Under the pieces are notes generated by a model. It saw only the letters and a program-made list of their open reading frames with translations, did no database searches and had not been told where the DNA came from. A stretch of DNA of 64,000 nt from contig NZ_FQUY01000008.1 of assembly GCF_900129195.1 (NCBI RefSeq), positions 1 to 64,000 of the forward strand, in the 5' to 3' direction. Below, one piece after another: positions 1 through 64,000 of this stretch. Position 1 is the first letter of the stretch. Every line of letters starts with the position of its first letter. The DNA comes from Desulforamulus putei DSM 12395. GTDB lineage: Bacteria > Bacillota > Desulfotomaculia > Desulfotomaculales > Desulfotomaculaceae. The translations under genes and the position numbers were made by a program.

Positions 1-208
1 CTTGGAGCATAAGCAATTTAATTAGTACCACTGGGTCAATACTTGGTCTTCCGATATTTTCACTATATAGGTCTTTTACTTCATCATATATAAAATCAAA
101 ATCAATGCTTTCTTCTACAGCCCTTAAAAGATGATCTTTAGGTACTAAATCACTGATGCTTACAAATTCCACCTGGTTAGTTATTGCCCGATTTTTCTTC
201 TTTAACAT
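1..208 (-). CDS. IS1182-type transposase, N-terminal part, cut by window edge
   Basis: A leftward open frame begins at an ATG at 208 and runs off the left edge, giving 69 residues. It starts MLKKKNRAITNQVEF and includes LVPKDHLLRAVEESIDF and a GRPSIDPVVLIKLLMLQ block. That arrangement (a 'D-L-V-P-x-D-H-L-x-R' opening, then 'GRPSxDP') is typical of the N-terminal domain of IS1182/IS5-like DDE transposases. The catalytic residues lie outside the window, so whether the element is intact cannot be judged. The segment is AT-rich compared with its neighbour, which fits a mobile origin. Family assignment is from recalled motif similarity. Confidence 0.75.
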   Translation of the reverse strand, partial: MLKKKNRAITNQVEFVSISDLVPKDHLLRAVEESIDFDFIYDEVKDLYSENIGRPSIDPVVLIKLLMLQ

Positions 209-278
209 GTCAATCGCCCCACAATATTTTTTCTATTTCTATTTTACTGGAAAATTGTCCATCTTTGGGTCTTGACAC

Positions 279-341
279 AAAAAAAGACTGCCGACATTTA
301 CTTTGTCGACAGTCTGAAGCAACGCCTGACGGCGTTGCTTC
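279..341 (-). terminator. Tandem-hairpin rho-independent terminator of the TyrR-like gene
   Basis: Reading leftward from the stop codon, a perfect 11-bp stem (316-326 with 331-341, loop of 4) is followed at once by a 12-bp stem with one mismatch (285-296 with 304-315), then a run of seven T on the minus strand (279-285). The first stem overlaps the stop codon. Strong terminator architecture. Confidence 0.85.
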
Positions 342-1951
342 TACTTTTTATTTTGTTTTTTATGAGAAACCTGCAGACCAAAGCGCCGCATCTTATTTAA
401 GATGGTTGTGTGGGAAACACCCAGGGCCCTGGCTGCTTTGCGGGCGCTGCCGTGGGTTTTGAGGGCCAGCTGCAGGGTATCCAGTTCGGCCCGGGCCGCT
501 GCTTCTTTCAAGCTGGAACTGCTGAATTCTTCATTGGCCGGAAAATGCCCGGCCAAGCTAAAGCGTTCATCATCCAAAATAATGTGTTCCGGTCGGATTT
601 CCCCGCTTTCCACCAGGTTGACGGCTCGTTCAATGACATTCGCCAATTCACGGACATTGCCTGTCCAGCGGTTTTTGGTCAATATCCGCAAGGCCCCGGC
701 AGAGATGCCGGAAACTTCTTTATTGGGCTGGGAGGCATATTTCTTTAAAAAGTGATGGACCAGGAAAGGAATGTCCTCCGGCCGCTCGCGCAGGGGGGGC
801 AACCGGATGGGAAACACATTTAAACGATAATAAAGGTCCTCTCTGAAATCACCCCGGGCCATCATTTCCTCTAGATTTCTATTGGTGGCGGCAATCACCC
901 TGACATTGACGGGAGTTTCATGGCGGTCCCCCAGTCGTCTTACCTTGCCGTCCTGTAATACCCGGAGAAGTTTTGCCTGGAGATGCGGAGACAGTTCGCC
1001 GATTTCATCCAAAAACAGGGTCCCTTCATGGGCAAATTCAAAGAGCCCCTGCTTGCCCCCTTTTTTTGCCCCGGTAAAAGCCCCGTCGGCATAGCCAAAA
1101 AGTTCACTTTCCAACAAAGAATCCGGCAGAGCCGCACAGTTCAAGGGCACAAAGGGCTTGTTTCTGCGCAAACTTTCCATGTGGATGGCCCTGGCAAACA
1201 ATTCTTTGCCCGTCCCGCTTTCTCCCCTGATCATAACGGTGGAATCACTGCGGGCCACCCGTTTGGCCATGGCCACCACCCGTTCCATGGCTTCGCTGCC
1301 GTAAATAATGTCTTCAAAGGTTATCATGGACGGTTTGGTTACAGAATAAACCAGGTCACGCACCTGGGACATATCTTTGAGGGCTGCCACCATACCAATG
1401 ACTCTGCCCGCTTGATCCTTAATGGGCCTGCCGGTGCTCAAATAGTGATGCCTGCCCCGGGGCGTGGTAATCATAATTTCTTTATGGTCATAGCCTTCGC
1501 CGTTTTTTAAACTGTTAATCATGGGAATATCCATAGAAACCACTTCCGCCACATCCCTGCCCAGAGCTTTTTCGGCTGAGATTAGGAGAATTTTCTCACA
1601 GGCGGGGTTAAAGACGGTAATATGCCCCTTGCGGTCCACCGCGATAATGCCGTCGCTGACCGAATCCAGTACAGCCTTGAGCTGTCTTTCCCTTTCCTCG
1701 TGGGGCATCACTTCAATGGGTTCCACCTGTTTAACGCCGGGAATCGCTTTGAGTTCCCGCTGCAGGGCTGCTGCTTCCCGCTCTTCCAAAGCCTCAATTT
1801 CCAGGTACATGTTGTTGGGTAATACCTGCAGGGATATAATATTGATATTTTTAGGTGATACCACCTGGGAAACATCATAGACAATTCCTACCCGGTCTTT
1901 AAATTCGATGCGCAGGCGCAAGGTCTCCAACAGCAGCACCTCCGATGGCAT
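341..1951 (-). CDS. TyrR-like sigma-54-dependent regulator (ACT-PAS-AAA+-HTH)
   Basis: A 536-aa enhancer-binding transcription activator. The N-terminus (about 1-80) looks like an ACT domain, as in TyrR-type aromatic amino acid sensors. A PAS-like segment follows (about 90-200). The AAA+ core has a Walker A GESGTGKELF, the sigma-54-contacting GAFTGA loop, and a Walker B LFLDEIGELS. The C-terminus carries a Fis-type helix-turn-helix (GSARKAARALGVSHTTILNK). The intact GAFTGA loop argues for true sigma-54 activation, unlike E. coli TyrR, which lacks it. No convincing sigma-54 promoter was found nearby, so its target is unknown. Start ATG at 1951 with a modest AAAGGAT upstream. It is divergent from the feoA1B1 promoter region. 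Confidence 0.85.
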   Translation of the reverse strand: MPSEVLLLETLRLRIEFKDRVGIVYDVSQVVSPKNINIISLQVLPNNMYLEIEALEEREAAALQRELKAIPGVKQVEPIEVMPHEERERQLKAVLDSVSDGIIAVDRKGHITVFNPACEKILLISAEKALGRDVAEVVSMDIPMINSLKNGEGYDHKEIMITTPRGRHHYLSTGRPIKDQAGRVIGMVAALKDMSQVRDLVYSVTKPSMITFEDIIYGSEAMERVVAMAKRVARSDSTVMIRGESGTGKELFARAIHMESLRRNKPFVPLNCAALPDSLLESELFGYADGAFTGAKKGGKQGLFEFAHEGTLFLDEIGELSPHLQAKLLRVLQDGKVRRLGDRHETPVNVRVIAATNRNLEEMMARGDFREDLYYRLNVFPIRLPPLRERPEDIPFLVHHFLKKYASQPNKEVSGISAGALRILTKNRWTGNVRELANVIERAVNLVESGEIRPEHIILDDERFSLAGHFPANEEFSSSSLKEAAARAELDTLQLALKTHGSARKAARALGVSHTTILNKMRRFGLQVSHKKQNKK

Positions 1952-2065
1952 GATCCTTTAACAATTCTACACTCCTCTCCCTCATCCTTCAGGAAACAGC
2001 AAGATCATTTTTCCAGGGTTACTTATCGGCGGTCTTGCGAAATTATTAATTTTTCCATGAAGAGA

Positions 2066-2094
2066 TTGACATCCCATCGGCTAAAGAATATACT
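2066..2094 (+). promoter_or_regulatory. Predicted sigma-A promoter of feoA1B1
   Basis: TTGACA (2066-2071), exactly 17 bp, then TATACT (2089-2094). This predicts a transcription start near 2101, immediately before the first Fur box, so Fur binding there would block RNA polymerase. The leader to the feoA1 ATG is about 145 nt. Confidence 0.75.
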
Positions 2095-2106
2095 AAAAAC
2101 AGATAT

Positions 2107-2121
2107 TGATAATCATTTTCA
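2107..2121 (+). promoter_or_regulatory. Fur box 1 (feoA1 operator)
   Basis: TGATAATCATTTTCA matches the 7-1-7 Fur consensus TGATAATnATTATCA with one change. It lies just downstream of the predicted start site of feoA1B1, and a fur gene is only 2.6 kb away. Confidence 0.8.
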
Positions 2122-2206
2122 TCGATTCATTGGCATATCATATTCAGTAGAATAAGTTTTCAATGGCATTATCATCTAAAATGATGCTATTACTTTGCTT
2201 TGCTAC

Positions 2207-2221
2207 TGATAATGATTTTCA
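2207..2221 (+). promoter_or_regulatory. Fur box 2 (feoA1 operator)
   Basis: TGATAATGATTTTCA, again one change from the 7-1-7 Fur consensus. It lies exactly 100 bp after box 1 and 24 bp before the feoA1 ATG. Two boxes in one leader suggest cooperative or road-block repression. An imperfect GCAT/ATGATGC inverted repeat sits between them. Confidence 0.75.
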
Positions 2222-2245
2222 TATTCAAGTAAAGGGGTGTTTTGT

Positions 2246-2464
2246 ATGACTCTGGACCGCGTGAAAAGAGGGCAATACTTTAAAATCAACCATATTCCCA
2301 ATGAAGCCGTGCGGGCTCAAGCCATTCGTTTCGGTATTACCGAGGGTGAGTGGCTCACCTGCGAAGAAGTTGTTCCTGCGGGACCCATCGTTATCCGTAA
2401 GAACCGCCAGCAGATTGCCCTTGGCAGGCAACTGGCAAAGGAAATTGACATCAGTCTGAGCTAG
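2246..2464 (+). CDS. feoA: Ferrous iron transport protein A, copy 1
   Basis: A 72-aa SH3-like FeoA protein, a small cytoplasmic partner needed for FeoB-mediated Fe2+ uptake. It begins MTLDRVKRGQ and holds the family pattern of an early IxxIPN turn, an AIRFGI segment and a basic beta-strand rich end. The ATG at 2246 is chosen over the in-frame GTG at 2237 because AAAGGGGTG sits 7 bases upstream of it. It is followed by feoB1 after about 90 nt, and both follow two Fur boxes. It is close in sequence to the second FeoA at 8487-8708, so one pair probably arose by duplication. Confidence 0.92.
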   Translation: MTLDRVKRGQYFKINHIPNEAVRAQAIRFGITEGEWLTCEEVVPAGPIVIRKNRQQIALGRQLAKEIDISLS

Positions 2465-2556
2465 AATAGCAGGCATTCCGGGGCAAAGGACCCGGTTCAT
2501 CAATTTCTGAATGTCAATGGATGTACCATGCATCAACTAAAGAAGGAGTGAAGTTT

Positions 2557-4542
2557 ATGTCCCACTGCCACGGATGCAGTATCAAGATAGATATTCCCGA
2601 GGGGGCCCGGCGCATTGTCTTGGTGGGAAACCCCAACGCCGGAAAATCGGTATTCTTCAATTATCTAACCGGCGTGTATGTGGATGTTTCCAATTACCCC
2701 GGCACCACGCTGGAGATTTCCCACGGCCGTTATCAAGGTGATGTTATTATCGACACTCCCGGGGTTTATGGCATTTCTTCCTTTAACGACGAAGAAAGGG
2801 TCGCCCGGGATGTTATTTTGTCAGCAGACGTTGTCATCAATGTTGTGAACGCCGTCTATTTGGAGAGGGATTTGTTCCTGACCCAACAAGTAATCGACAC
2901 GGGAGTTCCGGTGATCGTGGCCCTGAACATGGTGGATGAGGCTGCAAGACAGGGAATTAAAATTGATGCTGCCCTGCTGAGCCAGTTGCTGGGGGTGCCG
3001 GTCATTCCCACGGTGGCTGTTAAAAAACAGGGTTTAGAAGAAGTAAAGCAAAATATCTGGCAGGCCCGGCAGGGTCATTCCGATCCTGCCCTGCAAAAGG
3101 ATTTGGATGAGTTGGTAAACCGGGTGGGCAGCCGCGGCGAAGCCCTGCTGATTCTGGAAGGGGATGATGCTGTAGCTGCCAGGCACGGGCTGGCACCTAT
3201 GAACCGGCGGGAAGAAATCTATCTGCAGCGGCGGCAGCGGGTAAACCAGCTGGTGCATCATGTGGTGAAGGAGATCAGCAAATCAGCTGCCTTTGGTAAC
3301 GCCCTCAGCCGCATGATGATGAAACCCCTGACCGGAATACCCATTCTGCTGCTGGCCCTTTATGCCATGTATCAAATTATTGGCGTGTTTGTTGCCGGTA
3401 CGGTGGTAGGGCTGACCGAAGAAACCATTATGATCGGTAAATATGAACCTGCTGTGCGCTCCTTCGTCGGGAGGTTTATCAGTGAAGGTTCCACCCTGGG
3501 AACTATTTTAATCGGGGAATTCGGCCTGTTGACCATGACCTTCACCTATGTTCTGGGATTATTGATGCCCCTGGTGGTAGGGTTTTACTTCTTCCTGTCC
3601 CTGTTTGAGGATTCCGGTTACCTGCCCCGTCTGGCCACCCTGGTGGACAGAGTGTTAACCGGCATCGGATTGAACGGCCGGGCGGTGATTCCTTTAATTC
3701 TCGGCCTGGGTTGCGTAACCATGGCCACCATTACCACCCGCCTGCTGGGATCTGAGCGGGAAAGGCGTATTGCCATCTTTCTCCTGGGTTTGGCCATCCC
3801 TTGTTCCGCCCAGCTGGGTGTCATTGCCGGCATGCTGGCTGCGGTGGGCCCTGAATTTGTCGCCCTTTATACTCTGGTGATCCTGGCGATTCTGGTGGTG
3901 GTGGGTACTTTAATGAATTCTTTGTTATCCGGCCGGTCCTCCGACCTGTTAATTGATTTACCGCCCTTGCGGTTCCCCAGGGTCGACAATGTTCTAACCA
4001 AGACCTTCATTAAATCGTACCAGTTCTTAAAGGAAGCTTTCCCGTTGTTTGCCCTAGGCGCCCTGTTGATCAGTATTTTCCATGTTACCGGTATTCTTAC
4101 CCTGCTGCAAAATGCCCTAGCTCCCCTGACCGTTGGCTGGCTTGGTTTGCCCAAGGAAGCTGCCACCGCTTTCATTATGGGAGTTGTGCGAAGAGATTTC
4201 GGCGCAGCGGGCCTGGCGGATATGACACTTACCCCTATTCAGACAGTGGTTGCCTTAATTACCATCACCCTGTTTGTTCCTTGCATCGCCTCCATCCTGG
4301 TGATATTTAAGGAACGCACCAAGAAGGAAGCGGCCCTGATGTGGCTCAGCACCTGGGTGATTGCCTTCCTCATCGGCGGTGTCATAGCTCAACTGTCAAA
4401 CCTGCTGGGAGTGTCCAGCCCGGCACAAGTGTTTACGGTTGCCGTATCTGTATTGGGTTTGGCCGTCCTGGTGGTAATCGCTGTAAGACTCTTCAAAAAA
4501 CAAGGTGTACACCGTAATCCCAGTTCAAAGGGGGCAGCCTGA
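2557..4542 (+). CDS. feoB: Ferrous iron transporter B, copy 1
   Basis: A 661-aa inner-membrane Fe2+ transporter with an N-terminal GTPase domain. G1 is GNPNAGKS (residues 24-31), the G2 region is NYPGTT, G3 is DTPGVYG and G4 is NMVD. A hydrophobic C-terminal half contains paired 'gate' segments. The ATG at 2557 (MSHCHGC) is preceded by AAGGAG, so the upstream in-frame ATG at 2521 is rejected. The protein starts with a CxxC-like HCHGC motif absent from copy 2. It is shorter than E. coli FeoB (about 770 aa), as is common in Firmicutes. Its stop codon overlaps the start of the Cys-rich ORF at 4542. Confidence 0.93.
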   Translation: MSHCHGCSIKIDIPEGARRIVLVGNPNAGKSVFFNYLTGVYVDVSNYPGTTLEISHGRYQGDVIIDTPGVYGISSFNDEERVARDVILSADVVINVVNAVYLERDLFLTQQVIDTGVPVIVALNMVDEAARQGIKIDAALLSQLLGVPVIPTVAVKKQGLEEVKQNIWQARQGHSDPALQKDLDELVNRVGSRGEALLILEGDDAVAARHGLAPMNRREEIYLQRRQRVNQLVHHVVKEISKSAAFGNALSRMMMKPLTGIPILLLALYAMYQIIGVFVAGTVVGLTEETIMIGKYEPAVRSFVGRFISEGSTLGTILIGEFGLLTMTFTYVLGLLMPLVVGFYFFLSLFEDSGYLPRLATLVDRVLTGIGLNGRAVIPLILGLGCVTMATITTRLLGSERERRIAIFLLGLAIPCSAQLGVIAGMLAAVGPEFVALYTLVILAILVVVGTLMNSLLSGRSSDLLIDLPPLRFPRVDNVLTKTFIKSYQFLKEAFPLFALGALLISIFHVTGILTLLQNALAPLTVGWLGLPKEAATAFIMGVVRRDFGAAGLADMTLTPIQTVVALITITLFVPCIASILVIFKERTKKEAALMWLSTWVIAFLIGGVIAQLSNLLGVSSPAQVFTVAVSVLGLAVLVVIAVRLFKKQGVHRNPSSKGAA

Positions 4543-4709
4543 TGAAGCAAACAGACAAAAATCCATGTTGTGGGCTAAAAATCTGCCCCCGCTGCAACTG
4601 CCCTGTTGAAATGCTGACCTTGGTTTGTCCCAGGTGCCGGGAACCCATCCCCGGCGGCTGTTCCGGCAGCTGCACAAAATGCAACAACGGGAAAGCGAAC
4701 AATAGATAA
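4542..4709 (+). CDS. Small Cys-rich protein coupled to feoB1
   Basis: A 55-aa ORF whose ATG overlaps the feoB1 stop (TGATG), a sign of translational coupling. The protein has ten cysteines, arranged CC, CPRCNC, CPRC, then C-x3-C-x2-C, which resembles rubredoxin-like or zinc-ribbon knuckles. There is no membrane segment or signal peptide. Many feoB operons end with a small extra gene (FeoC, a winged helix, or the membrane FeoB-associated Cys-rich protein); this one matches neither by eye. A metal-binding accessory role in Fe2+ uptake is inferred from position only. A hairpin follows immediately, so it ends the operon. Confidence 0.7.
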   Translation: MKQTDKNPCCGLKICPRCNCPVEMLTLVCPRCREPIPGGCSGSCTKCNNGKANNR

Positions 4710-4712
4710 GAC

Positions 4713-4739
4713 AAAGGGACTGCCTCTAGCAGCCCCTTT
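4713..4739. terminator. Hairpin between feo1 operon and fur
   Basis: An 11-bp stem with one mismatch (4713-4723 with 4729-4739) lies in the 31-nt gap between two convergent genes. It can serve both directions. There is no strong T-run on either side, so efficiency is uncertain. Confidence 0.55.
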
Positions 4740-4740
4740 C

Positions 4741-5178
4741 CTACTGTTTACACTCTCCACAGTGCCCGAAAATCTTCAATTCATGATCTGTGACAACAAA
4801 GTTATAATCCCTGGCCACCTGTTTTTCCAGCTCTTCCAGCAAATCCTCGTTTATTTCCAAAATCTTACCGCATTTAAGGCAGATGGCATGATGGTGGTGA
4901 TGCCTGTCACTGTTATCTCCGTATTCATAGCGTTTACGTCCGTCGCCAAAATCTACGCTGTGGATAATCTCATGCTCCAGGAACAACTCCAGGGTCCGGT
5001 AAACAGTGGCCAGCCCTACATCCGGCGCCTTCCTTTTAACAAGATTATAAACGTCCTCAGCGCTAAGATGTTTATCCTTATTCTCCAGCATCACTTCTAA
5101 AATCTGCTGCCGTTGGGGGGTTAATTTATATTCTTTGGCCCTCAGTTTTTCTCCAACCTGGTTTATAATCTTTTTCAA
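4741..5178 (-). CDS. fur: Fur family ferric uptake regulator
   Basis: A 145-aa metalloregulator. An N-terminal winged helix (LTPQRQQILEVMLENKDKHL, then DVGLATVYRTLELF as the recognition region) is followed by a dimerisation domain with a HHHHH metal-site cluster and two CxxC motifs (CLKCGK and CGECK) for structural zinc. It starts with TTG at 5178 behind GGGTGGTG. Placement between two Feo operons, both with Fur boxes, makes the Fe2+-sensing Fur role much more likely than PerR or Zur. No Fur box was noticed at its own promoter. Confidence 0.85.
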   Translation of the reverse strand: MKKIINQVGEKLRAKEYKLTPQRQQILEVMLENKDKHLSAEDVYNLVKRKAPDVGLATVYRTLELFLEHEIIHSVDFGDGRKRYEYGDNSDRHHHHHAICLKCGKILEINEDLLEELEKQVARDYNFVVTDHELKIFGHCGECKQ

Positions 5179-5242
5179 ACAAAAACACCACCCAAGCTAC
5201 TTTTTTCCAGTATATTGTTTTTTATTTTGGGTGTCAATGTAC

Positions 5243-6478
5243 TTATTCACTGCCGTAACCGTAGTATTGCCGGCGCCGGGCTGCTCTTTTCCTCCTTTTC
5301 CTGTTAAGAACCACTCGCCGCCTGATCCAAAGGAGGACCAGCAGCGGCGGAACAGTCCAGGTGAAAAAGGCTTTGCACAGGGCCAGCCAATCCCGTTGAA
5401 CATCCGCGGCTGCCACCAAATTGACTCTGCCCAGTTCTTTATTACCGCTCCCAATGACCACTGCCCCCAGGACCTGTCCTTTGGTCACCGGGGCTGTAAT
5501 TTCTTTGACGGTTTCCGTGGAAATCTGTACCTCGTTGGCTCCCTGCCTGGGGAAGGTGTAGAAAAAGTCCTGGTCGGCCACCAGGTCTACGTTGCTTTTG
5601 CCGTACTTCACAGGCAGGTTGTCCATTACTTTGCCATGGTAAACCAGTTGGCGGTTGGTGAAGTTGGCAAAGCCGTAGTCCAGTAACCGGGCCGCGTCGC
5701 TCCACAGATTGCTTCCTTCACTGCGCAAAACCACGGCAATTAATTCCCGTCCCTCTCTTTCGGCCGAAGCGATAATGCACTGGCCGGCCTGCACGGTGTA
5801 ACCGGTTTTAATGCCGGTGGCGCCTTTGTAGCCGTAAATTTTGCTCCATAGCAGTTTGTTGTGGTTAAACAAATACTTTTGAGCTTCCGGATCCGTCCTG
5901 GGAACCTCATGGTGAACCGTCGAAACAATTTTCCTAAAATCTTTGTTTTTCATAGCCTCGCGACCGATCAAAGCCAGGTCGTAGGCGGTGGAATAGTGAT
6001 TTTCGTCGGGCATCCCGTGGGGATTGGTAAAATGGGTGTCCCTGGCTCCTATTTCTTTTGCCCTTTTGTTGCAGAGCTCCGCAAAATTTTCCACCGACCC
6101 GGCGATATGTTCCGCAATGGCCACCCCGGCATCGTTGGCCGAGTTTAACATCAGGGCATAAAGGAGCTCTTCCATGGTCAGCCGCTCCCCCTCCACGAAC
6201 CACATGGATGTACCCCCGGCGGTAATGGGATTGGCCCCGATGGTCACCACATCATCAAGCCTGGCCCGCTCCAGGGCCACCAGTGCCGTCAAAACCTTGG
6301 TGGTGCTTGCCGGGAACATTCTTTTGTGTTCTTCCTTGCCGTACAACAGCTGCCCGGTCCGGGCATCCATGAGGGCTGCGGTTTCCCCGACAATCTCCGG
6401 TTCCCCGGCCCAGGCGCCGGGGATAAAACTACAGAAAGAAAAAAATATCACAACAACGTTGATTAATTTTCTTAACAC
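5243..6478 (-). CDS. D-alanyl-D-alanine carboxypeptidase (DacF-like PBP5)
   Basis: A 411-aa penicillin-binding protein that trims the terminal D-Ala from peptidoglycan stem peptides. A signal peptide ends near WAGEPE. The active-site motifs are SxxK in PASTTKV, SxN in NSANDAG and KTG in GIKTGYT. A C-terminal membrane segment is followed by an Arg/Lys-rich tail (RRRVVLNRKRRKR), so both ends are membrane associated. GTG start at 6478 behind AGGTGATG. It lies 40 nt after feoB2 on the same strand and could be co-transcribed with it. Sporulation DacF or vegetative DacA-like function cannot be told apart here. Confidence 0.88.
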   Translation of the reverse strand: MLRKLINVVVIFFSFCSFIPGAWAGEPEIVGETAALMDARTGQLLYGKEEHKRMFPASTTKVLTALVALERARLDDVVTIGANPITAGGTSMWFVEGERLTMEELLYALMLNSANDAGVAIAEHIAGSVENFAELCNKRAKEIGARDTHFTNPHGMPDENHYSTAYDLALIGREAMKNKDFRKIVSTVHHEVPRTDPEAQKYLFNHNKLLWSKIYGYKGATGIKTGYTVQAGQCIIASAEREGRELIAVVLRSEGSNLWSDAARLLDYGFANFTNRQLVYHGKVMDNLPVKYGKSNVDLVADQDFFYTFPRQGANEVQISTETVKEITAPVTKGQVLGAVVIGSGNKELGRVNLVAAADVQRDWLALCKAFFTWTVPPLLVLLWIRRRVVLNRKRRKRAARRRQYYGYGSE

Positions 6479-6518
6479 AACATCACCTGTGTAGACTATG
6501 CTTAAAGGGTTTCCTGCG

Positions 6519-8459
6519 CTATTTTGCGGGTTTAAGCCAATGAATGCCCAGTAGAAAAGCCAAACCCAGTATGATGACGCCGGCTAACATGGTTAGCGGG
6601 GAGGCTGCCGGCAGGGTGGTGGTAAAAAGGTTGAGCAGCTGGTTAATCAGTCCTCCGATGAAAAAGGCCACCATCATGATACCCAGCCAAATAGCCGTAC
6701 CTTCCTTCCAGCCCCTTTCTTTATAGATCACCATGGCCGAAGCAATGCAGGGTACGAACAGGGTAATGGTGGTCAAGGCCACCATTTTCTGCACATCCGA
6801 CATGGGGAATGAAAATAAACTTGCCGTACCGAATTCCCGGCGAATAACTCCCATAATGAAACCGCCGGCCGCTTCCTTGGGTAAACCAAGCCAGTTTACG
6901 GTAAGAGGAACCAGGGCATTTTCAATGGCGTTCAAGGCGCCTGAAACCTCAAGGAGACCCAGGCAGAGGGCGCCTAGGGCAAACAGGGGCGCTGCCTCCG
7001 TGATAAATTCATAGCTTTTCATCCAGCTTTTCTTTAAAACATTGCCCGGTTTGGGCAACCTGAGGGGTGGCAAATCAATCCAGAGGGAGGTGGACTGCCC
7101 GGACACAAATCGGTTTAACAACAACCCGCCGGCCATAAACACACTGACAATAATCAGCCCGTAAACTATTGCATAGCCTGGCCCCAGCCCCGCCAGCATG
7201 GTGGCGATAATGGCCAGCTGGGCGGAGCAGGGCACGGTTAGCGCCAGAATGATGGTGGCAATACGGCGCTCCCGTTCGGACCCCAGCAGGCGGGTTGACA
7301 TCAGGGCCATGGTTACACAGCCAAATCCCAGGACCAGGGGTATCACCGCCTGACCGTTTAATCCAAAGGACGTCAAAACACGATCCAGCAGGGTGGCGAT
7401 CCGCGGCAAATAACCGCTGTCTTCCAACAAGGCCAGCACCAGATTAAAACCCAGCACCAGGGGAAATAAAAGGCCCAGCAGGTAGGTTACCGTCATGGTA
7501 ATGACACCGAAATTTCCCACAAGTATCTGATTGAAGGCCGATTCCGGCGCCACCATACGGCCCACCAAGGCTTTCACCGCGGGCTGGAAATACTGGCCCA
7601 TTAAAATTTCCTCGGTAAAACCGACCACGGTTTGTGCCACAAACACCCCCACCAGTTGGTAAAGAGCCCACAGAGTCAGGATTAATAAAGGAATGCCGGT
7701 AAGGGGCTGGATCATCCAGCGGCTGAGAACCGTGCTCCAGACCTCCTTGCGGCTGGTTTCCTTAACCGACATCGCCACCAGTTCGTTGACCCACCGGCGC
7801 CTAGCGCCGTAGATCAGCTCCCGGTCTCCTCCCGGGGCCATGCCGTGCCTGGCAGAAACAACCGGGTCCCCTTCTAAAATCAGCAGTTTTTCGGGATCCG
7901 GTATATCCGCGGGTAGACCTGCCATTTTTTCCTGCACCGGCGGCAGCCTGCGGCCTGCCCGGGCCCGGCAGATGGCTTCTTTCAGTTGGTCCATCCCTTT
8001 TCCCTCAACCGCCACCGTAGCAATCACCGGTACGCCCAGAAGTTCGCTCAGTACCCGGATGTCGATTTTAATTCCCTGCTGCTGAGCTTCGTCCATCATA
8101 TTTAAAACCACCAGCACCGGCAGCCCCGTGTCGATAAGCTGCTGGGTCAAAAACAAGTCCCTTTCCAAATGAACTGCATCAACAATATTTACCAGAATAT
8201 CCCCATGCAAAACAATATCCCGGGCAATTTTTTCTTCCTCATTAAATGAGGATACACCATAAATCCCCGGGGTGTCAGTGACGGCATCCTGGCCGCAGCG
8301 TCCGCATATTACATTTGTGGTGGTGCCCGGGAAATTTGCCACATCTGTGTAGCGCCCGGTCAGATAATTAAAAAACACTGATTTTCCTACATTGGGGTTG
8401 CCCACCAGAACAATGTTTTTTCCGGTGACACCCTCTTGCTGGTAATGTTTGTTTACCAT
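6519..8459 (-). CDS. feoB: Ferrous iron transporter B, copy 2
   Basis: A 646-aa FeoB with G1 GNPNVGKS, NFPGTT, DTPGIYG and NMMD in the GTPase half and the usual polytopic C-terminal half (DSGYLPR, FGCVTMA, VPCSAQL). It is clearly paralogous to the copy at 2557-4542 throughout its length but lacks that protein's N-terminal HCHGC motif and has no Cys-rich gene after it. The ATG at 8459 has a GAGG about ten bases upstream. It is 27 nt downstream of feoA2. Two FeoB copies in one organism can differ in iron affinity or expression; which applies here is unknown. Confidence 0.92.
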   Translation of the reverse strand: MVNKHYQQEGVTGKNIVLVGNPNVGKSVFFNYLTGRYTDVANFPGTTTNVICGRCGQDAVTDTPGIYGVSSFNEEEKIARDIVLHGDILVNIVDAVHLERDLFLTQQLIDTGLPVLVVLNMMDEAQQQGIKIDIRVLSELLGVPVIATVAVEGKGMDQLKEAICRARAGRRLPPVQEKMAGLPADIPDPEKLLILEGDPVVSARHGMAPGGDRELIYGARRRWVNELVAMSVKETSRKEVWSTVLSRWMIQPLTGIPLLILTLWALYQLVGVFVAQTVVGFTEEILMGQYFQPAVKALVGRMVAPESAFNQILVGNFGVITMTVTYLLGLLFPLVLGFNLVLALLEDSGYLPRIATLLDRVLTSFGLNGQAVIPLVLGFGCVTMALMSTRLLGSERERRIATIILALTVPCSAQLAIIATMLAGLGPGYAIVYGLIIVSVFMAGGLLLNRFVSGQSTSLWIDLPPLRLPKPGNVLKKSWMKSYEFITEAAPLFALGALCLGLLEVSGALNAIENALVPLTVNWLGLPKEAAGGFIMGVIRREFGTASLFSFPMSDVQKMVALTTITLFVPCIASAMVIYKERGWKEGTAIWLGIMMVAFFIGGLINQLLNLFTTTLPAASPLTMLAGVIILGLAFLLGIHWLKPAK

Positions 8460-8486
8460 CTATGAATAACCTCGTGAAACCTTTTT

Positions 8487-8708
8487 CTAATTAACCGGTT
8501 GAACCGCAATGCTTTTTGCCAGTTCACGGCCGATAGCAATTTGCTGTTTGCACATGCCAACCACCACCGGCCCCGCCGGAACCACCTCTTCACAGGTAAC
8601 GACGGTTCCCTCGAAAATACCAAACCGGATAGCCTGTGACCTGATTACTTCATTGGGAATGTTCAGGATTTTAATTTTTTGTCCTCTTTTGCATTTATCC
8701 AGTGTCAT
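8487..8708 (-). CDS. feoA: Ferrous iron transport protein A, copy 2
   Basis: A 73-aa FeoA with the same opening as copy 1 (MTLDKCKRGQ against MTLDRVKRGQ) and the same AIRFGI core. The ATG at 8708 is chosen over an in-frame start at 8735 because GGAGGG lies nine bases upstream of it. First gene of the leftward feoA2-feoB2 operon, directly behind a promoter whose spacer contains a Fur box. Confidence 0.9.
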   Translation of the reverse strand: MTLDKCKRGQKIKILNIPNEVIRSQAIRFGIFEGTVVTCEEVVPAGPVVVGMCKQQIAIGRELAKSIAVQPVN

Positions 8709-8737
8709 GCCGCAATTCCCTCCAAACCCGGCCAAAC

Positions 8738-8766
8738 TATTAAAAGATAATGGTTATCAGTGTCAA
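8738..8766 (-). promoter_or_regulatory. Predicted promoter of feoA2B2
   Basis: On the minus strand, a perfect TTGACA (8761-8766) is followed after 17 bp by TTAATA (8738-8743), a weak -10. The spacer holds the Fur box at 8746-8760. Confidence 0.55.
8746..8760 (-). promoter_or_regulatory. Fur box of feoA2B2
   Basis: GATAATGGTTATCAG on the plus strand is an almost symmetrical Fur operator (GATAAT/ATTATC half sites). It lies between the -35 and -10 elements, a classic repression position. Confidence 0.75.
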
Positions 8767-8859
8767 TTTTATTATAATTGCAGCCATTGGCCAAGGCAAG
8801 GTTTTTTGTTTATTTTATGATGCCAGGGGAACAATAGTCAGCAAAGGAGGGAGACATTG

Positions 8860-9031
8860 ATGGTGGATATCAACACAGAGGGGCTGGAGATTGCGCCTTT
8901 ATCAGAGGAGCAGAGGAGCAGATCAAAGCCTTAAACAAAGCCCAGACCCAATTAAATGAAATGCCAAAATTGATCAGGAAATCTACCTGCTGGCGGTTAC
9001 CAGAAATCAAGAAGGTACTGCAAAAAGCTAG
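8860..9031 (+). pseudogene. Small gene broken by an 8-bp duplication and a 1-nt deletion
   Basis: AAAGGAGGGAGACATTG precedes an ATG at 8860. The frame opens MVDINTEGLEIAPLSEEQ and stops early at 8934. A tandem duplication of GAGGAGCA (8905-8920) has shifted the frame. Removing one copy restores the reading EEQIKALNKAQTQLNEM. A second shift near 8963, most simply loss of one G before CC, separates this from IDQEIYLLAVTRNQEGTAKS, which ends at 9031. The repaired protein would be about 54 aa, soluble and of unknown function. It resembles small conserved proteins of this lineage, which is an impression and not a search result. Sequencing error is a possible alternative. Confidence 0.65.
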
Positions 9032-9049
9032 GGAGGCCCTCAGCCTCCC
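9021..9049 (-). terminator. Terminator of the GH18 gene
   Basis: GGGAGGC (9031-9037) pairs with GCCTCCC (9043-9049). On the minus strand this is followed shortly by TTTTT (9022-9026). It lies just after the leftward GH18 gene and may also stop the rightward remnant. Confidence 0.65.
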
Positions 9050-9057
9050 ACAAGCTA

Positions 9058-10110
9058 TTATCTCAGTTTATGTTTATTATGTAGGGTGTTCCAAAAAGTA
9101 TGATCTTCAAATCCCATTCGCCATATCCCTACGCCGCCCAGCTTGTAGGATTTTAGCAGACCTAATTTAATGCCCAGACTGTACTTATTTTCAAACCAAA
9201 CTTCGTGCTTTTCAGAGCCCTTCCAGTAGTAAAAATAAGGGGAACTGCTGGCGTTGTCCCAGCGGACCGCCGCTCCGGTTTGCCGGACCAGTGCGTTAAC
9301 ATCCTTCCACTTAACAGAACGGTTTTTACTGTAGGACCAATCGTAGCCATAGGCGGCCAGGCCTAAAATAATTTTATTCGAGGGCATTTGACTGACGGCA
9401 TAGTCCAGTACGCTTTGCACCCAGGGTAAAGACGCAATGGGACCGGGCTGCCCGCCAAACCAGTGCTCATCATAGGTCATCAGCATTACGTAGTCGCATA
9501 CCCGTCCGATTTCCTTGTAATCATAGGCGCCGGACCAATTGTTGTTCCACTGGTGGCTGTTTTTTGCCGGAATGGCTGCTGTCAGAAGATATCCCCCGGG
9601 TTTGAGCAGACCCTTTAATTCCCATAAAAACTTGTTATAATCGTTTCTATTCCAGGTGGGCACCGCCTCCAAATCAATATTGACCCCGGCATAGCCATAT
9701 TCTTTAACTAACGAGGCAATATTGACAGCCAGCTGCCACCTTTTTTGGGGGTCCCCCAGTACTGCCGAGGCTGAGGCAACATCCATCCCGTTGTACATGT
9801 TATGTACCACTAACAGGGGCTTAACACCCTTCTTTTTGGCCAGGCTGATTCCTTCCGAGGGCGGAAAGTCAACAATCAACCGTCCGTTGCTGTTGATGCG
9901 GGCGGTGAAGGTCGCTACATAGTCCAGGTAGCTGTGATAGTTGACCAGGGAGTTATAGGATTCGTTATCGGTGTACCAGTCCTTTGCATAATAGCCCATG
10001 ACGATGGGTCTGGGCTGTCCGGCGCCGGCCGGTGCGGGAAAAAACATAAAGTTAAAGGTGACAAGGTAAAGAAACAGGAATCCAAGGGTTGTCCATCTTC
10101 TTTTAATCAT
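9058..10110 (-). CDS. Secreted GH18 family glycoside hydrolase (YaaH/SleL-like)
   Basis: A 350-aa protein with a signal peptide (hydrophobic stretch, then APAGAGQP) and one GH18 TIM barrel. The catalytic motif reads GVNIDLEAVP, the DxxDxE-type signature whose Glu is the acid; YVMLMTYDEH and the later GVGIWRMGFED are also typical. No LysM repeats are present. GH18 proteins of this group in spore formers act on cortex or cell-wall glycans (SleL, YaaH, YdhD), so a wall or spore role is inferred. Start ATG at 10110 behind an AGGAGGT. A single gene, divergent from the DUF212 operon. Confidence 0.85.
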   Translation of the reverse strand: MIKRRWTTLGFLFLYLVTFNFMFFPAPAGAGQPRPIVMGYYAKDWYTDNESYNSLVNYHSYLDYVATFTARINSNGRLIVDFPPSEGISLAKKKGVKPLLVVHNMYNGMDVASASAVLGDPQKRWQLAVNIASLVKEYGYAGVNIDLEAVPTWNRNDYNKFLWELKGLLKPGGYLLTAAIPAKNSHQWNNNWSGAYDYKEIGRVCDYVMLMTYDEHWFGGQPGPIASLPWVQSVLDYAVSQMPSNKIILGLAAYGYDWSYSKNRSVKWKDVNALVRQTGAAVRWDNASSSPYFYYWKGSEKHEVWFENKYSLGIKLGLLKSYKLGGVGIWRMGFEDHTFWNTLHNKHKLR

Positions 10111-10335
10111 AGTACCTCCTGCTTTTAATTTTTAGCCCTGGTCCCTCTAAAAATTGTAACAGGAAGACAAATTCTCATGAAGACCAATAATTTTTCCAGC
10201 GGTGTCAATAATTTGATACGCCAATGTCGCTTATTGACAACAAGTTCTGATTATTCACTGCCAGCAAGGATTTACAACAAGCACAGAGAATAGTAATTTA
10301 ACAGGGATCCAAGTCTCGTTAAGAGGTGAATATGT

Positions 10336-10785
10336 TTGTCTGAACTATATTACTGGTTATATTTAAATAAAATCCTTTTTGCACCCCTCACGGCTTTTTT
10401 GACAGCCCAACTTCTAAAAGGGCTGCTGGAAAGTCTGAAAAATAAAAAGTTGCACTGGGAAAGATTTTTTGAAGCCGGCGGCATGCCCAGCTCACACTCG
10501 GCCATGGTGACAGCCCTGGCCACAGCCGCCGGGCTGAGCTACGGTTGGTCTTCCTCTCTTTTTACCATTACAGCGATTTTTTCTGTGATCGTGATGTATG
10601 ATGCCATGGGAGTTCGCCGGGCCGCGGGGATTCATGCCAAAATATTAAACCAGATTCTGGAAGAGATGGGTCGCCAGGACGGGCAGCAAAACGTCAAGGC
10701 ATTAAAGGAATTGATCGGTCATACGCCCTCTGAAGTGGCGGTGGGCGCTTTGATTGGCGTTATGATGGCCGCGGTGGTTTTTTAA
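10336..10785 (+). CDS. Divergent PAP2 family (DUF212, YuiD-like) membrane protein
   Basis: A 149-aa membrane protein of the DUF212 family, distantly related to acid phosphatase/vanadium haloperoxidase PAP2 enzymes. It contains GGMPSSHSAMVTALA, the counterpart of the PAP2 PSGH-type motif, and YDAMGVRRAAG. Four hydrophobic helices can be read. TTG start at 10336 behind AGAGGTG; the ATG four bases earlier meets a stop at once. It leads a three-gene operon with an MFS carrier (13 nt gap) and a deacetylase (6 nt gap). A lipid-phosphate role is possible but unproven for the family. Confidence 0.82.
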   Translation: MSELYYWLYLNKILFAPLTAFLTAQLLKGLLESLKNKKLHWERFFEAGGMPSSHSAMVTALATAAGLSYGWSSSLFTITAIFSVIVMYDAMGVRRAAGIHAKILNQILEEMGRQDGQQNVKALKELIGHTPSEVAVGALIGVMMAAVVF

Positions 10786-10798
10786 GGGGAAGAATGCA

Positions 10799-11977
10799 TT
10801 GTTAAAATCGAACCTTTTATCCCGGCAGGATTTTGTCTTAATTCTATTACTGTTTCTGACAGAATTGACCAGAAGCGCCTTTTTCCTTACCTTCTGGCCC
10901 CTTTATGCCGTGAATTTTTTAAATACTTCCGTGGCAAGCGCCGGCATGGTTGTGTCTGCCCATTACCTTACCGAAACAATTTTTAAAACGGCTGTGGGCT
11001 GCCAATTGGACCGCCGGGGAAAACCGGTGCTGCTGGGGGGGTTGCTGTTGAGTTTGTTGTCCCTGCTGGGGTTCTATTACCGGCGGGAAGCGTGGGTGAT
11101 GGTGGTTCTGGCGGGCCTGTTCGGTCTGGGTTTCGCACCGGTGTGGTTAGCTGTTATCAGCAGGGTGGCCCCCATTGACCATCCTGACCGGGCAGCCAGA
11201 ATGGGCGCTGTTTTCTCGGCCTGGCTGCTGGGGGCCGGGGCCGGACCAGTGGCTATTAATTTTGTTTTACCCGCCGGCTTTCGCACGGCATTCCAACTCC
11301 TGATTATTGTTTGGGCCCTCTGCCTGGCCATAGGACTGCTGATTCCCTTGCAAGCCAAGACCGGTTGTATAAAGATTTCTCTTTCGGACCAGTTGAAAAA
11401 ACTGGCCGCAGATCCCATGGTGATCAAGGTTTTACTGCCCGGGATGTTTTTGCAGACCACGGCGGCAAGTTTGCTGCTGCCCATCCTCCCTTTATATGCC
11501 ACCGGGGTTTTAGGATTGTCCTCCCGGCAGTACGGTTGGTTATTAACGGCGGGGGGAGCTGCCACCGTTCTTTTTTTGGTGCCGATGGGTAAACTGGTGG
11601 ACCGATTGCCGTTAAAAAAAGTTTTGACCACTGGCTTTTTGTTAAGCGCTTTATTTTTGTCCCTTTTTCCATTAACCAAAAAATTGCCTGTGATCATGCT
11701 CCTGGCGATCCTGGTCGGGCTTTCCTACGCCATTGTCTTACCCGCCTGGAATTCGCTGCTGGCCAGGGCCATACCGCCGGAACAACAGGCCACCGGCTGG
11801 GGGATCTTCACCACCCTGGAGGGTCTGGGCATTGCCACAGGCCCCGTGCTGGGCGGTGTTATCTCCGTCTGGCTCCACCCAACGGGAGCCATTTACCTGA
11901 GCGCTTTTATCCTGGCCGGCATGGGTTTCTTTTATCTTTGCCATCCCTTTGACCGGACTTTAAGCAACCAGGAGTGA
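10799..11977 (+). CDS. MFS transporter
   Basis: A 392-aa polytopic protein with about twelve hydrophobic segments and the MFS loop signature GCQLDRRGKPVLLGG between helices 2 and 3, echoed in the second half by GKLVDRLPLKKVL. Its substrate cannot be read from sequence; drug/sugar-type efflux MFS proteins look like this. TTG start at 10799 behind AAGGGGA. It sits between a PAP2-like protein and a polysaccharide deacetylase, which hints at an envelope-related substrate, but that is inference. Confidence 0.85.
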   Translation: MLKSNLLSRQDFVLILLLFLTELTRSAFFLTFWPLYAVNFLNTSVASAGMVVSAHYLTETIFKTAVGCQLDRRGKPVLLGGLLLSLLSLLGFYYRREAWVMVVLAGLFGLGFAPVWLAVISRVAPIDHPDRAARMGAVFSAWLLGAGAGPVAINFVLPAGFRTAFQLLIIVWALCLAIGLLIPLQAKTGCIKISLSDQLKKLAADPMVIKVLLPGMFLQTTAASLLLPILPLYATGVLGLSSRQYGWLLTAGGAATVLFLVPMGKLVDRLPLKKVLTTGFLLSALFLSLFPLTKKLPVIMLLAILVGLSYAIVLPAWNSLLARAIPPEQQATGWGIFTTLEGLGIATGPVLGGVISVWLHPTGAIYLSAFILAGMGFFYLCHPFDRTLSNQE

Positions 11978-11983
11978 TAAAAA

Positions 11984-13327
11984 ATGTCCTTCAACATTTT
12001 TAAACTCGCTGGCCTCGTCATTTTCCTCTACATGCTGCTGCCAACGATTTTGGGCCGTACACTGCACCTGGGGGCGCTCTACCGGGGCAGTAAAAAATCG
12101 GGCATGGTTGCCCTAACCTTTGACGATGGCCCTGATCCCCGCTATACTCCTCAGGTGCTGGATATTCTAAAAAAATACCAGGTGAGGGCCAGTTTTTTTC
12201 TGGTGGGTCGGCATGCTGAACAACACCCCCATCTGGTCAAGCGAATCATGGCGGAAGGTCACAGTCTGGGCACGCACGGTTACAACCATCGTTTTGTTTG
12301 GCTGCAGAACCCTTTGTCTGCCATTCAGGAAATAAGAAAAGGGATAAAAACCATAGAAGGCATTACCGGTAAAGTCCCCCTTTTTTTCCGTCCTTCCTGG
12401 GGGGTATTTAATCTTTTCACCTATTTATATCTGTTGTTGGCCCGGCAGCGGACAGTACTTTGGTCTTTAATGAGCTGGGATTGGCATCCCCGTTCATCCC
12501 CGGACCGCATCCATGATATTGTGAACCGCAAAATAAAAGCCGGTGCCGTCATTGTTTTTCATGATCGCTGCACCAAGCCGGGCGCTGCGGACGACGGCCC
12601 TGCCAAAATGGTGGAAGCCCTGCCGAAAATCCTGGAGTCCCTGCAGCTGAAAGGTCTCCGGCCCGTCAGCCTGGATGAATTCATGCTCTGTCAGGATGCG
12701 GCAATATTGAAAAAATGCCTGCGCGGTCTTTGGCAGGTATGGGAGTTTTGTTTTGACCGCCTGGCGGGTCTAAAACCCGTTGGCGGGCAGGAAAGCAACC
12801 TGTTTCGCCTAGCGGTGCGGAATTACCGGGGCCAACAGATGGAATTACCCGACGGTACTTTACTGCTCCCCGGAGATAAGGTGGGGGAACTTCATTTCAA
12901 CAATGAGTTTCTGCAAAGGATCACTGCAACGGCCCGTTCACTGGAACTGATAGGCATTATGCTGCTGCGGGAAACCAGACGTTCGCTCCCCCTCCTGGCC
13001 AAGGCGGTTTCGCAGGACCCCACTTACCAGGGAATTAAAGCCTTGATCGGTATTACCATGATTCACAGGGGAACTTCCCAACTGGGGTTCTCTGTATACG
13101 ATCTGACCCCCGGTATTCGTTCCATTGTGGCCTGGTACCAGCGCTGGCTGCTGTTCCTGCTACACCCCGGCGGTCTTTCCCACCTGCGGCGCCAGTGGAA
13201 TAAACTGGTCCCCAAAAAGGTGGTGATATCCAGACAGGAACTGTTGAAACGCTATTTATCGGACGGCGTCTCCTGGTCCGAAAGCGGAAACACCAGGCCG
13301 GCAAAGGGAACCATCAATGCCCGGTAA
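11984..13327 (+). CDS. Polysaccharide deacetylase (CE4) with C-terminal YkoP-like domain
   Basis: A 447-aa protein. Residues 1-25 form a membrane anchor. The NodB/CE4 domain (about 40-220) has motif 1 TFDDGPDP (catalytic Asp and metal Asp), motif 2 THGYNH (metal His pair), motif 3 FFRPSWG and a later VIVFHD. The C-terminal 200 residues, with DGTLLLPGDKVGELHFNNEF, resemble the YkoP-type domain found beside or fused to CE4 enzymes in Bacilli; this is from memory. Likely deacetylates wall or spore glycan outside the membrane. Its 3' end overlaps the convergent larA gene by 76 bp. Third gene of the 10336-13327 operon. Confidence 0.83.
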   Translation: MSFNIFKLAGLVIFLYMLLPTILGRTLHLGALYRGSKKSGMVALTFDDGPDPRYTPQVLDILKKYQVRASFFLVGRHAEQHPHLVKRIMAEGHSLGTHGYNHRFVWLQNPLSAIQEIRKGIKTIEGITGKVPLFFRPSWGVFNLFTYLYLLLARQRTVLWSLMSWDWHPRSSPDRIHDIVNRKIKAGAVIVFHDRCTKPGAADDGPAKMVEALPKILESLQLKGLRPVSLDEFMLCQDAAILKKCLRGLWQVWEFCFDRLAGLKPVGGQESNLFRLAVRNYRGQQMELPDGTLLLPGDKVGELHFNNEFLQRITATARSLELIGIMLLRETRRSLPLLAKAVSQDPTYQGIKALIGITMIHRGTSQLGFSVYDLTPGIRSIVAWYQRWLLFLLHPGGLSHLRRQWNKLVPKKVVISRQELLKRYLSDGVSWSESGNTRPAKGTINAR

Positions 13328-14526
13328 TCAGGCCCGTGTTTCTCAATAATCATTTTTTCTGCCGTTGCCCAGTCCTCGGCATTTTTAAGAAGTGGTACCG
13401 GATTTTTTGATTTGGCTAAATCGGAAATCAGGATCACTTCTTTATTTTTTAAGACGTTGCAAAGAACGTAGGCTTTATGCCCCCCCAGTACAAATCCCTG
13501 CTCCTGAAACCGTTTCACTACATCTTCGGGCCTTTTCCCCTGTTCCACCCACTGTTGAAACACCGGTTCGCCCATGCCTTCCTGGCAGCGGGCCAGCAAC
13601 ACAACAGTTCCACCGGGTTTTGCCAGCCTGGCGCCGTTTATCAGAGCCTTCACCGACTGATACAGGTTTAAATCCCTGGGGTATCCCCCGGCGCCGGCCA
13701 CCACCACTTCTTCCGGCGTTGGTAATGTTTGACGGTAAATCCTCTGACAGTACCTGCACCCTTCCAACCAAGAAGATGTAAGCTCCCCGGCAAAACATTT
13801 AACTATATCATTTTGTTCGTTGAGAATCACGTTAACACCGAAGTACACTCTCAACCGCTCGGCCGCCTCCAGCATCTGGTGATGAATGGGGTTGTTCATA
13901 ATCTTACCGGGCCCCACCCCCTGATTGGTCATCATCCGGTGATTTTGTTCTATGGTTTTCCTTCCTGCAACACCAGGTAGGATAAGTTTTGGTCCCCCGG
14001 AAAAACCGGCCAGATTGTGGGGCATGATGCATCCGGTTGTGATGACCATATCGGCTTCGGCCACCCGTTTGTTAACATATAATTCAGCTCCGCCTGTCAG
14101 CGTACCCAGGTTGACCAGGTCTTTGTCGCAATCGTGATTAAGGAAAGGGTACTGACCGGCCAGACTTCCGAATACCTCTTTGATTTCCGTTTCGGTATTC
14201 GGCCGGTGGGCCCCGGTGGCGATGATAAACTGAACTTGTTCCTTTTTAACGCCGCCTGCCAGGATTTCCCGCAGGACTGCTTCTAAGATTTCCTGATAAG
14301 GAATGGGTCTGGACACATCCGTAACCAGGATTACAATGGAACCGGGTCCTTTTCTCTTGACAATTTCCTGCAGGCGGGGACTTGCTATGGGATTACCAAG
14401 GGATTTTTCAATTTCTTCCCGGGGGTTAGCGGCAGCCGGTAAGCCAGAACCAACTATGCCGGCAATGTTGTGGTCCTTTATTTGAACAGGTACGGTTTGG
14501 TGACCATAATGAAACGGTATTTCCAC
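13252..14526 (-). CDS. larA: Nickel-dependent lactate racemase family protein (LarA)
   Basis: A 424-aa protein of the LarA (DUF2088) family. Known LarA interconverts D- and L-lactate with a nickel-pincer cofactor covalently bound to Lys, with two His as bases. Visible here are VTDVSRPIP, ATGAHRPNTETEI with a catalytic-type His, NHDCDKDLV, ITTGCIMPHNLAGFSGGPK (matching the HxxxGFSGG segment) and AGRKTIEQNH. No larB, larC or larE cofactor genes are next to it, so lactate racemisation itself is unproven; many LarA homologues act on other 2-hydroxyacids. GTG start at 14526 behind GGAGGTG. The last 76 bp are antisense to the deacetylase gene. Confidence 0.82.
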   Translation of the reverse strand: MEIPFHYGHQTVPVQIKDHNIAGIVGSGLPAAANPREEIEKSLGNPIASPRLQEIVKRKGPGSIVILVTDVSRPIPYQEILEAVLREILAGGVKKEQVQFIIATGAHRPNTETEIKEVFGSLAGQYPFLNHDCDKDLVNLGTLTGGAELYVNKRVAEADMVITTGCIMPHNLAGFSGGPKLILPGVAGRKTIEQNHRMMTNQGVGPGKIMNNPIHHQMLEAAERLRVYFGVNVILNEQNDIVKCFAGELTSSWLEGCRYCQRIYRQTLPTPEEVVVAGAGGYPRDLNLYQSVKALINGARLAKPGGTVVLLARCQEGMGEPVFQQWVEQGKRPEDVVKRFQEQGFVLGGHKAYVLCNVLKNKEVILISDLAKSKNPVPLLKNAEDWATAEKMIIEKHGPDYRALMVPFAGLVFPLSDQETPSDK

Positions 14527-14550
14527 GGGAACACCTCCACCTTTAGTTTG

Positions 14551-14593
14551 TCCAAAAACAACGGCAGGACACTTGTCGTGTCCTGCCGTTGTT
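14551..14593 (-). terminator. Terminator of the HtrA gene
   Basis: A perfect 16-bp stem (14557-14572 with 14578-14593) with a 5-nt loop overlaps the htrA stop codon; TTTTT follows on the minus strand (14554-14558). Confidence 0.85.
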
Positions 14594-15731
14594 ACCTTCC
14601 TTCAACCGGCCTTTCAGCGGTTTGCACTGAAATCTTAATTGTTTTACCCTGGCGGAATACTTCCACTTCCACCTTTGATCCCACTTTCTTTTTCTGTATG
14701 AGTTTGATTAAATCATCGGGACTTTCGACCTTACTGCCGTCGATACTTAAAATAATGTCCCCTTGTTTAATGCCCGCCCTTTGGGCCGGCCCGCCGGGCA
14801 CAACCCCGTACACGACGGCGCCCCCAGATCCTTCGAAATTAAGATAATTGGCTATGTCCGGGGTCACCGGCTGGATTTGTACACCCAGCCAGGATCTTTT
14901 CACTTTTCCCTGCTCAATTAATTCATCCAAAACTGCTTTGACGGTACTGGTGGGGATGGCAAAACCAATTCCCTGGGCTTGGGCATTGATGGCGGTATTA
15001 ATACCGATAACCTCACCGTTAAGATTGAGTAACGGCCCGCCGCTGTTGCCCGGGTTGATGGACGCGTCGGTTTGCAGCAAATGTTCAAAGGTGCGGTTAT
15101 CAATTTCCAGGGGCCTCTCTTTGGCACTGATAACTCCGATGGTTACGGTATCCTCCAGCCCAAAGGGACTGCCAATGGCGATGACCCAGTTCCCTACCCG
15201 GATCCGGTTGGAATCACCCAGAGGAAGCGTGGGAAAGTCGTTGCCGTCAATCTTGAGAACTGCCAGATCAAGGGAAGGGTCTGCGCCCACCAGTTTGGCC
15301 TGGTAGGGTTTTTTGTACCCTTTCACCAGAACGCTGATCCTTTGGGCGCCCTCAATGACATGTTCATTGGTAAGAATATAGCCGTCCTTTGAGATAATGA
15401 ATCCCGAGCCAAGGCCACTCTGGTATTGAGGCTCCGGACTGATACCGAAAAACTGGCGGAAAAACGGGTCATTAAAGAAAGGATTAGGATATCCTCCCAC
15501 CTCAACCACCGTGTTTATCTTGACCACGGCCGGTCCCGCCTTTTCCACGATATCGGCAATGGTATCCGGCCCTACGCCGGGAACACCGGCATCCGCCACC
15601 CCCTCCTGTTGACGTGCGGTGTTTTGTTTTGGTGTGATGTCTTTAATCAATGTACACCCGGATGCAAACATGATGCCGGATAAAAAAGCCAGGACTAATG
15701 TAAAAACTGCAATGTTTCTCCATCTCGTCAT
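14592..15731 (-). CDS. HtrA/DegP-type serine protease with PDZ domain
   Basis: A 379-aa envelope protease/chaperone of the S1C family. The N-terminal hydrophobic segment ends FASGC, a possible lipoprotein cleavage site with Cys26. The catalytic triad is visible as TNEHVIEG (His), SLDLAVLK (Asp) and INPGNSGGPLL (Ser). One PDZ domain follows from about 280, with LGVQIQPVTP and GGPAQRAGIKQGDIIL. Works outside the membrane on misfolded proteins. ATG at 15731 behind GGGAGGTC. Monocistronic with its own strong terminator. Its single PDZ is typical of Firmicute HtrA. Confidence 0.9.
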   Translation of the reverse strand: MTRWRNIAVFTLVLAFLSGIMFASGCTLIKDITPKQNTARQQEGVADAGVPGVGPDTIADIVEKAGPAVVKINTVVEVGGYPNPFFNDPFFRQFFGISPEPQYQSGLGSGFIISKDGYILTNEHVIEGAQRISVLVKGYKKPYQAKLVGADPSLDLAVLKIDGNDFPTLPLGDSNRIRVGNWVIAIGSPFGLEDTVTIGVISAKERPLEIDNRTFEHLLQTDASINPGNSGGPLLNLNGEVIGINTAINAQAQGIGFAIPTSTVKAVLDELIEQGKVKRSWLGVQIQPVTPDIANYLNFEGSGGAVVYGVVPGGPAQRAGIKQGDIILSIDGSKVESPDDLIKLIQKKKVGSKVEVEVFRQGKTIKISVQTAERPVEGR

Positions 15732-15856
15732 TCTTTCGACCTCCCACTATTATTATAGTTTTGACGATAGGCCTGATTTATTTGCTATTCATCGATCTCC
15801 TGCGAATATGGAAAGTTCCGGTATAGAATAAAATCTCGGCCAGGCCAGGATTTTAT

Positions 15857-16975
15857 TCATTGCGTTTTATTTCCGATTTCCTGGTCCCCTGTCAGGTATT
15901 CAATTTCATCCACTACACGACTGATCACCACGTTACGGTAGTCTGACAGTTCTATTTCAATCAAATCGGTTACCGGTTTTCTCGCTTTGTCATACAATAA
16001 TCTTACCCGGGGATATAAAGAAAATCCTTTTGTTGTGCACACCACCACGGCAATTTCCCTTGAACTCAGTTCCACAACGGTTCCTGCGGGATAAGCAGCA
16101 ATATTGGCAAGAAAGGGTTCAATAATATGATAAGAAAACAGGTAATCCCCTGCCCCGGCAATCATTTCATAGGCTTCATGGGGTGGAAATGCTTTGCGGT
16201 AAACGCGGTCCGCCGTCAGGGCATCATACATGTCCACCATGCCGGTTATTTGGGCGAACTCGTGAATCTCTAAATCCTTTAATCCCTGAGGGTAACCTGT
16301 ACCACAGTAACGTTCGTGGTGCTGGTAAACCACCAGCCGGGACAAACTGCTCACATGGGGATTTTTACTGAGAATTTGCAGCCCGTATTCAGGGTGTTTT
16401 TTTACAATATTGTATTCTTCTTCCGTTAACGGCCCCGGTTTGTTTAAAATCTCCTTGGGAACAAGGATTTTACCGATATCATGTAGTAAGGCGCCCATTC
16501 CCAAGTGAAACAGTTTTGGGCGTTCATAGCCCAGGAAAATTCCTGTCATAAGCGCCAGAACGCATACATTGACTGAATGAGCGAACACATAATCATCCAG
16601 GGATCTTATGTCTATCAGTTCTACCATTAATTTGTTGTTGTTCAACAGTTGGTCAATAATTTCATTAATGGTGGAGTAAACCCTTTCCATTTCCTTTACG
16701 TTACTCCCCAGTGACAGGGAATGGGTCTTTAGCAAGTCTTTCACTTGTTTTACGGCTTTTATCCGGGTCTCATCAGATATTACGTCGTCCACTTGAATGT
16801 CCGGCAGAAGGCCGTCATCAATGTATAACGACGGGATCCCCAGCAACCTTAAGCGCGCAATGTATCTTTCATTCAGTATGACCCCGGCATTCAAAAGTAC
16901 TTGACCGTTACTGTTGAAAACCGGGCGCCCGACCTTCATGCCGGGTTTTACATGTTGTAGAGACACCCGCCGCAT
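15857..16975 (-). CDS. HD-GYP domain protein (probable c-di-GMP phosphodiesterase)
   Basis: A 372-aa protein. An N-terminal PilZ-unlike beta region (VKPGMKVGRPVFNSNGQVLL) of the type often placed before HD-GYP domains is followed by a helical stretch and an HD-GYP domain with AHSVNVC, LLHDIGKILVP and HHERYCGTGYP. The last motif is GTGYP where the consensus is HHExxDGxGYP, so the Asp is replaced by Gly/Thr context and activity may differ. HD-GYP enzymes hydrolyse c-di-GMP to pGpG or GMP. There is no receiver domain and no partner gene. ATG at 16975 behind GGAGGT. Confidence 0.85.
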   Translation of the reverse strand: MRRVSLQHVKPGMKVGRPVFNSNGQVLLNAGVILNERYIARLRLLGIPSLYIDDGLLPDIQVDDVISDETRIKAVKQVKDLLKTHSLSLGSNVKEMERVYSTINEIIDQLLNNNKLMVELIDIRSLDDYVFAHSVNVCVLALMTGIFLGYERPKLFHLGMGALLHDIGKILVPKEILNKPGPLTEEEYNIVKKHPEYGLQILSKNPHVSSLSRLVVYQHHERYCGTGYPQGLKDLEIHEFAQITGMVDMYDALTADRVYRKAFPPHEAYEMIAGAGDYLFSYHIIEPFLANIAAYPAGTVVELSSREIAVVVCTTKGFSLYPRVRLLYDKARKPVTDLIEIELSDYRNVVISRVVDEIEYLTGDQEIGNKTQ

Positions 16976-17191
16976 AATATACCTCCGCCAGTTGTTGCTG
17001 GTTAAAATATTCTACTTTTTCCTTTAAATTCCTCTGTTTTTTGCATATTTAAAATTTTTTCACACCATCTTGCTATTTCCTGGCAAATATGTTTGATGTT
17101 TGATAAAATATTAATTTTTTCTTAAAGGTGAAGATAAGGTGGTTTTCGAATTAATCAGTTATTATATAGTAAATAAAAGGGGGGGGCGTCT

Positions 17192-17935
17192 ATGTTCTTC
17201 TCGGTAACAAAAAAGATTCTCCTTGGCTCCTTTATCACAGTTTTATTTTGCTTAACGGTTATTGGTCCCACCGGTCTTAAAGTTGCTCTGGGAAGCAAAG
17301 CGATTTATCGAAAAGAAACAGACGATAAAATTGTGGCTCTAACCTTTGATGACGGCCCGGACCCCCGGTACACCGTTCCCATTCTTGATACGTTAAAGAA
17401 ATATCAAGCGCCGGCCACCTTTTTTATGGTAGGCAATAATGTAAAAGCCTATCCCGAAATTGCCAGAAAAATCGTTGCAGAAGGCCATGAAGTGGGCAAC
17501 CATACCATGACGCACCCCAGGCTTACCGATGTGACTCCGGAGGAAGCCTTTGTCGAAATAGAAAGCGCCTATCAAACCATTATTGATGTAACAGGCGCCG
17601 TGCCTGTGTATTTTCGCTCCCCGAAGGGCCTGACGACAGATTATGTTGAAAAAACGGCTGCCTCCCTGGGCATGAAGGAAATTCTCTGGACGGTGACCAT
17701 AGAAAACCGTTCTGCCACAACGCCGGAAGAAATGGCCGATCGAGTATTAAAAAAGGTAAAACCCGGCTATATTATCTTGCTGCATGACGGCCGACTTGAC
17801 AGAATGAAAACCGTCGAGGCCCTCCCTTTGTTACTCAATGGTCTGAAGGAGAAAGGATATACAGTGGTCCCATTAGCACAATTGTTAAAATGGGATCACA
17901 AAGAAGATATGGTGTCCTATGACCCGATGGATTAA
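17192..17935 (+). CDS. Polysaccharide deacetylase (CE4, PdaB-like)
   Basis: A 247-aa CE4 enzyme with an N-terminal membrane anchor or signal peptide (residues 5-30), motif 1 TFDDGPDP, motif 2 NHTMTHP (metal His pair), YFRSPKG for motif 3 and IILLHDGR at the end. It resembles the catalytic half of the protein at 11984-13327 closely (DGPDPRYT is identical) but has no C-terminal extension. It probably deacetylates peptidoglycan or spore-cortex muramic residues outside the cell. ATG at 17192 follows an unusually G-rich AAAAGGGGGGGG. Confidence 0.87.
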   Translation: MFFSVTKKILLGSFITVLFCLTVIGPTGLKVALGSKAIYRKETDDKIVALTFDDGPDPRYTVPILDTLKKYQAPATFFMVGNNVKAYPEIARKIVAEGHEVGNHTMTHPRLTDVTPEEAFVEIESAYQTIIDVTGAVPVYFRSPKGLTTDYVEKTAASLGMKEILWTVTIENRSATTPEEMADRVLKKVKPGYIILLHDGRLDRMKTVEALPLLLNGLKEKGYTVVPLAQLLKWDHKEDMVSYDPMD

Positions 17936-18548
17936 TAAGATCGCACAGTAAGTCCGGTTCCCTTATACCCTTCGGGCACAGGATATCCCCCTGATACAGG
18001 TAGCGTGCTTTGATTATTCTAATTCTCTGTCGACAAGGCCAAAATATGGTCAGGCCTCATTTCATCGTAAAGCATGAAAAACCCCGTTTATCACAAATAA
18101 ACGGGGTTGGTTTTGTCATAATAAACAGTATAAAATTGTGTATACAAAAAACACAAAAAGGGTTGTAATAATTAAGAGTTTGTGCTAGTATCAAGGCAAA
18201 ATTCCCAGCTAAACAGAGATAGCCAAGGCTATGCGCGCCCTGGTAAAAACATAATATATAGTGTTACATGAATCACTTTGACAACATTCATTAGTTGTCA
18301 CTACCTTCACGATTATTGTAGCACTCAGGTGGCGCATTGACAAGGGGTTTTGGGGAATTTTTTTAGTAGAATTTCAGGGGGGGTGTTGCTCCTACTCGGT
18401 TATCAAATCCTTAAACAATTTGTCACTTGCAGGTTTGAGGTGTTCCGCTTTGAGGGCAACCTGATGACAACCAACGTACAGGAAGAGTTTCCCTTTTGCG
18501 TCCCGGTTCCGGTTTTCTGAGACTATAATAATCGTGGGGGGATTTGTT
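17936..18548. other. Gene-free stretch with one terminator
   Basis: About 610 bases without a convincing gene. It contains the terminator at 18080-18114. Around 18215-18230 is a short hairpin (ATAGCC/GGCTAT). An in-frame stretch from about 18387 to 18524 gives only 45 codons with poor composition and is not called. TGCTTT near 18007 and AAAGCA near 18069 could pair to enclose a structured RNA, but I recognise no riboswitch. Confidence 0.5.
18080..18114 (+). terminator. Terminator downstream of the CE4 gene
   Basis: A perfect 12-bp stem AACCCCGTTTAT (18080-18091) with its complement (18097-18108), followed by GGTTTT. It lies about 145 nt after the deacetylase stop. Confidence 0.75.
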
Positions 18549-18701
18549 ATGACAATGAATGATTTTGCCGCATGGGCCCAGGCAAAAATGGATAAATGCA
18601 ACGTTCATGATGAGATTGAAACCAGTAAACTCATCGTGGAGATCATGAAAAAATTCTTTGCCATCGGCCGGGAAGAACAAGAAAACTCTGAAGTTAATTA
18701 A
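18549..18701 (+). CDS. Small hypothetical protein (50 aa)
   Basis: A 50-aa ORF beginning MTMNDFAAWAQAKMDKCN and ending REEQENSEVN, with a GGGGGG ribosome site seven bases before the ATG. The protein is acidic, amphipathic and soluble, with one Cys. No known family is recognised. It stands alone on the plus strand between a deacetylase and the leftward qmoB gene. The good ribosome site and even codon use support it; its size limits confidence. Confidence 0.55.
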   Translation: MTMNDFAAWAQAKMDKCNVHDEIETSKLIVEIMKKFFAIGREEQENSEVN

Positions 18702-18762
18702 CATATAACCAAAGTGCTTGTGCTGCCTGATTAACTACACCATAGGTATCTTTGTGAATATA

Positions 18763-18936
18763 TTTGGCCATTAGCTTTTAACCTTTAGCCATTGGCTTTT
18801 GGTTATTGGTTATTGGCCTTTAAACTTTGTGGTATCCTAAAGAAATACCTAAGAGACCAACAACCAAAAACCGACCCGAAAGACTTACCCAAAATAAAAG
18901 CCAAAGGTTAATGGCCAATGGCTAAAGGCCGAACCA
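18763..18936. repeat. Large imperfect inverted repeat (MITE-like or long stem-loop)
   Basis: The 15-mer CCTTTAGCCATTGGC (18782-18796) has an exact inverted copy at 18914-18928. Further pairs nest inside: 18801-18816 with 18858-18873 (14 of 16 complementary) and GGTAT/ATACC at 18831-18849. The arms are built from repeats of 'TTGGC' and 'GGTTATT'. There is no coding capacity. It could be a miniature element or simple-repeat decay between qmoB and the small gene. Confidence 0.65.
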
Positions 18937-18963
18937 AAACTTATACTATCTGATACAGAAAGT

Positions 18964-18985
18964 AAACCCCGCTGATGCGGGGTTT
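18964..18985 (-). terminator. Terminator of the qmo operon
   Basis: AAACCCCGC (18964-18972) pairs perfectly with GCGGGGTTT (18977-18985) around a 4-nt loop; the minus-strand continuation is TTTACTTTC. It sits 18 nt after the qmoB stop. Confidence 0.75.
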
Positions 18986-19003
18986 TACTTTACTTATTTT
19001 GGA

Positions 19004-21190
19004 TTAGAAACCCTTCATCGGGTTAGGACCGAATTCCTCAAGATCTTCAGCGAACTTGTCAATGATCTTGGGCAGTTCTGCATAATCCATAATACTGATT
19101 TGGATCATACGAACTCGTTCAGATTCCAAGCCAAGGCGGTCCAGAGTTTCGGAAACCTTGGAAAGACGGATTTCAGCCAGCTCAGAGCCCTTCATGAAGT
19201 GGCACTGATAGTCCTCACCGTGTTTGCAGCCCAGCAGCAGTACGCCGTCAAAACCCTTGGACATGGAGTCGGCAACCCATACCAGGTTCAAGGAACCAAG
19301 GCATCTTACGGGAACGATACGTACCCAGGAGTTGTACTTCAGACGGTTGATACCGGCCATATCCAGGGCGGGTATGGCGTCGTTTTCACAGGCCAGGATG
19401 AGAATTCTCGGTTTTTCTTCGTCCTCTTCAGGAACCTCTACGGCCTTCACCATGTTACCGATCATACCCACTGAGTAGTTCTTGAAGGAGATAATCCGCT
19501 CGGGGCAAGCGCCCATACAGGTACCGCATCTTCTGCAGCGGGTCGGGTTGGGCAGCGGGTTGCCCTTGGCATCTTCGTTAATGGCGCCGAAGGGACACTC
19601 TTCAGTACATCTCTTGCACTGGGTGCAGCGCTGTAAAGCAAACTCAGGATAGGACAGGTCACCGCTTCTGGGATGAACGGCTGCCCCGCCGGCAGTGGCT
19701 TCCACGCACTGGATGGCCTTTAAGGCAGCGCCGGTGGCATCGCTAACGGCCTTGGCCATATCCATGGGAGCCCTTACACTACCGCAGGCATAAATGCCGG
19801 TACGGCGAGTTTCATAGGGGAAGCAGATAAAGTGAGAATCCGGGAAACCATATTTCAAGTTGGGCAGTTCGGGACCCTGTCTGTATTGCAGGTTCAAAAT
19901 CTTTTCTGCCGCTTCCTGGGTAGCAGCAGCTTCAGCGGCAGCGTCTCCCTCACCGGCAGCAGCTACAATAGCTTCCGTAGCCTTGGTGGTAGGAATCATA
20001 CCGTTGGCAAGAACTACCAGATCGATATCTTCCACACGTGCAGTGCCGCCCAGCAAGATGTCTTCAGATTCAACAACCAGCTTGCCGCCGGCTTCGGTAA
20101 TACCTTTGATATCACCCTTTATAAATACAGCGCCGGTTTCCTGGGCAGCCTTGTAGAAATGTTCATACTGTCCGGAACTACGGATGTCTTTGTAGAACAC
20201 ATAGGCCATAGCCTCAGGGGCCAGTTCTTTTAATATGATTGTTTGCTTTAAGGTTTCAACGCAGCAAGCTGCGGAACAATAGGGCAGACGCTCGGGGTCT
20301 CTGGAACCGGCGCACTGAATAAAGGCAACCTTTTTAGCGCCAATATTACCGGCCTTCGCCATTGCTTCAAATTGAGCATGGGTAATAACATTGGGGTACT
20401 TGCCATAGCCCAGATGGTCCAGTTGAGCAACATTATCCTTAGATCCGGTGGCCAGAATAATAGCGCCAACTCTTTCAGCTACTATATTGCCCCCCTGGTT
20501 AATTTCGGCATCAAACATACCCGGGCCGCCGGCAATTTTCTCGATAACAGCTCCGGTATAGACCTTAATGTTAGCATTGGCTTCGATTTCAGCAATACGT
20601 CCGGCAACATTAGGATCTTCAGGAGTTGTAAAGGGAGCAGCCATCGGCGTGGTTTTGTAAACCTTGTTTAACCAGCCGCCAAGGGTAGCTTCTTTTTCTA
20701 CCAGCACAACAGGATAACCGGCTTTAGCAGACTCCAGAGCAGCAGTCATCCCGGCCAGACCACCGCCTACAACCAGAACGGCCTTGGAAAGATTTTCGCC
20801 CAGGTAAGGTGTAGGAACTTCGCCGGCCTTCACTTTTTCAATGCCCATGCGAATTTGGTCTTCGGCCAGCATTTGGGTGTCTTCGTCATTAGGTTCGTGG
20901 CTCCAGATGCACTGTTCACGAAGGTTCACACGGTCCAGGAAAACACCGGGGAATCTAAATACATCAGCATTAACACGGCTGGAGCAGGCAGCAATAATTA
21001 CGCCGTCCAGACCTTGTCCTTCAATTTCAGCTTTAATTAAGTCAACACCTTCTGCAGAGCAAAGGTAATTGTGTTCTTTGCAAACCGGCACTTTATATTC
21101 CTTGGCTGCTACTTTGGTTAAAGCCGCTGCATCGAGGGCTTCGCCAATGCCGCAACCGGTGCAAAGGAAAAATCCTAGTTTTTTTGCCAT
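19004..21190 (-). CDS. qmoB: QmoB: HdrA/MvhD-like electron-transfer flavoprotein
   Basis: A 728-aa soluble Fe-S flavoprotein of the quinone-interacting oxidoreductase linked to APS reductase. The N-terminal Cys-rich HdrA segment (FLCTGCGIGEAL) precedes a FAD Rossmann fold (VLVVGGGLAGMTAA). A second nucleotide region carries FIQCAGSRD. Two [4Fe-4S] motifs follow (CTQCKRCTEECP and CRRCGTCMGACP). The C-terminal MvhD-type domain includes ILACENDA, PVRCLGS and GCKHGEDYQC. It starts 4 nt after the qmoA stop, with its ribosome site (GAGGGGGT) inside the qmoA end. Probably works with QmoA and HdrCB to move electrons to AprAB. Confidence 0.93.
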   Translation of the reverse strand: MAKKLGFFLCTGCGIGEALDAAALTKVAAKEYKVPVCKEHNYLCSAEGVDLIKAEIEGQGLDGVIIAACSSRVNADVFRFPGVFLDRVNLREQCIWSHEPNDEDTQMLAEDQIRMGIEKVKAGEVPTPYLGENLSKAVLVVGGGLAGMTAALESAKAGYPVVLVEKEATLGGWLNKVYKTTPMAAPFTTPEDPNVAGRIAEIEANANIKVYTGAVIEKIAGGPGMFDAEINQGGNIVAERVGAIILATGSKDNVAQLDHLGYGKYPNVITHAQFEAMAKAGNIGAKKVAFIQCAGSRDPERLPYCSAACCVETLKQTIILKELAPEAMAYVFYKDIRSSGQYEHFYKAAQETGAVFIKGDIKGITEAGGKLVVESEDILLGGTARVEDIDLVVLANGMIPTTKATEAIVAAAGEGDAAAEAAATQEAAEKILNLQYRQGPELPNLKYGFPDSHFICFPYETRRTGIYACGSVRAPMDMAKAVSDATGAALKAIQCVEATAGGAAVHPRSGDLSYPEFALQRCTQCKRCTEECPFGAINEDAKGNPLPNPTRCRRCGTCMGACPERIISFKNYSVGMIGNMVKAVEVPEEDEEKPRILILACENDAIPALDMAGINRLKYNSWVRIVPVRCLGSLNLVWVADSMSKGFDGVLLLGCKHGEDYQCHFMKGSELAEIRLSKVSETLDRLGLESERVRMIQISIMDYAELPKIIDKFAEDLEEFGPNPMKGF

Positions 21191-21194
21191 TGTC

Positions 21195-22442
21195 TTACCC
21201 CCTCACTGAAGATTGAATGGCTTTAATGACAGCGGCTGTGGCACCTTGTACGGAGGATGCAACATCGCCCGGCTTGGCCACACAACCGGCAGCATAGATA
21301 CCAGGCACAGAACCGCTTAATACAAAACCATCTACATCATAGGCAACTGCAGCAGGAACTTTGGCAACGGCAGTGGCAGGCGCCATACCGGTGGCCAGAA
21401 CTACCAAATCGTACTTCAGCTCAGTGATTTCCTGAGTGATCTGGTTTTCGGCCAGAACAATAACATCTTTGGTTTCGGGATCTTCCTTAATTTCAGAAGG
21501 CTTACCCTTAATCATGGTGATGTCATATTCTTTTATCTTGTTATAGAAATCTTCGTGCTTACCCATAGCACGGATATCCATATAATAAATGGTTACCTTA
21601 GCATCAGGGTACTGTTTCTTAACGTAGCTGATTTGCTTCAGCGTGGCCATACAGCAAACAGAAGAACAGGCCTTTTGATGGTTTTCATCGCGGGAGCCGG
21701 CACACTGAACAAAGGCAATATTCTTAGGCTCTTTTCCGTCAGAAGGACGTACAATCTTACCTGCAGTGGGTCCGGTAAGAGCAGCCAGTCTTTCCATCAT
21801 AAGATTGGAGATGGCATTGGCCACGGTGCCGCTACCGTAGTTAGCAAGCTTTTCTACGGGATAGGAATCCCAACCGGTGGCCCAAATGACTGCGCCAACG
21901 TTCAGTTTCATTGTTTTGGCGCCCATGGCCAGATCAACAGCCTTAAATTCGCATACTTCTGCGCACTTGCCGCAGGAGGCGCCGTTACAGGCGGTGCTGT
22001 CAATAACATATTTCATGGGGAAGGCAAAGGGCTGGGGCAAATAGACAGCTTTCGTTTTGGACAGACCAAAGTTGAAATCATCTGCCCTTTCTACCGGACA
22101 TACCTCTGCGCATTTTCCGCAGCCGGTGCAGCCGTCAGTAATATAACGAGGATTGATCTTTACGGTAACATCAAAGTTACCTTCCTGGCCGGAGATATTT
22201 TCAACTTTGGCCATGGTGATAACTCTGATTTTAGGATTTTTCTTTATTCTCTGGAAGTTAATTTCCAGACCGCAGTTCGGTGGGCACAGTTTGGGGAAAT
22301 ACTCGTTAATTTGGGAAACTTTACCGCCCAGGTAAGGGTTCTTTTCTACCAAGAACACCTCGTAACCCACTTCGGCGGCTTCCACAGCAGCGGTAATACC
22401 ACTGATACCGCCACCAACCACTAATATGCTTTTATTTGCCAT
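21195..22442 (-). CDS. qmoA: QmoA: HdrA-like Fe-S flavoprotein
   Basis: A 415-aa HdrA-type flavoprotein. The FAD-binding glycine motif is LVVGGGISGITAA (about 6-18). A Cys cluster follows (YFPKLCPPNCGLE), then two [4Fe-4S]-type motifs (CTGCGKCAEVCP and CNGASCGKCAEVC). A second HdrA signature FVQCAGSRDE and SSVCCMATLKQ come later. In sulfate reducers QmoA pairs with QmoB to couple the membrane pool to APS reductase. ATG at 22442 behind GGGAGTG. It follows aprA after a 252-nt gap holding two hairpins, so transcription may read through from aprBA. Confidence 0.93.
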   Translation of the reverse strand: MANKSILVVGGGISGITAAVEAAEVGYEVFLVEKNPYLGGKVSQINEYFPKLCPPNCGLEINFQRIKKNPKIRVITMAKVENISGQEGNFDVTVKINPRYITDGCTGCGKCAEVCPVERADDFNFGLSKTKAVYLPQPFAFPMKYVIDSTACNGASCGKCAEVCEFKAVDLAMGAKTMKLNVGAVIWATGWDSYPVEKLANYGSGTVANAISNLMMERLAALTGPTAGKIVRPSDGKEPKNIAFVQCAGSRDENHQKACSSVCCMATLKQISYVKKQYPDAKVTIYYMDIRAMGKHEDFYNKIKEYDITMIKGKPSEIKEDPETKDVIVLAENQITQEITELKYDLVVLATGMAPATAVAKVPAAVAYDVDGFVLSGSVPGIYAAGCVAKPGDVASSVQGATAAVIKAIQSSVRG

Positions 22443-22694
22443 TTTCTCACTCCCTAGTCCAGTTGTGGGTTAAAAAGCCATTGGATAGGTGATTACAATT
22501 ACAAGAAATATAAAAACTTGCATACCCTGCCAGGAATAAAACATAAAACCAGGCGCCATGAGGACACCTGGATTTCCGGGCCCTTAAAGCGCGTTGCACC
22601 CAGGCCGTTTCACTCATTAATGATGAGCCCGTGGCCGTAGTTGGCCACGGGCCTTTAAACTATTCAGCTATTCTTGTTTCACCTGAAGGACTGA
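22443..22694 (-). promoter_or_regulatory. aprA-qmoA spacer with two hairpins
   Basis: The spacer contains CCAGGCG (22549-22555) pairing with CACCTGG (22566-22572, one G-T pair), and a perfect 10-bp GCCCGTGGCC stem (22627-22636 with 22643-22652). Neither is followed by T-runs on the minus strand, so they look like mRNA-processing or stabilising stems rather than full terminators. No clear promoter was seen for qmoA. Confidence 0.5.
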
Positions 22695-24569
22695 TTAGTC
22701 AACCAGACGGATGATGGGACGCTTGATCATTTCCCACTCACCGGTCTTAGCATCGTACTTGCAGTTGCAGAATACTTCCCAATCTTCCTTCAGTTTGGGC
22801 TCGTCAGCACGGAAGTAGTAGCCGGGCCAACGGGTTTCTTCACGGAACAGTACGGTGCGGATGTGGGATTCAGCTTGCAGAGTTCTGTGTTTGTTTTCCC
22901 AGCATCTCATTAATTCATGCAGGTTGCGGGCAGCGAGTTTTTCGCTGTCTTCTTTCAGCATGAGCAGGTACTCAAGGCCTTTTTCCAGCAGAGCCTTGCT
23001 GGTGGTGAAGTTAGCTACAACACCGCCGGCATACTCGTCCATTAGCTTCTGCAGACGGAACATATACTGTCTGGGCAGAATGTAGTTGGGGTTGGTTTCA
23101 GGATCGGTGGTGAAACCACTGAATTCTTCCCAAACTGCCAGAGGCTTCAGAATTTCAGCCTTCAGAGCTTCGATAGTGGCATCGTCGATGTTGGGCTCCT
23201 GGTTATTTTCTACTACAAAGCGAACGGCGGATTTACCGGCAATACGACCTTCGGCGTGGGAACCGGAGGAGAACTTGTGGCTAGAAGCACCGGAAGCGTC
23301 GCCGGCAGCAAACAGACCTTTAACGGTGGTCATGTTGGTGTAACCCCACTGGTATTCCGGAGGAGCGATATCAGCAGGACCGGATACCCAAGCACCGGAA
23401 GCGCCGGAGTGAGAACCGATGAAGTAAGGTTCAGCAGCAGCGATTTCGGAAGCTTTTTCTTCAGGCGCAATGTTGCAAGCAGCCCACAGGATAGCCTGAG
23501 AAACGGTCATATCGAGGAAGTCTTCCCAAGCCTCGCTTTCCAGTTCCTTCATTTTCTTCTTGAAGGCCTTGGGATCGTCTTCGTATTTCTTAGCTAAGTT
23601 AGCGATAGCTTCAGCAGTCTGCATGTAGATGGGGCCTTTGCCTTCAGCTACATCCAGCATACCGAGGTAGTTACGCAGGTTAGCGGGGATGGGCTTAACT
23701 TGGCCATAGGGACCCCAGTTAGCCAGTTCGTCTTTACGGGTTACCATGTACTCTTCGCCTAGGGCGTTGGTAGCGCGGGATTTGAAGAGCAGGAACCAAG
23801 CGCCTACAGGACCGTAAGCATCCTTGAAGCGTACGGGGATGAAGCGAACTTCCTGGCAGGTCATTTCAGCGCCGGCCTTCATGGTGAAGTAAGCGGAGGA
23901 ACCGGAGCTGAACGGAGGATACCAGGAACGGCCCAGACCTTCACCGGTGGAACGGGGCTTGAATACGCCTACGGCGCCGCCCATAGCAACGATAACGGCT
24001 TTAGCCTTGAATACGTATACTTTTTCTTCACGGGTGCTGAAACCAATAGCGCCGGCGATTCTGTCGCCATCCATGATGGGTTCACAGATGTAAACGCGCT
24101 CGTAGATGTTGTCGGTGCCAAGAGCATTCTTAGCAGCTTCGGCAACGATTACCTTGTAGGATTCACCGTTCAGCATGATCTGCCAGCGGCCACCACGAAC
24201 GTAGTTGCCGTCTTCGTTCTTCCAAATGGGCAGACCCCATTTTTCGAACAGGTGAACGGAAGAGTCAACGTGACGGGCAATGTCAGCGACCTGGTCATCA
24301 CGAGCGATGCCCATTAAGTCGTTCTTAACATATCTTACATAATCTTCAACGGTGTTTTCGCCTTTAGCAATACCCAGATACTGGTTGATAGCGGACAGAC
24401 CCATGGCAACAGCGCCGGAACGGTCCATAGCAGCCTTGTCAACCAGAGTAACTTTTAAACCGTTTTTCTTGGCCCAGTAGGAAGCTTCTACGGCTGCGCC
24501 GCAAGCTGCCATACCGCCACCGAGGATCAGAATGTCGGTATTCACAACTACAGTTTCAAAGTTCGGCAT
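22695..24569 (-). CDS. aprA: APS reductase alpha subunit
   Basis: A 624-aa flavoprotein subunit that reduces adenylylsulfate (APS) to sulfite and AMP in the cytoplasm. The FAD motif DILILGGGMAACGAA is near the N-terminus, followed by VDKAAMDRSGAVAMGLSA as in AprA. Family segments include RGGRWQIMLNGESYK, CQEVRFIPVRFKDAYGPVG and GLFAAGDASGASSHKFSSG. The length equals characterised dissimilatory AprA. ATG at 24569 with GGAGGAGG upstream, 34 nt after aprB. Codons are strongly biased (GCC, GAA, AAG, TAC), as expected for an abundant enzyme. Confidence 0.97.
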   Translation of the reverse strand: MPNFETVVVNTDILILGGGMAACGAAVEASYWAKKNGLKVTLVDKAAMDRSGAVAMGLSAINQYLGIAKGENTVEDYVRYVKNDLMGIARDDQVADIARHVDSSVHLFEKWGLPIWKNEDGNYVRGGRWQIMLNGESYKVIVAEAAKNALGTDNIYERVYICEPIMDGDRIAGAIGFSTREEKVYVFKAKAVIVAMGGAVGVFKPRSTGEGLGRSWYPPFSSGSSAYFTMKAGAEMTCQEVRFIPVRFKDAYGPVGAWFLLFKSRATNALGEEYMVTRKDELANWGPYGQVKPIPANLRNYLGMLDVAEGKGPIYMQTAEAIANLAKKYEDDPKAFKKKMKELESEAWEDFLDMTVSQAILWAACNIAPEEKASEIAAAEPYFIGSHSGASGAWVSGPADIAPPEYQWGYTNMTTVKGLFAAGDASGASSHKFSSGSHAEGRIAGKSAVRFVVENNQEPNIDDATIEALKAEILKPLAVWEEFSGFTTDPETNPNYILPRQYMFRLQKLMDEYAGGVVANFTTSKALLEKGLEYLLMLKEDSEKLAARNLHELMRCWENKHRTLQAESHIRTVLFREETRWPGYYFRADEPKLKEDWEVFCNCKYDAKTGEWEMIKRPIIRLVD

Positions 24570-24603
24570 TATATTAACCTCCTCCGATAGTTAGTTATAT
24601 AAA

Positions 24604-25047
24604 TTACTTCTTCAGACCAGGAAGTTCAGCAGTACCGATGGAGTAGGGCTCGGTGAACAGAAGCGGGCTGTTCAGGTCTTCTTGGTCTACAGTGTAGCCG
24701 CCATCGGGTTGAGCAGTACCTTCAGCGGTAGTACGGATGGGGAACTTGAAGCGCTTCAGTTGGCCGTTACGGAATTTAACGGTCCACATAATGCTGTCGG
24801 AGCTTCTGAGAGGTACGCAGCTGGCGCCCATGGGAACGAAGTCAGCATAACCACGAACGTCGATAGCCTGCTGAGGGCAAATCTTAACGCAGCAGTAGCA
24901 CTCCCAGCACTGGGAAGTATCACGGTTGTAGGCTTTCATTTTTTCTTTGTCCAGAACCATCAAGTCGTTGGGGCAGATGTACATGCAAGCGGTTTTGTCC
25001 TGACCTTTGCAACCATCGCACTTTTCAGCAATTACAAAGCTAGGCAT
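24604..25047 (-). CDS. aprB: APS reductase beta subunit
   Basis: A 147-aa ferredoxin-like subunit carrying two [4Fe-4S] clusters. The first set is CDGCKGQDKTACMYICP (with the extra spacer typical of AprB), the second CWECYCCVKICP. The C-terminal tail embraces AprA in known structures. It passes electrons from the Qmo side to the FAD of AprA. ATG at 25047 behind GGGAGGT. It is the first gene after a long (437 nt) leader containing a predicted promoter and a strong hairpin. Confidence 0.97.
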   Translation of the reverse strand: MPSFVIAEKCDGCKGQDKTACMYICPNDLMVLDKEKMKAYNRDTSQCWECYCCVKICPQQAIDVRGYADFVPMGASCVPLRSSDSIMWTVKFRNGQLKRFKFPIRTTAEGTAQPDGGYTVDQEDLNSPLLFTEPYSIGTAELPGLKK

Positions 25048-25299
25048 TTTTTTACCTCCCTATTGCTAATTTTTAAAGACTTTCGTCTTTAATCCATATT
25101 CATTGAGCATAGTTATTAAGTGTCTCTTGCAACAGAACTTGTCTCCCTACCGCCGGTGAGCGGATTCTCAAATGATCTCGTTCGGAAAACACCGAATGGG
25201 TATATTGACAGAAAACTCACGCACTTCAGGCAAATGCCTCCGGGGCCTACCACCTCCTCTTTTCTGGTACCATATCACCAGCAGCAAGGTGTATATGCC

Positions 25300-25344
25300 G
25301 TTGGTATAGTGCCAGCCAGGGGCTGCACTATACCAACATTTTTT
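25300..25344 (+). promoter_or_regulatory. Strong stem-loop in the aprBA leader
   Basis: GTTGGTATAGTGC (25300-25312) has a perfect inverted copy (25325-25337), with AGCC/GGCT pairing inside after a one-base bulge. A T-run (25339-25344) follows on the plus strand, so in form it is a rightward terminator. On the leftward aprBA mRNA it would be a leader stem with no T-run. Confidence 0.65.
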
Positions 25345-25413
25345 ATTCCACCGGTAATGCCAAGTCTTATCTTGTCAACTGCTTGACAGAATCATTTTGT
25401 CGAACGCTGTAGA

Positions 25414-25442
25414 ATGTTAATTAGTTATTAAACAATATTCAA
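25414..25442 (-). promoter_or_regulatory. Predicted promoter of aprBA
   Basis: Minus strand TTGAAT (25437-25442), 17 bp, TAACAT (25414-25419). The start site would be near 25407, giving a leader of about 360 nt. It is moderate in match but correctly placed just after the sat stop. Confidence 0.5.
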
Positions 25443-25484
25443 TTTTAAAACATTCCACAGGCCGGCAGGGGCATCAAGTACCAA

Positions 25485-26654
25485 TTACTTTTCGAGACTT
25501 TGATAGTACCTGGTGAGGATTTCCAGAACTTCTTTGCGACCGAATTCGAGCGGGGGCAGTTCGCCTCTGCTGAACATTTCGCGAACTTTGGTGCCGCTGA
25601 TGGAGATACGGTCTTCTTTGCCGTGCGGGCAAGTTTTCTCAGTAGCCATACCCATGCACTTTTTGCAGTAGTAAGCAGCGGTAACTTTGATGGGCTGGCA
25701 GAGAATTTCGCCGGGTTTGAACTGGTCAAAGATTTCTTGCGCCTGGTAAGGAGTATAGTAGCTACCTACGCCGGCATGGTCACGTCCAACAAGAATGTGG
25801 CTGCAACCGAAGTTTTGACGGAAGATGGCGTGCAGGATGGCTTCTTTAGGACCGGCATAGCGCATTTCCATGGGATATACGCGCATTTCAACATGATTGG
25901 GGTTGAAGTAGTGCTCCATGTGAGCTTTGTAGCACTCGAAGCGCACTTCAGCAGGAATGTCACCCTTTTTCAACTTACCAACGATGGGGTGCAGGAACAG
26001 ACCATCACAAATCTCCATGCCGATCTTGCACAGGAACTCGTGAGAGCGGTGCAAGGGGTTACGGGTTTGGAATGCGCAAACGGTGTTCCAACCTTTGGAC
26101 TCAAACAGAGCACGGGTTTCCGCCGGGTGAGCATAGTAGCCGGCATACTTTTCATCATAGCCCAGTTCGGAGAAGGTTACAATATCGCCGCCGATGTAAA
26201 CATCACCCTGAGCCATAACTTTTTGAACGCCGGGGTGCTCAGCATCGTCGGTGAAGAATGCTGCTTTGCACTCTTTAACTTTGTCGTATTCATACTTGTC
26301 GGCAACAGTGATGATACCAACATATTCGCCGGATTCATCGTCAACCAGAGCCAGTTCTTGACCGATTGCGATAGTTTCAGCTTGTTCCTTGGTAACAGCC
26401 AGGGTTACAGGCAGGGGCCAGGCCAAACCGTTGGCCAGGTGCATATTGTCGAGAACACTTTCGTAGTCAGCTTTGGTCATAAAGCCAGTCAGAGGAGAGA
26501 ATGCGCCCATACCGAGCATCAAGCAGTCGGAAGTTTCACGAGAGCTCATGCGGATAACCGGTAGGGATTCAGCTTTGGCTTTCAGTTCGGCCCACTGTTC
26601 TTTGGGAGCCAGTACAGGGGTCAGTTTCCCGCCATGGGGTGGTACTAATGCCAT
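25485..26654 (-). CDS. sat: Sulfate adenylyltransferase (ATP sulfurylase)
   Basis: A 389-aa enzyme that activates sulfate with ATP to APS and pyrophosphate, the first step of sulfate respiration. Signature motifs are QTRNPLHRSHEF, GRDHAGVGSYYTPY and a Cys/His metal knot CKKCMGMATEKTCPHGKED. There is no APS kinase domain, as in dissimilatory Sat. The ATG at 26654 (MALVPPHGG) is preferred over a GTG three codons earlier because AAGGAGG lies ten bases before it. It precedes aprBA in the same direction but with a separate predicted promoter. Confidence 0.97.
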   Translation of the reverse strand: MALVPPHGGKLTPVLAPKEQWAELKAKAESLPVIRMSSRETSDCLMLGMGAFSPLTGFMTKADYESVLDNMHLANGLAWPLPVTLAVTKEQAETIAIGQELALVDDESGEYVGIITVADKYEYDKVKECKAAFFTDDAEHPGVQKVMAQGDVYIGGDIVTFSELGYDEKYAGYYAHPAETRALFESKGWNTVCAFQTRNPLHRSHEFLCKIGMEICDGLFLHPIVGKLKKGDIPAEVRFECYKAHMEHYFNPNHVEMRVYPMEMRYAGPKEAILHAIFRQNFGCSHILVGRDHAGVGSYYTPYQAQEIFDQFKPGEILCQPIKVTAAYYCKKCMGMATEKTCPHGKEDRISISGTKVREMFSRGELPPLEFGRKEVLEILTRYYQSLEK

Positions 26655-27084
26655 TGACAACACGCCTCCTTGTTGTTTTTAAAATTTGGACTGCGTCCTA
26701 ATTTTGTGAATACAAACACTTATGATTATGAGGATGTACCACTGAGCCGACACCCCGCGACACCAGATCATCAACCAGTCAACCGGCCAATTGATCCCTC
26801 TCTGCCAGGTTCCGGTTGCGATTGATATAAAAATCCCTGCTACCCCCGGTAGCCGTGAATACCGTTATCATAACGTGATGATATTCACGAGGAGCATCCG
26901 GTGCCTGCTTGGCATCCCCACCTTTTCTATCTGAGCGTGGGTGCCAGTTGGTACTACTATTTGTGATTTTGTATACTTAATTTTTATTTATTCTCCCTGA
27001 ATTTCTGTTTTCCTGCTGCCTTTTATAATTTTATTATGAATTTGTGCAAAAAAGTATTTGCCACAGGAAATGCCTTTTTATTCT
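26655..27084 (-). promoter_or_regulatory. Long leader and predicted promoter of sat
   Basis: The 430-base gap has no gene. On the minus strand TTGCAC (27044-27049), 16 bp, TATAAA (27022-27027) is a plausible promoter just after the hdrB stop. The leader contains a nested hairpin: GTGAATA near 26858 pairs with TATTCAC near 26890, enclosing GTTATcATAAC. Confidence 0.5.
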
Positions 27085-27957
27085 CTAAACGCCAAATTGC
27101 TTAAGGGCGTTGTTGGGTGAAACGATGCAGTAATCCAGACCGGCTTTCTTGCTGTCCAACCCGTAGGCAACGGCCATTAACTGGGTAAAGAATAATACCG
27201 GTAAATTATAATTGGTTCCGTAACCTTTATTTACCTTCACTTGGAAAGCGTCCAGGTTCATCTGGCACAGGGGACAGGGGGTCACGATTAAGTCCGCCCC
27301 GGCTTCATGGGCGCTTTTAAGAATGGGATACAGGGCAGAAACCGTAATGTCAGCGGAACTTATGGCCATTGCGCCGGTACAGCATTTTAGCTTATGGGAG
27401 AACGGTACAGGTTCTGCACCCAAGGCAGCAATAATTTCATCCAAAAAGGTGGGATTTTCCCAGTTGTCGAATTCTCTCAGTGCCCTAACGGTCTGGCAGC
27501 CAACATAACCGGCCACTTTCAGTCCCTTCAAAGGCTTGACTACCTTGGAAGCAATGGTGTCCAGGCCCACCTCGGAAACCATAACATCCAACAGCATACG
27601 AACTTTTAATTTGCCGTCATAGCTGAGCCCGTCTTTGCTTAATGCATCGTTGGCATTGACTTTAAATTTTTCATCGGAGAACTTTTTATTGACATTGCCT
27701 AAAATGGCATAGCATGAACTGCAGGTGGCAACCACGTCTTCCTGACCCATTTTTTCAGCTAGGGCAAGGTTTCTGGCCGCCAGCACATCCGCAGCAAACT
27801 GACCGATTACGCTGGACGTTACAGTGGCGCCGCAGCAATTCCAGTCTTCGATTTCCTTCAGTTCAAGGCCCAAAACCTTGGCCACCTCAAGGGCGGAGTG
27901 ATGGTAACTAATGGCTGTTCCTTCGCTGGCGCATCCAGGGTATAGTGTGTATTTCAT
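27085..27957 (-). CDS. hdrB: Heterodisulfide reductase B-like subunit
   Basis: A 290-aa protein with two CCG domains, the binding site of the unusual noncubane [4Fe-4S] clusters in HdrB. Visible are YPGCASEG, WNCCGA, CSSCYA, then GCQTVR, KCCTGA and CPLCQMN. ATG at 27957 lies one nucleotide after the hdrC stop, and its GGAGGG ribosome site is inside hdrC, so the two are translationally coupled. In Gram-positive sulfate reducers HdrCB is thought to replace the membrane protein QmoC; the position next to sat-aprBA-qmoAB fits. Menaquinone contact is then unexplained, since neither subunit is a membrane protein. Confidence 0.9.
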   Translation of the reverse strand: MKYTLYPGCASEGTAISYHHSALEVAKVLGLELKEIEDWNCCGATVTSSVIGQFAADVLAARNLALAEKMGQEDVVATCSSCYAILGNVNKKFSDEKFKVNANDALSKDGLSYDGKLKVRMLLDVMVSEVGLDTIASKVVKPLKGLKVAGYVGCQTVRALREFDNWENPTFLDEIIAALGAEPVPFSHKLKCCTGAMAISSADITVSALYPILKSAHEAGADLIVTPCPLCQMNLDAFQVKVNKGYGTNYNLPVLFFTQLMAVAYGLDSKKAGLDYCIVSPNNALKQFGV

Positions 27958-27958
27958 A

Positions 27959-28561
27959 CTAGTGACCACCCTCCTTCTTGGCGATTTCCTGGGCCCGGTT
28001 CAGCACCTCACGTAATTTGCCGGGGTTTTTAACTCCTTTGGGCGGTAACAGCGGCAGGCGACGGTGCAACATCAATCCCTTACCGACATCCTGCATATCC
28101 AAAGCCATTTTCATGAAATTGCCCAGACCGATTTTCAGGCCGTAATTTAACATCAGTCCGCCTTCCCAAATGCGCCCACGTTTGGATACGTCCTTTGCAT
28201 AAACTTCTGCCATAGCTTGGGAGTTGTGATTGATTCCGTTCTCCACGGCCAAGTGACGGAGGTCGTGCATTACATCCATCATTGGAACCCCGCGGGGACA
28301 ACGACAGGCACAGGTGTAGCATGAAGTACATAACCACATGGTATTGGCCTTGAGCACTTCATCCTTACGACCGGCCCGGATGAGCTGGATGATGCGTCTG
28401 GGTGAAAGATCCATCTTTTCTTTCAATGCGCAGGTGGTGGGGCAAATGCCGCACTGCATGCACATTTTTACCCATTTGCCGTTTTCCATCTCATAAACCT
28501 TTTTTGTAAATTCCGAATCGTACTTTATGGTTGCCTTCTCCTTTGCCGTAGCGTCAGACAT
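27959..28561 (-). CDS. hdrC: Heterodisulfide reductase C-like subunit
   Basis: A 200-aa Fe-S protein with two [4Fe-4S] motifs: CMQCGICPTTC and CTSCYTCACRCPRGV. The helical C-terminal half is soluble; the cytochrome b-like membrane part found in QmoC is absent. It is a likely electron carrier between HdrB and QmoAB. Start at 28561; first gene of the block, 238 nt behind a good promoter. Confidence 0.9.
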   Translation of the reverse strand: MSDATAKEKATIKYDSEFTKKVYEMENGKWVKMCMQCGICPTTCALKEKMDLSPRRIIQLIRAGRKDEVLKANTMWLCTSCYTCACRCPRGVPMMDVMHDLRHLAVENGINHNSQAMAEVYAKDVSKRGRIWEGGLMLNYGLKIGLGNFMKMALDMQDVGKGLMLHRRLPLLPPKGVKNPGKLREVLNRAQEIAKKEGGH

Positions 28562-29170
28562 TTACTTTCCTCACTTCCCTTCGGGCATTCTTCCGGCAGT
28601 TTGGTCCTGTCAACCAAACTAAAAGTCGGCACTCACGTGGCCCCGTTCGGCTTTGTGAATATCCGCACACGAACTAACGCAATGCTCTGCCGACACCTCC
28701 TTGTGCATGGCATCATAAATCATATATAAACGCTTGGGAAACTTGTCTAATTCATAAGAAAAATCGGTTCAATCAACCAGTCAGCTGAGATCCATTCATG
28801 AGTTAACTATATCATCACTACTTTTCGTTGACAAGTATAATTACGTTTAAGGTATTTTGGGGCGGAAATTACCGTATTTACGGGAGGACTTGTGTAAAAG
28901 AATACTATGCCATAAGAATTGCCTGGATGACAATGGTTTGTGCTTATTGTAACTTTATTCGAGGTATTCATTCAGAATCCTGCATCATGGTTTTAAATTA
29001 TTAATTTTTTATTTGTCCTGCTGTATAGTTCTAATTTATACACGAACTTCCTTTAGTATTCTCTATATTTTCTTGATTTTCTTGACTTCATCCATCGCCA
29101 GTTGACTGGATATTTGTTATAATTAGTACATGATAACGGAGCAAATAACGTATAAGGAGATGAGAACTCT
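28562..29170. other. Long divergent intergenic region (hdrC / ykgJ)
   Basis: About 610 bases, AT-rich beyond 28800, with no credible gene. It holds the hdrC promoter and the hdrC leader (28562-28800), which has an arm pair GTTTGGT/ACCAAAC near 28600. A TATAAT at 29118 may serve the rightward YkgJ gene, but no -35 at normal spacing is clear. Confidence 0.55.
28806..28834 (-). promoter_or_regulatory. Predicted promoter of hdrCB
   Basis: Minus strand TTGTCA (28829-28834), exactly 17 bp, TATAGT (28806-28811). Start near 28799. A good sigma-A match at the head of the sulfate-respiration block. Confidence 0.7.
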
Positions 29171-29908
29171 ATGTTGCAGCAGGTGGAACTCTATTCTGCC
29201 CTTGGTAAAGCTGAACAAAACAACTTATTTGCCAAGCTTGAACAAATATATGCAAATCTTCCTCGTACTTCCTGTGACGGCTGTGCAACATGTTGTAAAT
29301 GGGGCAGCCCCCCGGCTTTCTTTATTGAGTATTTAAACATGTATCGATATGTCCGGGACAACATGAAAAAAGATTGGCTAGATATTCTCAAAAAGTCGAC
29401 TGAATATTTCTATCTCGAACTGGTTGATGTCAACCAGAAATGTCCTTTCCTTAATGACGATAACAACTGTTCCATTTATAACGTACGTCCCTTTTCCTGC
29501 CGTTCCTATGGACTGTTATCCAAAAAGGACTTTGAAACCGGCGACCGGGGTCTTAAAAAATTAGCACAGAAATTTAAAGATGAATATGATCTTACCATTC
29601 CCGAGGAAATTATCAACTATGAACTTCCCTGGTGTGGCAAGGTGGTTTCCGACAGGGGATCCTATCTGGAAAAATCCACCCTGGCGGGGCTGGCCGCTCA
29701 AATCGGTTCCTTAGATTACACCTTCTTCCCTCAGGAGTTAGTGGACCAGGAGGGAACTCTTTTACCTTATCCTGTTCATTTAATGAATGCTGTTTTGGGA
29801 ACCGGCGCCCGGTCTCGTAAAATCAAGGTGATGAAACAATTTGTTGATGAAGGTAGCAAAGAACTGTTAAATCATTTTGTGGAAAAAGCATCTTCCTTCC
29901 AGTTTTAA
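29171..29908 (+). CDS. YkgJ family Cys-cluster protein
   Basis: A 245-aa protein with the zinc- or iron-chelating YkgJ/UPF0153 cysteine pattern: CDGCATCCKWG near residue 36, then CPFLNDDNNCSIYNVRPFSC. Family members are soluble, and function is mostly unknown, with some linked to Fe-S or flagellar modification. The C-terminal half is not recognised. ATG at 29171 behind AAGGAGATG. It stands alone, divergent from hdrC across a 600-base gap and followed by a YlbF-type gene. Confidence 0.8.
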   Translation: MLQQVELYSALGKAEQNNLFAKLEQIYANLPRTSCDGCATCCKWGSPPAFFIEYLNMYRYVRDNMKKDWLDILKKSTEYFYLELVDVNQKCPFLNDDNNCSIYNVRPFSCRSYGLLSKKDFETGDRGLKKLAQKFKDEYDLTIPEEIINYELPWCGKVVSDRGSYLEKSTLAGLAAQIGSLDYTFFPQELVDQEGTLLPYPVHLMNAVLGTGARSRKIKVMKQFVDEGSKELLNHFVEKASSFQF

Positions 29909-30028
29909 TCTCATGTCCTTCCGGTTAACTTTACCTCTTATGTGTTTTCCCCCAATATAAATAGATTCGCCAAAAAGGGAAGGATTTTGTTGTATTACGG
30001 AGAAGATATGGATGGGAGGTGAAAACTT

Positions 30029-30409
30029 TTGGCGAAAATTGATGCAGCGCTGGACTTGTGTGTTCAACTCGGCAAAATACTTTCTGAAACCGAAGAATAT
30101 CAGAATATGAAACAAGCAGAAGCCAACCTTCTCCACGACGAAGAGGCACGCCAGTTGGTAGAGGGCCTGCAAAAACTACAGATGGATATTCAAAAGAAAA
30201 AATTGGCAGGCATACCATTATCCGATGTAGATAAGAATAACATGAAGGAAGCTGAGGCCAGGGCCCTTGAAAACCCGGTGGTAAAAGCTTCCTTTGAAGC
30301 CCATGAAAAGTTCCAGGCCATTATGACTCTGGTAAGCACAAAAATTCGGGAAGGGATCCGCGGCGCAGAGCAGGTCCCCTTGGATGATGAAGAAGAATCC
30401 GAAGAATAA
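30029..30409 (+). CDS. YlbF/YmcA family protein
   Basis: A 126-aa, mostly alpha-helical, highly charged protein of the DUF964 (YlbF/YmcA) family. In Bacillus, YlbF, YmcA and YaaT form the Y-complex that carries Fe-S clusters and influences sporulation, competence and RNase Y. The pattern LGKILSETEEYQNMKQAE and a DxEARQLV segment fit the family. An acidic tail (DDEEESEE) ends it. TTG start at 30029 behind GGGAGGTG. A clear terminator follows. Confidence 0.75.
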   Translation: MAKIDAALDLCVQLGKILSETEEYQNMKQAEANLLHDEEARQLVEGLQKLQMDIQKKKLAGIPLSDVDKNNMKEAEARALENPVVKASFEAHEKFQAIMTLVSTKIREGIRGAEQVPLDDEEESEE

Positions 30410-30423
30410 CCACGGCAAACAGA

Positions 30424-30459
30424 AGAGACTTCATACTTTAGATTATGAAGTCTCTTTCA
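30424..30459 (+). terminator. Terminator of the YlbF-like gene
   Basis: A perfect 12-bp stem AGAGACTTCATA (30424-30435) with 30444-30455, followed by TTCATTTCTT. Could also act for the convergent response regulator. Confidence 0.75.
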
Positions 30460-30484
30460 TTTCTTAACTATTCTTATTCTTTTC

Positions 30485-31183
30485 TTATTCTTTGGGCGGC
30501 TCAAATTTGTACCCTACGCCCCAAACCGTTTTAATCAGATCCGGGTTGGCGGCATCCTTCTCTATCTTTCTCCTAAGTCTGCGAATATGAACGGTTACTG
30601 TATCCTCGTCCCCCTCAAAGTGACTTTCCCATATTTGTTCTAGCAACTGCAGCCGGGAAAAGATTTGATTGGGATGGGATGCCATCAGCCAGAGCATGTC
30701 AAACTCCTTGGCTGTCAGCGTAACTTCCTTACCCCAAATACGAACCAGTCGTGTAGAATACTCGATTCGGACATGCGGATATTCCAGGACTTCCTTATTT
30801 TTCTTTTCCGGAGCGCTTTTACTGCGTCTGAGAACAGCTTTCACCCTTAATGCCAGTTCTGCCGGGCTGAAAGGTTTAGTCTGGTAGTCGTCTACCCCCA
30901 TTTTAAAGCCTACAATTTTATCCACCACATCGTCTTTGGCGGACAAGATGATAATCGGTACATCAACCTTTGCTTTTATTTTCTGTGAAGCTTCCAGGCC
31001 GTCCAGCTTGGGCATCATAATGTCCATAATCACCAGGTCAGGGTTCATAGTGGTGGCTAATCGAACGGCTTCTTCGCCATCCTGGGCAGCCATTATTTTA
31101 TAACCTTCTTGTTCCAAAGTGTGAGAAACAATTTTTACAATTCTGCGGTCATCATCCGCAATCAGTATGGTTCCGTTGCTCAT
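30485..31183 (-). CDS. OmpR/PhoB-type response regulator, orphan
   Basis: A 232-aa two-component regulator. The receiver domain (1-120) has acidic pocket IADDDRR, phosphoacceptor Asp in PDLVIMDIMMP and Lys in DYQTKPF. The C-terminal winged helix has TLTAKEFDMLWLMA and VTVHIRRLRRKIE, typical of OmpR/PhoB. ATG at 31183 behind GGAGGG, preferred over a GTG two codons upstream. No histidine kinase gene is adjacent, so its signal is unknown. Confidence 0.9.
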   Translation of the reverse strand: MSNGTILIADDDRRIVKIVSHTLEQEGYKIMAAQDGEEAVRLATTMNPDLVIMDIMMPKLDGLEASQKIKAKVDVPIIILSAKDDVVDKIVGFKMGVDDYQTKPFSPAELALRVKAVLRRSKSAPEKKNKEVLEYPHVRIEYSTRLVRIWGKEVTLTAKEFDMLWLMASHPNQIFSRLQLLEQIWESHFEGDEDTVTVHIRRLRRKIEKDAANPDLIKTVWGVGYKFEPPKE

Positions 31184-31233
31184 GACCACCCTCCGTTTTA
31201 AGTCGATACCAGTAACTTTGACAATAAGTTTAC

Positions 31234-31264
31234 AAAATCCTTCCGGACCGGCCGGATTTTTTTA
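31234..31264 (+). terminator. Terminator-like hairpin upstream of the response regulator
   Basis: AAAATCC (31234-31240) pairs with GGATTTT (31254-31260), CCGG repeats lie in the loop, and a T-run follows. It points rightward, where no gene ends, so it may end a leader or antisense transcript. Confidence 0.45.
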
Positions 31265-31349
31265 ATGCTATAGTCCTATTTAGATAGGATCTTTGACGCA
31301 TTTAAATAATACTCGCCAAAGTATACTATAAAGTTACCGCTTTTCCCTT

Positions 31350-31377
31350 CCCGCTATATGCGGGCTTTTCTTTTTTA
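31350..31377 (+). terminator. Terminator-like hairpin before the zinc-ribbon gene
   Basis: CCCGC (31350-31354) and GCGGG (31360-31364) around TATAT, followed by CTTTTCTTTTTT. Rightward polarity; no upstream rightward gene within 900 bases. Confidence 0.5.
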
Positions 31378-31469
31378 TTTGATGAGATTTCTGGTGAATA
31401 AGACCTGCATGATTATTCTATAAGCCGAAAATAATACTAATGCGTTGATTGACCGGGAAGGTGAAGGTT

Positions 31470-31643
31470 ATGGAGGAAAAATACTGTCCCAACTGCAAAA
31501 GAAATGTGACGCCGGTAAAAAAATGGTCCTGGGTTTGGTTTTTAATACTTCTCCCCATCTACCCTATCTATTATCATTATTTCGCCCCCAGAATTTATTG
31601 TCCCATTTGCGGCGCCAAGGGCTTACAGCCTGGGCGTCCCTGA
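31470..31643 (+). CDS. Small membrane protein with two zinc knuckles
   Basis: A 57-aa protein: MEEKYCPNCKRN, then one hydrophobic helix (WSWVWFLILLPIYPIYYHYF), then IYCPICGAKG. The two CPxC pairs flank the membrane segment or hairpin and could join to bind one zinc. ATG at 31470 behind GAAGGTGAAGG. Function unknown. It is convergent with the YwiC-like gene, 53 nt away. Confidence 0.65.
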   Translation: MEEKYCPNCKRNVTPVKKWSWVWFLILLPIYPIYYHYFAPRIYCPICGAKGLQPGRP

Positions 31644-31696
31644 AAAGATATGGCGGTCTACCGCCTGATCCAAAGCATTTTAATGGGCCGCCACTT

Positions 31697-32419
31697 TTAG
31701 TTAAAATAACCAATCGCCAGAATAACAAAAAACAATGAGTTGGCAATTTCCAGTTTACCAATTTGCAATGGAGTCATTTCACGGCCGGTACAATATATTG
31801 CTCTAACGAGGCTAGGTAAATAAGCGAGGGTCAGCATCCAGCTTCCGGTAATGATAAATGTAAAGAAAACAACCGCTCCGTGATAACCCCAGGACAAACG
31901 GCGAAAATGTGGGTTGGTCCTTTCCCGAATCATGGATTTTACAAAAAATACACTTCCCATGAAAAACACCACACAGAACAACCAGACCCAGAGCAAGTCG
32001 TTACTCCAACTACCAGCTCCGACGTAACCGCCGGCCACCGCCCCCAGGGACAAACCGGCAACGGCCGTAAAGTTATTCAACAATTCTCTCTCCCGATTCA
32101 TGCGAGCATAATAAAGATTTACAAGTAGTATAATAAAAAGCGCTGCGCCCAGCCATAATAGCGCCGGGTAACGGGTGATCGGTACAATAAGAAAGGCGGC
32201 AGCCATTAACCCGTAAATAATCAGCCATTTTCTGTATTTAGCAGCATTCCGATAGTTACGGCAAATCATCATAAGAGGGTACGAGGTTAAATATAATAAG
32301 AGCCAGCCCAGCAATAACGGAACTTGCAGCCAGTTAAGCCCCTGGCTGGCAGCGCCCAACACAAAGGACACGACGAGCATGGCCCAGACACCGTGTTCTT
32401 TCGGCAGTATCACTGTCAT
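31697..32419 (-). CDS. YwiC-like membrane protein
   Basis: A 240-aa polytopic protein beginning MTVILPKEHGVWAMLVV; the PKEHGxWAM opening is characteristic of the YwiC-like family. About six to seven hydrophobic helices follow. Family function is unknown. The ATG at 32419 is chosen over an upstream start because GAGGTGA lies six bases before it. Monocistronic. Confidence 0.8.
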   Translation of the reverse strand: MTVILPKEHGVWAMLVVSFVLGAASQGLNWLQVPLLLGWLLLYLTSYPLMMICRNYRNAAKYRKWLIIYGLMAAAFLIVPITRYPALLWLGAALFIILLVNLYYARMNRERELLNNFTAVAGLSLGAVAGGYVGAGSWSNDLLWVWLFCVVFFMGSVFFVKSMIRERTNPHFRRLSWGYHGAVVFFTFIITGSWMLTLAYLPSLVRAIYCTGREMTPLQIGKLEIANSLFFVILAIGYFN

Positions 32420-32590
32420 AAGACTCACCTCAAAACACATTTTAACTCGCATAGATTCCCTGCGTATGTGATGAGCGTTACATTGTTAAGAAAAAATTAT
32501 TCTTAATAAAACCAACTGCACTTGCGAATCACCCAAAACTCTCCCCGGAGTTTAACTCGCAGAAATTCGAAAATGTCATAGTTTTTGACC

Positions 32591-32651
32591 ACCCGGCCAA
32601 CCATTGGCCGGGTAAATCATGACCCCCGGGATTACCCGGGGGTCATGATTT
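32591..32651. repeat. Two adjacent perfect palindromes
   Basis: A 10-bp perfect stem (32591-32600 with 32604-32613) is followed immediately by a 17-bp perfect stem (32614-32630 with 32635-32651, loop ATTA) built on ATGACCCCCGGG. No T-run follows on either strand. They lie in the divergent gap between the YwiC-like and UspA genes, so they are not at any gene end. Confidence 0.8.
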
Positions 32652-32773
32652 GCTTGCATTTCTGCATTATCCCGTCTGCAACAGTTATTTATGGTACTGG
32701 AATATATTTGGAATTATAATATATGTATTCAGGCATTCCACTTTACAAAAACACATTATTGGGAGGATGGAAG

Positions 32774-33199
32774 ATGAAAATTTTATTACCCACCGACGGA
32801 TCAGCTAACGCTCTGCGAGCGGTTCACTACATCGTTAAACTCGCGCAGAAAGGTCTATCTCTTAATTTAACGGTTTTAACGGTAATTCCCTTTACTGAGG
32901 ACATGGCAGCTTTCTTAGGCATCGGTAAAGAAGAATACCTCAGACTTAGCCGGCTTCGCACCGGCCCAATCTTCCAAAGATATAATGAAGCATTACACGG
33001 ACTGGACAATATTCAAATGGAATACATAACTCTGCAGGGTGATCCGGCCGAAGAGATTGTGAAGCTGGCGGAATCAGGAGAGTATGATGAGATTGTCATT
33101 GGCAGCAGGGGGCTTAGTCGGGTAAAAGAATTGTTCCTGGGAAGTGTAAGCCACAAAGTGGTTCAAATAGCAAAATGCCCGGTAGTCATCGTGAAGTAG
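32774..33199 (+). CDS. Universal stress protein (UspA family)
   Basis: A 141-aa UspA-fold protein. It opens MKILLPTDGSANALRAV and has the ATP-binding signature GSRGLSRVKELFLGSVS (G-2x-G-9x-G-S type), so it is probably the ATP-binding class. The ATG at 32774 is chosen because GGGAGGATGG precedes it; the frame is open further upstream to 32723 without a ribosome site. It is 10 nt before the first fluC gene, suggesting co-transcription of a stress protein with fluoride export. Confidence 0.88.
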   Translation: MKILLPTDGSANALRAVHYIVKLAQKGLSLNLTVLTVIPFTEDMAAFLGIGKEEYLRLSRLRTGPIFQRYNEALHGLDNIQMEYITLQGDPAEEIVKLAESGEYDEIVIGSRGLSRVKELFLGSVSHKVVQIAKCPVVIVK

Positions 33200-33209
33200 G
33201 TGAATAAAC

Positions 33210-33608
33210 GTGAATTATTTATTTGTGGGTTTTGGAGGGATCATTGGGGCAGTCTGCCGCTATTCCCTGGGGACTTTTATTGGCGGACTTGCCGTAACCC
33301 CCTTCCCCTATGGTACTTTAAGCGTTAACTTAATAGGAAGTTTTCTACTCAGCTTTATTGCTTACAGCAGTTTGCTCCGCTGGCAGCTGCGCCGGGAACA
33401 TCTGTTGGCGGTCAATACCGGGATAATCGGTTCATTTACCACCTTTTCCACCTTCTCGGTGGAAACCCTAAAACTGATGCTGCAGGGACACCCGCTGTTG
33501 GCATTAGGATATGTCTTTATAAGTCTGGTTTTTGGCCTGCTATTATCCTGGGCTGGTATTTATTTGGCAACTCAGCTGTACCGGAAAGAAGAAGCGGGTA
33601 AATGTTAA
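33210..33608 (+). CDS. crcB: Fluoride channel FluC/CrcB, subunit 1
   Basis: A 132-aa four-helix membrane protein of the CrcB/Fluc family that exports F- from the cytoplasm. It has GGIIGAVCRY near the N-terminus, the NLIGSF segment and GFxTTFSTF-type GSFTTFSTFSVE (channel phenylalanines and Thr/Ser track). Starts with GTG at 33210. Many Firmicutes carry two adjacent unequal subunits that form a heterodimer, as here. No fluoride riboswitch was recognised upstream of uspA or crcB. Confidence 0.9.
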   Translation: MNYLFVGFGGIIGAVCRYSLGTFIGGLAVTPFPYGTLSVNLIGSFLLSFIAYSSLLRWQLRREHLLAVNTGIIGSFTTFSTFSVETLKLMLQGHPLLALGYVFISLVFGLLLSWAGIYLATQLYRKEEAGKC

Positions 33609-33622
33609 AGGAGTAATTGATT

Positions 33623-33985
33623 ATGAAGTTAATTATATTGGTGGCTGTCGGTGGTTTTCTGGGAGCGATCAGCCGCTTTGTTATAGCCAATTTTGTACAA
33701 TCCAAGCATAAAACGCCCTTTCCCTTCGGTACCTTTACAGTTAACCTCCTTGGGTCCTTTTTGCTTGGTATCCTCTTTGGCCGGCATCGCCTGGCACCAG
33801 AATTGTTCTTTCTATTGGGCACCGGTTTCATGGGTTCCTTTACTACTTTCTCCACCTTTGAACTGGAAGCTGTGGAGCTTATCCGCAAAGAGAAAGTATG
33901 GGTATCTCTCACCTACCTGCTTGTAAGCACTGTTTTAGGCGTTGCACTTGCTCTGGCCGGCTACCGTCTGGCAAAGATATTCTAG
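33623..33985 (+). CDS. crcB: Fluoride channel FluC/CrcB, subunit 2
   Basis: A 120-aa second Fluc subunit, with GGFLGAISRF, NLLGSFLLG and GSFTTFSTFELE. The ATG at 33623 with AAAGGAG upstream is chosen over a TTG two codons earlier. Fourteen bases after subunit 1. Dual-topology pairs like this insert in opposite orientations. A terminator follows. Confidence 0.9.
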   Translation: MKLIILVAVGGFLGAISRFVIANFVQSKHKTPFPFGTFTVNLLGSFLLGILFGRHRLAPELFFLLGTGFMGSFTTFSTFELEAVELIRKEKVWVSLTYLLVSTVLGVALALAGYRLAKIF

Positions 33986-34020
33986 AAGAAATTTTTCCTA
34001 GCCAATACAAAGCCAATTGT

Positions 34021-34064
34021 AAAACCCGCCGGATCATCCCCACAGGGACAAAACGGCGGGTTTT
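34021..34064 (+). terminator. Terminator of the uspA-crcB operon
   Basis: AAAACCCGCCG (34021-34031) pairs perfectly with CGGCGGGTTTT (34054-34064); the U-tract is part of the stem. It also stands before the convergent PIN-domain gene. Confidence 0.8.
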
Positions 34065-34082
34065 GTTAGGAGCAACAGCAGG

Positions 34083-34556
34083 TTACTGTTCATATAGCCG
34101 TGCTACAATATGATCCGCAATACGCATACCAGCCCGGTGTAATTTTGTCAGCAATTCTTCGTAAGAATCCTTAATTAATCCCCTTCTTAAACCAGAGTAA
34201 AGTACAAACATTGTCCCAAAAACCTCGATATCGGCTCCTCTGGCGTAAGTTCTGGCCTTTCGGTCGTCTAGTAGCACTGCTTTAGCATTTTTTTCTTTGG
34301 CCAAAACAATGACTTCTGTTTCTCCTAAGTCCAGGTGCCCAAGGAGTATATTTACCGCCAACTGGTTTTCGACTTTTAACACCCGGATAAAATCAGCGTT
34401 ACGTACTTCTTCAGCACCGGGCAGACCAGCACCGTTTTCAACAACTTCATTATACACTGCTTCGGGTATGAATATCCGGCCAAAAATAGCAGGCAGCAGG
34501 TGAAGGTAACCTATTTTACTAAGTGTAATCAGCGGGCCGGAGTTACAGATAATCAA
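34083..34556 (-). CDS. PIN-domain toxin (DUF3368 type)
   Basis: A 157-aa PIN-like nuclease domain. The acidic residues of the family appear as CNSGPLI (the first Asp of the usual xDTS position is replaced by Asn), LGETEVI and LLDDRKAR. TTG start at 34556 overlaps the antitoxin stop by 4 nt. Paired with a UPF0175 protein, the usual arrangement for this putative toxin-antitoxin class. The family is predicted to cleave RNA; activity here is inferred. Confidence 0.8.
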   Translation of the reverse strand: MIICNSGPLITLSKIGYLHLLPAIFGRIFIPEAVYNEVVENGAGLPGAEEVRNADFIRVLKVENQLAVNILLGHLDLGETEVIVLAKEKNAKAVLLDDRKARTYARGADIEVFGTMFVLYSGLRRGLIKDSYEELLTKLHRAGMRIADHIVARLYEQ

Positions 34557-34822
34557 AGATACCCCAACTCCTTACCCAGTTCTAACTCCTTTTCGAGGTC
34601 TTCCATTTCGTAATTGATAAACACCTTCTTACGGGCCAACAAATCAGAGAATTCCCATGCTGTCATATCACACATTTTAGCTGCCTGACCGAAGGAAAGA
34701 ATACCATCTACAAAATAGGACAGGGCCAATCGTCGAATAGAATCGACCTCCAGTTCTTTGAGACGGAATCCGGCCTTCAACAGAGTATCAGGCACCTTTA
34801 ATGTTAAACGGGTCTCTTTCAC
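34553..34822 (-). CDS. UPF0175 family antitoxin
   Basis: An 89-aa protein with a helix-turn-helix-like centre (LSFGQAAKMCDMTAWEFSDL) and an acidic C-terminus (MEDLEKELELGKELGYL). This matches the UPF0175 group that precedes DUF3368 PIN genes. GTG start at 34822 behind GGGGAAGTG. Likely DNA-binding antitoxin and autoregulator of the pair. Confidence 0.8.
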   Translation of the reverse strand: MKETRLTLKVPDTLLKAGFRLKELEVDSIRRLALSYFVDGILSFGQAAKMCDMTAWEFSDLLARKKVFINYEMEDLEKELELGKELGYL

Positions 34823-34859
34823 ATTATCACTTCCCCGGACAGTATTTAGTTTATTATAT

Positions 34860-35240
34860 CATTTCCGATTAGTTAAGTTGGGTAAAAAAATGGTTAACGA
34901 AAAAATCGACCATAGAGGATTTTTCGCTTAGAAAAATATCCGAGTGATGACGTATAAGTTCGTATGACTGTTGTACCCGAAAAGAGGCAAAAGTCAACCG
35001 TTTCCACATATTGAGTGACACCTTAATCTTAGCTCTGGAACAAAGCAGCCTTTCACCGGCAGATGTAGAACGGCTAGCAGACAAGATCGACAGACCAACT
35101 CCTGTAACAGCAAAATGGCGCTTCTCGTCTATGTATTGGCCCTGGGTTAAAGCCAATATCCGGGTTTTACTAACGGTAGGTATTAAACTAAAGTCAAACC
35201 ACTCTCTACGATACCGGTGCATGGGTTCAGGAGTTAATTA
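34860..35240 (+). other. Unassigned stretch, probably decayed coding DNA
   Basis: Between the antitoxin gene and recombinase fragments. The plus strand has broken frames: a short MTVVPEKRQKSTVSTY frame, then a frame from 35011 containing TLILALEQSSLSPADVERL, which reads like real protein. No ribosome site fits and I do not recognise the family. Best seen as part of the mobile-element debris that follows. Confidence 0.35.
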
Positions 35241-35267
35241 ATCTGGTGGTTAGAGATATTCGACTTT

Positions 35268-35460
35268 TCATAGGCGATCATCCTCAGGCAACAGCACCCC
35301 AAATTTTTCCTCAACCGTTGCTACGATCTCGGGATAGAGATCTGCTGTAAGGCGCAGATAATGCCGGGTGTTTTTCAGTCCGGTATGTCCAAGGTAGGTC
35401 GATAAATAGGGTAACGCAGCTGACAGGTCAACCCCTGCCCTTCTGCATGGAAGAGCGATG
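35268..35460 (-). pseudogene. C-terminal fragment of a tyrosine recombinase
   Basis: Leftward frame with ALPYLSTYLGHTGLKNTRHY followed by LRLTADLYPEIVATVEEKFG and a stop at 35268. The GHT...RHY pattern holds the last His and the catalytic Tyr of XerD-like tyrosine recombinases of the Tn554/RIT (recombinase-in-trio) type. The N-terminal three quarters are missing; the frame ends abruptly at about 35460, where the opposite-strand integrase fragment begins. Confidence 0.75.
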
Positions 35461-35462
35461 AT

Positions 35463-35955
35463 GTGAAACGCGTGCTTGCTTGTGTTGACCGGGGAAATCC
35501 AACGGGCAAACGGGATTATGCGATCTTGTTGACCGTGGCCCGACTGGGCATGCGGGTGCAGGATCTTAAAGATATCAAGTTATCCAATTTAAAATGGGAT
35601 GCAAGAAAAATTGAGATTGTTCAGCACAAAACAAAACAGGCGGCGAGCTATCCGTTACTGGACGATATTGGGTGGGCCATAATTGATTACCTTAAAAATG
35701 GCCGTCCCCAGACCACTTCACCCCATCTTTTTGTCCGGCATAATGCACCTTTTGAGGCATTCGGCACCCACGCCAATTTGCATAACATCATTACCAAGTA
35801 CACAAGACTTGCCGGCATCGAACTGCCCAGCGGTTCCAAGCGCGGCATGCATTCGCTCAGGCACACGGGATACTCGGATAATGAGGGTTTTTCACAGACG
35901 GCACATCACTTGCAAGTTACCGCATTATGATCGGGCACAGGTCGGGTAATATATG
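35463..35955 (+). pseudogene. Phage-type tyrosine integrase fragment, frameshifted
   Basis: Rightward frame with RDYAILLTVARLGMRVQDL (catalytic-domain Arg region) and GMHSLRHT (HxxR box). The frame then degenerates; a different frame shows MIGHRSGNI, the GHxS box, near 35930. The N-terminal arm-binding domain and the terminal Tyr are absent. A dead remnant of a second, unrelated recombinase. Confidence 0.75.
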
Positions 35956-36072
35956 AAACGGCACCTGGCTTACGCCAGCATTGCCGTAAGCGTCAAACTG
36001 TACCCACCTGGTTTTATGTTTGGGTTTGTTGGATAATCTTCCTCAGAACACGAAGTGAGGAGGATTTTTTTT

Positions 36073-36201
36073 ATGGCAAAAGCTGAACGGCAAAAAGAAT
36101 GGGCAGTTCGGATCGCCTGTCGATTAGAGTTATGGTATGTTGTTATGCAAGATACCCGATTCAATTTACGAACCCAAGATACGTACAGGGTGACGATTTA
36201 A
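36073..36201 (+). pseudogene. Short IS66 TnpA-like N-terminal remnant
   Basis: A 42-codon ORF with a strong GAGGAGG ribosome site. It begins MAKAERQKEWAVRIA, close to the opening of small IS66-family TnpA proteins (xxKAERQxEWxxRI), then loses resemblance. Either a decayed IS66 orfA or a chance likeness. Confidence 0.4.
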
Positions 36202-36210
36202 ATTCAGAAA

Positions 36211-36247
36211 AAGGGGATCAGTGGCTGATCTCACCCATGATCCCCTT
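36211..36247 (+). terminator. Hairpin after the IS66-like remnant
   Basis: AAGGGGATCA (36211-36220) pairs perfectly with TGATCCCCTT (36238-36247). There is no T-run. Lies in the mobile-element debris. Confidence 0.5.
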
Positions 36248-36413
36248 CCGTGGATTTCGGTAGGAATATCCGTCAACTTGTGGACATCATATAAAGTGTC
36301 TACGGACTCTATGCAGTGTCAGTAACAATAAAAGCCCGCTTTTTATCTGATTATGTTGGCGTAGTTAGGCTATGTTTTGTACATTTTGGCGACAAAATGG
36401 CGACATTGAAGTC

Positions 36414-36444
36414 GAAACACCCTCTGTTTTTCAGAGGGTGTTTC
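36414..36444. terminator. Hairpin just downstream of tRNA-Leu
   Basis: A perfect 13-bp stem GAAACACCCTCTG (36414-36426) with 36432-36444, around TTTTT. It lies 20 nt after the 3' end of the leftward tRNA cluster and probably ends it, though T residues after the stem are few. Confidence 0.6.
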
Positions 36445-36464
36445 AGCTTAAACGCTTGATTTAC

Positions 36465-36553
36465 TGGTGCCCGGAGCCGGGGTCGAACCGGCACGGGTAT
36501 CGCTACCCGCAGGATTTTAAGTCCTGTGCGTCTGCCTATTCCGCCACCCGGGC
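36465..36553 (-). tRNA. tRNA-Leu (UAA)
   Basis: Class II tRNA of 89 nt with acceptor GCCCGGG/TCCGGGC, anticodon loop CTTAAAA (anticodon TAA), a long variable arm and encoded CCA. Last of the leftward cluster Gly-Asp-Leu. Next to recombinase debris, so its 3' end is a plausible former attachment site. Confidence 0.93.
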
Positions 36554-36638
36554 AAGATATTTAGCTTTAGCTTAATTAGTATAACAATCTCAAATACTTT
36601 TGTCAATACACTGAGATTGAGATTATTCTATAAAAATA

Positions 36639-36715
36639 TGGCGGAGCTGACGGGAGTCGAACCCGCGATCTCCTGCGTGACAGGCAGGCATGTTAGGCCT
36701 CTACACCACAGCTCC
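36639..36715 (-). tRNA. tRNA-Asp (GUC), copy 1
   Basis: 77 nt, acceptor GGAGCTG/CAGCTCC, anticodon loop CTGTCAC, TTCGA T-loop and encoded CCA. Identical to the copy at 39971-40047. Confidence 0.93.
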
Positions 36716-36724
36716 GTAAAATTG

Positions 36725-36799
36725 TGGAGCGGAAGACGGGATTCGAACCCGCGACCCTCGCCTTGGCAAGGCGATGCTCTACCACTGAGCCACTTCCGC
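36725..36799 (-). tRNA. tRNA-Gly (GCC), copy 1
   Basis: 75 nt, acceptor GCGGAAG/CTTCCGC, anticodon stem CGCCT with loop TGCCAAG (GCC), encoded CCA. Identical to the copy at 37981-38055. Confidence 0.93.
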
Positions 36800-36870
36800 A
36801 GAGTCTTGCGCCGACGAATATAAATATAGCACAGGTGAAGAGGACAAGTCAATATCCAAGTTATGGATTG

Positions 36871-36993
36871 TTAATCACCGTATTTACGGTTAAATCCGAT
36901 AATAACGACGGCCAATGCCACTGTAACGGCAATAAACATAAAAAGCAAATGCGTTCTGGGCAGACTGCTATAAAAGGATAACAAGGATTCCAC
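36871..36993 (-). CDS. Small membrane protein (40 aa)
   Basis: A 40-aa ORF, GTG at 36993, beginning MESLLSFYSSLPRTHLLF, with one hydrophobic helix (FIAVTVALAVVIIGF) and a short basic tail NRKYGD. A GGGGATGTG lies upstream, and TATACT/TATAGT boxes near 37025 could form its promoter. Lies between the unknown gene at 37168 and the tRNA-Gly. No family recognised. Confidence 0.5.
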   Translation of the reverse strand: MESLLSFYSSLPRTHLLFMFIAVTVALAVVIIGFNRKYGD

Positions 36994-37167
36994 TTTATCA
37001 CATCCCCGCAATTATTACTATAGAGTATACCACCGCCGTACCGATGATAAAAGCCTAACTTAAAACAATATATTATTTTGGAAAATTTTAACTGATTATT
37101 TAGTTTCTGGAAGGAGTTTCCGGGCCTGTTAGCGAATTAAAAGAAAAACAGCGTAGGAGGTATTGCA

Positions 37168-37791
37168 GTGTTTAAGGAATATCGCCAGATTGTAGATAGG
37201 ATAAGCAGCCTGGACAAACCCTTATCAGCATTAACCAAATCCCAAAGGAATGAGGTCCTAAATCTCACTATTCGCCAGGAAGAACTGGAGAAACAAATCG
37301 GGGATGAGGTCCGCAAAAGCTTTAAAGAACTGCAGGAAGGTTTGGATGTGGTGGCCGAGTGGGTTCGCTTAATGCAAGAAGATGCCATTAAGGCACTGGG
37401 AATAGATGGTACCCCCGAAGAGGTTCTGGCCCTGGAAGAAACCCTGGCACAGGCAAATTCGCTAAATTCTCAGATCTCCGCTTTAACCCTGGCCAGCTAT
37501 TCTACAATCAACAAGACCGATACGGACACCGAACCCGTAAATGCGGAATCCACCCCGGAGCCGGGTATGGTTTCGGAAGCCGACAAAACCAGGGAGAAAT
37601 TATCCCTTCCTATTATACATTCCACCATCGACATGGTTGAAAACTCCGAACAGGAAAAGGTTGTTGCCAGGGTCATAGAAGAAATCAGTGAGTCCGTTGT
37701 GGCAGCAGCGCCCACATACCTGTCTGATATTTTCAACCAACCCAGAATTACCACCCAAAAAACCCGACCTGCCAAAAGAAAAAAACGTTAA
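37168..37791 (+). CDS. Hypothetical helical protein (207 aa)
   Basis: GTG start at 37168 behind AGGAGGT. Residues 1-90 are charged and helical, probably a coiled coil (TIRQEELEKQIGDEVRKSF). The middle is Thr/Ser/Pro/Glu-rich and likely disordered (about 115-140). The end is strongly basic (KTRPAKRKKR). No signal peptide or membrane segment. I do not recognise the family. A basic tail after a helical body suggests nucleic acid or membrane contact, but that is speculation. A terminator overlaps its stop. Confidence 0.7.
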   Translation: MFKEYRQIVDRISSLDKPLSALTKSQRNEVLNLTIRQEELEKQIGDEVRKSFKELQEGLDVVAEWVRLMQEDAIKALGIDGTPEEVLALEETLAQANSLNSQISALTLASYSTINKTDTDTEPVNAESTPEPGMVSEADKTREKLSLPIIHSTIDMVENSEQEKVVARVIEEISESVVAAAPTYLSDIFNQPRITTQKTRPAKRKKR

Positions 37792-37823
37792 ATCTCGGTG
37801 CCATCCGCACCGGGATTTATTTT
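37790..37823 (+). terminator. Terminator of the hypothetical gene
   Basis: AAATCTCGGTG (37790-37800) pairs with CACCGGGATTT (37808-37818, one mismatch), followed by ATTTTTA. Overlaps the stop codon. Confidence 0.7.
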
Positions 37824-37845
37824 TAAAAAGACTAAGCAGGCAAAA

Positions 37846-37876
37846 CAAAAAGTCACCTACCGGATGGCAGGTGACT
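37846..37876 (-). terminator. Terminator of tRNA cluster 2
   Basis: AGTCACCT (37851-37858) pairs perfectly with AGGTGACT (37869-37876), extended by GCC/GGT. TTTTTGTTTTG follows on the minus strand. Confidence 0.75.
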
Positions 37877-37895
37877 CATATGTTCTTAATCTTGG

Positions 37896-37970
37896 TGGAG
37901 GCGGCACCCAGATTTGAACTGGGGAATGGAGGATTTGCAGTCCTCTGCCTTACCACTTGGCTATGCCGCC
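37896..37970 (-). tRNA. tRNA-Cys (GCA)
   Basis: 75 nt, acceptor GGCGGCA/TGCCGCC, anticodon loop CTGCAAA (GCA), encoded CCA. The only intact tRNA-Cys in the window; a broken copy lies at 39740. Confidence 0.93.
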
Positions 37971-37980
37971 AGATATAAAA

Positions 37981-38055
37981 TGGAGCGGAAGACGGGATTC
38001 GAACCCGCGACCCTCGCCTTGGCAAGGCGATGCTCTACCACTGAGCCACTTCCGC
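37981..38055 (-). tRNA. tRNA-Gly (GCC), copy 2
   Basis: 75 nt, same sequence as 36725-36799, encoded CCA. Middle gene of the leftward cluster Phe-Gly-Cys. Confidence 0.93.
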
Positions 38056-38060
38056 TTAAA

Positions 38061-38136
<76 letters not shown>

Positions 38137-38208
38137 ACTGCCGACAATTATGAATTTTATCATATGTTTTCGTATCTGGCAAGAGGTATTTTCTCAATTT
38201 TAATAACA

Positions 38209-38778
38209 TTATAAACCGGTACTGCCAAATCCGCCCTTGCCTCTCTCGGTTTCACTTAATTCCTCGCACTCAACCAATTCAATGTCCGGCAGAGTGTGAA
38301 TGATGGCCTGGGCGATCCGATCCCCGGCCCGGAAGGATACCTTATGCTCGCCTGCATTGTGCAGCAGAACCATAACCTCCCCACGGTAATCAGAATCCAC
38401 CACACCCACTGCATTGCTCAGGGTTATACCATGGTTTTTGGCAATACCGCTGCGAGGATAAATAAGCATGGCATATCCCGGCGGAATCTCAAAGGCCAAA
38501 CCTGTTCGCACAGATTTATGCTCCCCGGGATTGATGGAGAAGTCTTCAATGGTATGCAGATCAAAGCCGGCACTTTCAGGGGTGGCCCGCCTGGGTAGTT
38601 CTGCATTTTCGTGAATCCTTTTAACTTTGATTAAACTGTTTTTAAACACGAACAAACTACAACGTCTAAAAGGATACAGCGCTTCATCCCTGGGAATCTT
38701 TATTTCTTGCCTTTCACACTTATAATCGCCGCGAATGATTTCAACGCCGTACCGACAGCGCTTACAGGTCTCCAGCAT
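38209..38778 (-). CDS. dut: dUTPase with N-terminal Cys-rich extension
   Basis: A 189-aa protein. Residues from about 48 on form a complete trimeric dUTPase: motif 1 AGFDLHT, motif 2 PRSGIAKNHG, motif 3 GVVDSDYRGEV, motif 4 RIAQAII and motif 5 RGKGGFGSTG. It hydrolyses dUTP to dUMP. Ahead of it lies an extra segment with four Cys (CKRCRYGVEIIRGDYKC ... RRC) resembling a zinc knuckle. The ATG at 38778 has AGGGGTG upstream; an even longer start at 38832 has none. The usual enzyme is about 145 aa, so the extension is a fusion. It lies between two tRNA clusters. Confidence 0.88.
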   Translation of the reverse strand: MLETCKRCRYGVEIIRGDYKCERQEIKIPRDEALYPFRRCSLFVFKNSLIKVKRIHENAELPRRATPESAGFDLHTIEDFSINPGEHKSVRTGLAFEIPPGYAMLIYPRSGIAKNHGITLSNAVGVVDSDYRGEVMVLLHNAGEHKVSFRAGDRIAQAIIHTLPDIELVECEELSETERGKGGFGSTGL

Positions 38779-38978
38779 CCTGTTAACACCCCTAAAAGCA
38801 ATGAATTTGTGATTAATATCACTTCGACACACTATGTACTTTTTCCCTGCTGCAGGCTGAAATTTTTTGTCATTTTTTTGACATACAATGATTTTTTCGC
38901 ATTTATATATTGACTGCGTAATAAATATTAATTATATTAGTATATGTCAGCGCGATCATTCAGAAGGAGGTTATTAAA

Positions 38979-39653
38979 ATGAAAAACTCGTTACTGTTAA
39001 ACCGTTACCGTAAACAGGCATTAACCTGGTTTATCTTGCCGGCCGTAATTATCGCCGGTTGGATTTACCCTCCGGCCGGTTTTCTTCTGCTGTTGTGCAT
39101 GATCGGAGCCGTAGGGTTGTCATTCTTTAGCGGGCGATCCTGGTGCGACTGGATGTGCCCTCGGGGCGCCTTTTTCGATCTTCTTTTCCAGAATTCCCGG
39201 CAAAACAAACCCGTTCCGTCGTGGCTGCGCTCTAAGAAGCTGAGAGCCTTTATGCTGGGTCTTATTTTTATAGTCCTGGGAACACAGTTGTACTTGTCCT
39301 GGGGTGATCTTTACGGGATGGGTATGGCTTTTGTACGCCTGCTCACTATTACCACCCTGATAGGAATTGTGTTGGCAGTTAAAGTTCATCCCAGAGGCTG
39401 GTGTCATATTTGCCCCATGGGTACACTGGCCAGCTGGTTTGGTAAAGGAAAACTTCCTCTTTATATTCACGAAAAGTGCACAGGGTGCGGTCTTTGTTCC
39501 AAGGCCTGTCCCATGGGACTCACACCTCACCGGGACAAGGAAACGGGAGAATTCACTGATCCGGATTGCATAAAATGCGGCAGTTGCACTTCAGCTTGCC
39601 CACGCACGGCCTTAAGCTTTGCAAAGACGGTAACGGCCCAAAAAGCAGCTTAA
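38979..39653 (+). CDS. NapH/CcoG-type polyferredoxin membrane protein
   Basis: A 224-aa integral membrane Fe-S protein. Four or so hydrophobic helices, with two cytoplasm-side CxxxCP motifs (CDWMCPRGA and CHICPMGT) as in NapH, NosR and CcoG, then a double [4Fe-4S] ferredoxin domain ([14 protein letters not shown] and [15 protein letters not shown]). It probably passes electrons between the quinone pool and soluble carriers. The partner is unknown, since no reductase gene is adjacent. ATG at 38979 behind AGGAGG. Confidence 0.87.
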
Positions 39654-39658
39654 TGTAG

Positions 39659-39693
39659 GACCCCTGGCGAACTGAAATGAGCCAGGGGTCTTT
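39659..39693 (+). terminator. Terminator of the polyferredoxin gene
   Basis: GACCCCTGGC (39659-39668) pairs perfectly with GCCAGGGGTC (39681-39690), followed by TTTC. Confidence 0.75.
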
Positions 39694-39699
39694 CAAAGC

Positions 39700-39735
39700 A
39701 AAAACCTCCCGGACACTTAGTCCGGGAGGTTTTTG
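39700..39735. terminator. Bidirectional terminator (tRNA cluster 3 / polyferredoxin)
   Basis: A perfect 15-bp stem AAAAACCTCCCGGAC (39700-39714) with 39721-39735 region. A and T tracts at both ends allow use in both directions; it lies four bases from the tRNA-Cys remnant. Confidence 0.85.
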
Positions 39736-39739
39736 TTAC

Positions 39740-39790
39740 TGGAGGCGGCACCCAGATTCGAACTGGGGAATAAAGGATTTGCAGTCCTCC
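39740..39790 (-). pseudogene. tRNA-Cys remnant (3' two thirds)
   Basis: Matches the intact tRNA-Cys at 37896 from the anticodon stem to CCA: the GCA anticodon, TTCGAAT T-loop and GCCGCC-T-CCA end are kept. The 5' acceptor strand and D-arm are missing; sequence upstream (39791-39797, CTCTTTTTC on the minus strand) joins directly to the tRNA-Gly remnant. It cannot fold as a tRNA. Confidence 0.85.
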
Positions 39791-39796
39791 GAGAAA

Positions 39797-39869
39797 AAGA
39801 GGAAGACGGGATTCGAACCCGCGACCCTCGCCTTGGCAAGGCGATGCTCTACCACTGAGCCACTTCCGC
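39797..39869 (-). pseudogene. tRNA-Gly (GCC) with damaged 3' end, fused to tRNA-Cys remnant
   Basis: Identical to the intact tRNA-Gly copies from the 5' end through the T-arm, but the 3' acceptor strand reads CTTCCTC instead of CTTCCGC and TTTT replaces TCCA. This breaks pair 2-71 and removes the encoded CCA. It might still be charged poorly if CCA is added, but most likely it is a pseudogene made by the deletion that joined it to tRNA-Cys. Confidence 0.75.
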
Positions 39870-39887
39870 ACTTAATATTAAAGGATA

Positions 39888-39963
<76 letters not shown>

Positions 39964-39970
39964 AAATATG

Positions 39971-40047
39971 TGGCGGAGCTGACGGGAGTCGAACCCGCGA
40001 TCTCCTGCGTGACAGGCAGGCATGTTAGGCCTCTACACCACAGCTCC
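39971..40047 (-). tRNA. tRNA-Asp (GUC), copy 2
   Basis: 77 nt, identical to 36639-36715, encoded CCA. First gene of cluster 3. Confidence 0.93.
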
Positions 40048-40147
40048 AAACAGCAGCGTTTGCCGCTGACATTGATAAGTATACAAAAACTAACTTCAGA
40101 AGTCAAATAGATTTTTTACGGTTATTTAGGAAATTTTAACCCTATCT

Positions 40148-41017
40148 TTACTTGGACGGTTTACCAAAGGCCAGAATGGCTTCCCTAACCAGTTTGGCGC
40201 CCAAAATGGCAGTTCGTTCCGAATGGTCGTAAGCGGGGCTGATCTCCACCAGGTCAAACCCGACAACATTGAGATCTTTCAAAGTATAAATGGCTTCCAG
40301 TATTTCAGCCGCGGAACAGCCGCCCGGCTCGGGAGTGCCGGTGCCCGGGGCAAAAGCCGGGTCCACCACATCAATATCTAGGGTAATATGCACCGGGTGT
40401 CCTGCCAGTTCAGGCAGTACCTTTTTTAAAGGTTCCAGCACCTTTCCCACAAACATATGGGTGTTTTGTCTGGCGTAGGCAAACTCGTCGCTGGTACCGG
40501 AGCGGATGCCAAATTGATAAATATTTTTACCTCCCACCAGATCCACCGCCCGCCGCATAACCGAGGCATGGGAAAGGGGCTGGCCCATATAGTCTTCCCG
40601 CAAGTCCGCATGGGCATCAAAATGGAGGATTTTCAGCCCGGGGTATTTGGCCGCCACCTGTTCCATGACCGGTAAGCTGACTAAATGCTCCCCGCCCAGT
40701 ACCAGGGGAAATTTGTCATCCCTTAGGATGCGACCCACCACTTGGCCGATACGGCGCAAACTCTCCGTTACATGACCGAAGGGGAGGGAAACATCGCCGG
40801 CATCAAAGTAAGTATAACCGGCCAGGTCCCGGTCCAGCATGACGCTGTATTCCTCCAGACCGATGGAAACCTGCCGGATGGCCTGGGGACCCTGGCGGGT
40901 CCCCGGGCGAAAGCTGACAGTAAAATCCATCGGCGCTCCCACCAAGACCACCCGGGCATTGTGGTAATCCCGGGAAGCGCCCATGAAACCGCTGCAATTA
41001 TCCAGAAGGTCAAACAT
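40148..41017 (-). CDS. speB: Agmatinase
   Basis: A 289-aa ureohydrolase that converts agmatine to putrescine and urea. The binuclear Mn2+ motifs are GGEHLVSLPV, FDAHADLRED and DIDVVDPAFAPGTGTPE. ATG at 41017 behind GGAGGTT, 13 nt after speE. Last gene of the leftward pdaD-speE-speB operon. The gene order fits either arginine-agmatine-putrescine-spermidine or the alternative in which agmatine is aminopropylated first and then hydrolysed. Confidence 0.92.
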   Translation of the reverse strand: MFDLLDNCSGFMGASRDYHNARVVLVGAPMDFTVSFRPGTRQGPQAIRQVSIGLEEYSVMLDRDLAGYTYFDAGDVSLPFGHVTESLRRIGQVVGRILRDDKFPLVLGGEHLVSLPVMEQVAAKYPGLKILHFDAHADLREDYMGQPLSHASVMRRAVDLVGGKNIYQFGIRSGTSDEFAYARQNTHMFVGKVLEPLKKVLPELAGHPVHITLDIDVVDPAFAPGTGTPEPGGCSAAEILEAIYTLKDLNVVGFDLVEISPAYDHSERTAILGAKLVREAILAFGKPSK

Positions 41018-41030
41018 GGTTAACCTCCGA

Positions 41031-41864
41031 TTACTTATTGATTAATTCACACACAAAATTGGGCAGCACAAAGGCAGCCTTGTGGATGCCGTGGTTATAG
41101 TAGCGGGTGGGATAGCTTGGCCGGGTGCTCAAATCCACAGCCTCCGGATCGTACTTTTTGGACCCCATGGTAAAGCTCCAGCAGCCGCCCGGATAGGTGG
41201 GGATAAAGGCCAGGTAGAGCTTGGTAATGGGATAGAGAGAACGAATATCCTTTTGTACCTTGGGAATTAATTCTTCATTGTAATAAGGAGATTCGGTTTG
41301 GGCCACAAAGATACCGTCTTCCTTGAGGGCCTCATAGCAGTTCCTGTAGAAGTCCCCCTCAAACAAGCCTACGGCGGGGCCGATGGGGTCGGTGGAATCT
41401 ACAATGATAATGTCAAATTCGTTCTTGTGTTCTTTGACAAATTTAATGCCGTCTTCATAATGCACTTCCACCTTGGGATCGTCCAGGGCGCCGGCAATTT
41501 CCGGCAGGTACTCTTTACTGGTTTCCACCACCCGGCGGTCGATCTCCACCAGCACGGCCTTTTCCACACCGGGGTGCTTAATGATCTCTCGAATGGCGCC
41601 ACCGTCGCCACCACCGATGACCAGTACTTTTTTCGGGTTGGGGTGGGTATTTAAAGCCACGTGGCTGATCATTTCATGATAAACAAACTCATCTTTGATG
41701 TTGGTCATAATAATGTTGTCCAACCACAACATACGGCCATACAGCGGGGTGTCTACGATGGCCAGGTGTTGGAATTCAGTTTGCTCTTCGTGCAGAACCT
41801 TGCTAACCTCCACACTTAAAGCAAGACCGGGAACAATCCCTCTTTCTGTGTACCATAATTCCAT
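41031..41864 (-). CDS. speE: Spermidine synthase (aminopropyltransferase)
   Basis: A 277-aa enzyme that moves an aminopropyl group from decarboxylated S-adenosylmethionine to putrescine or agmatine. It shows [18 protein letters not shown], the nucleotide motif [15 protein letters not shown] and the substrate loop VDSTDPIGP, all typical of SpeE. The ATG at 41864 behind AAGGAGG is chosen over the longer open frame to 41951. No speD gene, needed for the donor, is in the window. Confidence 0.93.
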
Positions 41865-41883
41865 GAACCAAAACCTCCTTATT

Positions 41884-42345
41884 CTAATACCAAAGGGGAA
41901 CTGCGGCCAGGGCGCAGCCAATCTTTTCCACCTTATGTTCTGTGGAAGCAATTTTTATTTCCTTTAGTTCCATCCCACGGGTTTCAAAAGCTTCCTTGAC
42001 CATGTTGGTAATGGCTTGTTCAGCTTCTTCTTTGCTGCACTTGCCGGAAAACTCCATAATAACGCCAAAGGTGTCGCTGGAGTTGATGCCCACACCTACA
42101 CAGGCAGAAATCACTTCCCCGGGTACGTCACTAACGATATAACCGTATGCGGTAGGAACCAGGGAACCGGGAGGCAGTACCAGGTCGGGGTCATGTTGGC
42201 AGCCTGGAGGCAGAATGCTGGACACCCTTAAAAGGTTGACGTTTCCTATACGAGCCTTCAGTAAAGCGTTGTCAAATGCCGTTAACTTGCTTCTGCCCTC
42301 AGAAGACGCGGCAGTAACGAAATATTTCTTGGGGGTCGGTAGCAT
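41884..42345 (-). CDS. pdaD: Pyruvoyl-dependent arginine decarboxylase
   Basis: A 153-aa proenzyme that cleaves itself at a Ser-Ser bond to make a pyruvoyl group, then decarboxylates arginine to agmatine. The site is in [13 protein letters not shown], as in archaeal and chlamydial Pda[17 protein letters not shown] and the C-terminal ALAAVPLWY are also typical. The ATG at 42345 behind AAGGAG is chosen; the frame is open upstream to 42399 without a better site. First gene of the polyamine operon. Confidence 0.93.
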
Positions 42346-42553
42346 TCGCAGTTCTCCTTCCATTTTTGTTGTTCTTTCGATCATTTTCTCTAAACACAAA
42401 ACATATTATACGCAAACTCTGTTTAAAAATAAACTGTTTTTTTCCATATCAAAAAAATTATTGCAAAGCCAAGTTTTTTTGACAGGCATGAGTCTTTTGT
42501 GGATGGGCAATCTAAATTTGCACGGCCAATCTAATTAAAAGGAGGCAGGTACA

Positions 42554-43033
42554 TTGAAAACAATTACCGGTTTTTTCTCCTCCCGTGAACAGGCAGAAAA
42601 AGCCATAAGCGAATTGCGCCGCCAGGGATTTGATCGGGAAATTTCTGCGGTGGCCAGGGGCGAAGAAAAAAGGCCCGAAGACCCCATGATCACCAATTTC
42701 ACCGGTGGGGATGGCATAACTGACGGCGCCGCCGGGGGCGCTGCCATTGGTGGTCTGGCCGGTCTGGTTCTGGGCGCCGGGGCTCTGACCATTCCCGGTT
42801 TTGGTCCCCTGATCGCCGCAGGTCCTATCGCTGCCATGTTATCCGGCGCCGCAACGGGCGGTATTGTCGGGGGATTGGCCGATTATGGTATTCCTGCCGA
42901 AAAAGGTCGGGAATTTGAAGAACGCATTCGCCGCGGCAAAATGTTAGTGTCGGTAAAGGCGGATGACGGCAGGGCTGAACAAGCCGCCCGGGCCTTACGG
43001 CAGGCCGGCGGGGAAAACGTGGAAATTCACTGA
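42554..43033 (+). CDS. General stress protein 17M-like protein
   Basis: A 159-aa protein. The N-terminal alpha/beta part (TITGFFSSREQAEKAISELR) and C-terminal part (KMLVSVKADDGRAEQAARAL) resemble the YflT/GsP17M family. Between them is a Gly/Ala-rich hydrophobic hairpin (about 52-110) that could insert in a membrane as a glycine-zipper. TTG start at 42554 behind AGGAGGC. Family members are stress induced in Bacilli; a function is not established. Confidence 0.75.
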   Translation: MKTITGFFSSREQAEKAISELRRQGFDREISAVARGEEKRPEDPMITNFTGGDGITDGAAGGAAIGGLAGLVLGAGALTIPGFGPLIAAGPIAAMLSGAATGGIVGGLADYGIPAEKGREFEERIRRGKMLVSVKADDGRAEQAARALRQAGGENVEIH

Positions 43034-43035
43034 CC

Positions 43036-43077
43036 CCCGAAAAATAAAGACGCCAAGCGGCGTCTTTATTTTTCGGG
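43036..43077. terminator. Bidirectional 19-bp terminator
   Basis: A perfect 19-bp stem (43036-43054 with 43059-43077, loop AAGC) with A/T tracts inside serves both the stress gene and the convergent endonuclease IV-like gene, whose stop codon lies in the stem. Confidence 0.85.
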
Positions 43078-43929
43078 CTTTAATTGTTCGTAAACTTGTT
43101 TAAAAACCTGAGCATCTTCCGCCTGGGTACCGGCCGACTCACAAATGATCACCGGCTCCATAGACCGTTCCCAGATAAGCTCTGCCAGCGGGGTGAAATC
43201 CGGTCCGTACAGGTGGCTTTCCTTCAGGGTCCAGTGTTTTTTCTCGCCGGCTTTGGTAAATTCGACGGGGCTAAAATGAATATGCAAACGGGTAACCGCT
43301 TCCTTTCCCAGGGCTCCGGCAATCTTGTCCAAAACCCGGGCATAATCCTCTTTGCTTTTAAGCCCCCCCTGGGTCACCGCATTCAAGTGGCCAAAATCAA
43401 CACAGGGCACAACTTGCTCTCCCAATGCGCATAATTCCAGTATTTCATCCAGGGACCCTATTTGATTGATTTTGCCCATTGTTTCCGGGGCCAGCAAAAT
43501 ATCATCCAGCCCTTCCATGGCTGCTTCCTGGAGAATTTCCTTAAACAGAACTTTTGCCCGGTCAAAGGCCCCTCTCCGATCGACCCCGGGTCCGCCGCCG
43601 GGGTGAAACACCACGGTGGTGGCTCCCATCCAGCGGGCGGCCCGGAGGGAGTCCAGGATATATCCTTTGGTTTTAACTTTCTTATCAGGTTCTTCTGTGC
43701 TGAGGTTAATATAGTATGGCGCATGGATGGACAACGCGACCCCGTACCGCCGTGCCCTCTCCCCCAGTTCCCTGGCCATTTCCTCTTTGATTTTCACACC
43801 ACGGCTGCATTGATATTCATAGGCATTCAATCCCATTGCCGCCAACCACCCGGGCATATCCAGTGAACTTTTATACCCCTGGGCATAAAAAGAATCCGGC
43901 GCCCCGGCGGAGCCAAACTTAACAGACAT
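43066..43929 (-). CDS. Endonuclease IV-like TIM-barrel (AP endonuclease family 2)
   Basis: A 287-aa protein of the Nfo/xylose-isomerase-like TIM family. Metal-ligand segments can be read: SIHAPYYINL, VFHPGGG, LLAPETMGK, CVDFGHLNA, HIHFSPVEF and CESAG. Nfo cuts 5' to abasic sites using three zinc ions, and most ligand positions look kept. The ATG at 43929 behind GGGGAG is chosen over an upstream start at 43956. It may be a true DNA-repair enzyme or a diverged sugar-phosphate isomerase relative. Confidence 0.8.
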   Translation of the reverse strand: MSVKFGSAGAPDSFYAQGYKSSLDMPGWLAAMGLNAYEYQCSRGVKIKEEMARELGERARRYGVALSIHAPYYINLSTEEPDKKVKTKGYILDSLRAARWMGATTVVFHPGGGPGVDRRGAFDRAKVLFKEILQEAAMEGLDDILLAPETMGKINQIGSLDEILELCALGEQVVPCVDFGHLNAVTQGGLKSKEDYARVLDKIAGALGKEAVTRLHIHFSPVEFTKAGEKKHWTLKESHLYGPDFTPLAELIWERSMEPVIICESAGTQAEDAQVFKQVYEQLKPEK

Positions 43930-44072
43930 AAAAACTCCCCTTTTTTGATTTTTCATTTTCCATACTGCTCATATTTACCATGACTTAAACGTTTTTACAT
44001 TTATTGAAGGATTTTACATTAAATGGAAGAATTATTCCCTTAGGATATTTATCACTGATGGGGGTAGAAATC

Positions 44073-45650
44073 ATGCGCAACAAGCTTTATCAAATAGCGT
44101 TTCTGTTGTTATTTTTAAGCTTTTTTTCGGTGGTAATAAACCATAATAAAGGGTATCTGCCGGCTGCCAGTGAAAAAGGAGTTCCCAAGCAGATTGACCT
44201 TACTTATGCCGTGGCAGAGCCCGTAAAAAGCCTGGATCCCGCAGAGGCCAACAATTTGTCCGAAGCAAAGGTCCTGGCCAACATTTTTGAAGGCCTGGTC
44301 CGCTTTAAACCGGATTCAACCGAGATCGAACCCTGCCTGGCCACCGGCTGGGAGGTCTCGCCGGACGGCCGTCACTGGACCTTTCATTTAAGGCAGGGAG
44401 TGTATTTCCATGATTCTACCACCTTGAATGCCGAGGCTGTCAAGTTCTCGGTGGAAAGGCAGCTTCCCCCCCAAAAAAAGGATAATATGACCTATGGTAG
44501 CTTTGTCTTCGGCATGGTTGAATCAGTGGAAATAATTGATGATTATACCATTAAATTTAACTTACGCACACCCTATGCTCCTTTTCTAAGAAACCTGGCC
44601 ATGCCCTGGGCGGCCCCTGTTGTAAGTCCTGCGGCGGTGAAAAAGTTTGGTGGAGACTTCGCTAAAAATCCCGTTGGCACCGGTCCCTATGCCCTGGCTG
44701 ATTGGCGTGATGATACGCCGGTGCTGGTGGTCAACGGGCGCTACTGGGGCCGCAAGCCCAGGATTCAATCCATTGCCTTTGCCCCGGGCAGCGAAGAGCA
44801 GCGGCTAACCTCATTGAATTCCGGCGCATCAGGCATAGCGGACCTGGCAGCCCGGCAAAGGGAGAGCCTCAACAAAGAAAAAGCATCCATCCTTTGCCGT
44901 CCCGCGGCATCCCTTGGCTACCTGGGAATGTTTAACAACCGGCCGCCTTTTAATAATCCCAGAGTGCGGCGGGCTGTTTGTATGGCCGTTGACAGAAAAG
45001 CCATTGCCGAGGAGCTGTTCGGCGATCCCTCCCTGGCAGCCAACAGTATTCTGCCACCGACATTACTGGGCTATAATAAGGAACTTGCGCCTTACTCCGG
45101 CAGCGCTCAAATGGCCAGGAGTCTTTTAAAAACCTGTGGCTACCCGGACGGCCTCAATATCACACTGATCACTTATCATTCCGCAAGACCCTACAACCCT
45201 GTGGGAGGAACGGAACTGGCTGCCGTCATTAAAAAACAGCTGGCTGAGGCCAACATCCGGGTAACGGTGAAATCCTATCCCTGGCATGAATTTAAATCCG
45301 CCCTGCGGAGACAGGAAGGGGACGCCTTTTTATTCGGCTGGGTGGGGGACAACCTGGACCCGGACAACTTTTTATATACCCTGTTGGCCTCGGATGCCAT
45401 TCCTCAAACCAATCTGTCCTATTATAAAAACAGCGAAGTGGACCGCCTGATCAGCGCTGCCCAACAGGAGCACGATGAAAAAATCAGACAAAGATTATAT
45501 TATCACGCCCAGCAGATCGTGCTGCAGGAGACTCCGCTGGTTTTTCTGAACTACGGCCAGGATTGTCTGGGTGTGGTCAAAAATCTTAAGGGAGTTGAAT
45601 TAAATCCTTTCGGCATTCCGTTGTTTATTGATGCTTATATTAAAAACTAA
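44073..45650 (+). CDS. Oligopeptide-type ABC transporter substrate-binding protein
   Basis: A 525-aa SBP family 5 (DppA/OppA) protein. A signal peptide or anchor (YQIAFLLLFLSFFSVVI) lacks a lipobox Cys. Motifs include AEPVKSLDPAEANNLSEAKV, GLVRFKPDSTEIEPCLA and WTFHLRQGVYFHD. The ATG at 44073 with GGGGG eight bases before it is chosen over 44004. No permease or ATPase genes are near, so it is an orphan binding protein of unknown ligand (peptide, nickel or other). Confidence 0.87.
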   Translation: MRNKLYQIAFLLLFLSFFSVVINHNKGYLPAASEKGVPKQIDLTYAVAEPVKSLDPAEANNLSEAKVLANIFEGLVRFKPDSTEIEPCLATGWEVSPDGRHWTFHLRQGVYFHDSTTLNAEAVKFSVERQLPPQKKDNMTYGSFVFGMVESVEIIDDYTIKFNLRTPYAPFLRNLAMPWAAPVVSPAAVKKFGGDFAKNPVGTGPYALADWRDDTPVLVVNGRYWGRKPRIQSIAFAPGSEEQRLTSLNSGASGIADLAARQRESLNKEKASILCRPAASLGYLGMFNNRPPFNNPRVRRAVCMAVDRKAIAEELFGDPSLAANSILPPTLLGYNKELAPYSGSAQMARSLLKTCGYPDGLNITLITYHSARPYNPVGGTELAAVIKKQLAEANIRVTVKSYPWHEFKSALRRQEGDAFLFGWVGDNLDPDNFLYTLLASDAIPQTNLSYYKNSEVDRLISAAQQEHDEKIRQRLYYHAQQIVLQETPLVFLNYGQDCLGVVKNLKGVELNPFGIPLFIDAYIKN

Positions 45651-45673
45651 TGTATATGTTTTAATCTTTGGAA

Positions 45674-45709
45674 AAGAATATTCCTAGGCTTTAGCCTGGA
45701 ATATTTCTT
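45674..45709 (+). terminator. Hairpin between SBP and prion-like gene
   Basis: AAGAATATTCC-AGGC (from 45674) pairs with GCCT-GGAATATTTCTT (to 45709) with small bulges. No T-run after it; it may partly end the SBP transcript or lie in the leader of the next gene. Confidence 0.5.
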
Positions 45710-45724
45710 ACAGGAGGTCATGCT

Positions 45725-46402
45725 ATGAACCAAAGTATTATGCAGCTCCAACAAAAGATTAATCACCTGCGCAATGACATCAATCAAATCGAACAAATTT
45801 GTAGCCGGCTGCAGCAGCAGGAACAACAAAACAGCCAGCAGCTGCAGCAAATAGCCCAGCGCGAGGCCAATGCCGTCCAGCAACTGCAGCAGGTCACTCA
45901 GACTGCCCGGCACATGAGTCAGGAAGTAAGCCAGGTAGCCGGCGCGCAGAGCTATCAGCCCTATCAGTTCAGCCAATATACCGCCCAGTATCCCGGCCAG
46001 GGACAGTTCAGCCAGGGCCAGCAGTTTAGCGGCTTTGGTAATCAAAGCCAGCAATTTGGCCAATCCGGCAGTTACTCAGGGGCTTTTATGGCATATAACC
46101 AGCAGGGTTTCGGGCAGGCCGGCAGCAACCAGGGTACTATCATGAGCGCTTCCTCCAATCCACAGGCACTTGGCAGTGTTGGCAGCACAAGTCAATATGC
46201 CGGCGGCCAAAGTCAATTTGGATTTGGCCAACAACAGTCCGAACAAAACTTCCAAAATCTTGGCACCTATGGCCTCAGCTCTGCACAGGCCAGTTACCTG
46301 AGCGGGCAATCGGGGTCCTTTGGAGGGCAATCTGCTCATCCCTTCAGCCAGTATAATCAACAACAGTACCAGCCAAACCAGTTTTCGTCCTACCAGTCTT
46401 AA
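45725..46402 (+). CDS. Gln-rich protein with coiled coil and prion-like tail
   Basis: A 225-aa protein behind a perfect AGGAGG. Residues 1-75 form a Gln-rich coiled coil (MNQSIMQLQQKINHLRNDIN, then heptads of L/I and Q). Residues 76-225 are almost free of charge and made of Gln, Ser, Gly, Tyr, Phe, Asn and Ala, with repeated 'GQ-F', 'SQ-YxQ' and 'QFGQ' units. This matches prion-like, phase-separating domains. No signal peptide or membrane segment is seen. The sequence recalls small Gln-rich spore-coat or coat-surface proteins of clostridia, so a spore role is possible. I know no named family. Confidence 0.8.
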   Translation: MNQSIMQLQQKINHLRNDINQIEQICSRLQQQEQQNSQQLQQIAQREANAVQQLQQVTQTARHMSQEVSQVAGAQSYQPYQFSQYTAQYPGQGQFSQGQQFSGFGNQSQQFGQSGSYSGAFMAYNQQGFGQAGSNQGTIMSASSNPQALGSVGSTSQYAGGQSQFGFGQQQSEQNFQNLGTYGLSSAQASYLSGQSGSFGGQSAHPFSQYNQQQYQPNQFSSYQS

Positions 46403-46417
46403 TCAATCCCTTGGCAG

Positions 46418-46450
46418 AGGGCCTTGTTACAGGCCCTTTCTTCTTTTTTC
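46418..46450 (+). terminator. Terminator of the Gln-rich gene
   Basis: AGGGCCT (46418-46424) with AGGCCCT (46431-46437), followed by TTCTTCTTTTTTC. Confidence 0.8.
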
Positions 46451-46580
46451 TATAGGTGAAGCCCGGTCCCTTTTACAAAGTCAGGAATGATTAGACAATT
46501 TATACCCCTTAACAGAAATTACGTAACAGAAGTATAATAATCATACATATTACGGAAAGTATTTACAGGGGGTGTAAATT

Positions 46581-46820
46581 TTGGCAAAAGTGCTAAAGGA
46601 AGGCGCCGCTTACAATCAGCGGGACGTGATTGATATGCTGGTAGAGTTCTCGGCCTTTAAAGACAGGGTAGAAAAAAAATTCAAAGAGGTGGCCAGAGAA
46701 TTAGAGGGCAAAGCCAACGAGCACGACCTCTGGGTAAGCCTGTACCTGATTTCCAGCGATTATGCCGATGAGCAGTCTTCCCGCCGCAAGGTTGTGGACC
46801 CGATCCAAAAAATTTCATAA
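46581..46820 (+). CDS. Small hypothetical protein (79 aa)
   Basis: TTG start at 46581 behind GGGGGTG. Soluble, helical and charged: YNQRDVIDMLVEFSAFKDRV then VEKKFKEVARELEG. No family recognised. It has its own terminator and is convergent with the PcsB-like gene. The even codon use and good ribosome site support a real gene. Confidence 0.65.
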   Translation: MAKVLKEGAAYNQRDVIDMLVEFSAFKDRVEKKFKEVARELEGKANEHDLWVSLYLISSDYADEQSSRRKVVDPIQKIS

Positions 46821-46825
46821 TGAAA

Positions 46826-46858
46826 CAACCCCTGCCTTACCACCAGGCAGGGTTATTT
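46826..46858. terminator. Terminator between convergent genes
   Basis: AACCCCTGCCT (46827-46837) pairs with AGGCAGGGTT (46845-46854) with one bulge, followed by ATTTTA on the plus strand. Confidence 0.7.
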
Positions 46859-47949
46859 TATGCCGGAACAAGTTCAAAGACAGCTTTGCCTTCCTCGATT
46901 TGAATATCCTGCAAACGCCAGCCCATTAACAGGCCAACCGGGTAGGTCAACCCTTCTTTACCGGCGATCAGGTCAATCAGTTCCTTATCGAAAGCAATGT
47001 CTCCCACTTGGATCGATTTAATTTTATAACAAACATTTTCACCGGCCACGGCAAGTTCCCCGGCAATGGCAAACGGCATTTGCTCCTGGTTGGTTCCTTT
47101 AATAATCAATAAATGATTGGATAAGCAGGCCTCAACCGGGTGCTTTAAACTGATTCCGCTAAAAAGCAGTTTTGATAAGGTATGCTCACTGTATTCGGCC
47201 TTAACCCCGGCGCCCAGCCAGTGCAGGCGGTCCGGGCGGTATTTGTCCCAGGGGGCGTCTTTAAACCTGCTCAGCAGGGTTTCCAGGGGCCTGAGGATCT
47301 CGTGCAAACCGTCTACCACCGTTAACACTTTGCCCTGGTTCTCCCCCAGCTCCTGTCTGATGGTTGCCAAAAGTCGCTGCTTGGTTGACTGGAGTAATTT
47401 TGTTTGCTCTAACGCCCTGGCCAGCTCCCTTTGCCGGGCCACCAGTTGCTTTTCCAATCTATCAAGTTCCGCCGCCCGTTGTTTAACCTCCTCCACTGCC
47501 GCCAGGGTTTTATTTAAATCCGCCACCCCCCGGGACACCAGCACCCCCACCAGGGCCAGCCTGTTTAAAAAATCTCCCAGGTTAACGGCTCCTAAAAGTA
47601 TCATTACATAATGGGTACGGCCTTCCATATAAAAATGCCTTAGCCACAGGCTCAATCTCTGACGGCAATGCTGCAAGTTCTCTTTTGCACCGGCAAGCTG
47701 TTCCCTGGCCACTGGTATGTTTGATCTGGTTTGAGAAAGATCGGCCTGAATTCGAGCGGATTCCCCGCTCATTCGGTCAAGGGCCAATTCTGCCTTTACC
47801 AGCTCGGCCACAATCTGTTGTTCCCTTTGTTTTAAAAACCGGTGCTGCTTTAAAACCTCACCGGTGTCAGCCGAGGCCAGGGGTAGATAAAAGGACTGCC
47901 ATAACAGAACCGGAATAAAAAGAAAAATAATCCACCTGCGAAGCTTCAT
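46858..47949 (-). CDS. Exported coiled-coil protein (PcsB/CwlO N-domain-like)
   Basis: A 363-aa protein with a signal peptide cut near PLASADTG. Residues 30-230 are a long antiparallel-type coiled coil (EQQIVAELVKAELALDRM ... LEKQLVARQRELARALEQ) with a central SLWLRHFYMEGRTHYVMILLG, the segment typical of the PcsB/CwlO family N-domain that contacts FtsEX. The usual C-terminal NlpC or CHAP hydrolase domain is absent. A different C-terminal domain of about 120 aa (beta-rich, unknown) takes its place. It may be a regulator or scaffold of wall hydrolysis rather than an enzyme. Confidence 0.7.
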   Translation of the reverse strand: MKLRRWIIFLFIPVLLWQSFYLPLASADTGEVLKQHRFLKQREQQIVAELVKAELALDRMSGESARIQADLSQTRSNIPVAREQLAGAKENLQHCRQRLSLWLRHFYMEGRTHYVMILLGAVNLGDFLNRLALVGVLVSRGVADLNKTLAAVEEVKQRAAELDRLEKQLVARQRELARALEQTKLLQSTKQRLLATIRQELGENQGKVLTVVDGLHEILRPLETLLSRFKDAPWDKYRPDRLHWLGAGVKAEYSEHTLSKLLFSGISLKHPVEACLSNHLLIIKGTNQEQMPFAIAGELAVAGENVCYKIKSIQVGDIAFDKELIDLIAGKEGLTYPVGLLMGWRLQDIQIEEGKAVFELVPA

Positions 47950-48166
47950 ATTAACCCATCCTTCCCCACTTTCATTCTAATGCACGGCTTTGATATTGAC
48001 AATGCAGTTTCATGCAGGAGGGGTTATTTGTCTATGATTCCTCAGGTTTGTTTTAATTCATTTTAATATAAAGTTAAATGTTAAGCATTAACACGAAGAT
48101 ACCTTTAATTTAACATTAAACCATTAAATAAACTGACCAAAACTGCAAAAGTTGACATTCTTCTAA

Positions 48167-48195
48167 TTGACATTTTCTGTTAATAGCAGTATAAT
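48167..48195 (+). promoter_or_regulatory. Full-consensus sigma-A promoter
   Basis: TTGACA (48167-48172), 17 bp, TATAAT (48190-48195): a perfect match in both boxes and spacing. A second TTGACATT copy starts at 48152, 15 bp upstream, in direct repeat. Confidence 0.85.
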
Positions 48196-48220
48196 CATCA
48201 AAAAACAGGAGGTATCATGA

Positions 48221-48514
48221 ATGCCCTTTGAAGTATATTACCCTCGTTCAGAAAATTTTGTTTCTGTCTCTAAAAACCACATCACCTTAAACCGAAACCT
48301 CGTATCAAAGCTAAATGCTGATCACGTGGAACTTGCTTATGATAGAGAAAAGAAAGTAATTAGAATTACTGCAGCCTCCCCGGACAGCGGCCTGGTTTTA
48401 AATAAAACCCGCATTGGCGCGAAGGGATTTTTGCAGTATTTTGGCATTGAAAGTAAAGGGAAATTCCCGGCTACTTTTTCTGAAGCAGAAAAGAGTATCT
48501 ATATTCAACTATAA
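48221..48514 (+). CDS. Small beta-rich hypothetical protein, strongly expressed
   Basis: A 97-aa protein, ATG at 48221 shortly after AGGAGGT. It begins MPFEVYYPRSENFVSVSKNH and looks mostly beta-strand, alternating polar and apolar residues, with no Cys, signal or membrane segment. No family recognised. A perfect consensus promoter in front and an 18-bp terminator stem that includes the stop codon predict a short abundant mRNA of about 350 nt. Related proteins in phages or a DNA-binding beta fold are possible but unsupported. Confidence 0.75.
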   Translation: MPFEVYYPRSENFVSVSKNHITLNRNLVSKLNADHVELAYDREKKVIRITAASPDSGLVLNKTRIGAKGFLQYFGIESKGKFPATFSEAEKSIYIQL

Positions 48515-48550
48515 AGTTATCCCAACCCTTATGGTTGGGATAACTTTATA
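48510..48550 (+). terminator. 18-bp perfect hairpin over the stop codon
   Basis: TATAAAGTTATCCCAACC (48510-48527) is fully complementary to 48533-48550 around CTTAT. The U-tract is replaced by AACTTTATA. Confidence 0.75.
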
Positions 48551-48613
48551 GTAAAGAAAGTGACCTGATTTTTCACGTAAAGCAAGTCCGGCAGTAAAAG
48601 GAGGTTCATTTCA

Positions 48614-49126
48614 TTGATACTTCCCTACTTGGAACATACACCAAAGATTCATGCCTCTGCCTATATCGCTCCCGGTGCGGTGGTGGTGGGTCGGGTTGAA
48701 CTGCAGGAGCATGTGAGTATTTGGTATAATACCGTTGTCCGCGGGGATGTGGATGGAATTATCATTGGCCGCGGCTCCAATATTCAGGATGGTTGTTTGC
48801 TGCACCAGAACGAAGGTATCCCTCTCATCATCGGCAACGATGTTACCGTGGGCCACGGGGCAATTCTCCATGGTTGTACCATAGGTGACGGGTGTTTAAT
48901 CGGTATGGGCGCCATTATTCTCACCGGAGCAAAAATTGGTGCGGAATCACTGATTGGGGCCGGTACACTGGTGAAAGAGGGCCAGGAAATTCCTCCCGGC
49001 GTTTTGGTCGTTGGTTCACCGGCCCGCATTGTACGTCCTCTTTCGGATGAAGAACGAAGGAATTTACGGGAATCGGCCCGCCATTATATCGTGTTGGCAG
49101 AGCAACACCGTACCAGTCAAAAATAA
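48614..49126 (+). CDS. Gamma-class carbonic anhydrase-like protein
   Basis: A 170-aa left-handed beta-helix (hexapeptide repeat) protein of the gamma-CA/YrdA family. Zinc His ligands can be read in LLHQNEG and in TVGHGAILHG. VVGSPARIVRPLSDEE ends the helix as in the family. Likely hydrates CO2, or acts as a close relative of unknown substrate. TTG start at 48614 behind AGGAGGT. Solitary. Confidence 0.88.
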   Translation: MILPYLEHTPKIHASAYIAPGAVVVGRVELQEHVSIWYNTVVRGDVDGIIIGRGSNIQDGCLLHQNEGIPLIIGNDVTVGHGAILHGCTIGDGCLIGMGAIILTGAKIGAESLIGAGTLVKEGQEIPPGVLVVGSPARIVRPLSDEERRNLRESARHYIVLAEQHRTSQK

Positions 49127-49131
49127 ATCCC

Positions 49132-49199
49132 GTCCTAAAACCGGTAAAACCAGTCCTAAAACCGGTAAAACCAGGTGTAGCGCCTAGTTTTACCGGTTT
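49132..49199 (+). repeat. 21-bp tandem repeat merging into a terminator hairpin
   Basis: GTCCTAAAACCGGTAAAACC-A occurs twice in direct succession (49132-49152 and 49153-49173). The second copy then pairs with an inverted copy (TAGTTTTACCGGTTTA, about 49184-49199). Either copy can form the stem, so the terminator has a duplicated 5' arm. It lies between convergent genes. Confidence 0.8.
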
Positions 49200-49488
49200 A
49201 TTCGCCTTGGTCACAGCGGAGTCCCTTTTCAAACTCTTCTTTTTTCAGGTAAACAACATCGTAAATGGCGTATTTACGAAACGTACGGTCCAATTCCTTT
49301 TCGTAACGGTGACCGTAGACAATACCCCTGGCAACGGCCTTATCTTTAAAGCAAATGGTATAAAGTTCGCCTTGCCTTAAGACCCGGCAGGGAATATCAT
49401 GGGTTTGGGAAAACTTAACGGCCGCAGGCAAAGCCCGCTCAAAATCCTCAGGTTCCATAGTAAAAGCGGGATACAGGTAAGATCGCAC
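49198..49488 (-). CDS. Hypothetical protein (96 aa)
   Basis: GTG start at 49488 with AAAGGAG eleven bases upstream. A small soluble protein with one CxV...C pair: MRSYLYPAFTMEPEDF at the start, IPCRVLRQGELYTICFKDKA in the middle and a charged end. No family recognised. Convergent with the carbonic anhydrase gene. Confidence 0.65.
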   Translation of the reverse strand: MRSYLYPAFTMEPEDFERALPAAVKFSQTHDIPCRVLRQGELYTICFKDKAVARGIVYGHRYEKELDRTFRKYAIYDVVYLKKEEFEKGLRCDQGE

Positions 49489-49597
49489 TTTGTCAAAAGC
49501 TCCTTTCGTATCATGCTTACCCTATGTGTATTCAACACAGAGGAATTTTGCCCTTTAAGAAAATGGTGGCAGGAATGTCATTATAAACCCATAAAGG

Positions 49598-49628
49598 AAC
49601 CCCCGGGTTATTTTTCCCCGGGGTTTTT
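49598..49628. terminator. Terminator next to the 49629-50576 gene
   Basis: AACCCCCGGG (49598-49607) and CCCCGGGGTT (49616-49625) pair around a T-rich loop and are followed by TTTCT on the plus strand; A-rich loop in the minus direction. Confidence 0.6.
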
Positions 49629-50576
49629 CTAATTGCAATCATCGGTTTCATCAAATATGCCGGTATCTGTTATCTCAACAGAGGCTTTACGGTTTAATAT
49701 TTCCTCCAGGCCGTCAATAAGGACTCTGTATCCCGTTTCTCCCTCATCCACCACCTGCAGCTCGATCTTTTTCTCTATATCCCCGGAGCTTTCCCGGTAC
49801 CGGATGGTAAGGTACACCCAGAAGGTTTCGGGGGTTCCCCCTTCGGAACGTATTCGCTGCACCTTAATACCGGAAATTTGGGATACGATGGATTCCAAAC
49901 GGACCCGCCGGTGGTCCGTCGGTTTATGAAGGGTCTTCAGGGCCAGCGTAACATCTTGCTGATCCAGGGCGGTGATCAATACCTCGATCACTTCTTCCGG
50001 ACCCATGGCGGTAATCATTTGTTTGAACCTTCCGGCAGCCTTCCAGACCATCATTTGATGGGCCAGGTTCTCTTGGCCGGACTGGTGTACCTTGCTGTCC
50101 CGGAAGTGGATACAAAAATGGCCTTTAAAGTTGTTGCCCCGGATGGCGCCGGACCCGTGGGGCATCCCGTTCATGGAAGCGGCAATGCGGCGACCGCCTA
50201 CTTCCACCACCACCGCCTTCCGTTTCCAGCTCCAACTGCCATTATATATCACCTTCATAACAGCGGTATCCCTGGCGGTCAGCGGTTGCACGTCCGCATG
50301 GTAAGTGCCGCCCCGGCGCTGCACACGGAAACTCAAACCGGTATCCACATCCACCACCGTGGCATTGGTGTAGCGGCGAAAAATCTTATCCACCTCGTCC
50401 CAGGTTAAAAACTCCCCCCGTTCAATTTCCGGCGGTTCATTGTGGGGCTGCAGATCGATACCAGGCGGTTTTATATTCTCCCGCACCACATTGATTATGG
50501 TAATGAAACATGCCAGTACAACCAGCAGTCTTATTAACTGCCCGGGTTTTATAATTACAAATACCGAATTTTTCAC
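49629..50576 (-). CDS. Membrane-anchored hypothetical protein with His motif
   Basis: A 315-aa protein. One N-terminal membrane helix (LIRLLVVLACFITIINVV) is followed by an extracytoplasmic region with FRVQRRGGTYHADVQPL and GHFCIHFRDSKVH. The HFxIHFxxSxxH motif recurs in secreted clostridial proteins often fused to copper-amine-oxidase-N or peptidoglycan-binding domains; its function is not known to me. The last 100 aa are a separate alpha/beta segment. GTG at 50576 behind GGAGG is chosen over an ATG at 50600 without a ribosome site. Confidence 0.65.
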   Translation of the reverse strand: MKNSVFVIIKPGQLIRLLVVLACFITIINVVRENIKPPGIDLQPHNEPPEIERGEFLTWDEVDKIFRRYTNATVVDVDTGLSFRVQRRGGTYHADVQPLTARDTAVMKVIYNGSWSWKRKAVVVEVGGRRIAASMNGMPHGSGAIRGNNFKGHFCIHFRDSKVHQSGQENLAHQMMVWKAAGRFKQMITAMGPEEVIEVLITALDQQDVTLALKTLHKPTDHRRVRLESIVSQISGIKVQRIRSEGGTPETFWVYLTIRYRESSGDIEKKIELQVVDEGETGYRVLIDGLEEILNRKASVEITDTGIFDETDDCN

Positions 50577-50672
50577 CGGCCCGTCCTCCAAAGCTTCCAT
50601 CTAAGAAATAATATGGCGAGCCGGATTTATTATGCAGGGAAATTTATAACCCTCTGTTATAGTGCCATTTAC

Positions 50673-51782
50673 TTACAGCAGGCCCTGACGCCTGGCGTAG
50701 TGGTCAACGTCGATGCCCCTGCGGCACATCCAGTGATAGGTTTGCCCGTTTATAATCACAGGCACCTTTTTTAAGTCCGGGACAGTCTTTGCTCCCAGCA
50801 TGAGCATAATCCGGCGGGTTTCTTCAATAAACCTGTCCAGATAGCGGGTCAGTCCTTCGACGGAATCCTGGATTACTATTCTTAGCAGCGGGCGGGCCAT
50901 ACCGACCAGAAAGCACCCCAGGGACAGGGCCTTCACGCAGTCCAGGGCATGTTGAATGCCACCGGATGCAATCAAATGAATCTCTTCATTTTCCTCCGCT
51001 AGGCCCTCCAGCAGGCTGACAGCCGTGGGGATTCCCCAGCTAAAACCCGCCTCTTTGCCGGAGCGGGCCTGTTCAATGGCCATAAAATCCGTTCCCCCGG
51101 CGCCCCCCACATCAATATAATGAACCCCGGCCCCGGCAATGCGGCGGATGCTTTCCCGGGGCATGCCAAAACCCACTTCCTTGACAATTACAGGGACATC
51201 CAACTGCCTGGCCAGGAGCCCGATGTTTTCTAATACACCCCTGAATTTTCTGTCCCCCTCTTCCATTGCCAGTTCCTGGGGAGCATTGAGATGCAGTTGG
51301 ATGCCGTCTGCCCGGATCATGGCGATGGCCTCTCTGGCCTCGGACAGGGAACAATCGGCACCGAGGTTGGCCAGGATGACGCCGTCCGGATTTGCCTCCC
51401 GAACCACAGCAAAGCTGGACCTGGTGGAGTGATCCTCCAAGGCTGCCCGCTGGGACCCAACCGCCAGGGCCACCCCGGCGGCAGCTGCCGCTCTGGCCAG
51501 GTTGTGGTTAATACTCTCCAATTGAGGATGCCCTCCGGTCATGGCGTTAATTAACAGGGGCACCTTCAGTTGTTTACCCAGGAATACGCAGGAAGTATCC
51601 ACATCCTCCCAATCAAGCTGTGGCAGCGGGTTGTGCACCAGTGTTATATCATTAAATCCCGTGGCGCCTTCAATGCTCTTTTGTCTTAAGGACAGTTCAA
51701 TATGTTCCAGTTTACGGTTTAATCGCAATGCCAAGCCCCCCGGATGATGTCGGTTTATTATTGATTGCTTCTTTATTTCCAC
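50673..51782 (-). CDS. fni: Type 2 isopentenyl-diphosphate isomerase
   Basis: A 369-aa FMN-dependent enzyme that interconverts IPP and DMAPP in isoprenoid synthesis. Typical segments: GFNDITLVHNPLPQLDWEDV, INAMTGG, VGSQRAAL, IVKEVGFGM and DVGGAGGTDF. GTG start at 51782 behind AAAGGGA. It has 20 or so extra residues at the N-terminus, including two His. Leftward, 72 nt after typA, so co-transcription with it is possible. Confidence 0.92.
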   Translation of the reverse strand: MEIKKQSIINRHHPGGLALRLNRKLEHIELSLRQKSIEGATGFNDITLVHNPLPQLDWEDVDTSCVFLGKQLKVPLLINAMTGGHPQLESINHNLARAAAAAGVALAVGSQRAALEDHSTRSSFAVVREANPDGVILANLGADCSLSEAREAIAMIRADGIQLHLNAPQELAMEEGDRKFRGVLENIGLLARQLDVPVIVKEVGFGMPRESIRRIAGAGVHYIDVGGAGGTDFMAIEQARSGKEAGFSWGIPTAVSLLEGLAEENEEIHLIASGGIQHALDCVKALSLGCFLVGMARPLLRIVIQDSVEGLTRYLDRFIEETRRIMLMLGAKTVPDLKKVPVIINGQTYHWMCRRGIDVDHYARRQGLL

Positions 51783-51854
51783 GGTCCCTTTGTAATCCCC
51801 TTCCGGGCGCCTGGTTTATTGACAATTTTCTCTGTCTTCGACAACACCTGGACC

Positions 51855-53687
51855 TCACTTCTCAATGGAGGCCAGTTTCCTGGCCCGGGCCCTTTCATTT
51901 TTATCCAGGAGTTTTTTCCTGATCCTGAGGCTCTTGGGAGTCACCTCCAACAATTCATCATCACTCAAGTATTCCAGAGCCTCTTCCAAACTCATGATGC
52001 GGGGCTCCTCCAGTTTCACGGTGGCCTCGGCGGTACTGGAACGGAAGTTGGTCAATTGTTTTTTCTTGCAAACATTCACTTCAATATCCTGTTCCCGGAC
52101 ATGTTCCCCCACCACCATCCCCTCGTAAACCCTGGTACCTGGGGCGATAAACAGTGTCCCTCTGTCCTGTACCGAGTGCAGTCCGTAGAAGGTGGCTTCT
52201 CCGGATTCAAAGGCAATCAACACACCCTGGTAGCGCCGTTTAATCTCGCCTTTATAGGGCTCATAACCCAGGAAGGTGTGATTCATCACCGCATGTCCTC
52301 GGGTTTCCGACAGCAGTTGAGAGCGGAAACCGATCAGTCCCCGGGCGGGAACCTTGAACTCCAGTCGTAATTGTCCCGGCCCGTTGGGCCCCATATTGAT
52401 CATTTCACCCCTCCGGTTGCCCAGGATCTCCATGACCGGTCCCATTTTATCCTCCGGAATATCCACCAGCAGCGTTTCCATGGGTTCCAGCAGTTCACCG
52501 TCGTCTCCCCGTTTGTAGATAACCTCCGGTTTGGATACCTGCAATTCATAACCTTCCCGCCGCATGGTTTCAATTAAAATGGACAAGTGTAGTTCCCCCC
52601 GGCCGGCTACCTTCCAAACATCCGGGGAATCGGTGTCCTGCACCCGCAGGCTTACATTCCTTTCCATCTCCTTGTACAGCCTGGCCCGCAGTTTGCGGGA
52701 GGTAATATGCTCTCCCTCCTGGCCCGCAAAGGGACTGTCGTTGACCATGAAGGTCATTTCCAGGGTTGGCTCATCCACCGTGATGGCCGGCAGGGCCACC
52801 GGGTTGTCCTTATCGGCGATGGTCTCCCCAATTTTAATGTCTTCCAGGCCGGATACCACGACGATTTCCCCGCAGAACGCCCGGGGTACTTCCAGCCGTT
52901 CCAGTCCTTCGAAGACGTAGACCCGTCCGACACGGTAGTTTTTGACATTCCCTTCATGGTCGATAACGGCTACCGTTTGGCCGCCGGCAATACTGCCCTG
53001 GGAAATTCTGCCGATGGCAATGCGGCCAATATAGGAATCGTATTCCGTATTGTTTACCAGCATTTGCAGGGGCGCCTCCGGATCCCCCTGGGGGGCCGGA
53101 CAATGATTGATAATGGTCTCAAACAGAGGCTTTAAGTCACTGCCCGGCACATCCTGGTCCATGGTGGCTATGCCCTGGCGGGCAACGGCGTAAACCACCG
53201 GGAACTCCAATTGCTCGTCACTGGCCCCCAGTTCAAAGAATAACTCGTAGACTTCGTCCACCACCTCATGGATCCGGGCATCCGGGCGGTCAATCTTATT
53301 CACCACCACGACCGGCACCAAATTTAGTTCCAGAGCCTTCCGCAAGACAAAACGGGTTTGCGGCATCGGTCCTTCCGAAGCATCCACCAGCAGCAGGACG
53401 CCGTCCACCATTTTTAACACCCGTTCCACCTCGCCGCCGAAATCCGAGTGGCCGGGGGTATCCACAATGTTTATTTTATACCCCTGATAACGAACCGAAG
53501 TATTTTTCGCCAGAATGGTAATGCCCCGTTCCTTTTCCAAATCATTGGAATCCATGACCCTTTCCTGGACAACCTGGTTTTCCCGAAAGATGCCACTCTG
53601 CTTTAACATACCGTCCACCAGGGTGGTTTTGCCATGGTCTACGTGGGCTATAATGGCAATATTCCTTATATTATTGATTGCTGTCAT
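51855..53687 (-). CDS. typA: Ribosome-associated GTPase TypA/BipA
   Basis: A 610-aa translational GTPase. G1 [10 protein letters not shown]3 [11 protein letters not shown] and G4 NKIDRPDAR are intact, with the EF-G-like domains and the BipA-specific C-terminal domain ([20 protein letters not shown], then [18 protein letters not shown]). It binds ribosomes in stress and in subunit assembly. ATG at 53687 behind AAGGAGGA. Full family length. Confidence 0.96.
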
Positions 53688-53875
53688 AAGTTCCTCCTTC
53701 AGGACCGTACGTAATAAATTTTAACCAAAGATTTATTATATAACACCTTTGTTAAATTGCGTAGGGAACTGTTGCAATCTTATAATAAGCAATTTACAGG
53801 TACTCCTGTTATGACATAAATTTATCTTTACAAGGCCGGGGAAATGAATGTTATACTATTCGCGAGGTGCAGCAG

Positions 53876-54859
53876 ATGACAACCAGAAATTTTCTCTATG
53901 CCTTCATAACCCTTAATGTTGTAATGGCCGTTGGTGTGTTTTCCCTGATCAAGATTGAAGGTCTGTCCGTTGTGGATGCCGCTTGGCTTGCCACCATCAG
54001 CATCACAACCGTAGGTTACGGTGATATCGTACCAAAGACCGTGCCGGGCCGGTTGGTAACCATGGGGCTGATTGTCAGCGGGGTAGGCCTTTACACCTAT
54101 ATTTTAAGTACTGTAATGGTGAGTATCGCCGAGGGGCAATTGTTTGACCTGTTGGGCGAAAAGCGGAGGCGAAAAATGATCAGTAAGTTAAATAATCATA
54201 TCATTGTTTGCGGCTTGGGCCGGGTCGGCAGCGAAGTGTTCAACACCTTAAAACATGAAAAACAGCCCTTTGTGGTCATTGAAAAAAACCCTGAAAGGGC
54301 CGCTTTATACCGGCACTCCGGGGTGCCTGTGGTGGTGGGAGATGCCAGCGAGGATAAAGTTTTAGAACAAGCAGGTATTCACCGCGCCCGTACCCTTATT
54401 ACCACTTTGCCCGACGATGCAGGCAATCTGTTTATCGTAATGACTTCCAAAGACTTGAATCCCAATATTAAGGTCATCACCCGGGCCACCCGGTCTGAAG
54501 GTATTCCCAGATTAAAACGGGCCGGCGCCGACAGCGTGATCGCCCCCTCTGCCCTGGGAGGCAGGAGGATGGCCATGTCAGCCATCAAACCGGCCAGCGT
54601 GGCCTTTGTCCAAACCCTTTTTGAACGTCATAACGTTTATTATCAGCTGGAGGAATTTACGGTAAGCAGCAATTCATGGCTGGCCAACAAAGCTCTTAAA
54701 GAATCCGGCCTGCGGGAAAAATTCGGCTGCCAGCTATTGGTGATCAACCGGGGTCACGAGACCATTGGCAGTCCCGGCCCCGATGAAGTTATACTACCCG
54801 GCGATGAACTGATTGTCTTTGGCCCTTCAGATAAATTATCTGAATTGGAAAAAGCATAG
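53876..54859 (+). CDS. Two-helix K+ channel with RCK domain
   Basis: A 327-aa potassium channel. Two transmembrane helices flank a pore with selectivity filter TTVGYGD. A TrkA-N/RCK domain follows (HIIVCGLGRVGSEVF, VIEKNPERAA, VVVGDASEDKVLEQAG) and then a TrkA-C domain (LKESGLREKFGCQLLVINR). MthK-like architecture; K+ efflux gated by a cytoplasmic ligand is likely. The ATG at 53876 sits six bases after GAGGTG, whose GTG the longer frame would use. Confidence 0.9.
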   Translation: MTTRNFLYAFITLNVVMAVGVFSLIKIEGLSVVDAAWLATISITTVGYGDIVPKTVPGRLVTMGLIVSGVGLYTYILSTVMVSIAEGQLFDLLGEKRRRKMISKLNNHIIVCGLGRVGSEVFNTLKHEKQPFVVIEKNPERAALYRHSGVPVVVGDASEDKVLEQAGIHRARTLITTLPDDAGNLFIVMTSKDLNPNIKVITRATRSEGIPRLKRAGADSVIAPSALGGRRMAMSAIKPASVAFVQTLFERHNVYYQLEEFTVSSNSWLANKALKESGLREKFGCQLLVINRGHETIGSPGPDEVILPGDELIVFGPSDKLSELEKA

Positions 54860-54885
54860 AAAAAGCAGCCCGGTATGGCTGCCTT

Positions 54886-55062
54886 TTAGCCCAATGGGTT
54901 CTGGTAAGGATAGTTTGCCCGCCGGCGCTCCCAGGGGCGGCACATTTCAATACTGACTCCCAGTTTTGTCTCTTCCTCATAGAGAAAACGGTAGACTTTG
55001 CTGCCGATGGTTGTTAGCCCCAAATATATGGCGCCAAGTAGAGGAAACAGAACTTTTTTCAT
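54886..55062 (-). CDS. Small hypothetical membrane-anchored protein (58 aa)
   Basis: MKKVLFPLLGAIYLGLTTIG gives one N-terminal helix, followed by a charged tail ending YPYQNPLG. ATG at 55062 with a weak GGGG-type site. No family recognised. It lies convergent with the K+ channel gene and downstream of three small leftward genes. Confidence 0.5.
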   Translation of the reverse strand: MKKVLFPLLGAIYLGLTTIGSKVYRFLYEEETKLGVSIEMCRPWERRRANYPYQNPLG

Positions 55063-55158
55063 TTGCCTGCACAACCCCCAAAAAACCCTATTTCTACTCT
55101 ACTTTTTTCGCCAAAGAGTTTCAAATCCCTTTAATTTATCCTTAAATTTGGCAAAAAA

Positions 55159-55506
55159 TTAGTTGTCAATTTGTATGGCAGTAACCCTTTGAAAGTCTGA
55201 TTGACCGGGCTTTCTTACGGACAGTTCATCCACCGACCCGTTATCCCACGTAAGCTTAACCTCTAGGGGCAAGGCGGCGCCGGTTATGTCCAGTTTTGCC
55301 TGGCGCATCCAGTCGTCATTTAACCGGACAAACACCAGCTCCATGCGATTATTTTTAAACAGTTTAATTCTGGATTCCCCCACAATTTTATAGAAGACTG
55401 TGTATTCTTTCAGGTCTTTGTTTAAAAAATCCGGTTCCTCAATGGAAAACTCTATACCGCCCTGTTTTTCCATATCATCCGTAATTAAATCAACAATTTG
55501 AGCCAT
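55159..55506 (-). CDS. Hypothetical protein (115 aa)
   Basis: Soluble, beta-rich C-terminal half (LFKNNRMELVFVRLNDDWM ... VKLTWDNGSVDELSV). GGGGAGG three bases before the ATG. It probably forms an operon with the two small genes upstream (40-nt gap). No family recognised. Confidence 0.65.
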   Translation of the reverse strand: MAQIVDLITDDMEKQGGIEFSIEEPDFLNKDLKEYTVFYKIVGESRIKLFKNNRMELVFVRLNDDWMRQAKLDITGAALPLEVKLTWDNGSVDELSVRKPGQSDFQRVTAIQIDN

Positions 55507-55546
55507 CTGCCTCCCCCTCTCTTTGGCACAACGAGCCTCTTCACAA

Positions 55547-55756
55547 CTAACCGCAAGTCCCCTTTCTAAACTCCTTGATGGTTAACTGGACATTGGGGTT
55601 GTTTAAAATTACCCGGAAGATTGATACAATGTCATAGGGCTCATGGGTGACTGTCTGCTGGGCATATGCCAGAGCAGCTTCCTCGGTATCAAAGCAAGAA
55701 ATTTCGTCGCACTGGCCGTTTAGGATTTTTACCACCAAATAAATATTCAGGTTCAT
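55547..55756 (-). CDS. Hypothetical protein (69 aa)
   Basis: A soluble alpha/beta protein (MNLNIYLVVKILNGQCDEIS). Its ATG overlaps the stop of the upstream gene (ATGA), so translation is coupled. No family recognised. Confidence 0.65.
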   Translation of the reverse strand: MNLNIYLVVKILNGQCDEISCFDTEEAALAYAQQTVTHEPYDIVSIFRVILNNPNVQLTIKEFRKGTCG

Positions 55757-55968
55757 TCAACTTCCACCTCCTCAGTAATTTGATAATCCGGACACTCCTT
55801 TAAGTGCTCCTGAAAAGATTTTAATGCCATTTCCAGACCGTCCGCAAAGCCGTTATTATATTCGCTGGCCGACATTCCCTGGATATAATGAAGATAAATA
55901 ATGGTACTCTTCTCCCACTTTTTAAGACATTCCTGCAAAGAAGCCAAAAATGGCCAGCCCCCTTCCAA
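55753..55968 (-). CDS. Hypothetical protein (about 64-71 aa)
   Basis: A helical acidic protein with MSASEYNNGFADGLEMAL in the middle; 'YNNGFxDGL' resembles small clostridial helical proteins. Start uncertain: TTG at 55968 has no ribosome site, TTG at 55947 lies about nine bases after AAGGGGG. First gene of a three-gene set. Confidence 0.6.
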   Translation of the reverse strand: MEGGWPFLASLQECLKKWEKSTIIYLHYIQGMSASEYNNGFADGLEMALKSFQEHLKECPDYQITEEVEVE

Positions 55969-56080
55969 AACAATGTAAACTTTCCAAGTTTATTTTTTCT
56001 CCTTATGTTGTGATTATCCTGCCGACGGTGGCATTGACATGAAATCCCCGGACAAATTATGATGGAAGCGGGGTGATAAA

Positions 56081-56422
56081 ATGAGCTGGATCCTTAGCTT
56101 GTTTCTAAACAGCGCCGCCTTGCTGGCAGCGGATTATTTGATTGACAGCATTAAAATTGATGGTTTTGCTTCGGCCATACTGGCTGCCCTTTTGCTTGGT
56201 TTTGTCAATACTTTTATCAGGCCCATCCTGGTCTTTCTTACCTTTCCCATGACCGTGGTGACGCTGGGATTATTCATTCTGGTGATTAATGCAGTCACCT
56301 TTGGTCTTGTCTCCTGGTTCGTTCCCGGGTTTCACATCTACAGTTTTGGCGGGGCCTTTGTGGGGGCCATTATCACCGGTGTTACAAGCTGGATACTAAA
56401 CGCAATCTTTAACGACCATTAA
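56081..56422 (+). CDS. Phage holin family 4 (YvlD-like) membrane protein
   Basis: A 113-aa protein with four hydrophobic helices (LLAADYLIDSIKIDGFASAI, then LLGFVNTFIRPILVFLTFP). The FVNxFIRPILxxLTxP motif marks the YvlD/holin-4 superfamily. These are chromosomal envelope-stress proteins in Bacilli; a lytic role is not implied. ATG at 56081 behind GCGGGGTG. Confidence 0.85.
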   Translation: MSWILSLFLNSAALLAADYLIDSIKIDGFASAILAALLLGFVNTFIRPILVFLTFPMTVVTLGLFILVINAVTFGLVSWFVPGFHIYSFGGAFVGAIITGVTSWILNAIFNDH

Positions 56423-56544
56423 TGACTGCCACTAGTTACTTTCTCAAATATAAATCATAACTTAAATCAATATAACCTCTATAAAAATTATTATTTTAAA
56501 TGGAAACCTTCCCTGATCCTATAAATCCTGTCATAATTTATCTC

Positions 56545-56573
56545 GTATTTCAGAGCCCTCTTTGATCATACTA
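56545..56573 (+). promoter_or_regulatory. Predicted sigma-G promoter of the SASP gene
   Basis: GTATT (56545-56549), 17 bp, CATACTA (56567-56573). The -10 fits the forespore sigma-G consensus CATnnTA and the gene is a sigma-G class product in other spore formers. Confidence 0.65.
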
Positions 56574-56619
56574 AAGATAGACCCACATCATAAAGAAAAA
56601 TTCAAGGAGGGAATCTAAA

Positions 56620-56883
56620 ATGACAAGCCGTAATACGAACCAACCTGTTACCCCCGGTGCCAGCAGCGCTCTGGATCAAATGAAGTATGAAATCGCCAGC
56701 GAACTTGGTCTTACCAACTATCAACAAATGGACAAAGGTTCTCTGCCCAGCCGCGTAAACGGTTATGTCGGTGGTAACATGACCAAGAAACTGGTTGCCT
56801 ATGCTGAGCAAGCTCTGGCCAGTGGTAACACCGCACAAATTCTTCAGTCTGCTCCTACCGAGCAAATCGGTCAAAGATCCTAA
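56620..56883 (+). CDS. Alpha/beta-type small acid-soluble spore protein
   Basis: An 87-aa SASP that coats and protects spore DNA. Both family signatures are present: LDQMKYEIASELG (containing the germination protease site YEIA/SELG) and GSLPSRVNGYVGGNMTKKLV. ATG at 56620 behind AAGGAGGG. Confirms that the organism makes endospores. A sigma-G-type promoter lies upstream and two hairpins downstream. Confidence 0.95.
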   Translation: MTSRNTNQPVTPGASSALDQMKYEIASELGLTNYQQMDKGSLPSRVNGYVGGNMTKKLVAYAEQALASGNTAQILQSAPTEQIGQRS

Positions 56884-56897
56884 CAGGAACGGAAGGG

Positions 56898-56978
56898 AAA
56901 CCGACACATTTTTTAGCACAGGTGTCGGTTTAGCCCTCACCGACAACGGGAGAGAATGCGCTCTCCCGTTGTTTTATT
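56898..56978 (+). terminator. Two terminator hairpins after the SASP gene
   Basis: AAACCGACAC (56898-56907) pairs with GTGTCGGTTT (56922-56931). CAACGGGAGAG (56944-56954) pairs with CTCTCCCGTTG (56961-56971), followed by TTTTATTTT. The second is the stronger. Confidence 0.8.
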
Positions 56979-57279
56979 TTGTATAAGATTTATTTAACGA
57001 TTCCCGAGAAAAAAGAGGAAATTGCAAACTACTCAAAGAAGTAATGCTTACATGCCAAATCAATAGAATCTACCTCAGTTGGCGCTCAAACCGAAGCCAT
57101 GCAGAAATTGACTTATCTCTGCCCACGCAATCATATTGCCCAGGTTTATTCACTGACATAGTTACCTTAATTAAACATCATAGACAATTTATAATTATTG
57201 CACTGATTGATTGGTTCATTTATAATCTATTTGTGTTCTGATTAGCTGCATTCAATTCTAGTACAAGGGGGTATTTGGC

Positions 57280-57468
57280 ATGTTTATGGTATCCATCAAT
57301 CAGGACAAATGTGTGGGCTGTGGTTCCTGCGTAGATGCCTGCCCTGCTAAAATTCTCGGCATGGAAGGCGATAAAGCGGAGGTAACCGGGGACGCTGCAG
57401 ACTGCATGGGTTGCGAAACCTGTGTTGAAATCTGCCCCAGCGAGGCTTTCACTGTCATGGAACTGTAA
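57280..57468 (+). CDS. 2[4Fe-4S] ferredoxin
   Basis: A 62-aa bacterial-type ferredoxin with two clusters: CVGCGSCVDACPAKIL and CMGCETCVEICPSEAF. ATG at 57280 eight bases after GGGGG. A small soluble electron carrier; the redox partner cannot be told. Monocistronic with its own terminator. Preceded by about 280 bases without a gene. Confidence 0.93.
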   Translation: MFMVSINQDKCVGCGSCVDACPAKILGMEGDKAEVTGDAADCMGCETCVEICPSEAFTVMEL

Positions 57469-57480
57469 GCATCATTTGCA

Positions 57481-57508
57481 AGGGGACGTCACAGTGACGT
57501 CCCCTCTG
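57481..57508 (+). terminator. Terminator of the ferredoxin gene
   Basis: A perfect 11-bp stem AGGGGACGTCA (57481-57491) with 57495-57505, followed by CTGTTGTT. Confidence 0.75.
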
Positions 57509-57653
57509 TTGTTCAGGCATATATTCAGTCCGGCAAATAATTACATTTATACAAGGAAAGAATAGGAGAACCAAGTTCCTTCACTAAAAACAAAGGATTT
57601 ATCCCGGTGACAAAGAAGTAGTATATATGAATTGAACTGAAGGGAGCGGTTAA

Positions 57654-57893
57654 ATGTTAAATATTTTTAAAAAGATCCTTTTCTTCTTTCAAGCAATGTT
57701 AAACCCTGCCGTTCCCAGCCGGTTAAAGTATGAAATCGGTATTTGTCTGCTTTATATTATCAGTCCCATTGATTTTGTTCCCGATTTCATTCCTTTAACA
57801 GGCAAAGGCGATGATGCCGTTGTCCTGTTGTGGTGCGCTAAACGAATTTATGATGTGATAAAGGCCCATAGACAATATCTCTGCAAAAAATAA
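57654..57893 (+). CDS. YkvA family (DUF1232) small membrane protein
   Basis: A 79-aa protein with YIISPIDFVPDFIPLTGKGDD, the defining SPIDxxPDxIP signature of the DUF1232/YkvA family. One or two hydrophobic helices. Family function unknown. ATG at 57654 behind GGGAGCGG. Confidence 0.85.
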   Translation: MLNIFKKILFFFQAMLNPAVPSRLKYEIGICLLYIISPIDFVPDFIPLTGKGDDAVVLLWCAKRIYDVIKAHRQYLCKK

Positions 57894-57930
57894 AACAAGC
57901 ACTCCGTAACTGCCTGCGGAGCGCTTGTTC
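57894..57930. terminator. Terminator between convergent genes
   Basis: ACAAGC-CTCCG pairs with CGGAG-GCTTGT around an 8-nt loop with one mismatch, then TCTTGTT. Confidence 0.7.
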
Positions 57931-57933
57931 TTG

Positions 57934-58155
57934 TTATAAAAAACTTTTTATTAAATAGGCCACAACGCAAAGACCGACAAAAATCCCTACATTTTTAATC
58001 ACTTTGCTGCGAACCAGGATATCTTTCTTTTGCTTTTCTCTTTCTCTCCTAAGTTGTTTCTGGGCCGGGTCTGTGTAGTTCAGTTTTTTCAGCTTAGGTT
58101 TTTCCCTTGGTATGAATGGAATGACTTTTCCCGTAGCCTTTCCTCTCTCCGCCAT
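57934..58155 (-). CDS. Small hypothetical membrane protein (73 aa)
   Basis: A Lys/Arg-rich N-terminal 45 aa (KKLNYTDPAQKQLRREREKQ) is followed by one C-terminal helix (VGIFVGLCVVAYLIKSFL), so a tail-anchored protein. ATG at 58155 behind AAGGGTG. No family recognised. Confidence 0.65.
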   Translation of the reverse strand: MAERGKATGKVIPFIPREKPKLKKLNYTDPAQKQLRREREKQKKDILVRSKVIKNVGIFVGLCVVAYLIKSFL

Positions 58156-58214
58156 TTAGCACACCCTTTTCTGCGGTAAATTCTCCCTTTATTCTTATTT
58201 GTTATTTATATCGG

Positions 58215-58847
58215 CTATTCGATATCTTCTTTACCAATGGCATAACCCAGGCTAAAAATGTCCTTTAATAAGTTATGTATGAGTATTTCTGCCCACTGGA
58301 CAACTTTGGGATTGGGCTTGCTTTTATAAATGCGAGCCAGTTCATGAGATACCTCAGCAATCATTTCCCTGATATCGTATTTTTCTTCAAATTCCTTTGA
58401 ACAAAAAATCTCCGCCCCTTCTTCGATGGAGGCATTAAACTGCTTTTCCAACCCGCTGAAGTAGCTGACAATATCATTTAGTTCCCCCAGGACCCCCTGC
58501 AGGGCGGTCTCCATACAGTAATCCAAAAATTTCTTTCGTTCACTGGTGGGAAGGCTTTCAAAGACCGTTTTTCCTTCTTTATAATATTGGACCTGGCAGT
58601 TGGCCACATTGCCTTTTTCAAAACCGGTCCCTTCAAAAAAATCCCTTATACGTTTTTGTCCCAGGGAACTCACGGTACGTTCCCTGTTTATACTGGCAAT
58701 GATTTCGGGGGGACCCAGCTCACATTTAATTCGCAATACTTTAACGTTTTTAAGATAAAAAATATAATACTCTCCGTACTTCCTGCTTTTTATTTCATTC
58801 GGGATAATGGATAATCCCCCCCTGTCTGCAAGATAACTGGCATACAT
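58215..58847 (-). CDS. Hypothetical protein (210 aa)
   Basis: A soluble alpha/beta N-terminal part (GEYYIFYLKNVKVLRIKCEL) and a helical C-terminal part with acidic heptads. No signal peptide or membrane segment. Ribosome site weak. I do not recognise the family. It lies alone before a 600-base AT-rich gap. Confidence 0.65.
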   Translation of the reverse strand: MYASYLADRGGLSIIPNEIKSRKYGEYYIFYLKNVKVLRIKCELGPPEIIASINRERTVSSLGQKRIRDFFEGTGFEKGNVANCQVQYYKEGKTVFESLPTSERKKFLDYCMETALQGVLGELNDIVSYFSGLEKQFNASIEEGAEIFCSKEFEEKYDIREMIAEVSHELARIYKSKPNPKVVQWAEILIHNLLKDIFSLGYAIGKEDIE

Positions 58848-59436
58848 AAGTAGAATTCCCTACCAGGCAGCAAAATCCTTCCAAAGCAAAGCAAAAACTA
58901 ACCGCGGTGTTTCCTCTAAATTCTTATTATTTACTATCTATGAAGATATTATTAAAAATATTTGAACTCTTATTGTTTTTTAAGAGGCAGGTGCTATAAT
59001 AAATTTAAGGTTAAGGTTAGTTAAGATCAAATTATGAACAAAATCTTTTGACTTCCGGCTTCCTCTTTGCGGCAACTTTGTGATTAATTTCACTTTATTT
59101 TTATTCTTGCCGATTCATATTGTAAAATTTCTTCACAGAATTGCCAAATAAATAGTTTTTTTGCAGGTGAGCGAACTTGCAAAATTACAAAACAAAATCT
59201 TAAGTGGTTTGAGTTATGTAACCTAAAATATGTCTATTAATTCCAGTACAAACCAAACTAATTAAATATAATTATTTTAATTAGTATTTATATTTTAAAT
59301 TTTCCAACTTTAAACATCTGGTTATATTCTTTTGCTAAAAATTTCATAGTTAATATTTTTTCTAAAAAAGAAGGTTTTTTAAATTTTGTGACAAATAGAA
59401 CATTTAGAGATTTTTTATCGAATAGTTAAGCAATTG
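58848..59436. other. AT-rich gene-free region upstream of the hydrogenase operon
   Basis: About 590 bases, very AT-rich and without a gene. A TTGCA...TGCAA pair sits near 59165-59200 (hairpin around GGTGAGCG). Several TATAAT-like boxes occur (for example near 58999), none with a convincing -35. Upstream activation or a long leader for the hydrogenase genes is possible. Confidence 0.5.
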
Positions 59437-59480
59437 GCTAACAACTCTTTAGTACCATTATTGTTAGCAGAGTTGTTAGC
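59437..59480 (+). promoter_or_regulatory. 12-bp inverted repeat before the hydrogenase gene
   Basis: GCTAACAACTCT (59437-59448) and its exact inverted copy AGAGTTGTTAGC (59469-59480), 20 bp apart, end 43 bp before the hydrogenase start. A partial third GTTAGC lies at 59463-59468. Could be a regulator operator or a leader stem-loop. Confidence 0.65.
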
Positions 59481-59522
59481 ATGCATATGCAAAAAGCAGT
59501 TTTTAGCAAAGGGGGAAAACCT

Positions 59523-61079
59523 ATGCAGAACCAAGTGGCCAAAGAAAAAGAAAGGCAAATGACCAGGCGGGGCTTCCTCAAAATGATGGGGGGGATTGGT
59601 CTTGCCGGAATCACTGCAACCATTGCCGGCTGCAGTACAGATCCCGCCGGTGGTAAGGGCTGGATGCCGCAACAGTATCAGGTTGCCAGTTCCTTCCCTG
59701 TCCAGGTAAAGGGTCGTGTTCCCATCGATCCTGCTAACCCTTCCATTACCCGGGATGACAAAAAGTGCGTTCTGTGCGGCCAGTGCGTAGAGGTTTGTCA
59801 AAGGGTCCAGACTGTATACGGGTACTATGAGCTTCCTATCAAAAACGACATTACCTGTGTAAACTGCGGACAGTGCACCCTGTGGTGTCCCACTGCGGCC
59901 ATCACTGAGCGTGACGACATTGACAAGGTTGTCAAAGCCCTGGCAGACAAGAACATGCACGTGGTTGTGCAAACCGCCCCTGCTACCAGGGTTGCATTAG
60001 GGGAAGAGTTTGGTATGGCTCCCGGCACCTTCGTTGAAGGCAAGCAGGTTGCCGCTCTGAAAAAATTGGGTTTTGATGCTGTATTCGACACCAACTTCTC
60101 GGCGGACCTCACAATTTTTGAAGAAGGTACTGAATTAATTAAGAGAATTTCCGGTCAAATTCACGAACCCCTGCCGCAGTTTACATCTTGCTGCCCCGGC
60201 TGGGTTAAATTCTGTGAATACTTCTATCCTGACCTGTTGCCCCATATGTCCACCTGTAAGTCGCCCCAGCAAATGCTTGGCGCTCTGATTAAGACTTATT
60301 ACGCCAAAGAAAAAGGTATTAGCCCGGATAAAATCTTCTCGGTATCCATTATGCCCTGCACTGCTAAGAAGTTTGAAGCTGCCCGTCCGGAAATGAACAG
60401 TGTCGACAAGCATGCCAAAAAAACTGAACTGAGAGACGTCGACGTGATCCTTACCACCCGCGAACTGGCCCGCTTGATTAAGAGCAAGGGTATTGATTTG
60501 AACTCCCTGCAGGATGAAAAGTATGATTCCCTGATGGGCGAAAGCACCAGTGCCGGCTTAATATTCGGCGTTACCGGCGGCGTTATGGAAGCAGCCATTC
60601 GTTCCTCTTACTTCCTGATCACTAAGCAAGAGCCCCCGGAAGCTTTACTGAACCTGACTCCCATTCGTGGGCTGAAGGGCTGTAAAGAAGCTGCCGTTGA
60701 TATTCCCGGCGTAGGCACAGTGAAAGTAGCGGTTGTACACGGCTTAAGCAATGCCCGCCCGGTTCTGGAAGCCGTTCGCAAGAAGGAAGCTCCCTGGCAC
60801 TTTATCGAGTTTATGGGCTGCCCCGGCGGTTGCATCGGTGGCGGTGGCCAACCTCGTACCTCTTTACCGCCGTCTGACCAGGTGCGTCAAGCCCGCATCG
60901 ACAGCATTTACAATGCCGATGCTCATATTTACGCCAAGCGGAAGAGTTACGAAAACAAAGAGGTTTTGGCCCTCTACCAAAAGTTCCTGGAGAACCCCAA
61001 CAGTCACCTGGCCCATGAGCTCCTGCACACCCACTATACCGATCGCAGCAAGCTGCTGACTGTTAAAAAGGACGCGTAA
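59523..61079 (+). CDS. Tat-exported [FeFe] hydrogenase catalytic subunit
   Basis: A 518-aa hydrogenase. The N-terminus has the twin-arginine motif TRRGFLK (Arg15-Arg16) and a hydrophobic stretch ending IAGC (Cys37, possible lipobox), so export by Tat is predicted. Two [4Fe-4S] motifs follow (CVLCGQCVEVCQ and CVNCGQCTLWCP). The H-cluster signatures are TSCCPGWVKFCE, MPCTAKKFEA and FMGCPGGCIGGGGQP. The ATG at 59523 after AAAGGGGGAAAACC is chosen over 59481. Probably oxidises H2 on the outer face of the membrane. First of three genes with a ferredoxin-type and an NrfD-type subunit. Confidence 0.93.
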   Translation: MQNQVAKEKERQMTRRGFLKMMGGIGLAGITATIAGCSTDPAGGKGWMPQQYQVASSFPVQVKGRVPIDPANPSITRDDKKCVLCGQCVEVCQRVQTVYGYYELPIKNDITCVNCGQCTLWCPTAAITERDDIDKVVKALADKNMHVVVQTAPATRVALGEEFGMAPGTFVEGKQVAALKKLGFDAVFDTNFSADLTIFEEGTELIKRISGQIHEPLPQFTSCCPGWVKFCEYFYPDLLPHMSTCKSPQQMLGALIKTYYAKEKGISPDKIFSVSIMPCTAKKFEAARPEMNSVDKHAKKTELRDVDVILTTRELARLIKSKGIDLNSLQDEKYDSLMGESTSAGLIFGVTGGVMEAAIRSSYFLITKQEPPEALLNLTPIRGLKGCKEAAVDIPGVGTVKVAVVHGLSNARPVLEAVRKKEAPWHFIEFMGCPGGCIGGGGQPRTSLPPSDQVRQARIDSIYNADAHIYAKRKSYENKEVLALYQKFLENPNSHLAHELLHTHYTDRSKLLTVKKDA

Positions 61080-61108
61080 CTCTTGTATAACTTGGGAGGT
61101 GAAGTTCC

Positions 61109-61894
61109 ATGTCAAAAGGCGTTCTGGTTGATTTGACCAAATGTGTGGGTTGCGGCAGTTGTACCGTTGCCTGTAAACTGTATAACGATACCAAGTGGGA
61201 TGAGAAGCAACCCACCGTGGGACCTAACGTTAAACTGAGCGATAAAAACTGGACAGTTGTTAAGTTTCATGAAGTTAAAGACAAAGAAGGAAGACCCGTT
61301 TGGCGCTTTGTGAAGCAGCAGTGCTTCCACTGCAAGGAACCCGCCTGTGCCTCTGCTTGCTTTGCCAAGGCTTTCCAAAAAACCAAAGAGGGCCCGGTTA
61401 TTTACTATCCCCATCTGTGCGTTGGTTGCCGTTATTGTATGGTAGCTTGTCCCTTCAACGTTCCGAAATATGAATGGGAGAAACCTTTCCCGCTGGTAAC
61501 CAAATGCATGATGTGCAGCAACAAAGTAGCCAAAGGCGAAGCTCCTGCCTGTGTATCCGTTTGCCCGGCCGGCGTATTCAAGTACGGCGACCGTGAAGAA
61601 CTGTTAAAGGAAGCCAAGGCCATTATTGCCAAGGACCCCAAGTACGTGAAACACATCTTTGGCGAACAAGAAGTGGGCGGCACCGAGTGGATTTACATCT
61701 CGGATATTCCCTTTGAGCAATTAGGCTTTAAGACCAATGTCACCAAGCGTCCCCTGCCCAGCTATACGGCTGCTTACATGCATGCCACTCCCTATGTGGG
61801 CATCGCCTGGGGCGTAGTTTTAACAGGTCTCTACCACTACACCAAGCGCCGTAACCAGATTGCCAAGGAAAACAATAAAAATATCAAAGCCTGA
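61109..61894 (+). CDS. HybA/DsrO-like Fe-S subunit of the hydrogenase
   Basis: A 261-aa protein with four [4Fe-4S]-type Cys groups: CVGCGSCTVACKLYN, CFHCKEPACASAC, CVGCRYCMVACPFNVP and CMMCSNK...CVSVCP, as in HybA, DmsB and NrfC relatives. A C-terminal helix (YVGIAWGVVLTGLYHY) anchors it. There is no Tat or Sec signal of its own, so it may be co-exported with the hydrogenase or face the cytoplasm. ATG at 61109 behind GGGAGGTG, 29 nt after the catalytic gene. Confidence 0.9.
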   Translation: MSKGVLVDLTKCVGCGSCTVACKLYNDTKWDEKQPTVGPNVKLSDKNWTVVKFHEVKDKEGRPVWRFVKQQCFHCKEPACASACFAKAFQKTKEGPVIYYPHLCVGCRYCMVACPFNVPKYEWEKPFPLVTKCMMCSNKVAKGEAPACVSVCPAGVFKYGDREELLKEAKAIIAKDPKYVKHIFGEQEVGGTEWIYISDIPFEQLGFKTNVTKRPLPSYTAAYMHATPYVGIAWGVVLTGLYHYTKRRNQIAKENNKNIKA

Positions 61895-61930
61895 GTAGGC
61901 AACAATATTTAGAGAACTGGGGGGATCTCT

Positions 61931-63076
61931 ATGGCGTCTCACGCCCAAGCCCAAAAGTGGAGTTTTCGTATTACTCCAATCCGTGTATTATTGCTGCTAT
62001 TATCTGCAGTTGCTACAGCCATCATCATTTACCGTCTTGTGACAGGCCTTGGAACTGTTACGAACCTGAACGACGAGTGGCCCTGGGGCCTCTGGATCGG
62101 TTTTGACGTACTGTGTGGCGTTGCCCTAGCCGGCGGCGGTTACGGTACGGCATTAATCGTACACGTACTGCACAGGGATTATTTTCACCCCATCGCCCGC
62201 AGCGCCATGCTGACTTCTTTGATCGGCTACCTGCTGGTCATGGCCGGCCTGTTCCTGGATATCGGTCAGTGGTTTAACTTCTGGCGTCCTTTTGTATCCT
62301 GGGGCCATTCCTCGGTACTGTTTGAAGTATTCTGGTGTGTTTCCTGTTACACTACAGTGCAGATTTTGGAGTTTGGCGAAATTGCCACCGAGCGTGTTGG
62401 GAAAAGGTTCCACAATATTTTTAAGGCTGCCCTGCCTGTATTGATGATTGTTGGTATTATTTTCCCCACCCTGCACCAATCTTCACTGGGTGCTCTGTAC
62501 CTGCTGATGGTTGATAAGCTGTATCCCCTGTGGTGGTCGCCCATTATCTTTTTGTTCTTCTTAATGTCTTCTTTCTTTGTGGGCCCTGCTATGATCTGCG
62601 TGGAAACTACCCTGGCCGGTAAGGCTTACGACCACTGGATCCCGATTCCTGTCCTGCGTAAGTTGATAAGAATTTCAGGATATGCTATGATAGTATATCT
62701 GGTACTGAAAATCTTCGATCTGGCAAATCGCGGCGTATTTAACCTGGTGTTTTCCGGTACCTTTGAAGCCAACATGTTCTTAATTGAAATGATTTTCGGT
62801 ATCATTATTCCCATCTTTATCTGCTTCAGCAACTTCAGTGCGTCCCGCAGCGGCTTATTTACCTTTGGTTTACTGGTAAGTCTCGGCGTGGTGTTAAACC
62901 GTATGAACGTAGTAATTACTGGTATGATCCGATCCACCGGCGTATCTTACGTTCCTTCCTTAGCGGAATTCACTGTCAGCGCCGGCCTGGTAGCCATGGG
63001 TGTTCTGGCCTACTGCTTTATCGTTGAAAACTTCAGAATCCTGGAGCACGAAGAGCATCACGGTCATGCTGCCTAA
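61931..63076 (+). CDS. NrfD/HybB-like membrane subunit
   Basis: A 381-aa integral membrane protein with about ten hydrophobic helices, of the NrfD/PsrC/HybB superfamily (NDEWPWGLWIGFDVLCGVAL near the N-terminus is typical). Expected to exchange electrons between the Fe-S subunit and menaquinone. ATG at 61931 behind GGGGGGAT. Last gene of the operon; a terminator follows at once. Confidence 0.9.
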   Translation: MASHAQAQKWSFRITPIRVLLLLLSAVATAIIIYRLVTGLGTVTNLNDEWPWGLWIGFDVLCGVALAGGGYGTALIVHVLHRDYFHPIARSAMLTSLIGYLLVMAGLFLDIGQWFNFWRPFVSWGHSSVLFEVFWCVSCYTTVQILEFGEIATERVGKRFHNIFKAALPVLMIVGIIFPTLHQSSLGALYLLMVDKLYPLWWSPIIFLFFLMSSFFVGPAMICVETTLAGKAYDHWIPIPVLRKLIRISGYAMIVYLVLKIFDLANRGVFNLVFSGTFEANMFLIEMIFGIIIPIFICFSNFSASRSGLFTFGLLVSLGVVLNRMNVVITGMIRSTGVSYVPSLAEFTVSAGLVAMGVLAYCFIVENFRILEHEEHHGHAA

Positions 63077-63096
63077 CGAAAGCTTGTGCTAGGTAG

Positions 63097-63140
63097 GAAG
63101 GGCGGTGGTTGACACATCCCCCCGCCCTTCTTTTATAATA
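63097..63140 (+). terminator. Terminator of the hydrogenase operon
   Basis: GAAGGGCGG (63097-63105) pairs with CCGCCCTTC (63122-63130), followed by TTTTATAAT. 20 nt after the NrfD stop. Confidence 0.8.
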
Positions 63141-63336
63141 GTTATAAAAATCGCGCCTGCTTTATTTTTCTATGTAACCCGAAGCCTAGTCGGGTTTTCT
63201 TTTTTTCCTTTGTTTGCAAACCAATTTGTCCAGGTGGAAGGTGGTGTTTTACCGGACACCACCTTCATCATTGTGAAAGACCGGAAACCGCGCCTGCATT
63301 TTTCCCATATAACCCGGTACCAATCGGGTTTTGTCT
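63097..63336 (+). repeat. Two copies of a ~100-bp double-hairpin module
   Basis: Module 1 (63097-63200) and module 2 (63237-63336) each hold a GC hairpin (second one GAAGGTGGTGT/ACACCACCTTC, 63237-63266), about 20 nt, then CGCGCCTGC, a T-rich stretch and AACCCG...CGGGTTTT, a terminator hairpin. The 3' halves are near-identical over about 45 bp. Spacing 137-140 bp. Confidence 0.7.
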
Positions 63337-63345
63337 ATTTGATAG

Positions 63346-63388
63346 GTTACTGTTAAGATTAATTCACCTGGACAGTCTTAACAGTAAC
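63346..63388. repeat. 13-bp perfect inverted repeat
   Basis: GTTACTGTTAAGA (63346-63358) and its exact inverted copy TCTTAACAGTAAC (63376-63388), 17 bp apart. No gene adjoins; may be an operator, an IS-end remnant or a hairpin. The remaining bases to 63690 are AT-rich and empty. Confidence 0.7.
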
Positions 63389-63684
63389 GCATATCACACT
63401 TGCCAATAACTTCTAGCAAAACCGGCCCGTGTCATCACCAGGTACATCCGGTAATAACCTGTCGCTCAAATTAATTTCATTGTAATGTGCCAATGTGTAG
63501 CGGGCAACTTTATGTAACTATGAAAAATTAAAATATGTTGTATTATTCTAAATTTTCTAACTAATTTTATCGGCAATTTCTGAAGCCTTTAAAAACAAGG
63601 ATTCTCCAACGCCTGCCCCTTAAAAAAAATTAAGTTAATTAAATAAATAAATTAAGAAAACTACTCCTGAAACAAGGCCTGTCA

Positions 63685-63718
63685 AACAAAAAATGGTTTA
63701 AGGCCAATGCCTTAAACC
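63685..63718 (-). terminator. Terminator of the CitB/DcuR-type gene
   Basis: GGTTTAAGGC (63695-63704) pairs with GCCTTAAACC (63709-63718); TTTTTTG follows on the minus strand (63688-63693). Confidence 0.8.
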
Positions 63719-63729
63719 ACCTAGAATTG

Positions 63730-64000
63730 TTACTTTAAAAAAGTATATAATTTTAATGGCCTGCCAATGGGGCCATACTGCATTTCCACTTTGACCCTGC
63801 CGCATTTTTCCATAAAATCAAGATAGCGACGGACAGTTACTTTCGTAAGTTTTACTTCCTCAGCAATCTCCGACACCGATAAATTACCTTGCCGGTTTTT
63901 CAAATAACTCAGAATTTGTTGCAGAGTAACTTCATTTAATCCCTTGGGCAATTCACCCCAGTCTTCCCTATCTTCCTTGCTTTGATTGTTGGGTAAAACT
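63730..64000 (-). CDS. C-terminal part of a CitB/DcuR-type response regulator
   Basis: The leftward frame is open to the right window edge, so the gene starts outside. The visible 89 residues hold GLNEVTLQQILSYLKN, a helix-turn-helix SVSEIAEEVKLTKVTVRRYL and the tail VEMQYGPIGRPLKLYTF. This KGLN...RRYL...YG-xGRPxxxY pattern is typical of the DNA-binding domain of CitB/DctR/DcuR response regulators, which control C4-dicarboxylate or citrate uptake with a membrane kinase. The receiver domain is not in view. Confidence 0.8.
   Translation of the reverse strand, partial: VLPNNQSKEDREDWGELPKGLNEVTLQQILSYLKNRQGNLSVSEIAEEVKLTKVTVRRYLDFMEKCGRVKVEMQYGPIGRPLKLYTFLK

Follow-up and report, generated by a model that had tools for sequence, protein, structure and literature searches.

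The gamma-type SASP of Bacilli (SspE, PF04259) is a Gln/Asn-rich, low-complexity protein whose gene is under sigma-G control in the forespore. SASPs carry a GPR protease site, and the gamma type is thought to be degraded at germination. The FUS/FET low-complexity domains and the yeast prion domains are built of Q, G, S and Y with spaced aromatic residues and near-zero charge. According to PMC3533761, SspE is missing from clostridial genomes. GerG of Clostridioides difficile is described as a low-complexity spore protein that forms a gel in vitro; it is under the control of the mother-cell factor sigma-E, and its gel-forming repeats are dispensable for its role (PMC5241399). Prion-like composition has also been reported for a domain of clostridial Rho and in bacterial surveys (PMC4703818, PMC4606120), and these two papers do not mention Desulfotomaculum or Pelotomaculum.

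Here we describe a Gln-rich protein of 225 aa, hereafter the Q protein, encoded in a stretch of 64,000 nucleotides from Desulforamulus putei (the window). Its tail resembles the FUS/FET and yeast prion domains in composition, but unlike FUS/FET the Q protein is bacterial and has no nucleic-acid-binding domain. The Rho and survey cases share its prion-like composition and differ in being Asn-rich domains appended to known proteins (PMC4703818, PMC4606120). GerG, by its description a spore protein, is alike in its low complexity and uncharged amide-rich repeats and in being foreign to general families, yet it is Asn/Met-rich, sigma-E controlled and restricted to C. difficile (PMC5241399). The Q family resembles the gamma-type SASP in its Gln-rich, low-complexity composition and in a SASP-like promoter pattern; unlike it, the family has a long helical head, an aromatic-rich tail and almost no lysine, and it lacks a PF04259 match above the cut-off or a GPR-like site. 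We searched the 113 genomes of the order with PF04259 and found no match above the cut-off (4 weak matches, E 0.18-0.82; the Bacillus subtilis control was positive). After this search we rejected homology to the gamma-type SASP, which had been considered on account of a short likeness. The GPR-like site, written as the pattern E[FILVY][AS]x[ED], was found in 0 of 66 family proteins.

Membership in a solved or curated family was likewise considered, and rejected on the Pfam and NCBIfam searches. The window Q protein had nothing above the curated cut-offs in either database, nor had ten homologues from outside the order, and a Pfam search with 56 family members returned only weak coiled-coil matches among the matches listed. 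We found no description of the family in the open-access literature, and the papers searched there yielded no spore proteome from the order.

Architecture and conservation of the Q protein

The Q gene (45725..46402, + strand) starts with ATG, is preceded by an RBS, AGGAGG, at 45712..45717 (+), has orthologues and is under purifying selection; it is a real gene. The head (residues 1-74; 45725..45946, +) is a single Gln-rich helix and a probable coiled coil, as judged by AlphaFold2 and the head alignment. The tail (residues 79-225; 45959..46399, +) is predicted to be disordered and is uncharged and rich in Q, S, G, Y and F. AlphaFold2, run with 56 sequences, gave one helix, residues 2-74, with ten-residue means of 90-98 through residue 70, and 134 of the 225 residues, nearly the whole tail, had pLDDT below 50. 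By composition count, residues 1-78 contain 32% Q, and the 147-residue tail contains 24% Q, 18% S, 16% G and 16% Y+F, with one charged residue and neither K nor C. Composition and model thus confirm the Gln-rich helix and uncharged low-complexity tail read from the sequence in the initial annotation. The unusual composition claimed there also stands out within the window: with a maximum of 32 Q+N per 80 residues the Q protein is the sole ORF with at least 25 among the 62 ORFs of 150 aa or more. It also has the longest stretch free of charged residues, 105 compared with 56 in the runner-up. Prion-like domains are characterised by at least 30 Q+N in 80 residues, a density found in the window protein and in 40 of the 66 family members; we use the term prion-like for composition only. 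The inspected sequences start with Met-Asp-Gln or similar and have no hydrophobic segment, so secretion is not suggested.

A profile of the head matched 105 of the 113 genomes of the order, usually once per genome, and 77 of the 80 good genomes, which extends the gene far past one strain. All nine genomes of the genus had a match, the source genome included, and a tenth genome of the taxonomic family (70% complete) had none. We also collected 71 loci by searching with an alignment of the 79-aa neighbour described below, and 67 of them matched the head profile, among them those of Desulforamulus aeronauticus (L043) and D. aquiferis (L045), whose Q proteins are the same, residue for residue, as those of the genus members G001 and G002, respectively. 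In L072 the Q gene lies about 3 kb away, and in L112 it is an interrupted copy. L052 runs out at a contig edge, and the head profile found no Q gene within the locus DNA of L059, L066 and L090. A scan of the genome contigs with the single Q protein sequence gave no match because the tail sequence changes too fast.

The head is under purifying selection: two pairs gave a dN/dS of 0.04 and 0.03, and a third, whose members are nearly identical, gave 0. For these three pairs the alignable part of the tail gave 0.17-0.18; two further pairs were saturated. The tail evolves fast yet stays nearly uncharged and lysine-poor. The 66 family proteins (127-290 aa) contain 41 lysines in 14,912 residues, and 34 of them have none at all. 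Their tails are free of cysteine and hold 283 charged residues among 9,764, with 0-16 in a tail and a median of 3. In one locus (L042, 1889-2836, -) the tail carries about nine tandem ten-residue LSTPNQFGTS-like units, an instance of tail growth by repeats.

Regarding homologues beyond the order, a sample of 398 genomes of the phylum contained 91 with a match to the head profile, and 76 of the 91 lie outside the order. We took 48 regions from 46 of these 76 genomes, mostly the stronger matches. The Q-rich head was present in 48/48, and the part after the head had at most 12% charged residues in 43/48, the other five having charged repeats. As the head profile is itself Gln-rich, weaker matches outside the order may be convergent coiled coils. 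At least three of the homologues (L255, L282, L300) are permuted, with the low-complexity part first and the Q-rich helix last, and close to the C terminus the members of one out-of-order clade (L262, L264, L274, L279, L283, L289) share a conserved F/YNTNxDL-like motif.

Gene neighbourhood and the 79-aa gene

The Q gene belongs to a block common in the order, which consists of speB-speE-pdaD (reverse), a DUF1269-like gene (forward), an nfo-like gene (reverse), SBP5, Q and the 79-aa gene. Searching the 71 loci by tblastn, some of them too short to span the whole block, we recovered speB in 45, speE and pdaD in 51 each, the DUF1269-like gene in 51, the nfo-like gene in 48 and SBP5 in 55. SBP5, a family-5 extracellular solute-binding protein (PF00496; 44004..45650, +), is the conserved upstream neighbour; of 62 loci, 52 have a relative no more than 2.5 kb upstream of Q. 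A terminator-like scan placed a hairpin between SBP5 and Q (45684..45699, +) and a terminator after Q (46416..46439, +). No RNA element reached the Rfam gathering scores in 45000-47400. The DUF1269/YflT-like gene of the window (42554-43033, +) stays below the Pfam cut-offs. At many loci its orthologues have GTATA-N16/18 and a CATnnTAA-like box with forespore-like spacing, and it is possibly a second forespore gene. Elsewhere in the window, two tRNA clusters on the reverse strand (37896-38136 and 39798-40047) resemble each other, with Gly-GCC and Phe-GAA genes common to both.

The 79-aa gene (46581..46820, +) occurs in 103 of the 113 genomes of the order, and Q lies directly upstream of it on the same strand in 65 of the 71 loci, at a gap of 100-823 nt (100-250 nt in 62 of the 65). 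Its product is predicted to form a two-helix hairpin (AlphaFold2 helices 13-41 and 47-71, mean pLDDT 78.9) and contains the invariant motifs FSxFKDRV and NEHxLW. We considered it as a possible member of a solved or curated family and rejected this, since homology searches gave no family and no PDB match. In two genomes the 79-aa gene is broken or partial beside an intact Q head (G029, C1:2093622; G039, C36:1188-1363). In the window the 79-aa gene is preceded by a sigma-A-like promoter (TTAACA-N18-TATAAT, 46509..46538, +) with 11 of 12 consensus bases; across 57 non-redundant loci, at least 9/12 bases were found in 55 and at least 10/12 in 53. In 32 of the 57 loci the TTAACA box is itself preceded, at a distance of 8-16 nt, by an AGACA element (in the window around 46480-46538), possibly a regulator site.

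This neighbour suggests an explanation in which the Q protein is a vegetative or stress-induced cytoplasmic condensate scaffold partnered by the 79-aa protein. The 79-aa gene is conserved alongside Q, with both genes in 102 genomes of the order, neither in 7 and only one in 4 (109/113 concordant), and its sigma-A-like promoter would fit such a role. The Q gene itself, however, ends in its own terminator in the window, 46 of 66 family members have a terminator-like hairpin at most 110 nt past the stop, and a sigma-A promoter with at least 10/12 bases was found in none of 50 Q upstreams. Moreover, we noticed by eye no 79-aa-like ORF beside the Q homologues in nine out-of-order loci with neighbouring ORFs. 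We consider the vegetative scaffold improbable.

Promoter patterns and the link to sporulation

A de novo fit to the regions upstream of the Q genes, which included the three wrong starts named below, returned CCACTAATA, a spacer of 16-17 nt and then [AG][CA]ATA[AC]TA. In the SASP genes of the order, a NATA box and CATA[AC]TA stand at a spacing similar to that of the Q upstreams. A two-box pattern was composed after inspecting the Q upstreams; of 50 that are non-redundant, 36 carry it (for shuffles the mean was 1.0 and the maximum 4), as do 15 of 25 SASP upstreams. Its occurrence in the control sets was 0/27 for spoIIID, 0/21 for spoIVA, 1/57 for the 79-aa gene, 0/48 for SBP5, 0/38 for speB, 0/38 for speE, 0/34 for pdaD, 1/41 for the DUF1269-like gene and 3/28 for the nfo-like gene. 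Once fixed, the pattern was applied to 48 homologues from outside the order and occurred in 17 (for shuffles the mean was 0.5 and the maximum 4). By eye, the spoIVA upstreams showed no clear common motif.

Promoter models trained on SASP genes only gave the Q upstreams z 6.7 (first model, which used three wrong Q starts, L093, L098 and L099) and z 8.7 (second model). The second model gave z 8.4 on 43 out-of-order homologues and, among the controls, 1.8 for the 79-aa gene, 0.3 for SBP5, 0.7 for spoIIID, -0.2 for the nfo-like gene and 2.7 for pdaD. The DUF1269-like gene reached z 10.3; either this gene, too, is expressed in the forespore or the SASP-trained model is less specific. Above the 99th percentile of shuffles lay only 8 of 50 Q regions, compared with 22 of 25 SASP regions. 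These patterns support a forespore-type promoter for the Q family. The sigma-F and sigma-G boxes of C. difficile are described as alike (PMC3789822), so the claim is limited to forespore-type and does not single out sigma-G.

Coat genes depend on the mother-cell factors sigma-E or sigma-K, and Gln/Tyr/Gly-rich low-complexity sequences are frequent in coat proteins. The initial annotation had suggested a coat or matrix component, and the Q protein could accordingly be made in the mother cell for the matrix of the coat or exosporium, with the Gln-rich tail serving for cross-linking or assembly. The gel-forming, low-complexity GerG under mother-cell sigma-E is a precedent for this (PMC5241399). 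The promoter evidence points away from it, as the Q upstreams resemble those of SASP genes (sigma-G, forespore). A sigma-E model trained on spoIIID gave them z 0.9 (21.7 on its own training set) and a sigma-E-like pattern occurred in 0/51, both obtained with the three wrong starts named above; the same starts entered an earlier form of the two-box pattern, narrower in spacing and then widened, which was found in 10/51 Q and 0/26 SASP upstreams. The sigma-K consensus was found in 0/50 Q upstreams, a weak result since it is 0 in nearly all other sets and has no working positive control. In addition, as the family is nearly lysine-free, a transglutaminase would have few partners for self-cross-linking. 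On this evidence we regard the coat or exosporium role as unlikely.

The link to spore formation, also proposed in the initial annotation, is supported both by the SASP-like family promoters and by co-occurrence with SpoIVA. Of the 80 good genomes, 78 have SpoIVA, and 77 of these also have Q, the exception being G084; Q is missing from both genomes that lack SpoIVA (G063, G068). By our arithmetic, the chance of both SpoIVA-less genomes falling among three Q-less ones is about 0.001; with sizes of only 1.6 and 1.2 Mb, however, these two may have undergone extensive gene loss. The less complete genomes include five with Q and no SpoIVA match and three with SpoIVA and no Q. SpoIVA is so widespread in the order (104 of the 113 genomes) that the test is low in power.

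Regarding the window's own gene, the situation was less clear. An alignment of the genus revealed a candidate promoter of the form GTAT-N18-AAGAATAT at 45652..45681 (+), and eight of the nine genus genomes carry G[TCA]AT-N18-AA[AG]AATAT upstream of Q; this form was defined after the alignment had been viewed and serves as a lead rather than as a test. The eight SASP regions checked in the genus all have GTAT-N18-CATA[AC]TA, and compared with them the spacing of the genus Q promoter is equal and its -10 box has diverged. The two-box pattern is absent from the window Q upstream, as it misses the diverged genus form. In the SASP model the window region scored -0.9, no better than shuffles (mean -0.67). 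A forespore promoter is only suggested for this copy. An alpha/beta-type SASP gene lies 10 kb downstream of Q in the window (56620-56883, +), with GTAT-N18-CATACTA upstream.

A possible role in the spore core

The best reading of the comparison with Bacilli is that the Q protein may be an analogue, not a homologue, of the gamma-type SASP. We tentatively propose, at somewhat less than an even chance, that the Q gene encodes a cytoplasmic product of the forespore, made from a sigma-G-type (or sigma-F-type) promoter, which forms a coiled-coil-assembled condensate or gel, or a bulk filler, of the spore core. The gene would be switched on in the forespore during sporulation, and the Gln-rich helices would self-associate as a coiled coil. 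The coiled-coil heads would then gather the uncharged, aromatic-spaced tails in the spore core, where these would form a densely packed condensate or gel or be no more than bulk glutamine-rich filler. Such a role would resemble that of the gamma-type SASP of Bacilli.

An alternative role would be a plain amino-acid store, broken down at germination, with a tail that has no assembly function. The tail is Gln-rich and fast-changing, the promoter is SASP-like and the gamma-type SASP is missing from the order, all of which would suit a store. The family proteins lack the GPR-like site, however, and the conserved helical head (dN/dS 0.03-0.04) together with the regular spacing of the aromatic residues suggests a role beyond storage. 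We therefore judge a mere store to be quite unlikely. The proposed core condensate, gel or filler also has a bolder form, which we find doubtful: a phylum-wide, undescribed, nearly lysine-free FUS-like family whose forespore condensate or gel, held by the coiled-coil heads, helps to set the glass-like dormancy of the core in place of the gamma-type SASP, which would make a conserved prion-like protein an integral part of endospore development.

To our knowledge, prion-like sequences of the FUS type are rare in bacteria and are usually strain-specific or attached to known proteins. Here such a sequence is conserved throughout a spore-forming order; its gene has a defined architecture, and the promoter pattern of the family points to the forespore. 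The family bears on whether bacteria use condensates or gels within the spore core and, as clostridia are without the gamma-type SASP (PMC3533761), on what takes its place there. If the Q protein assembles, it would offer a simple bacterial model of a tail whose sequence changes fast while its composition is kept.
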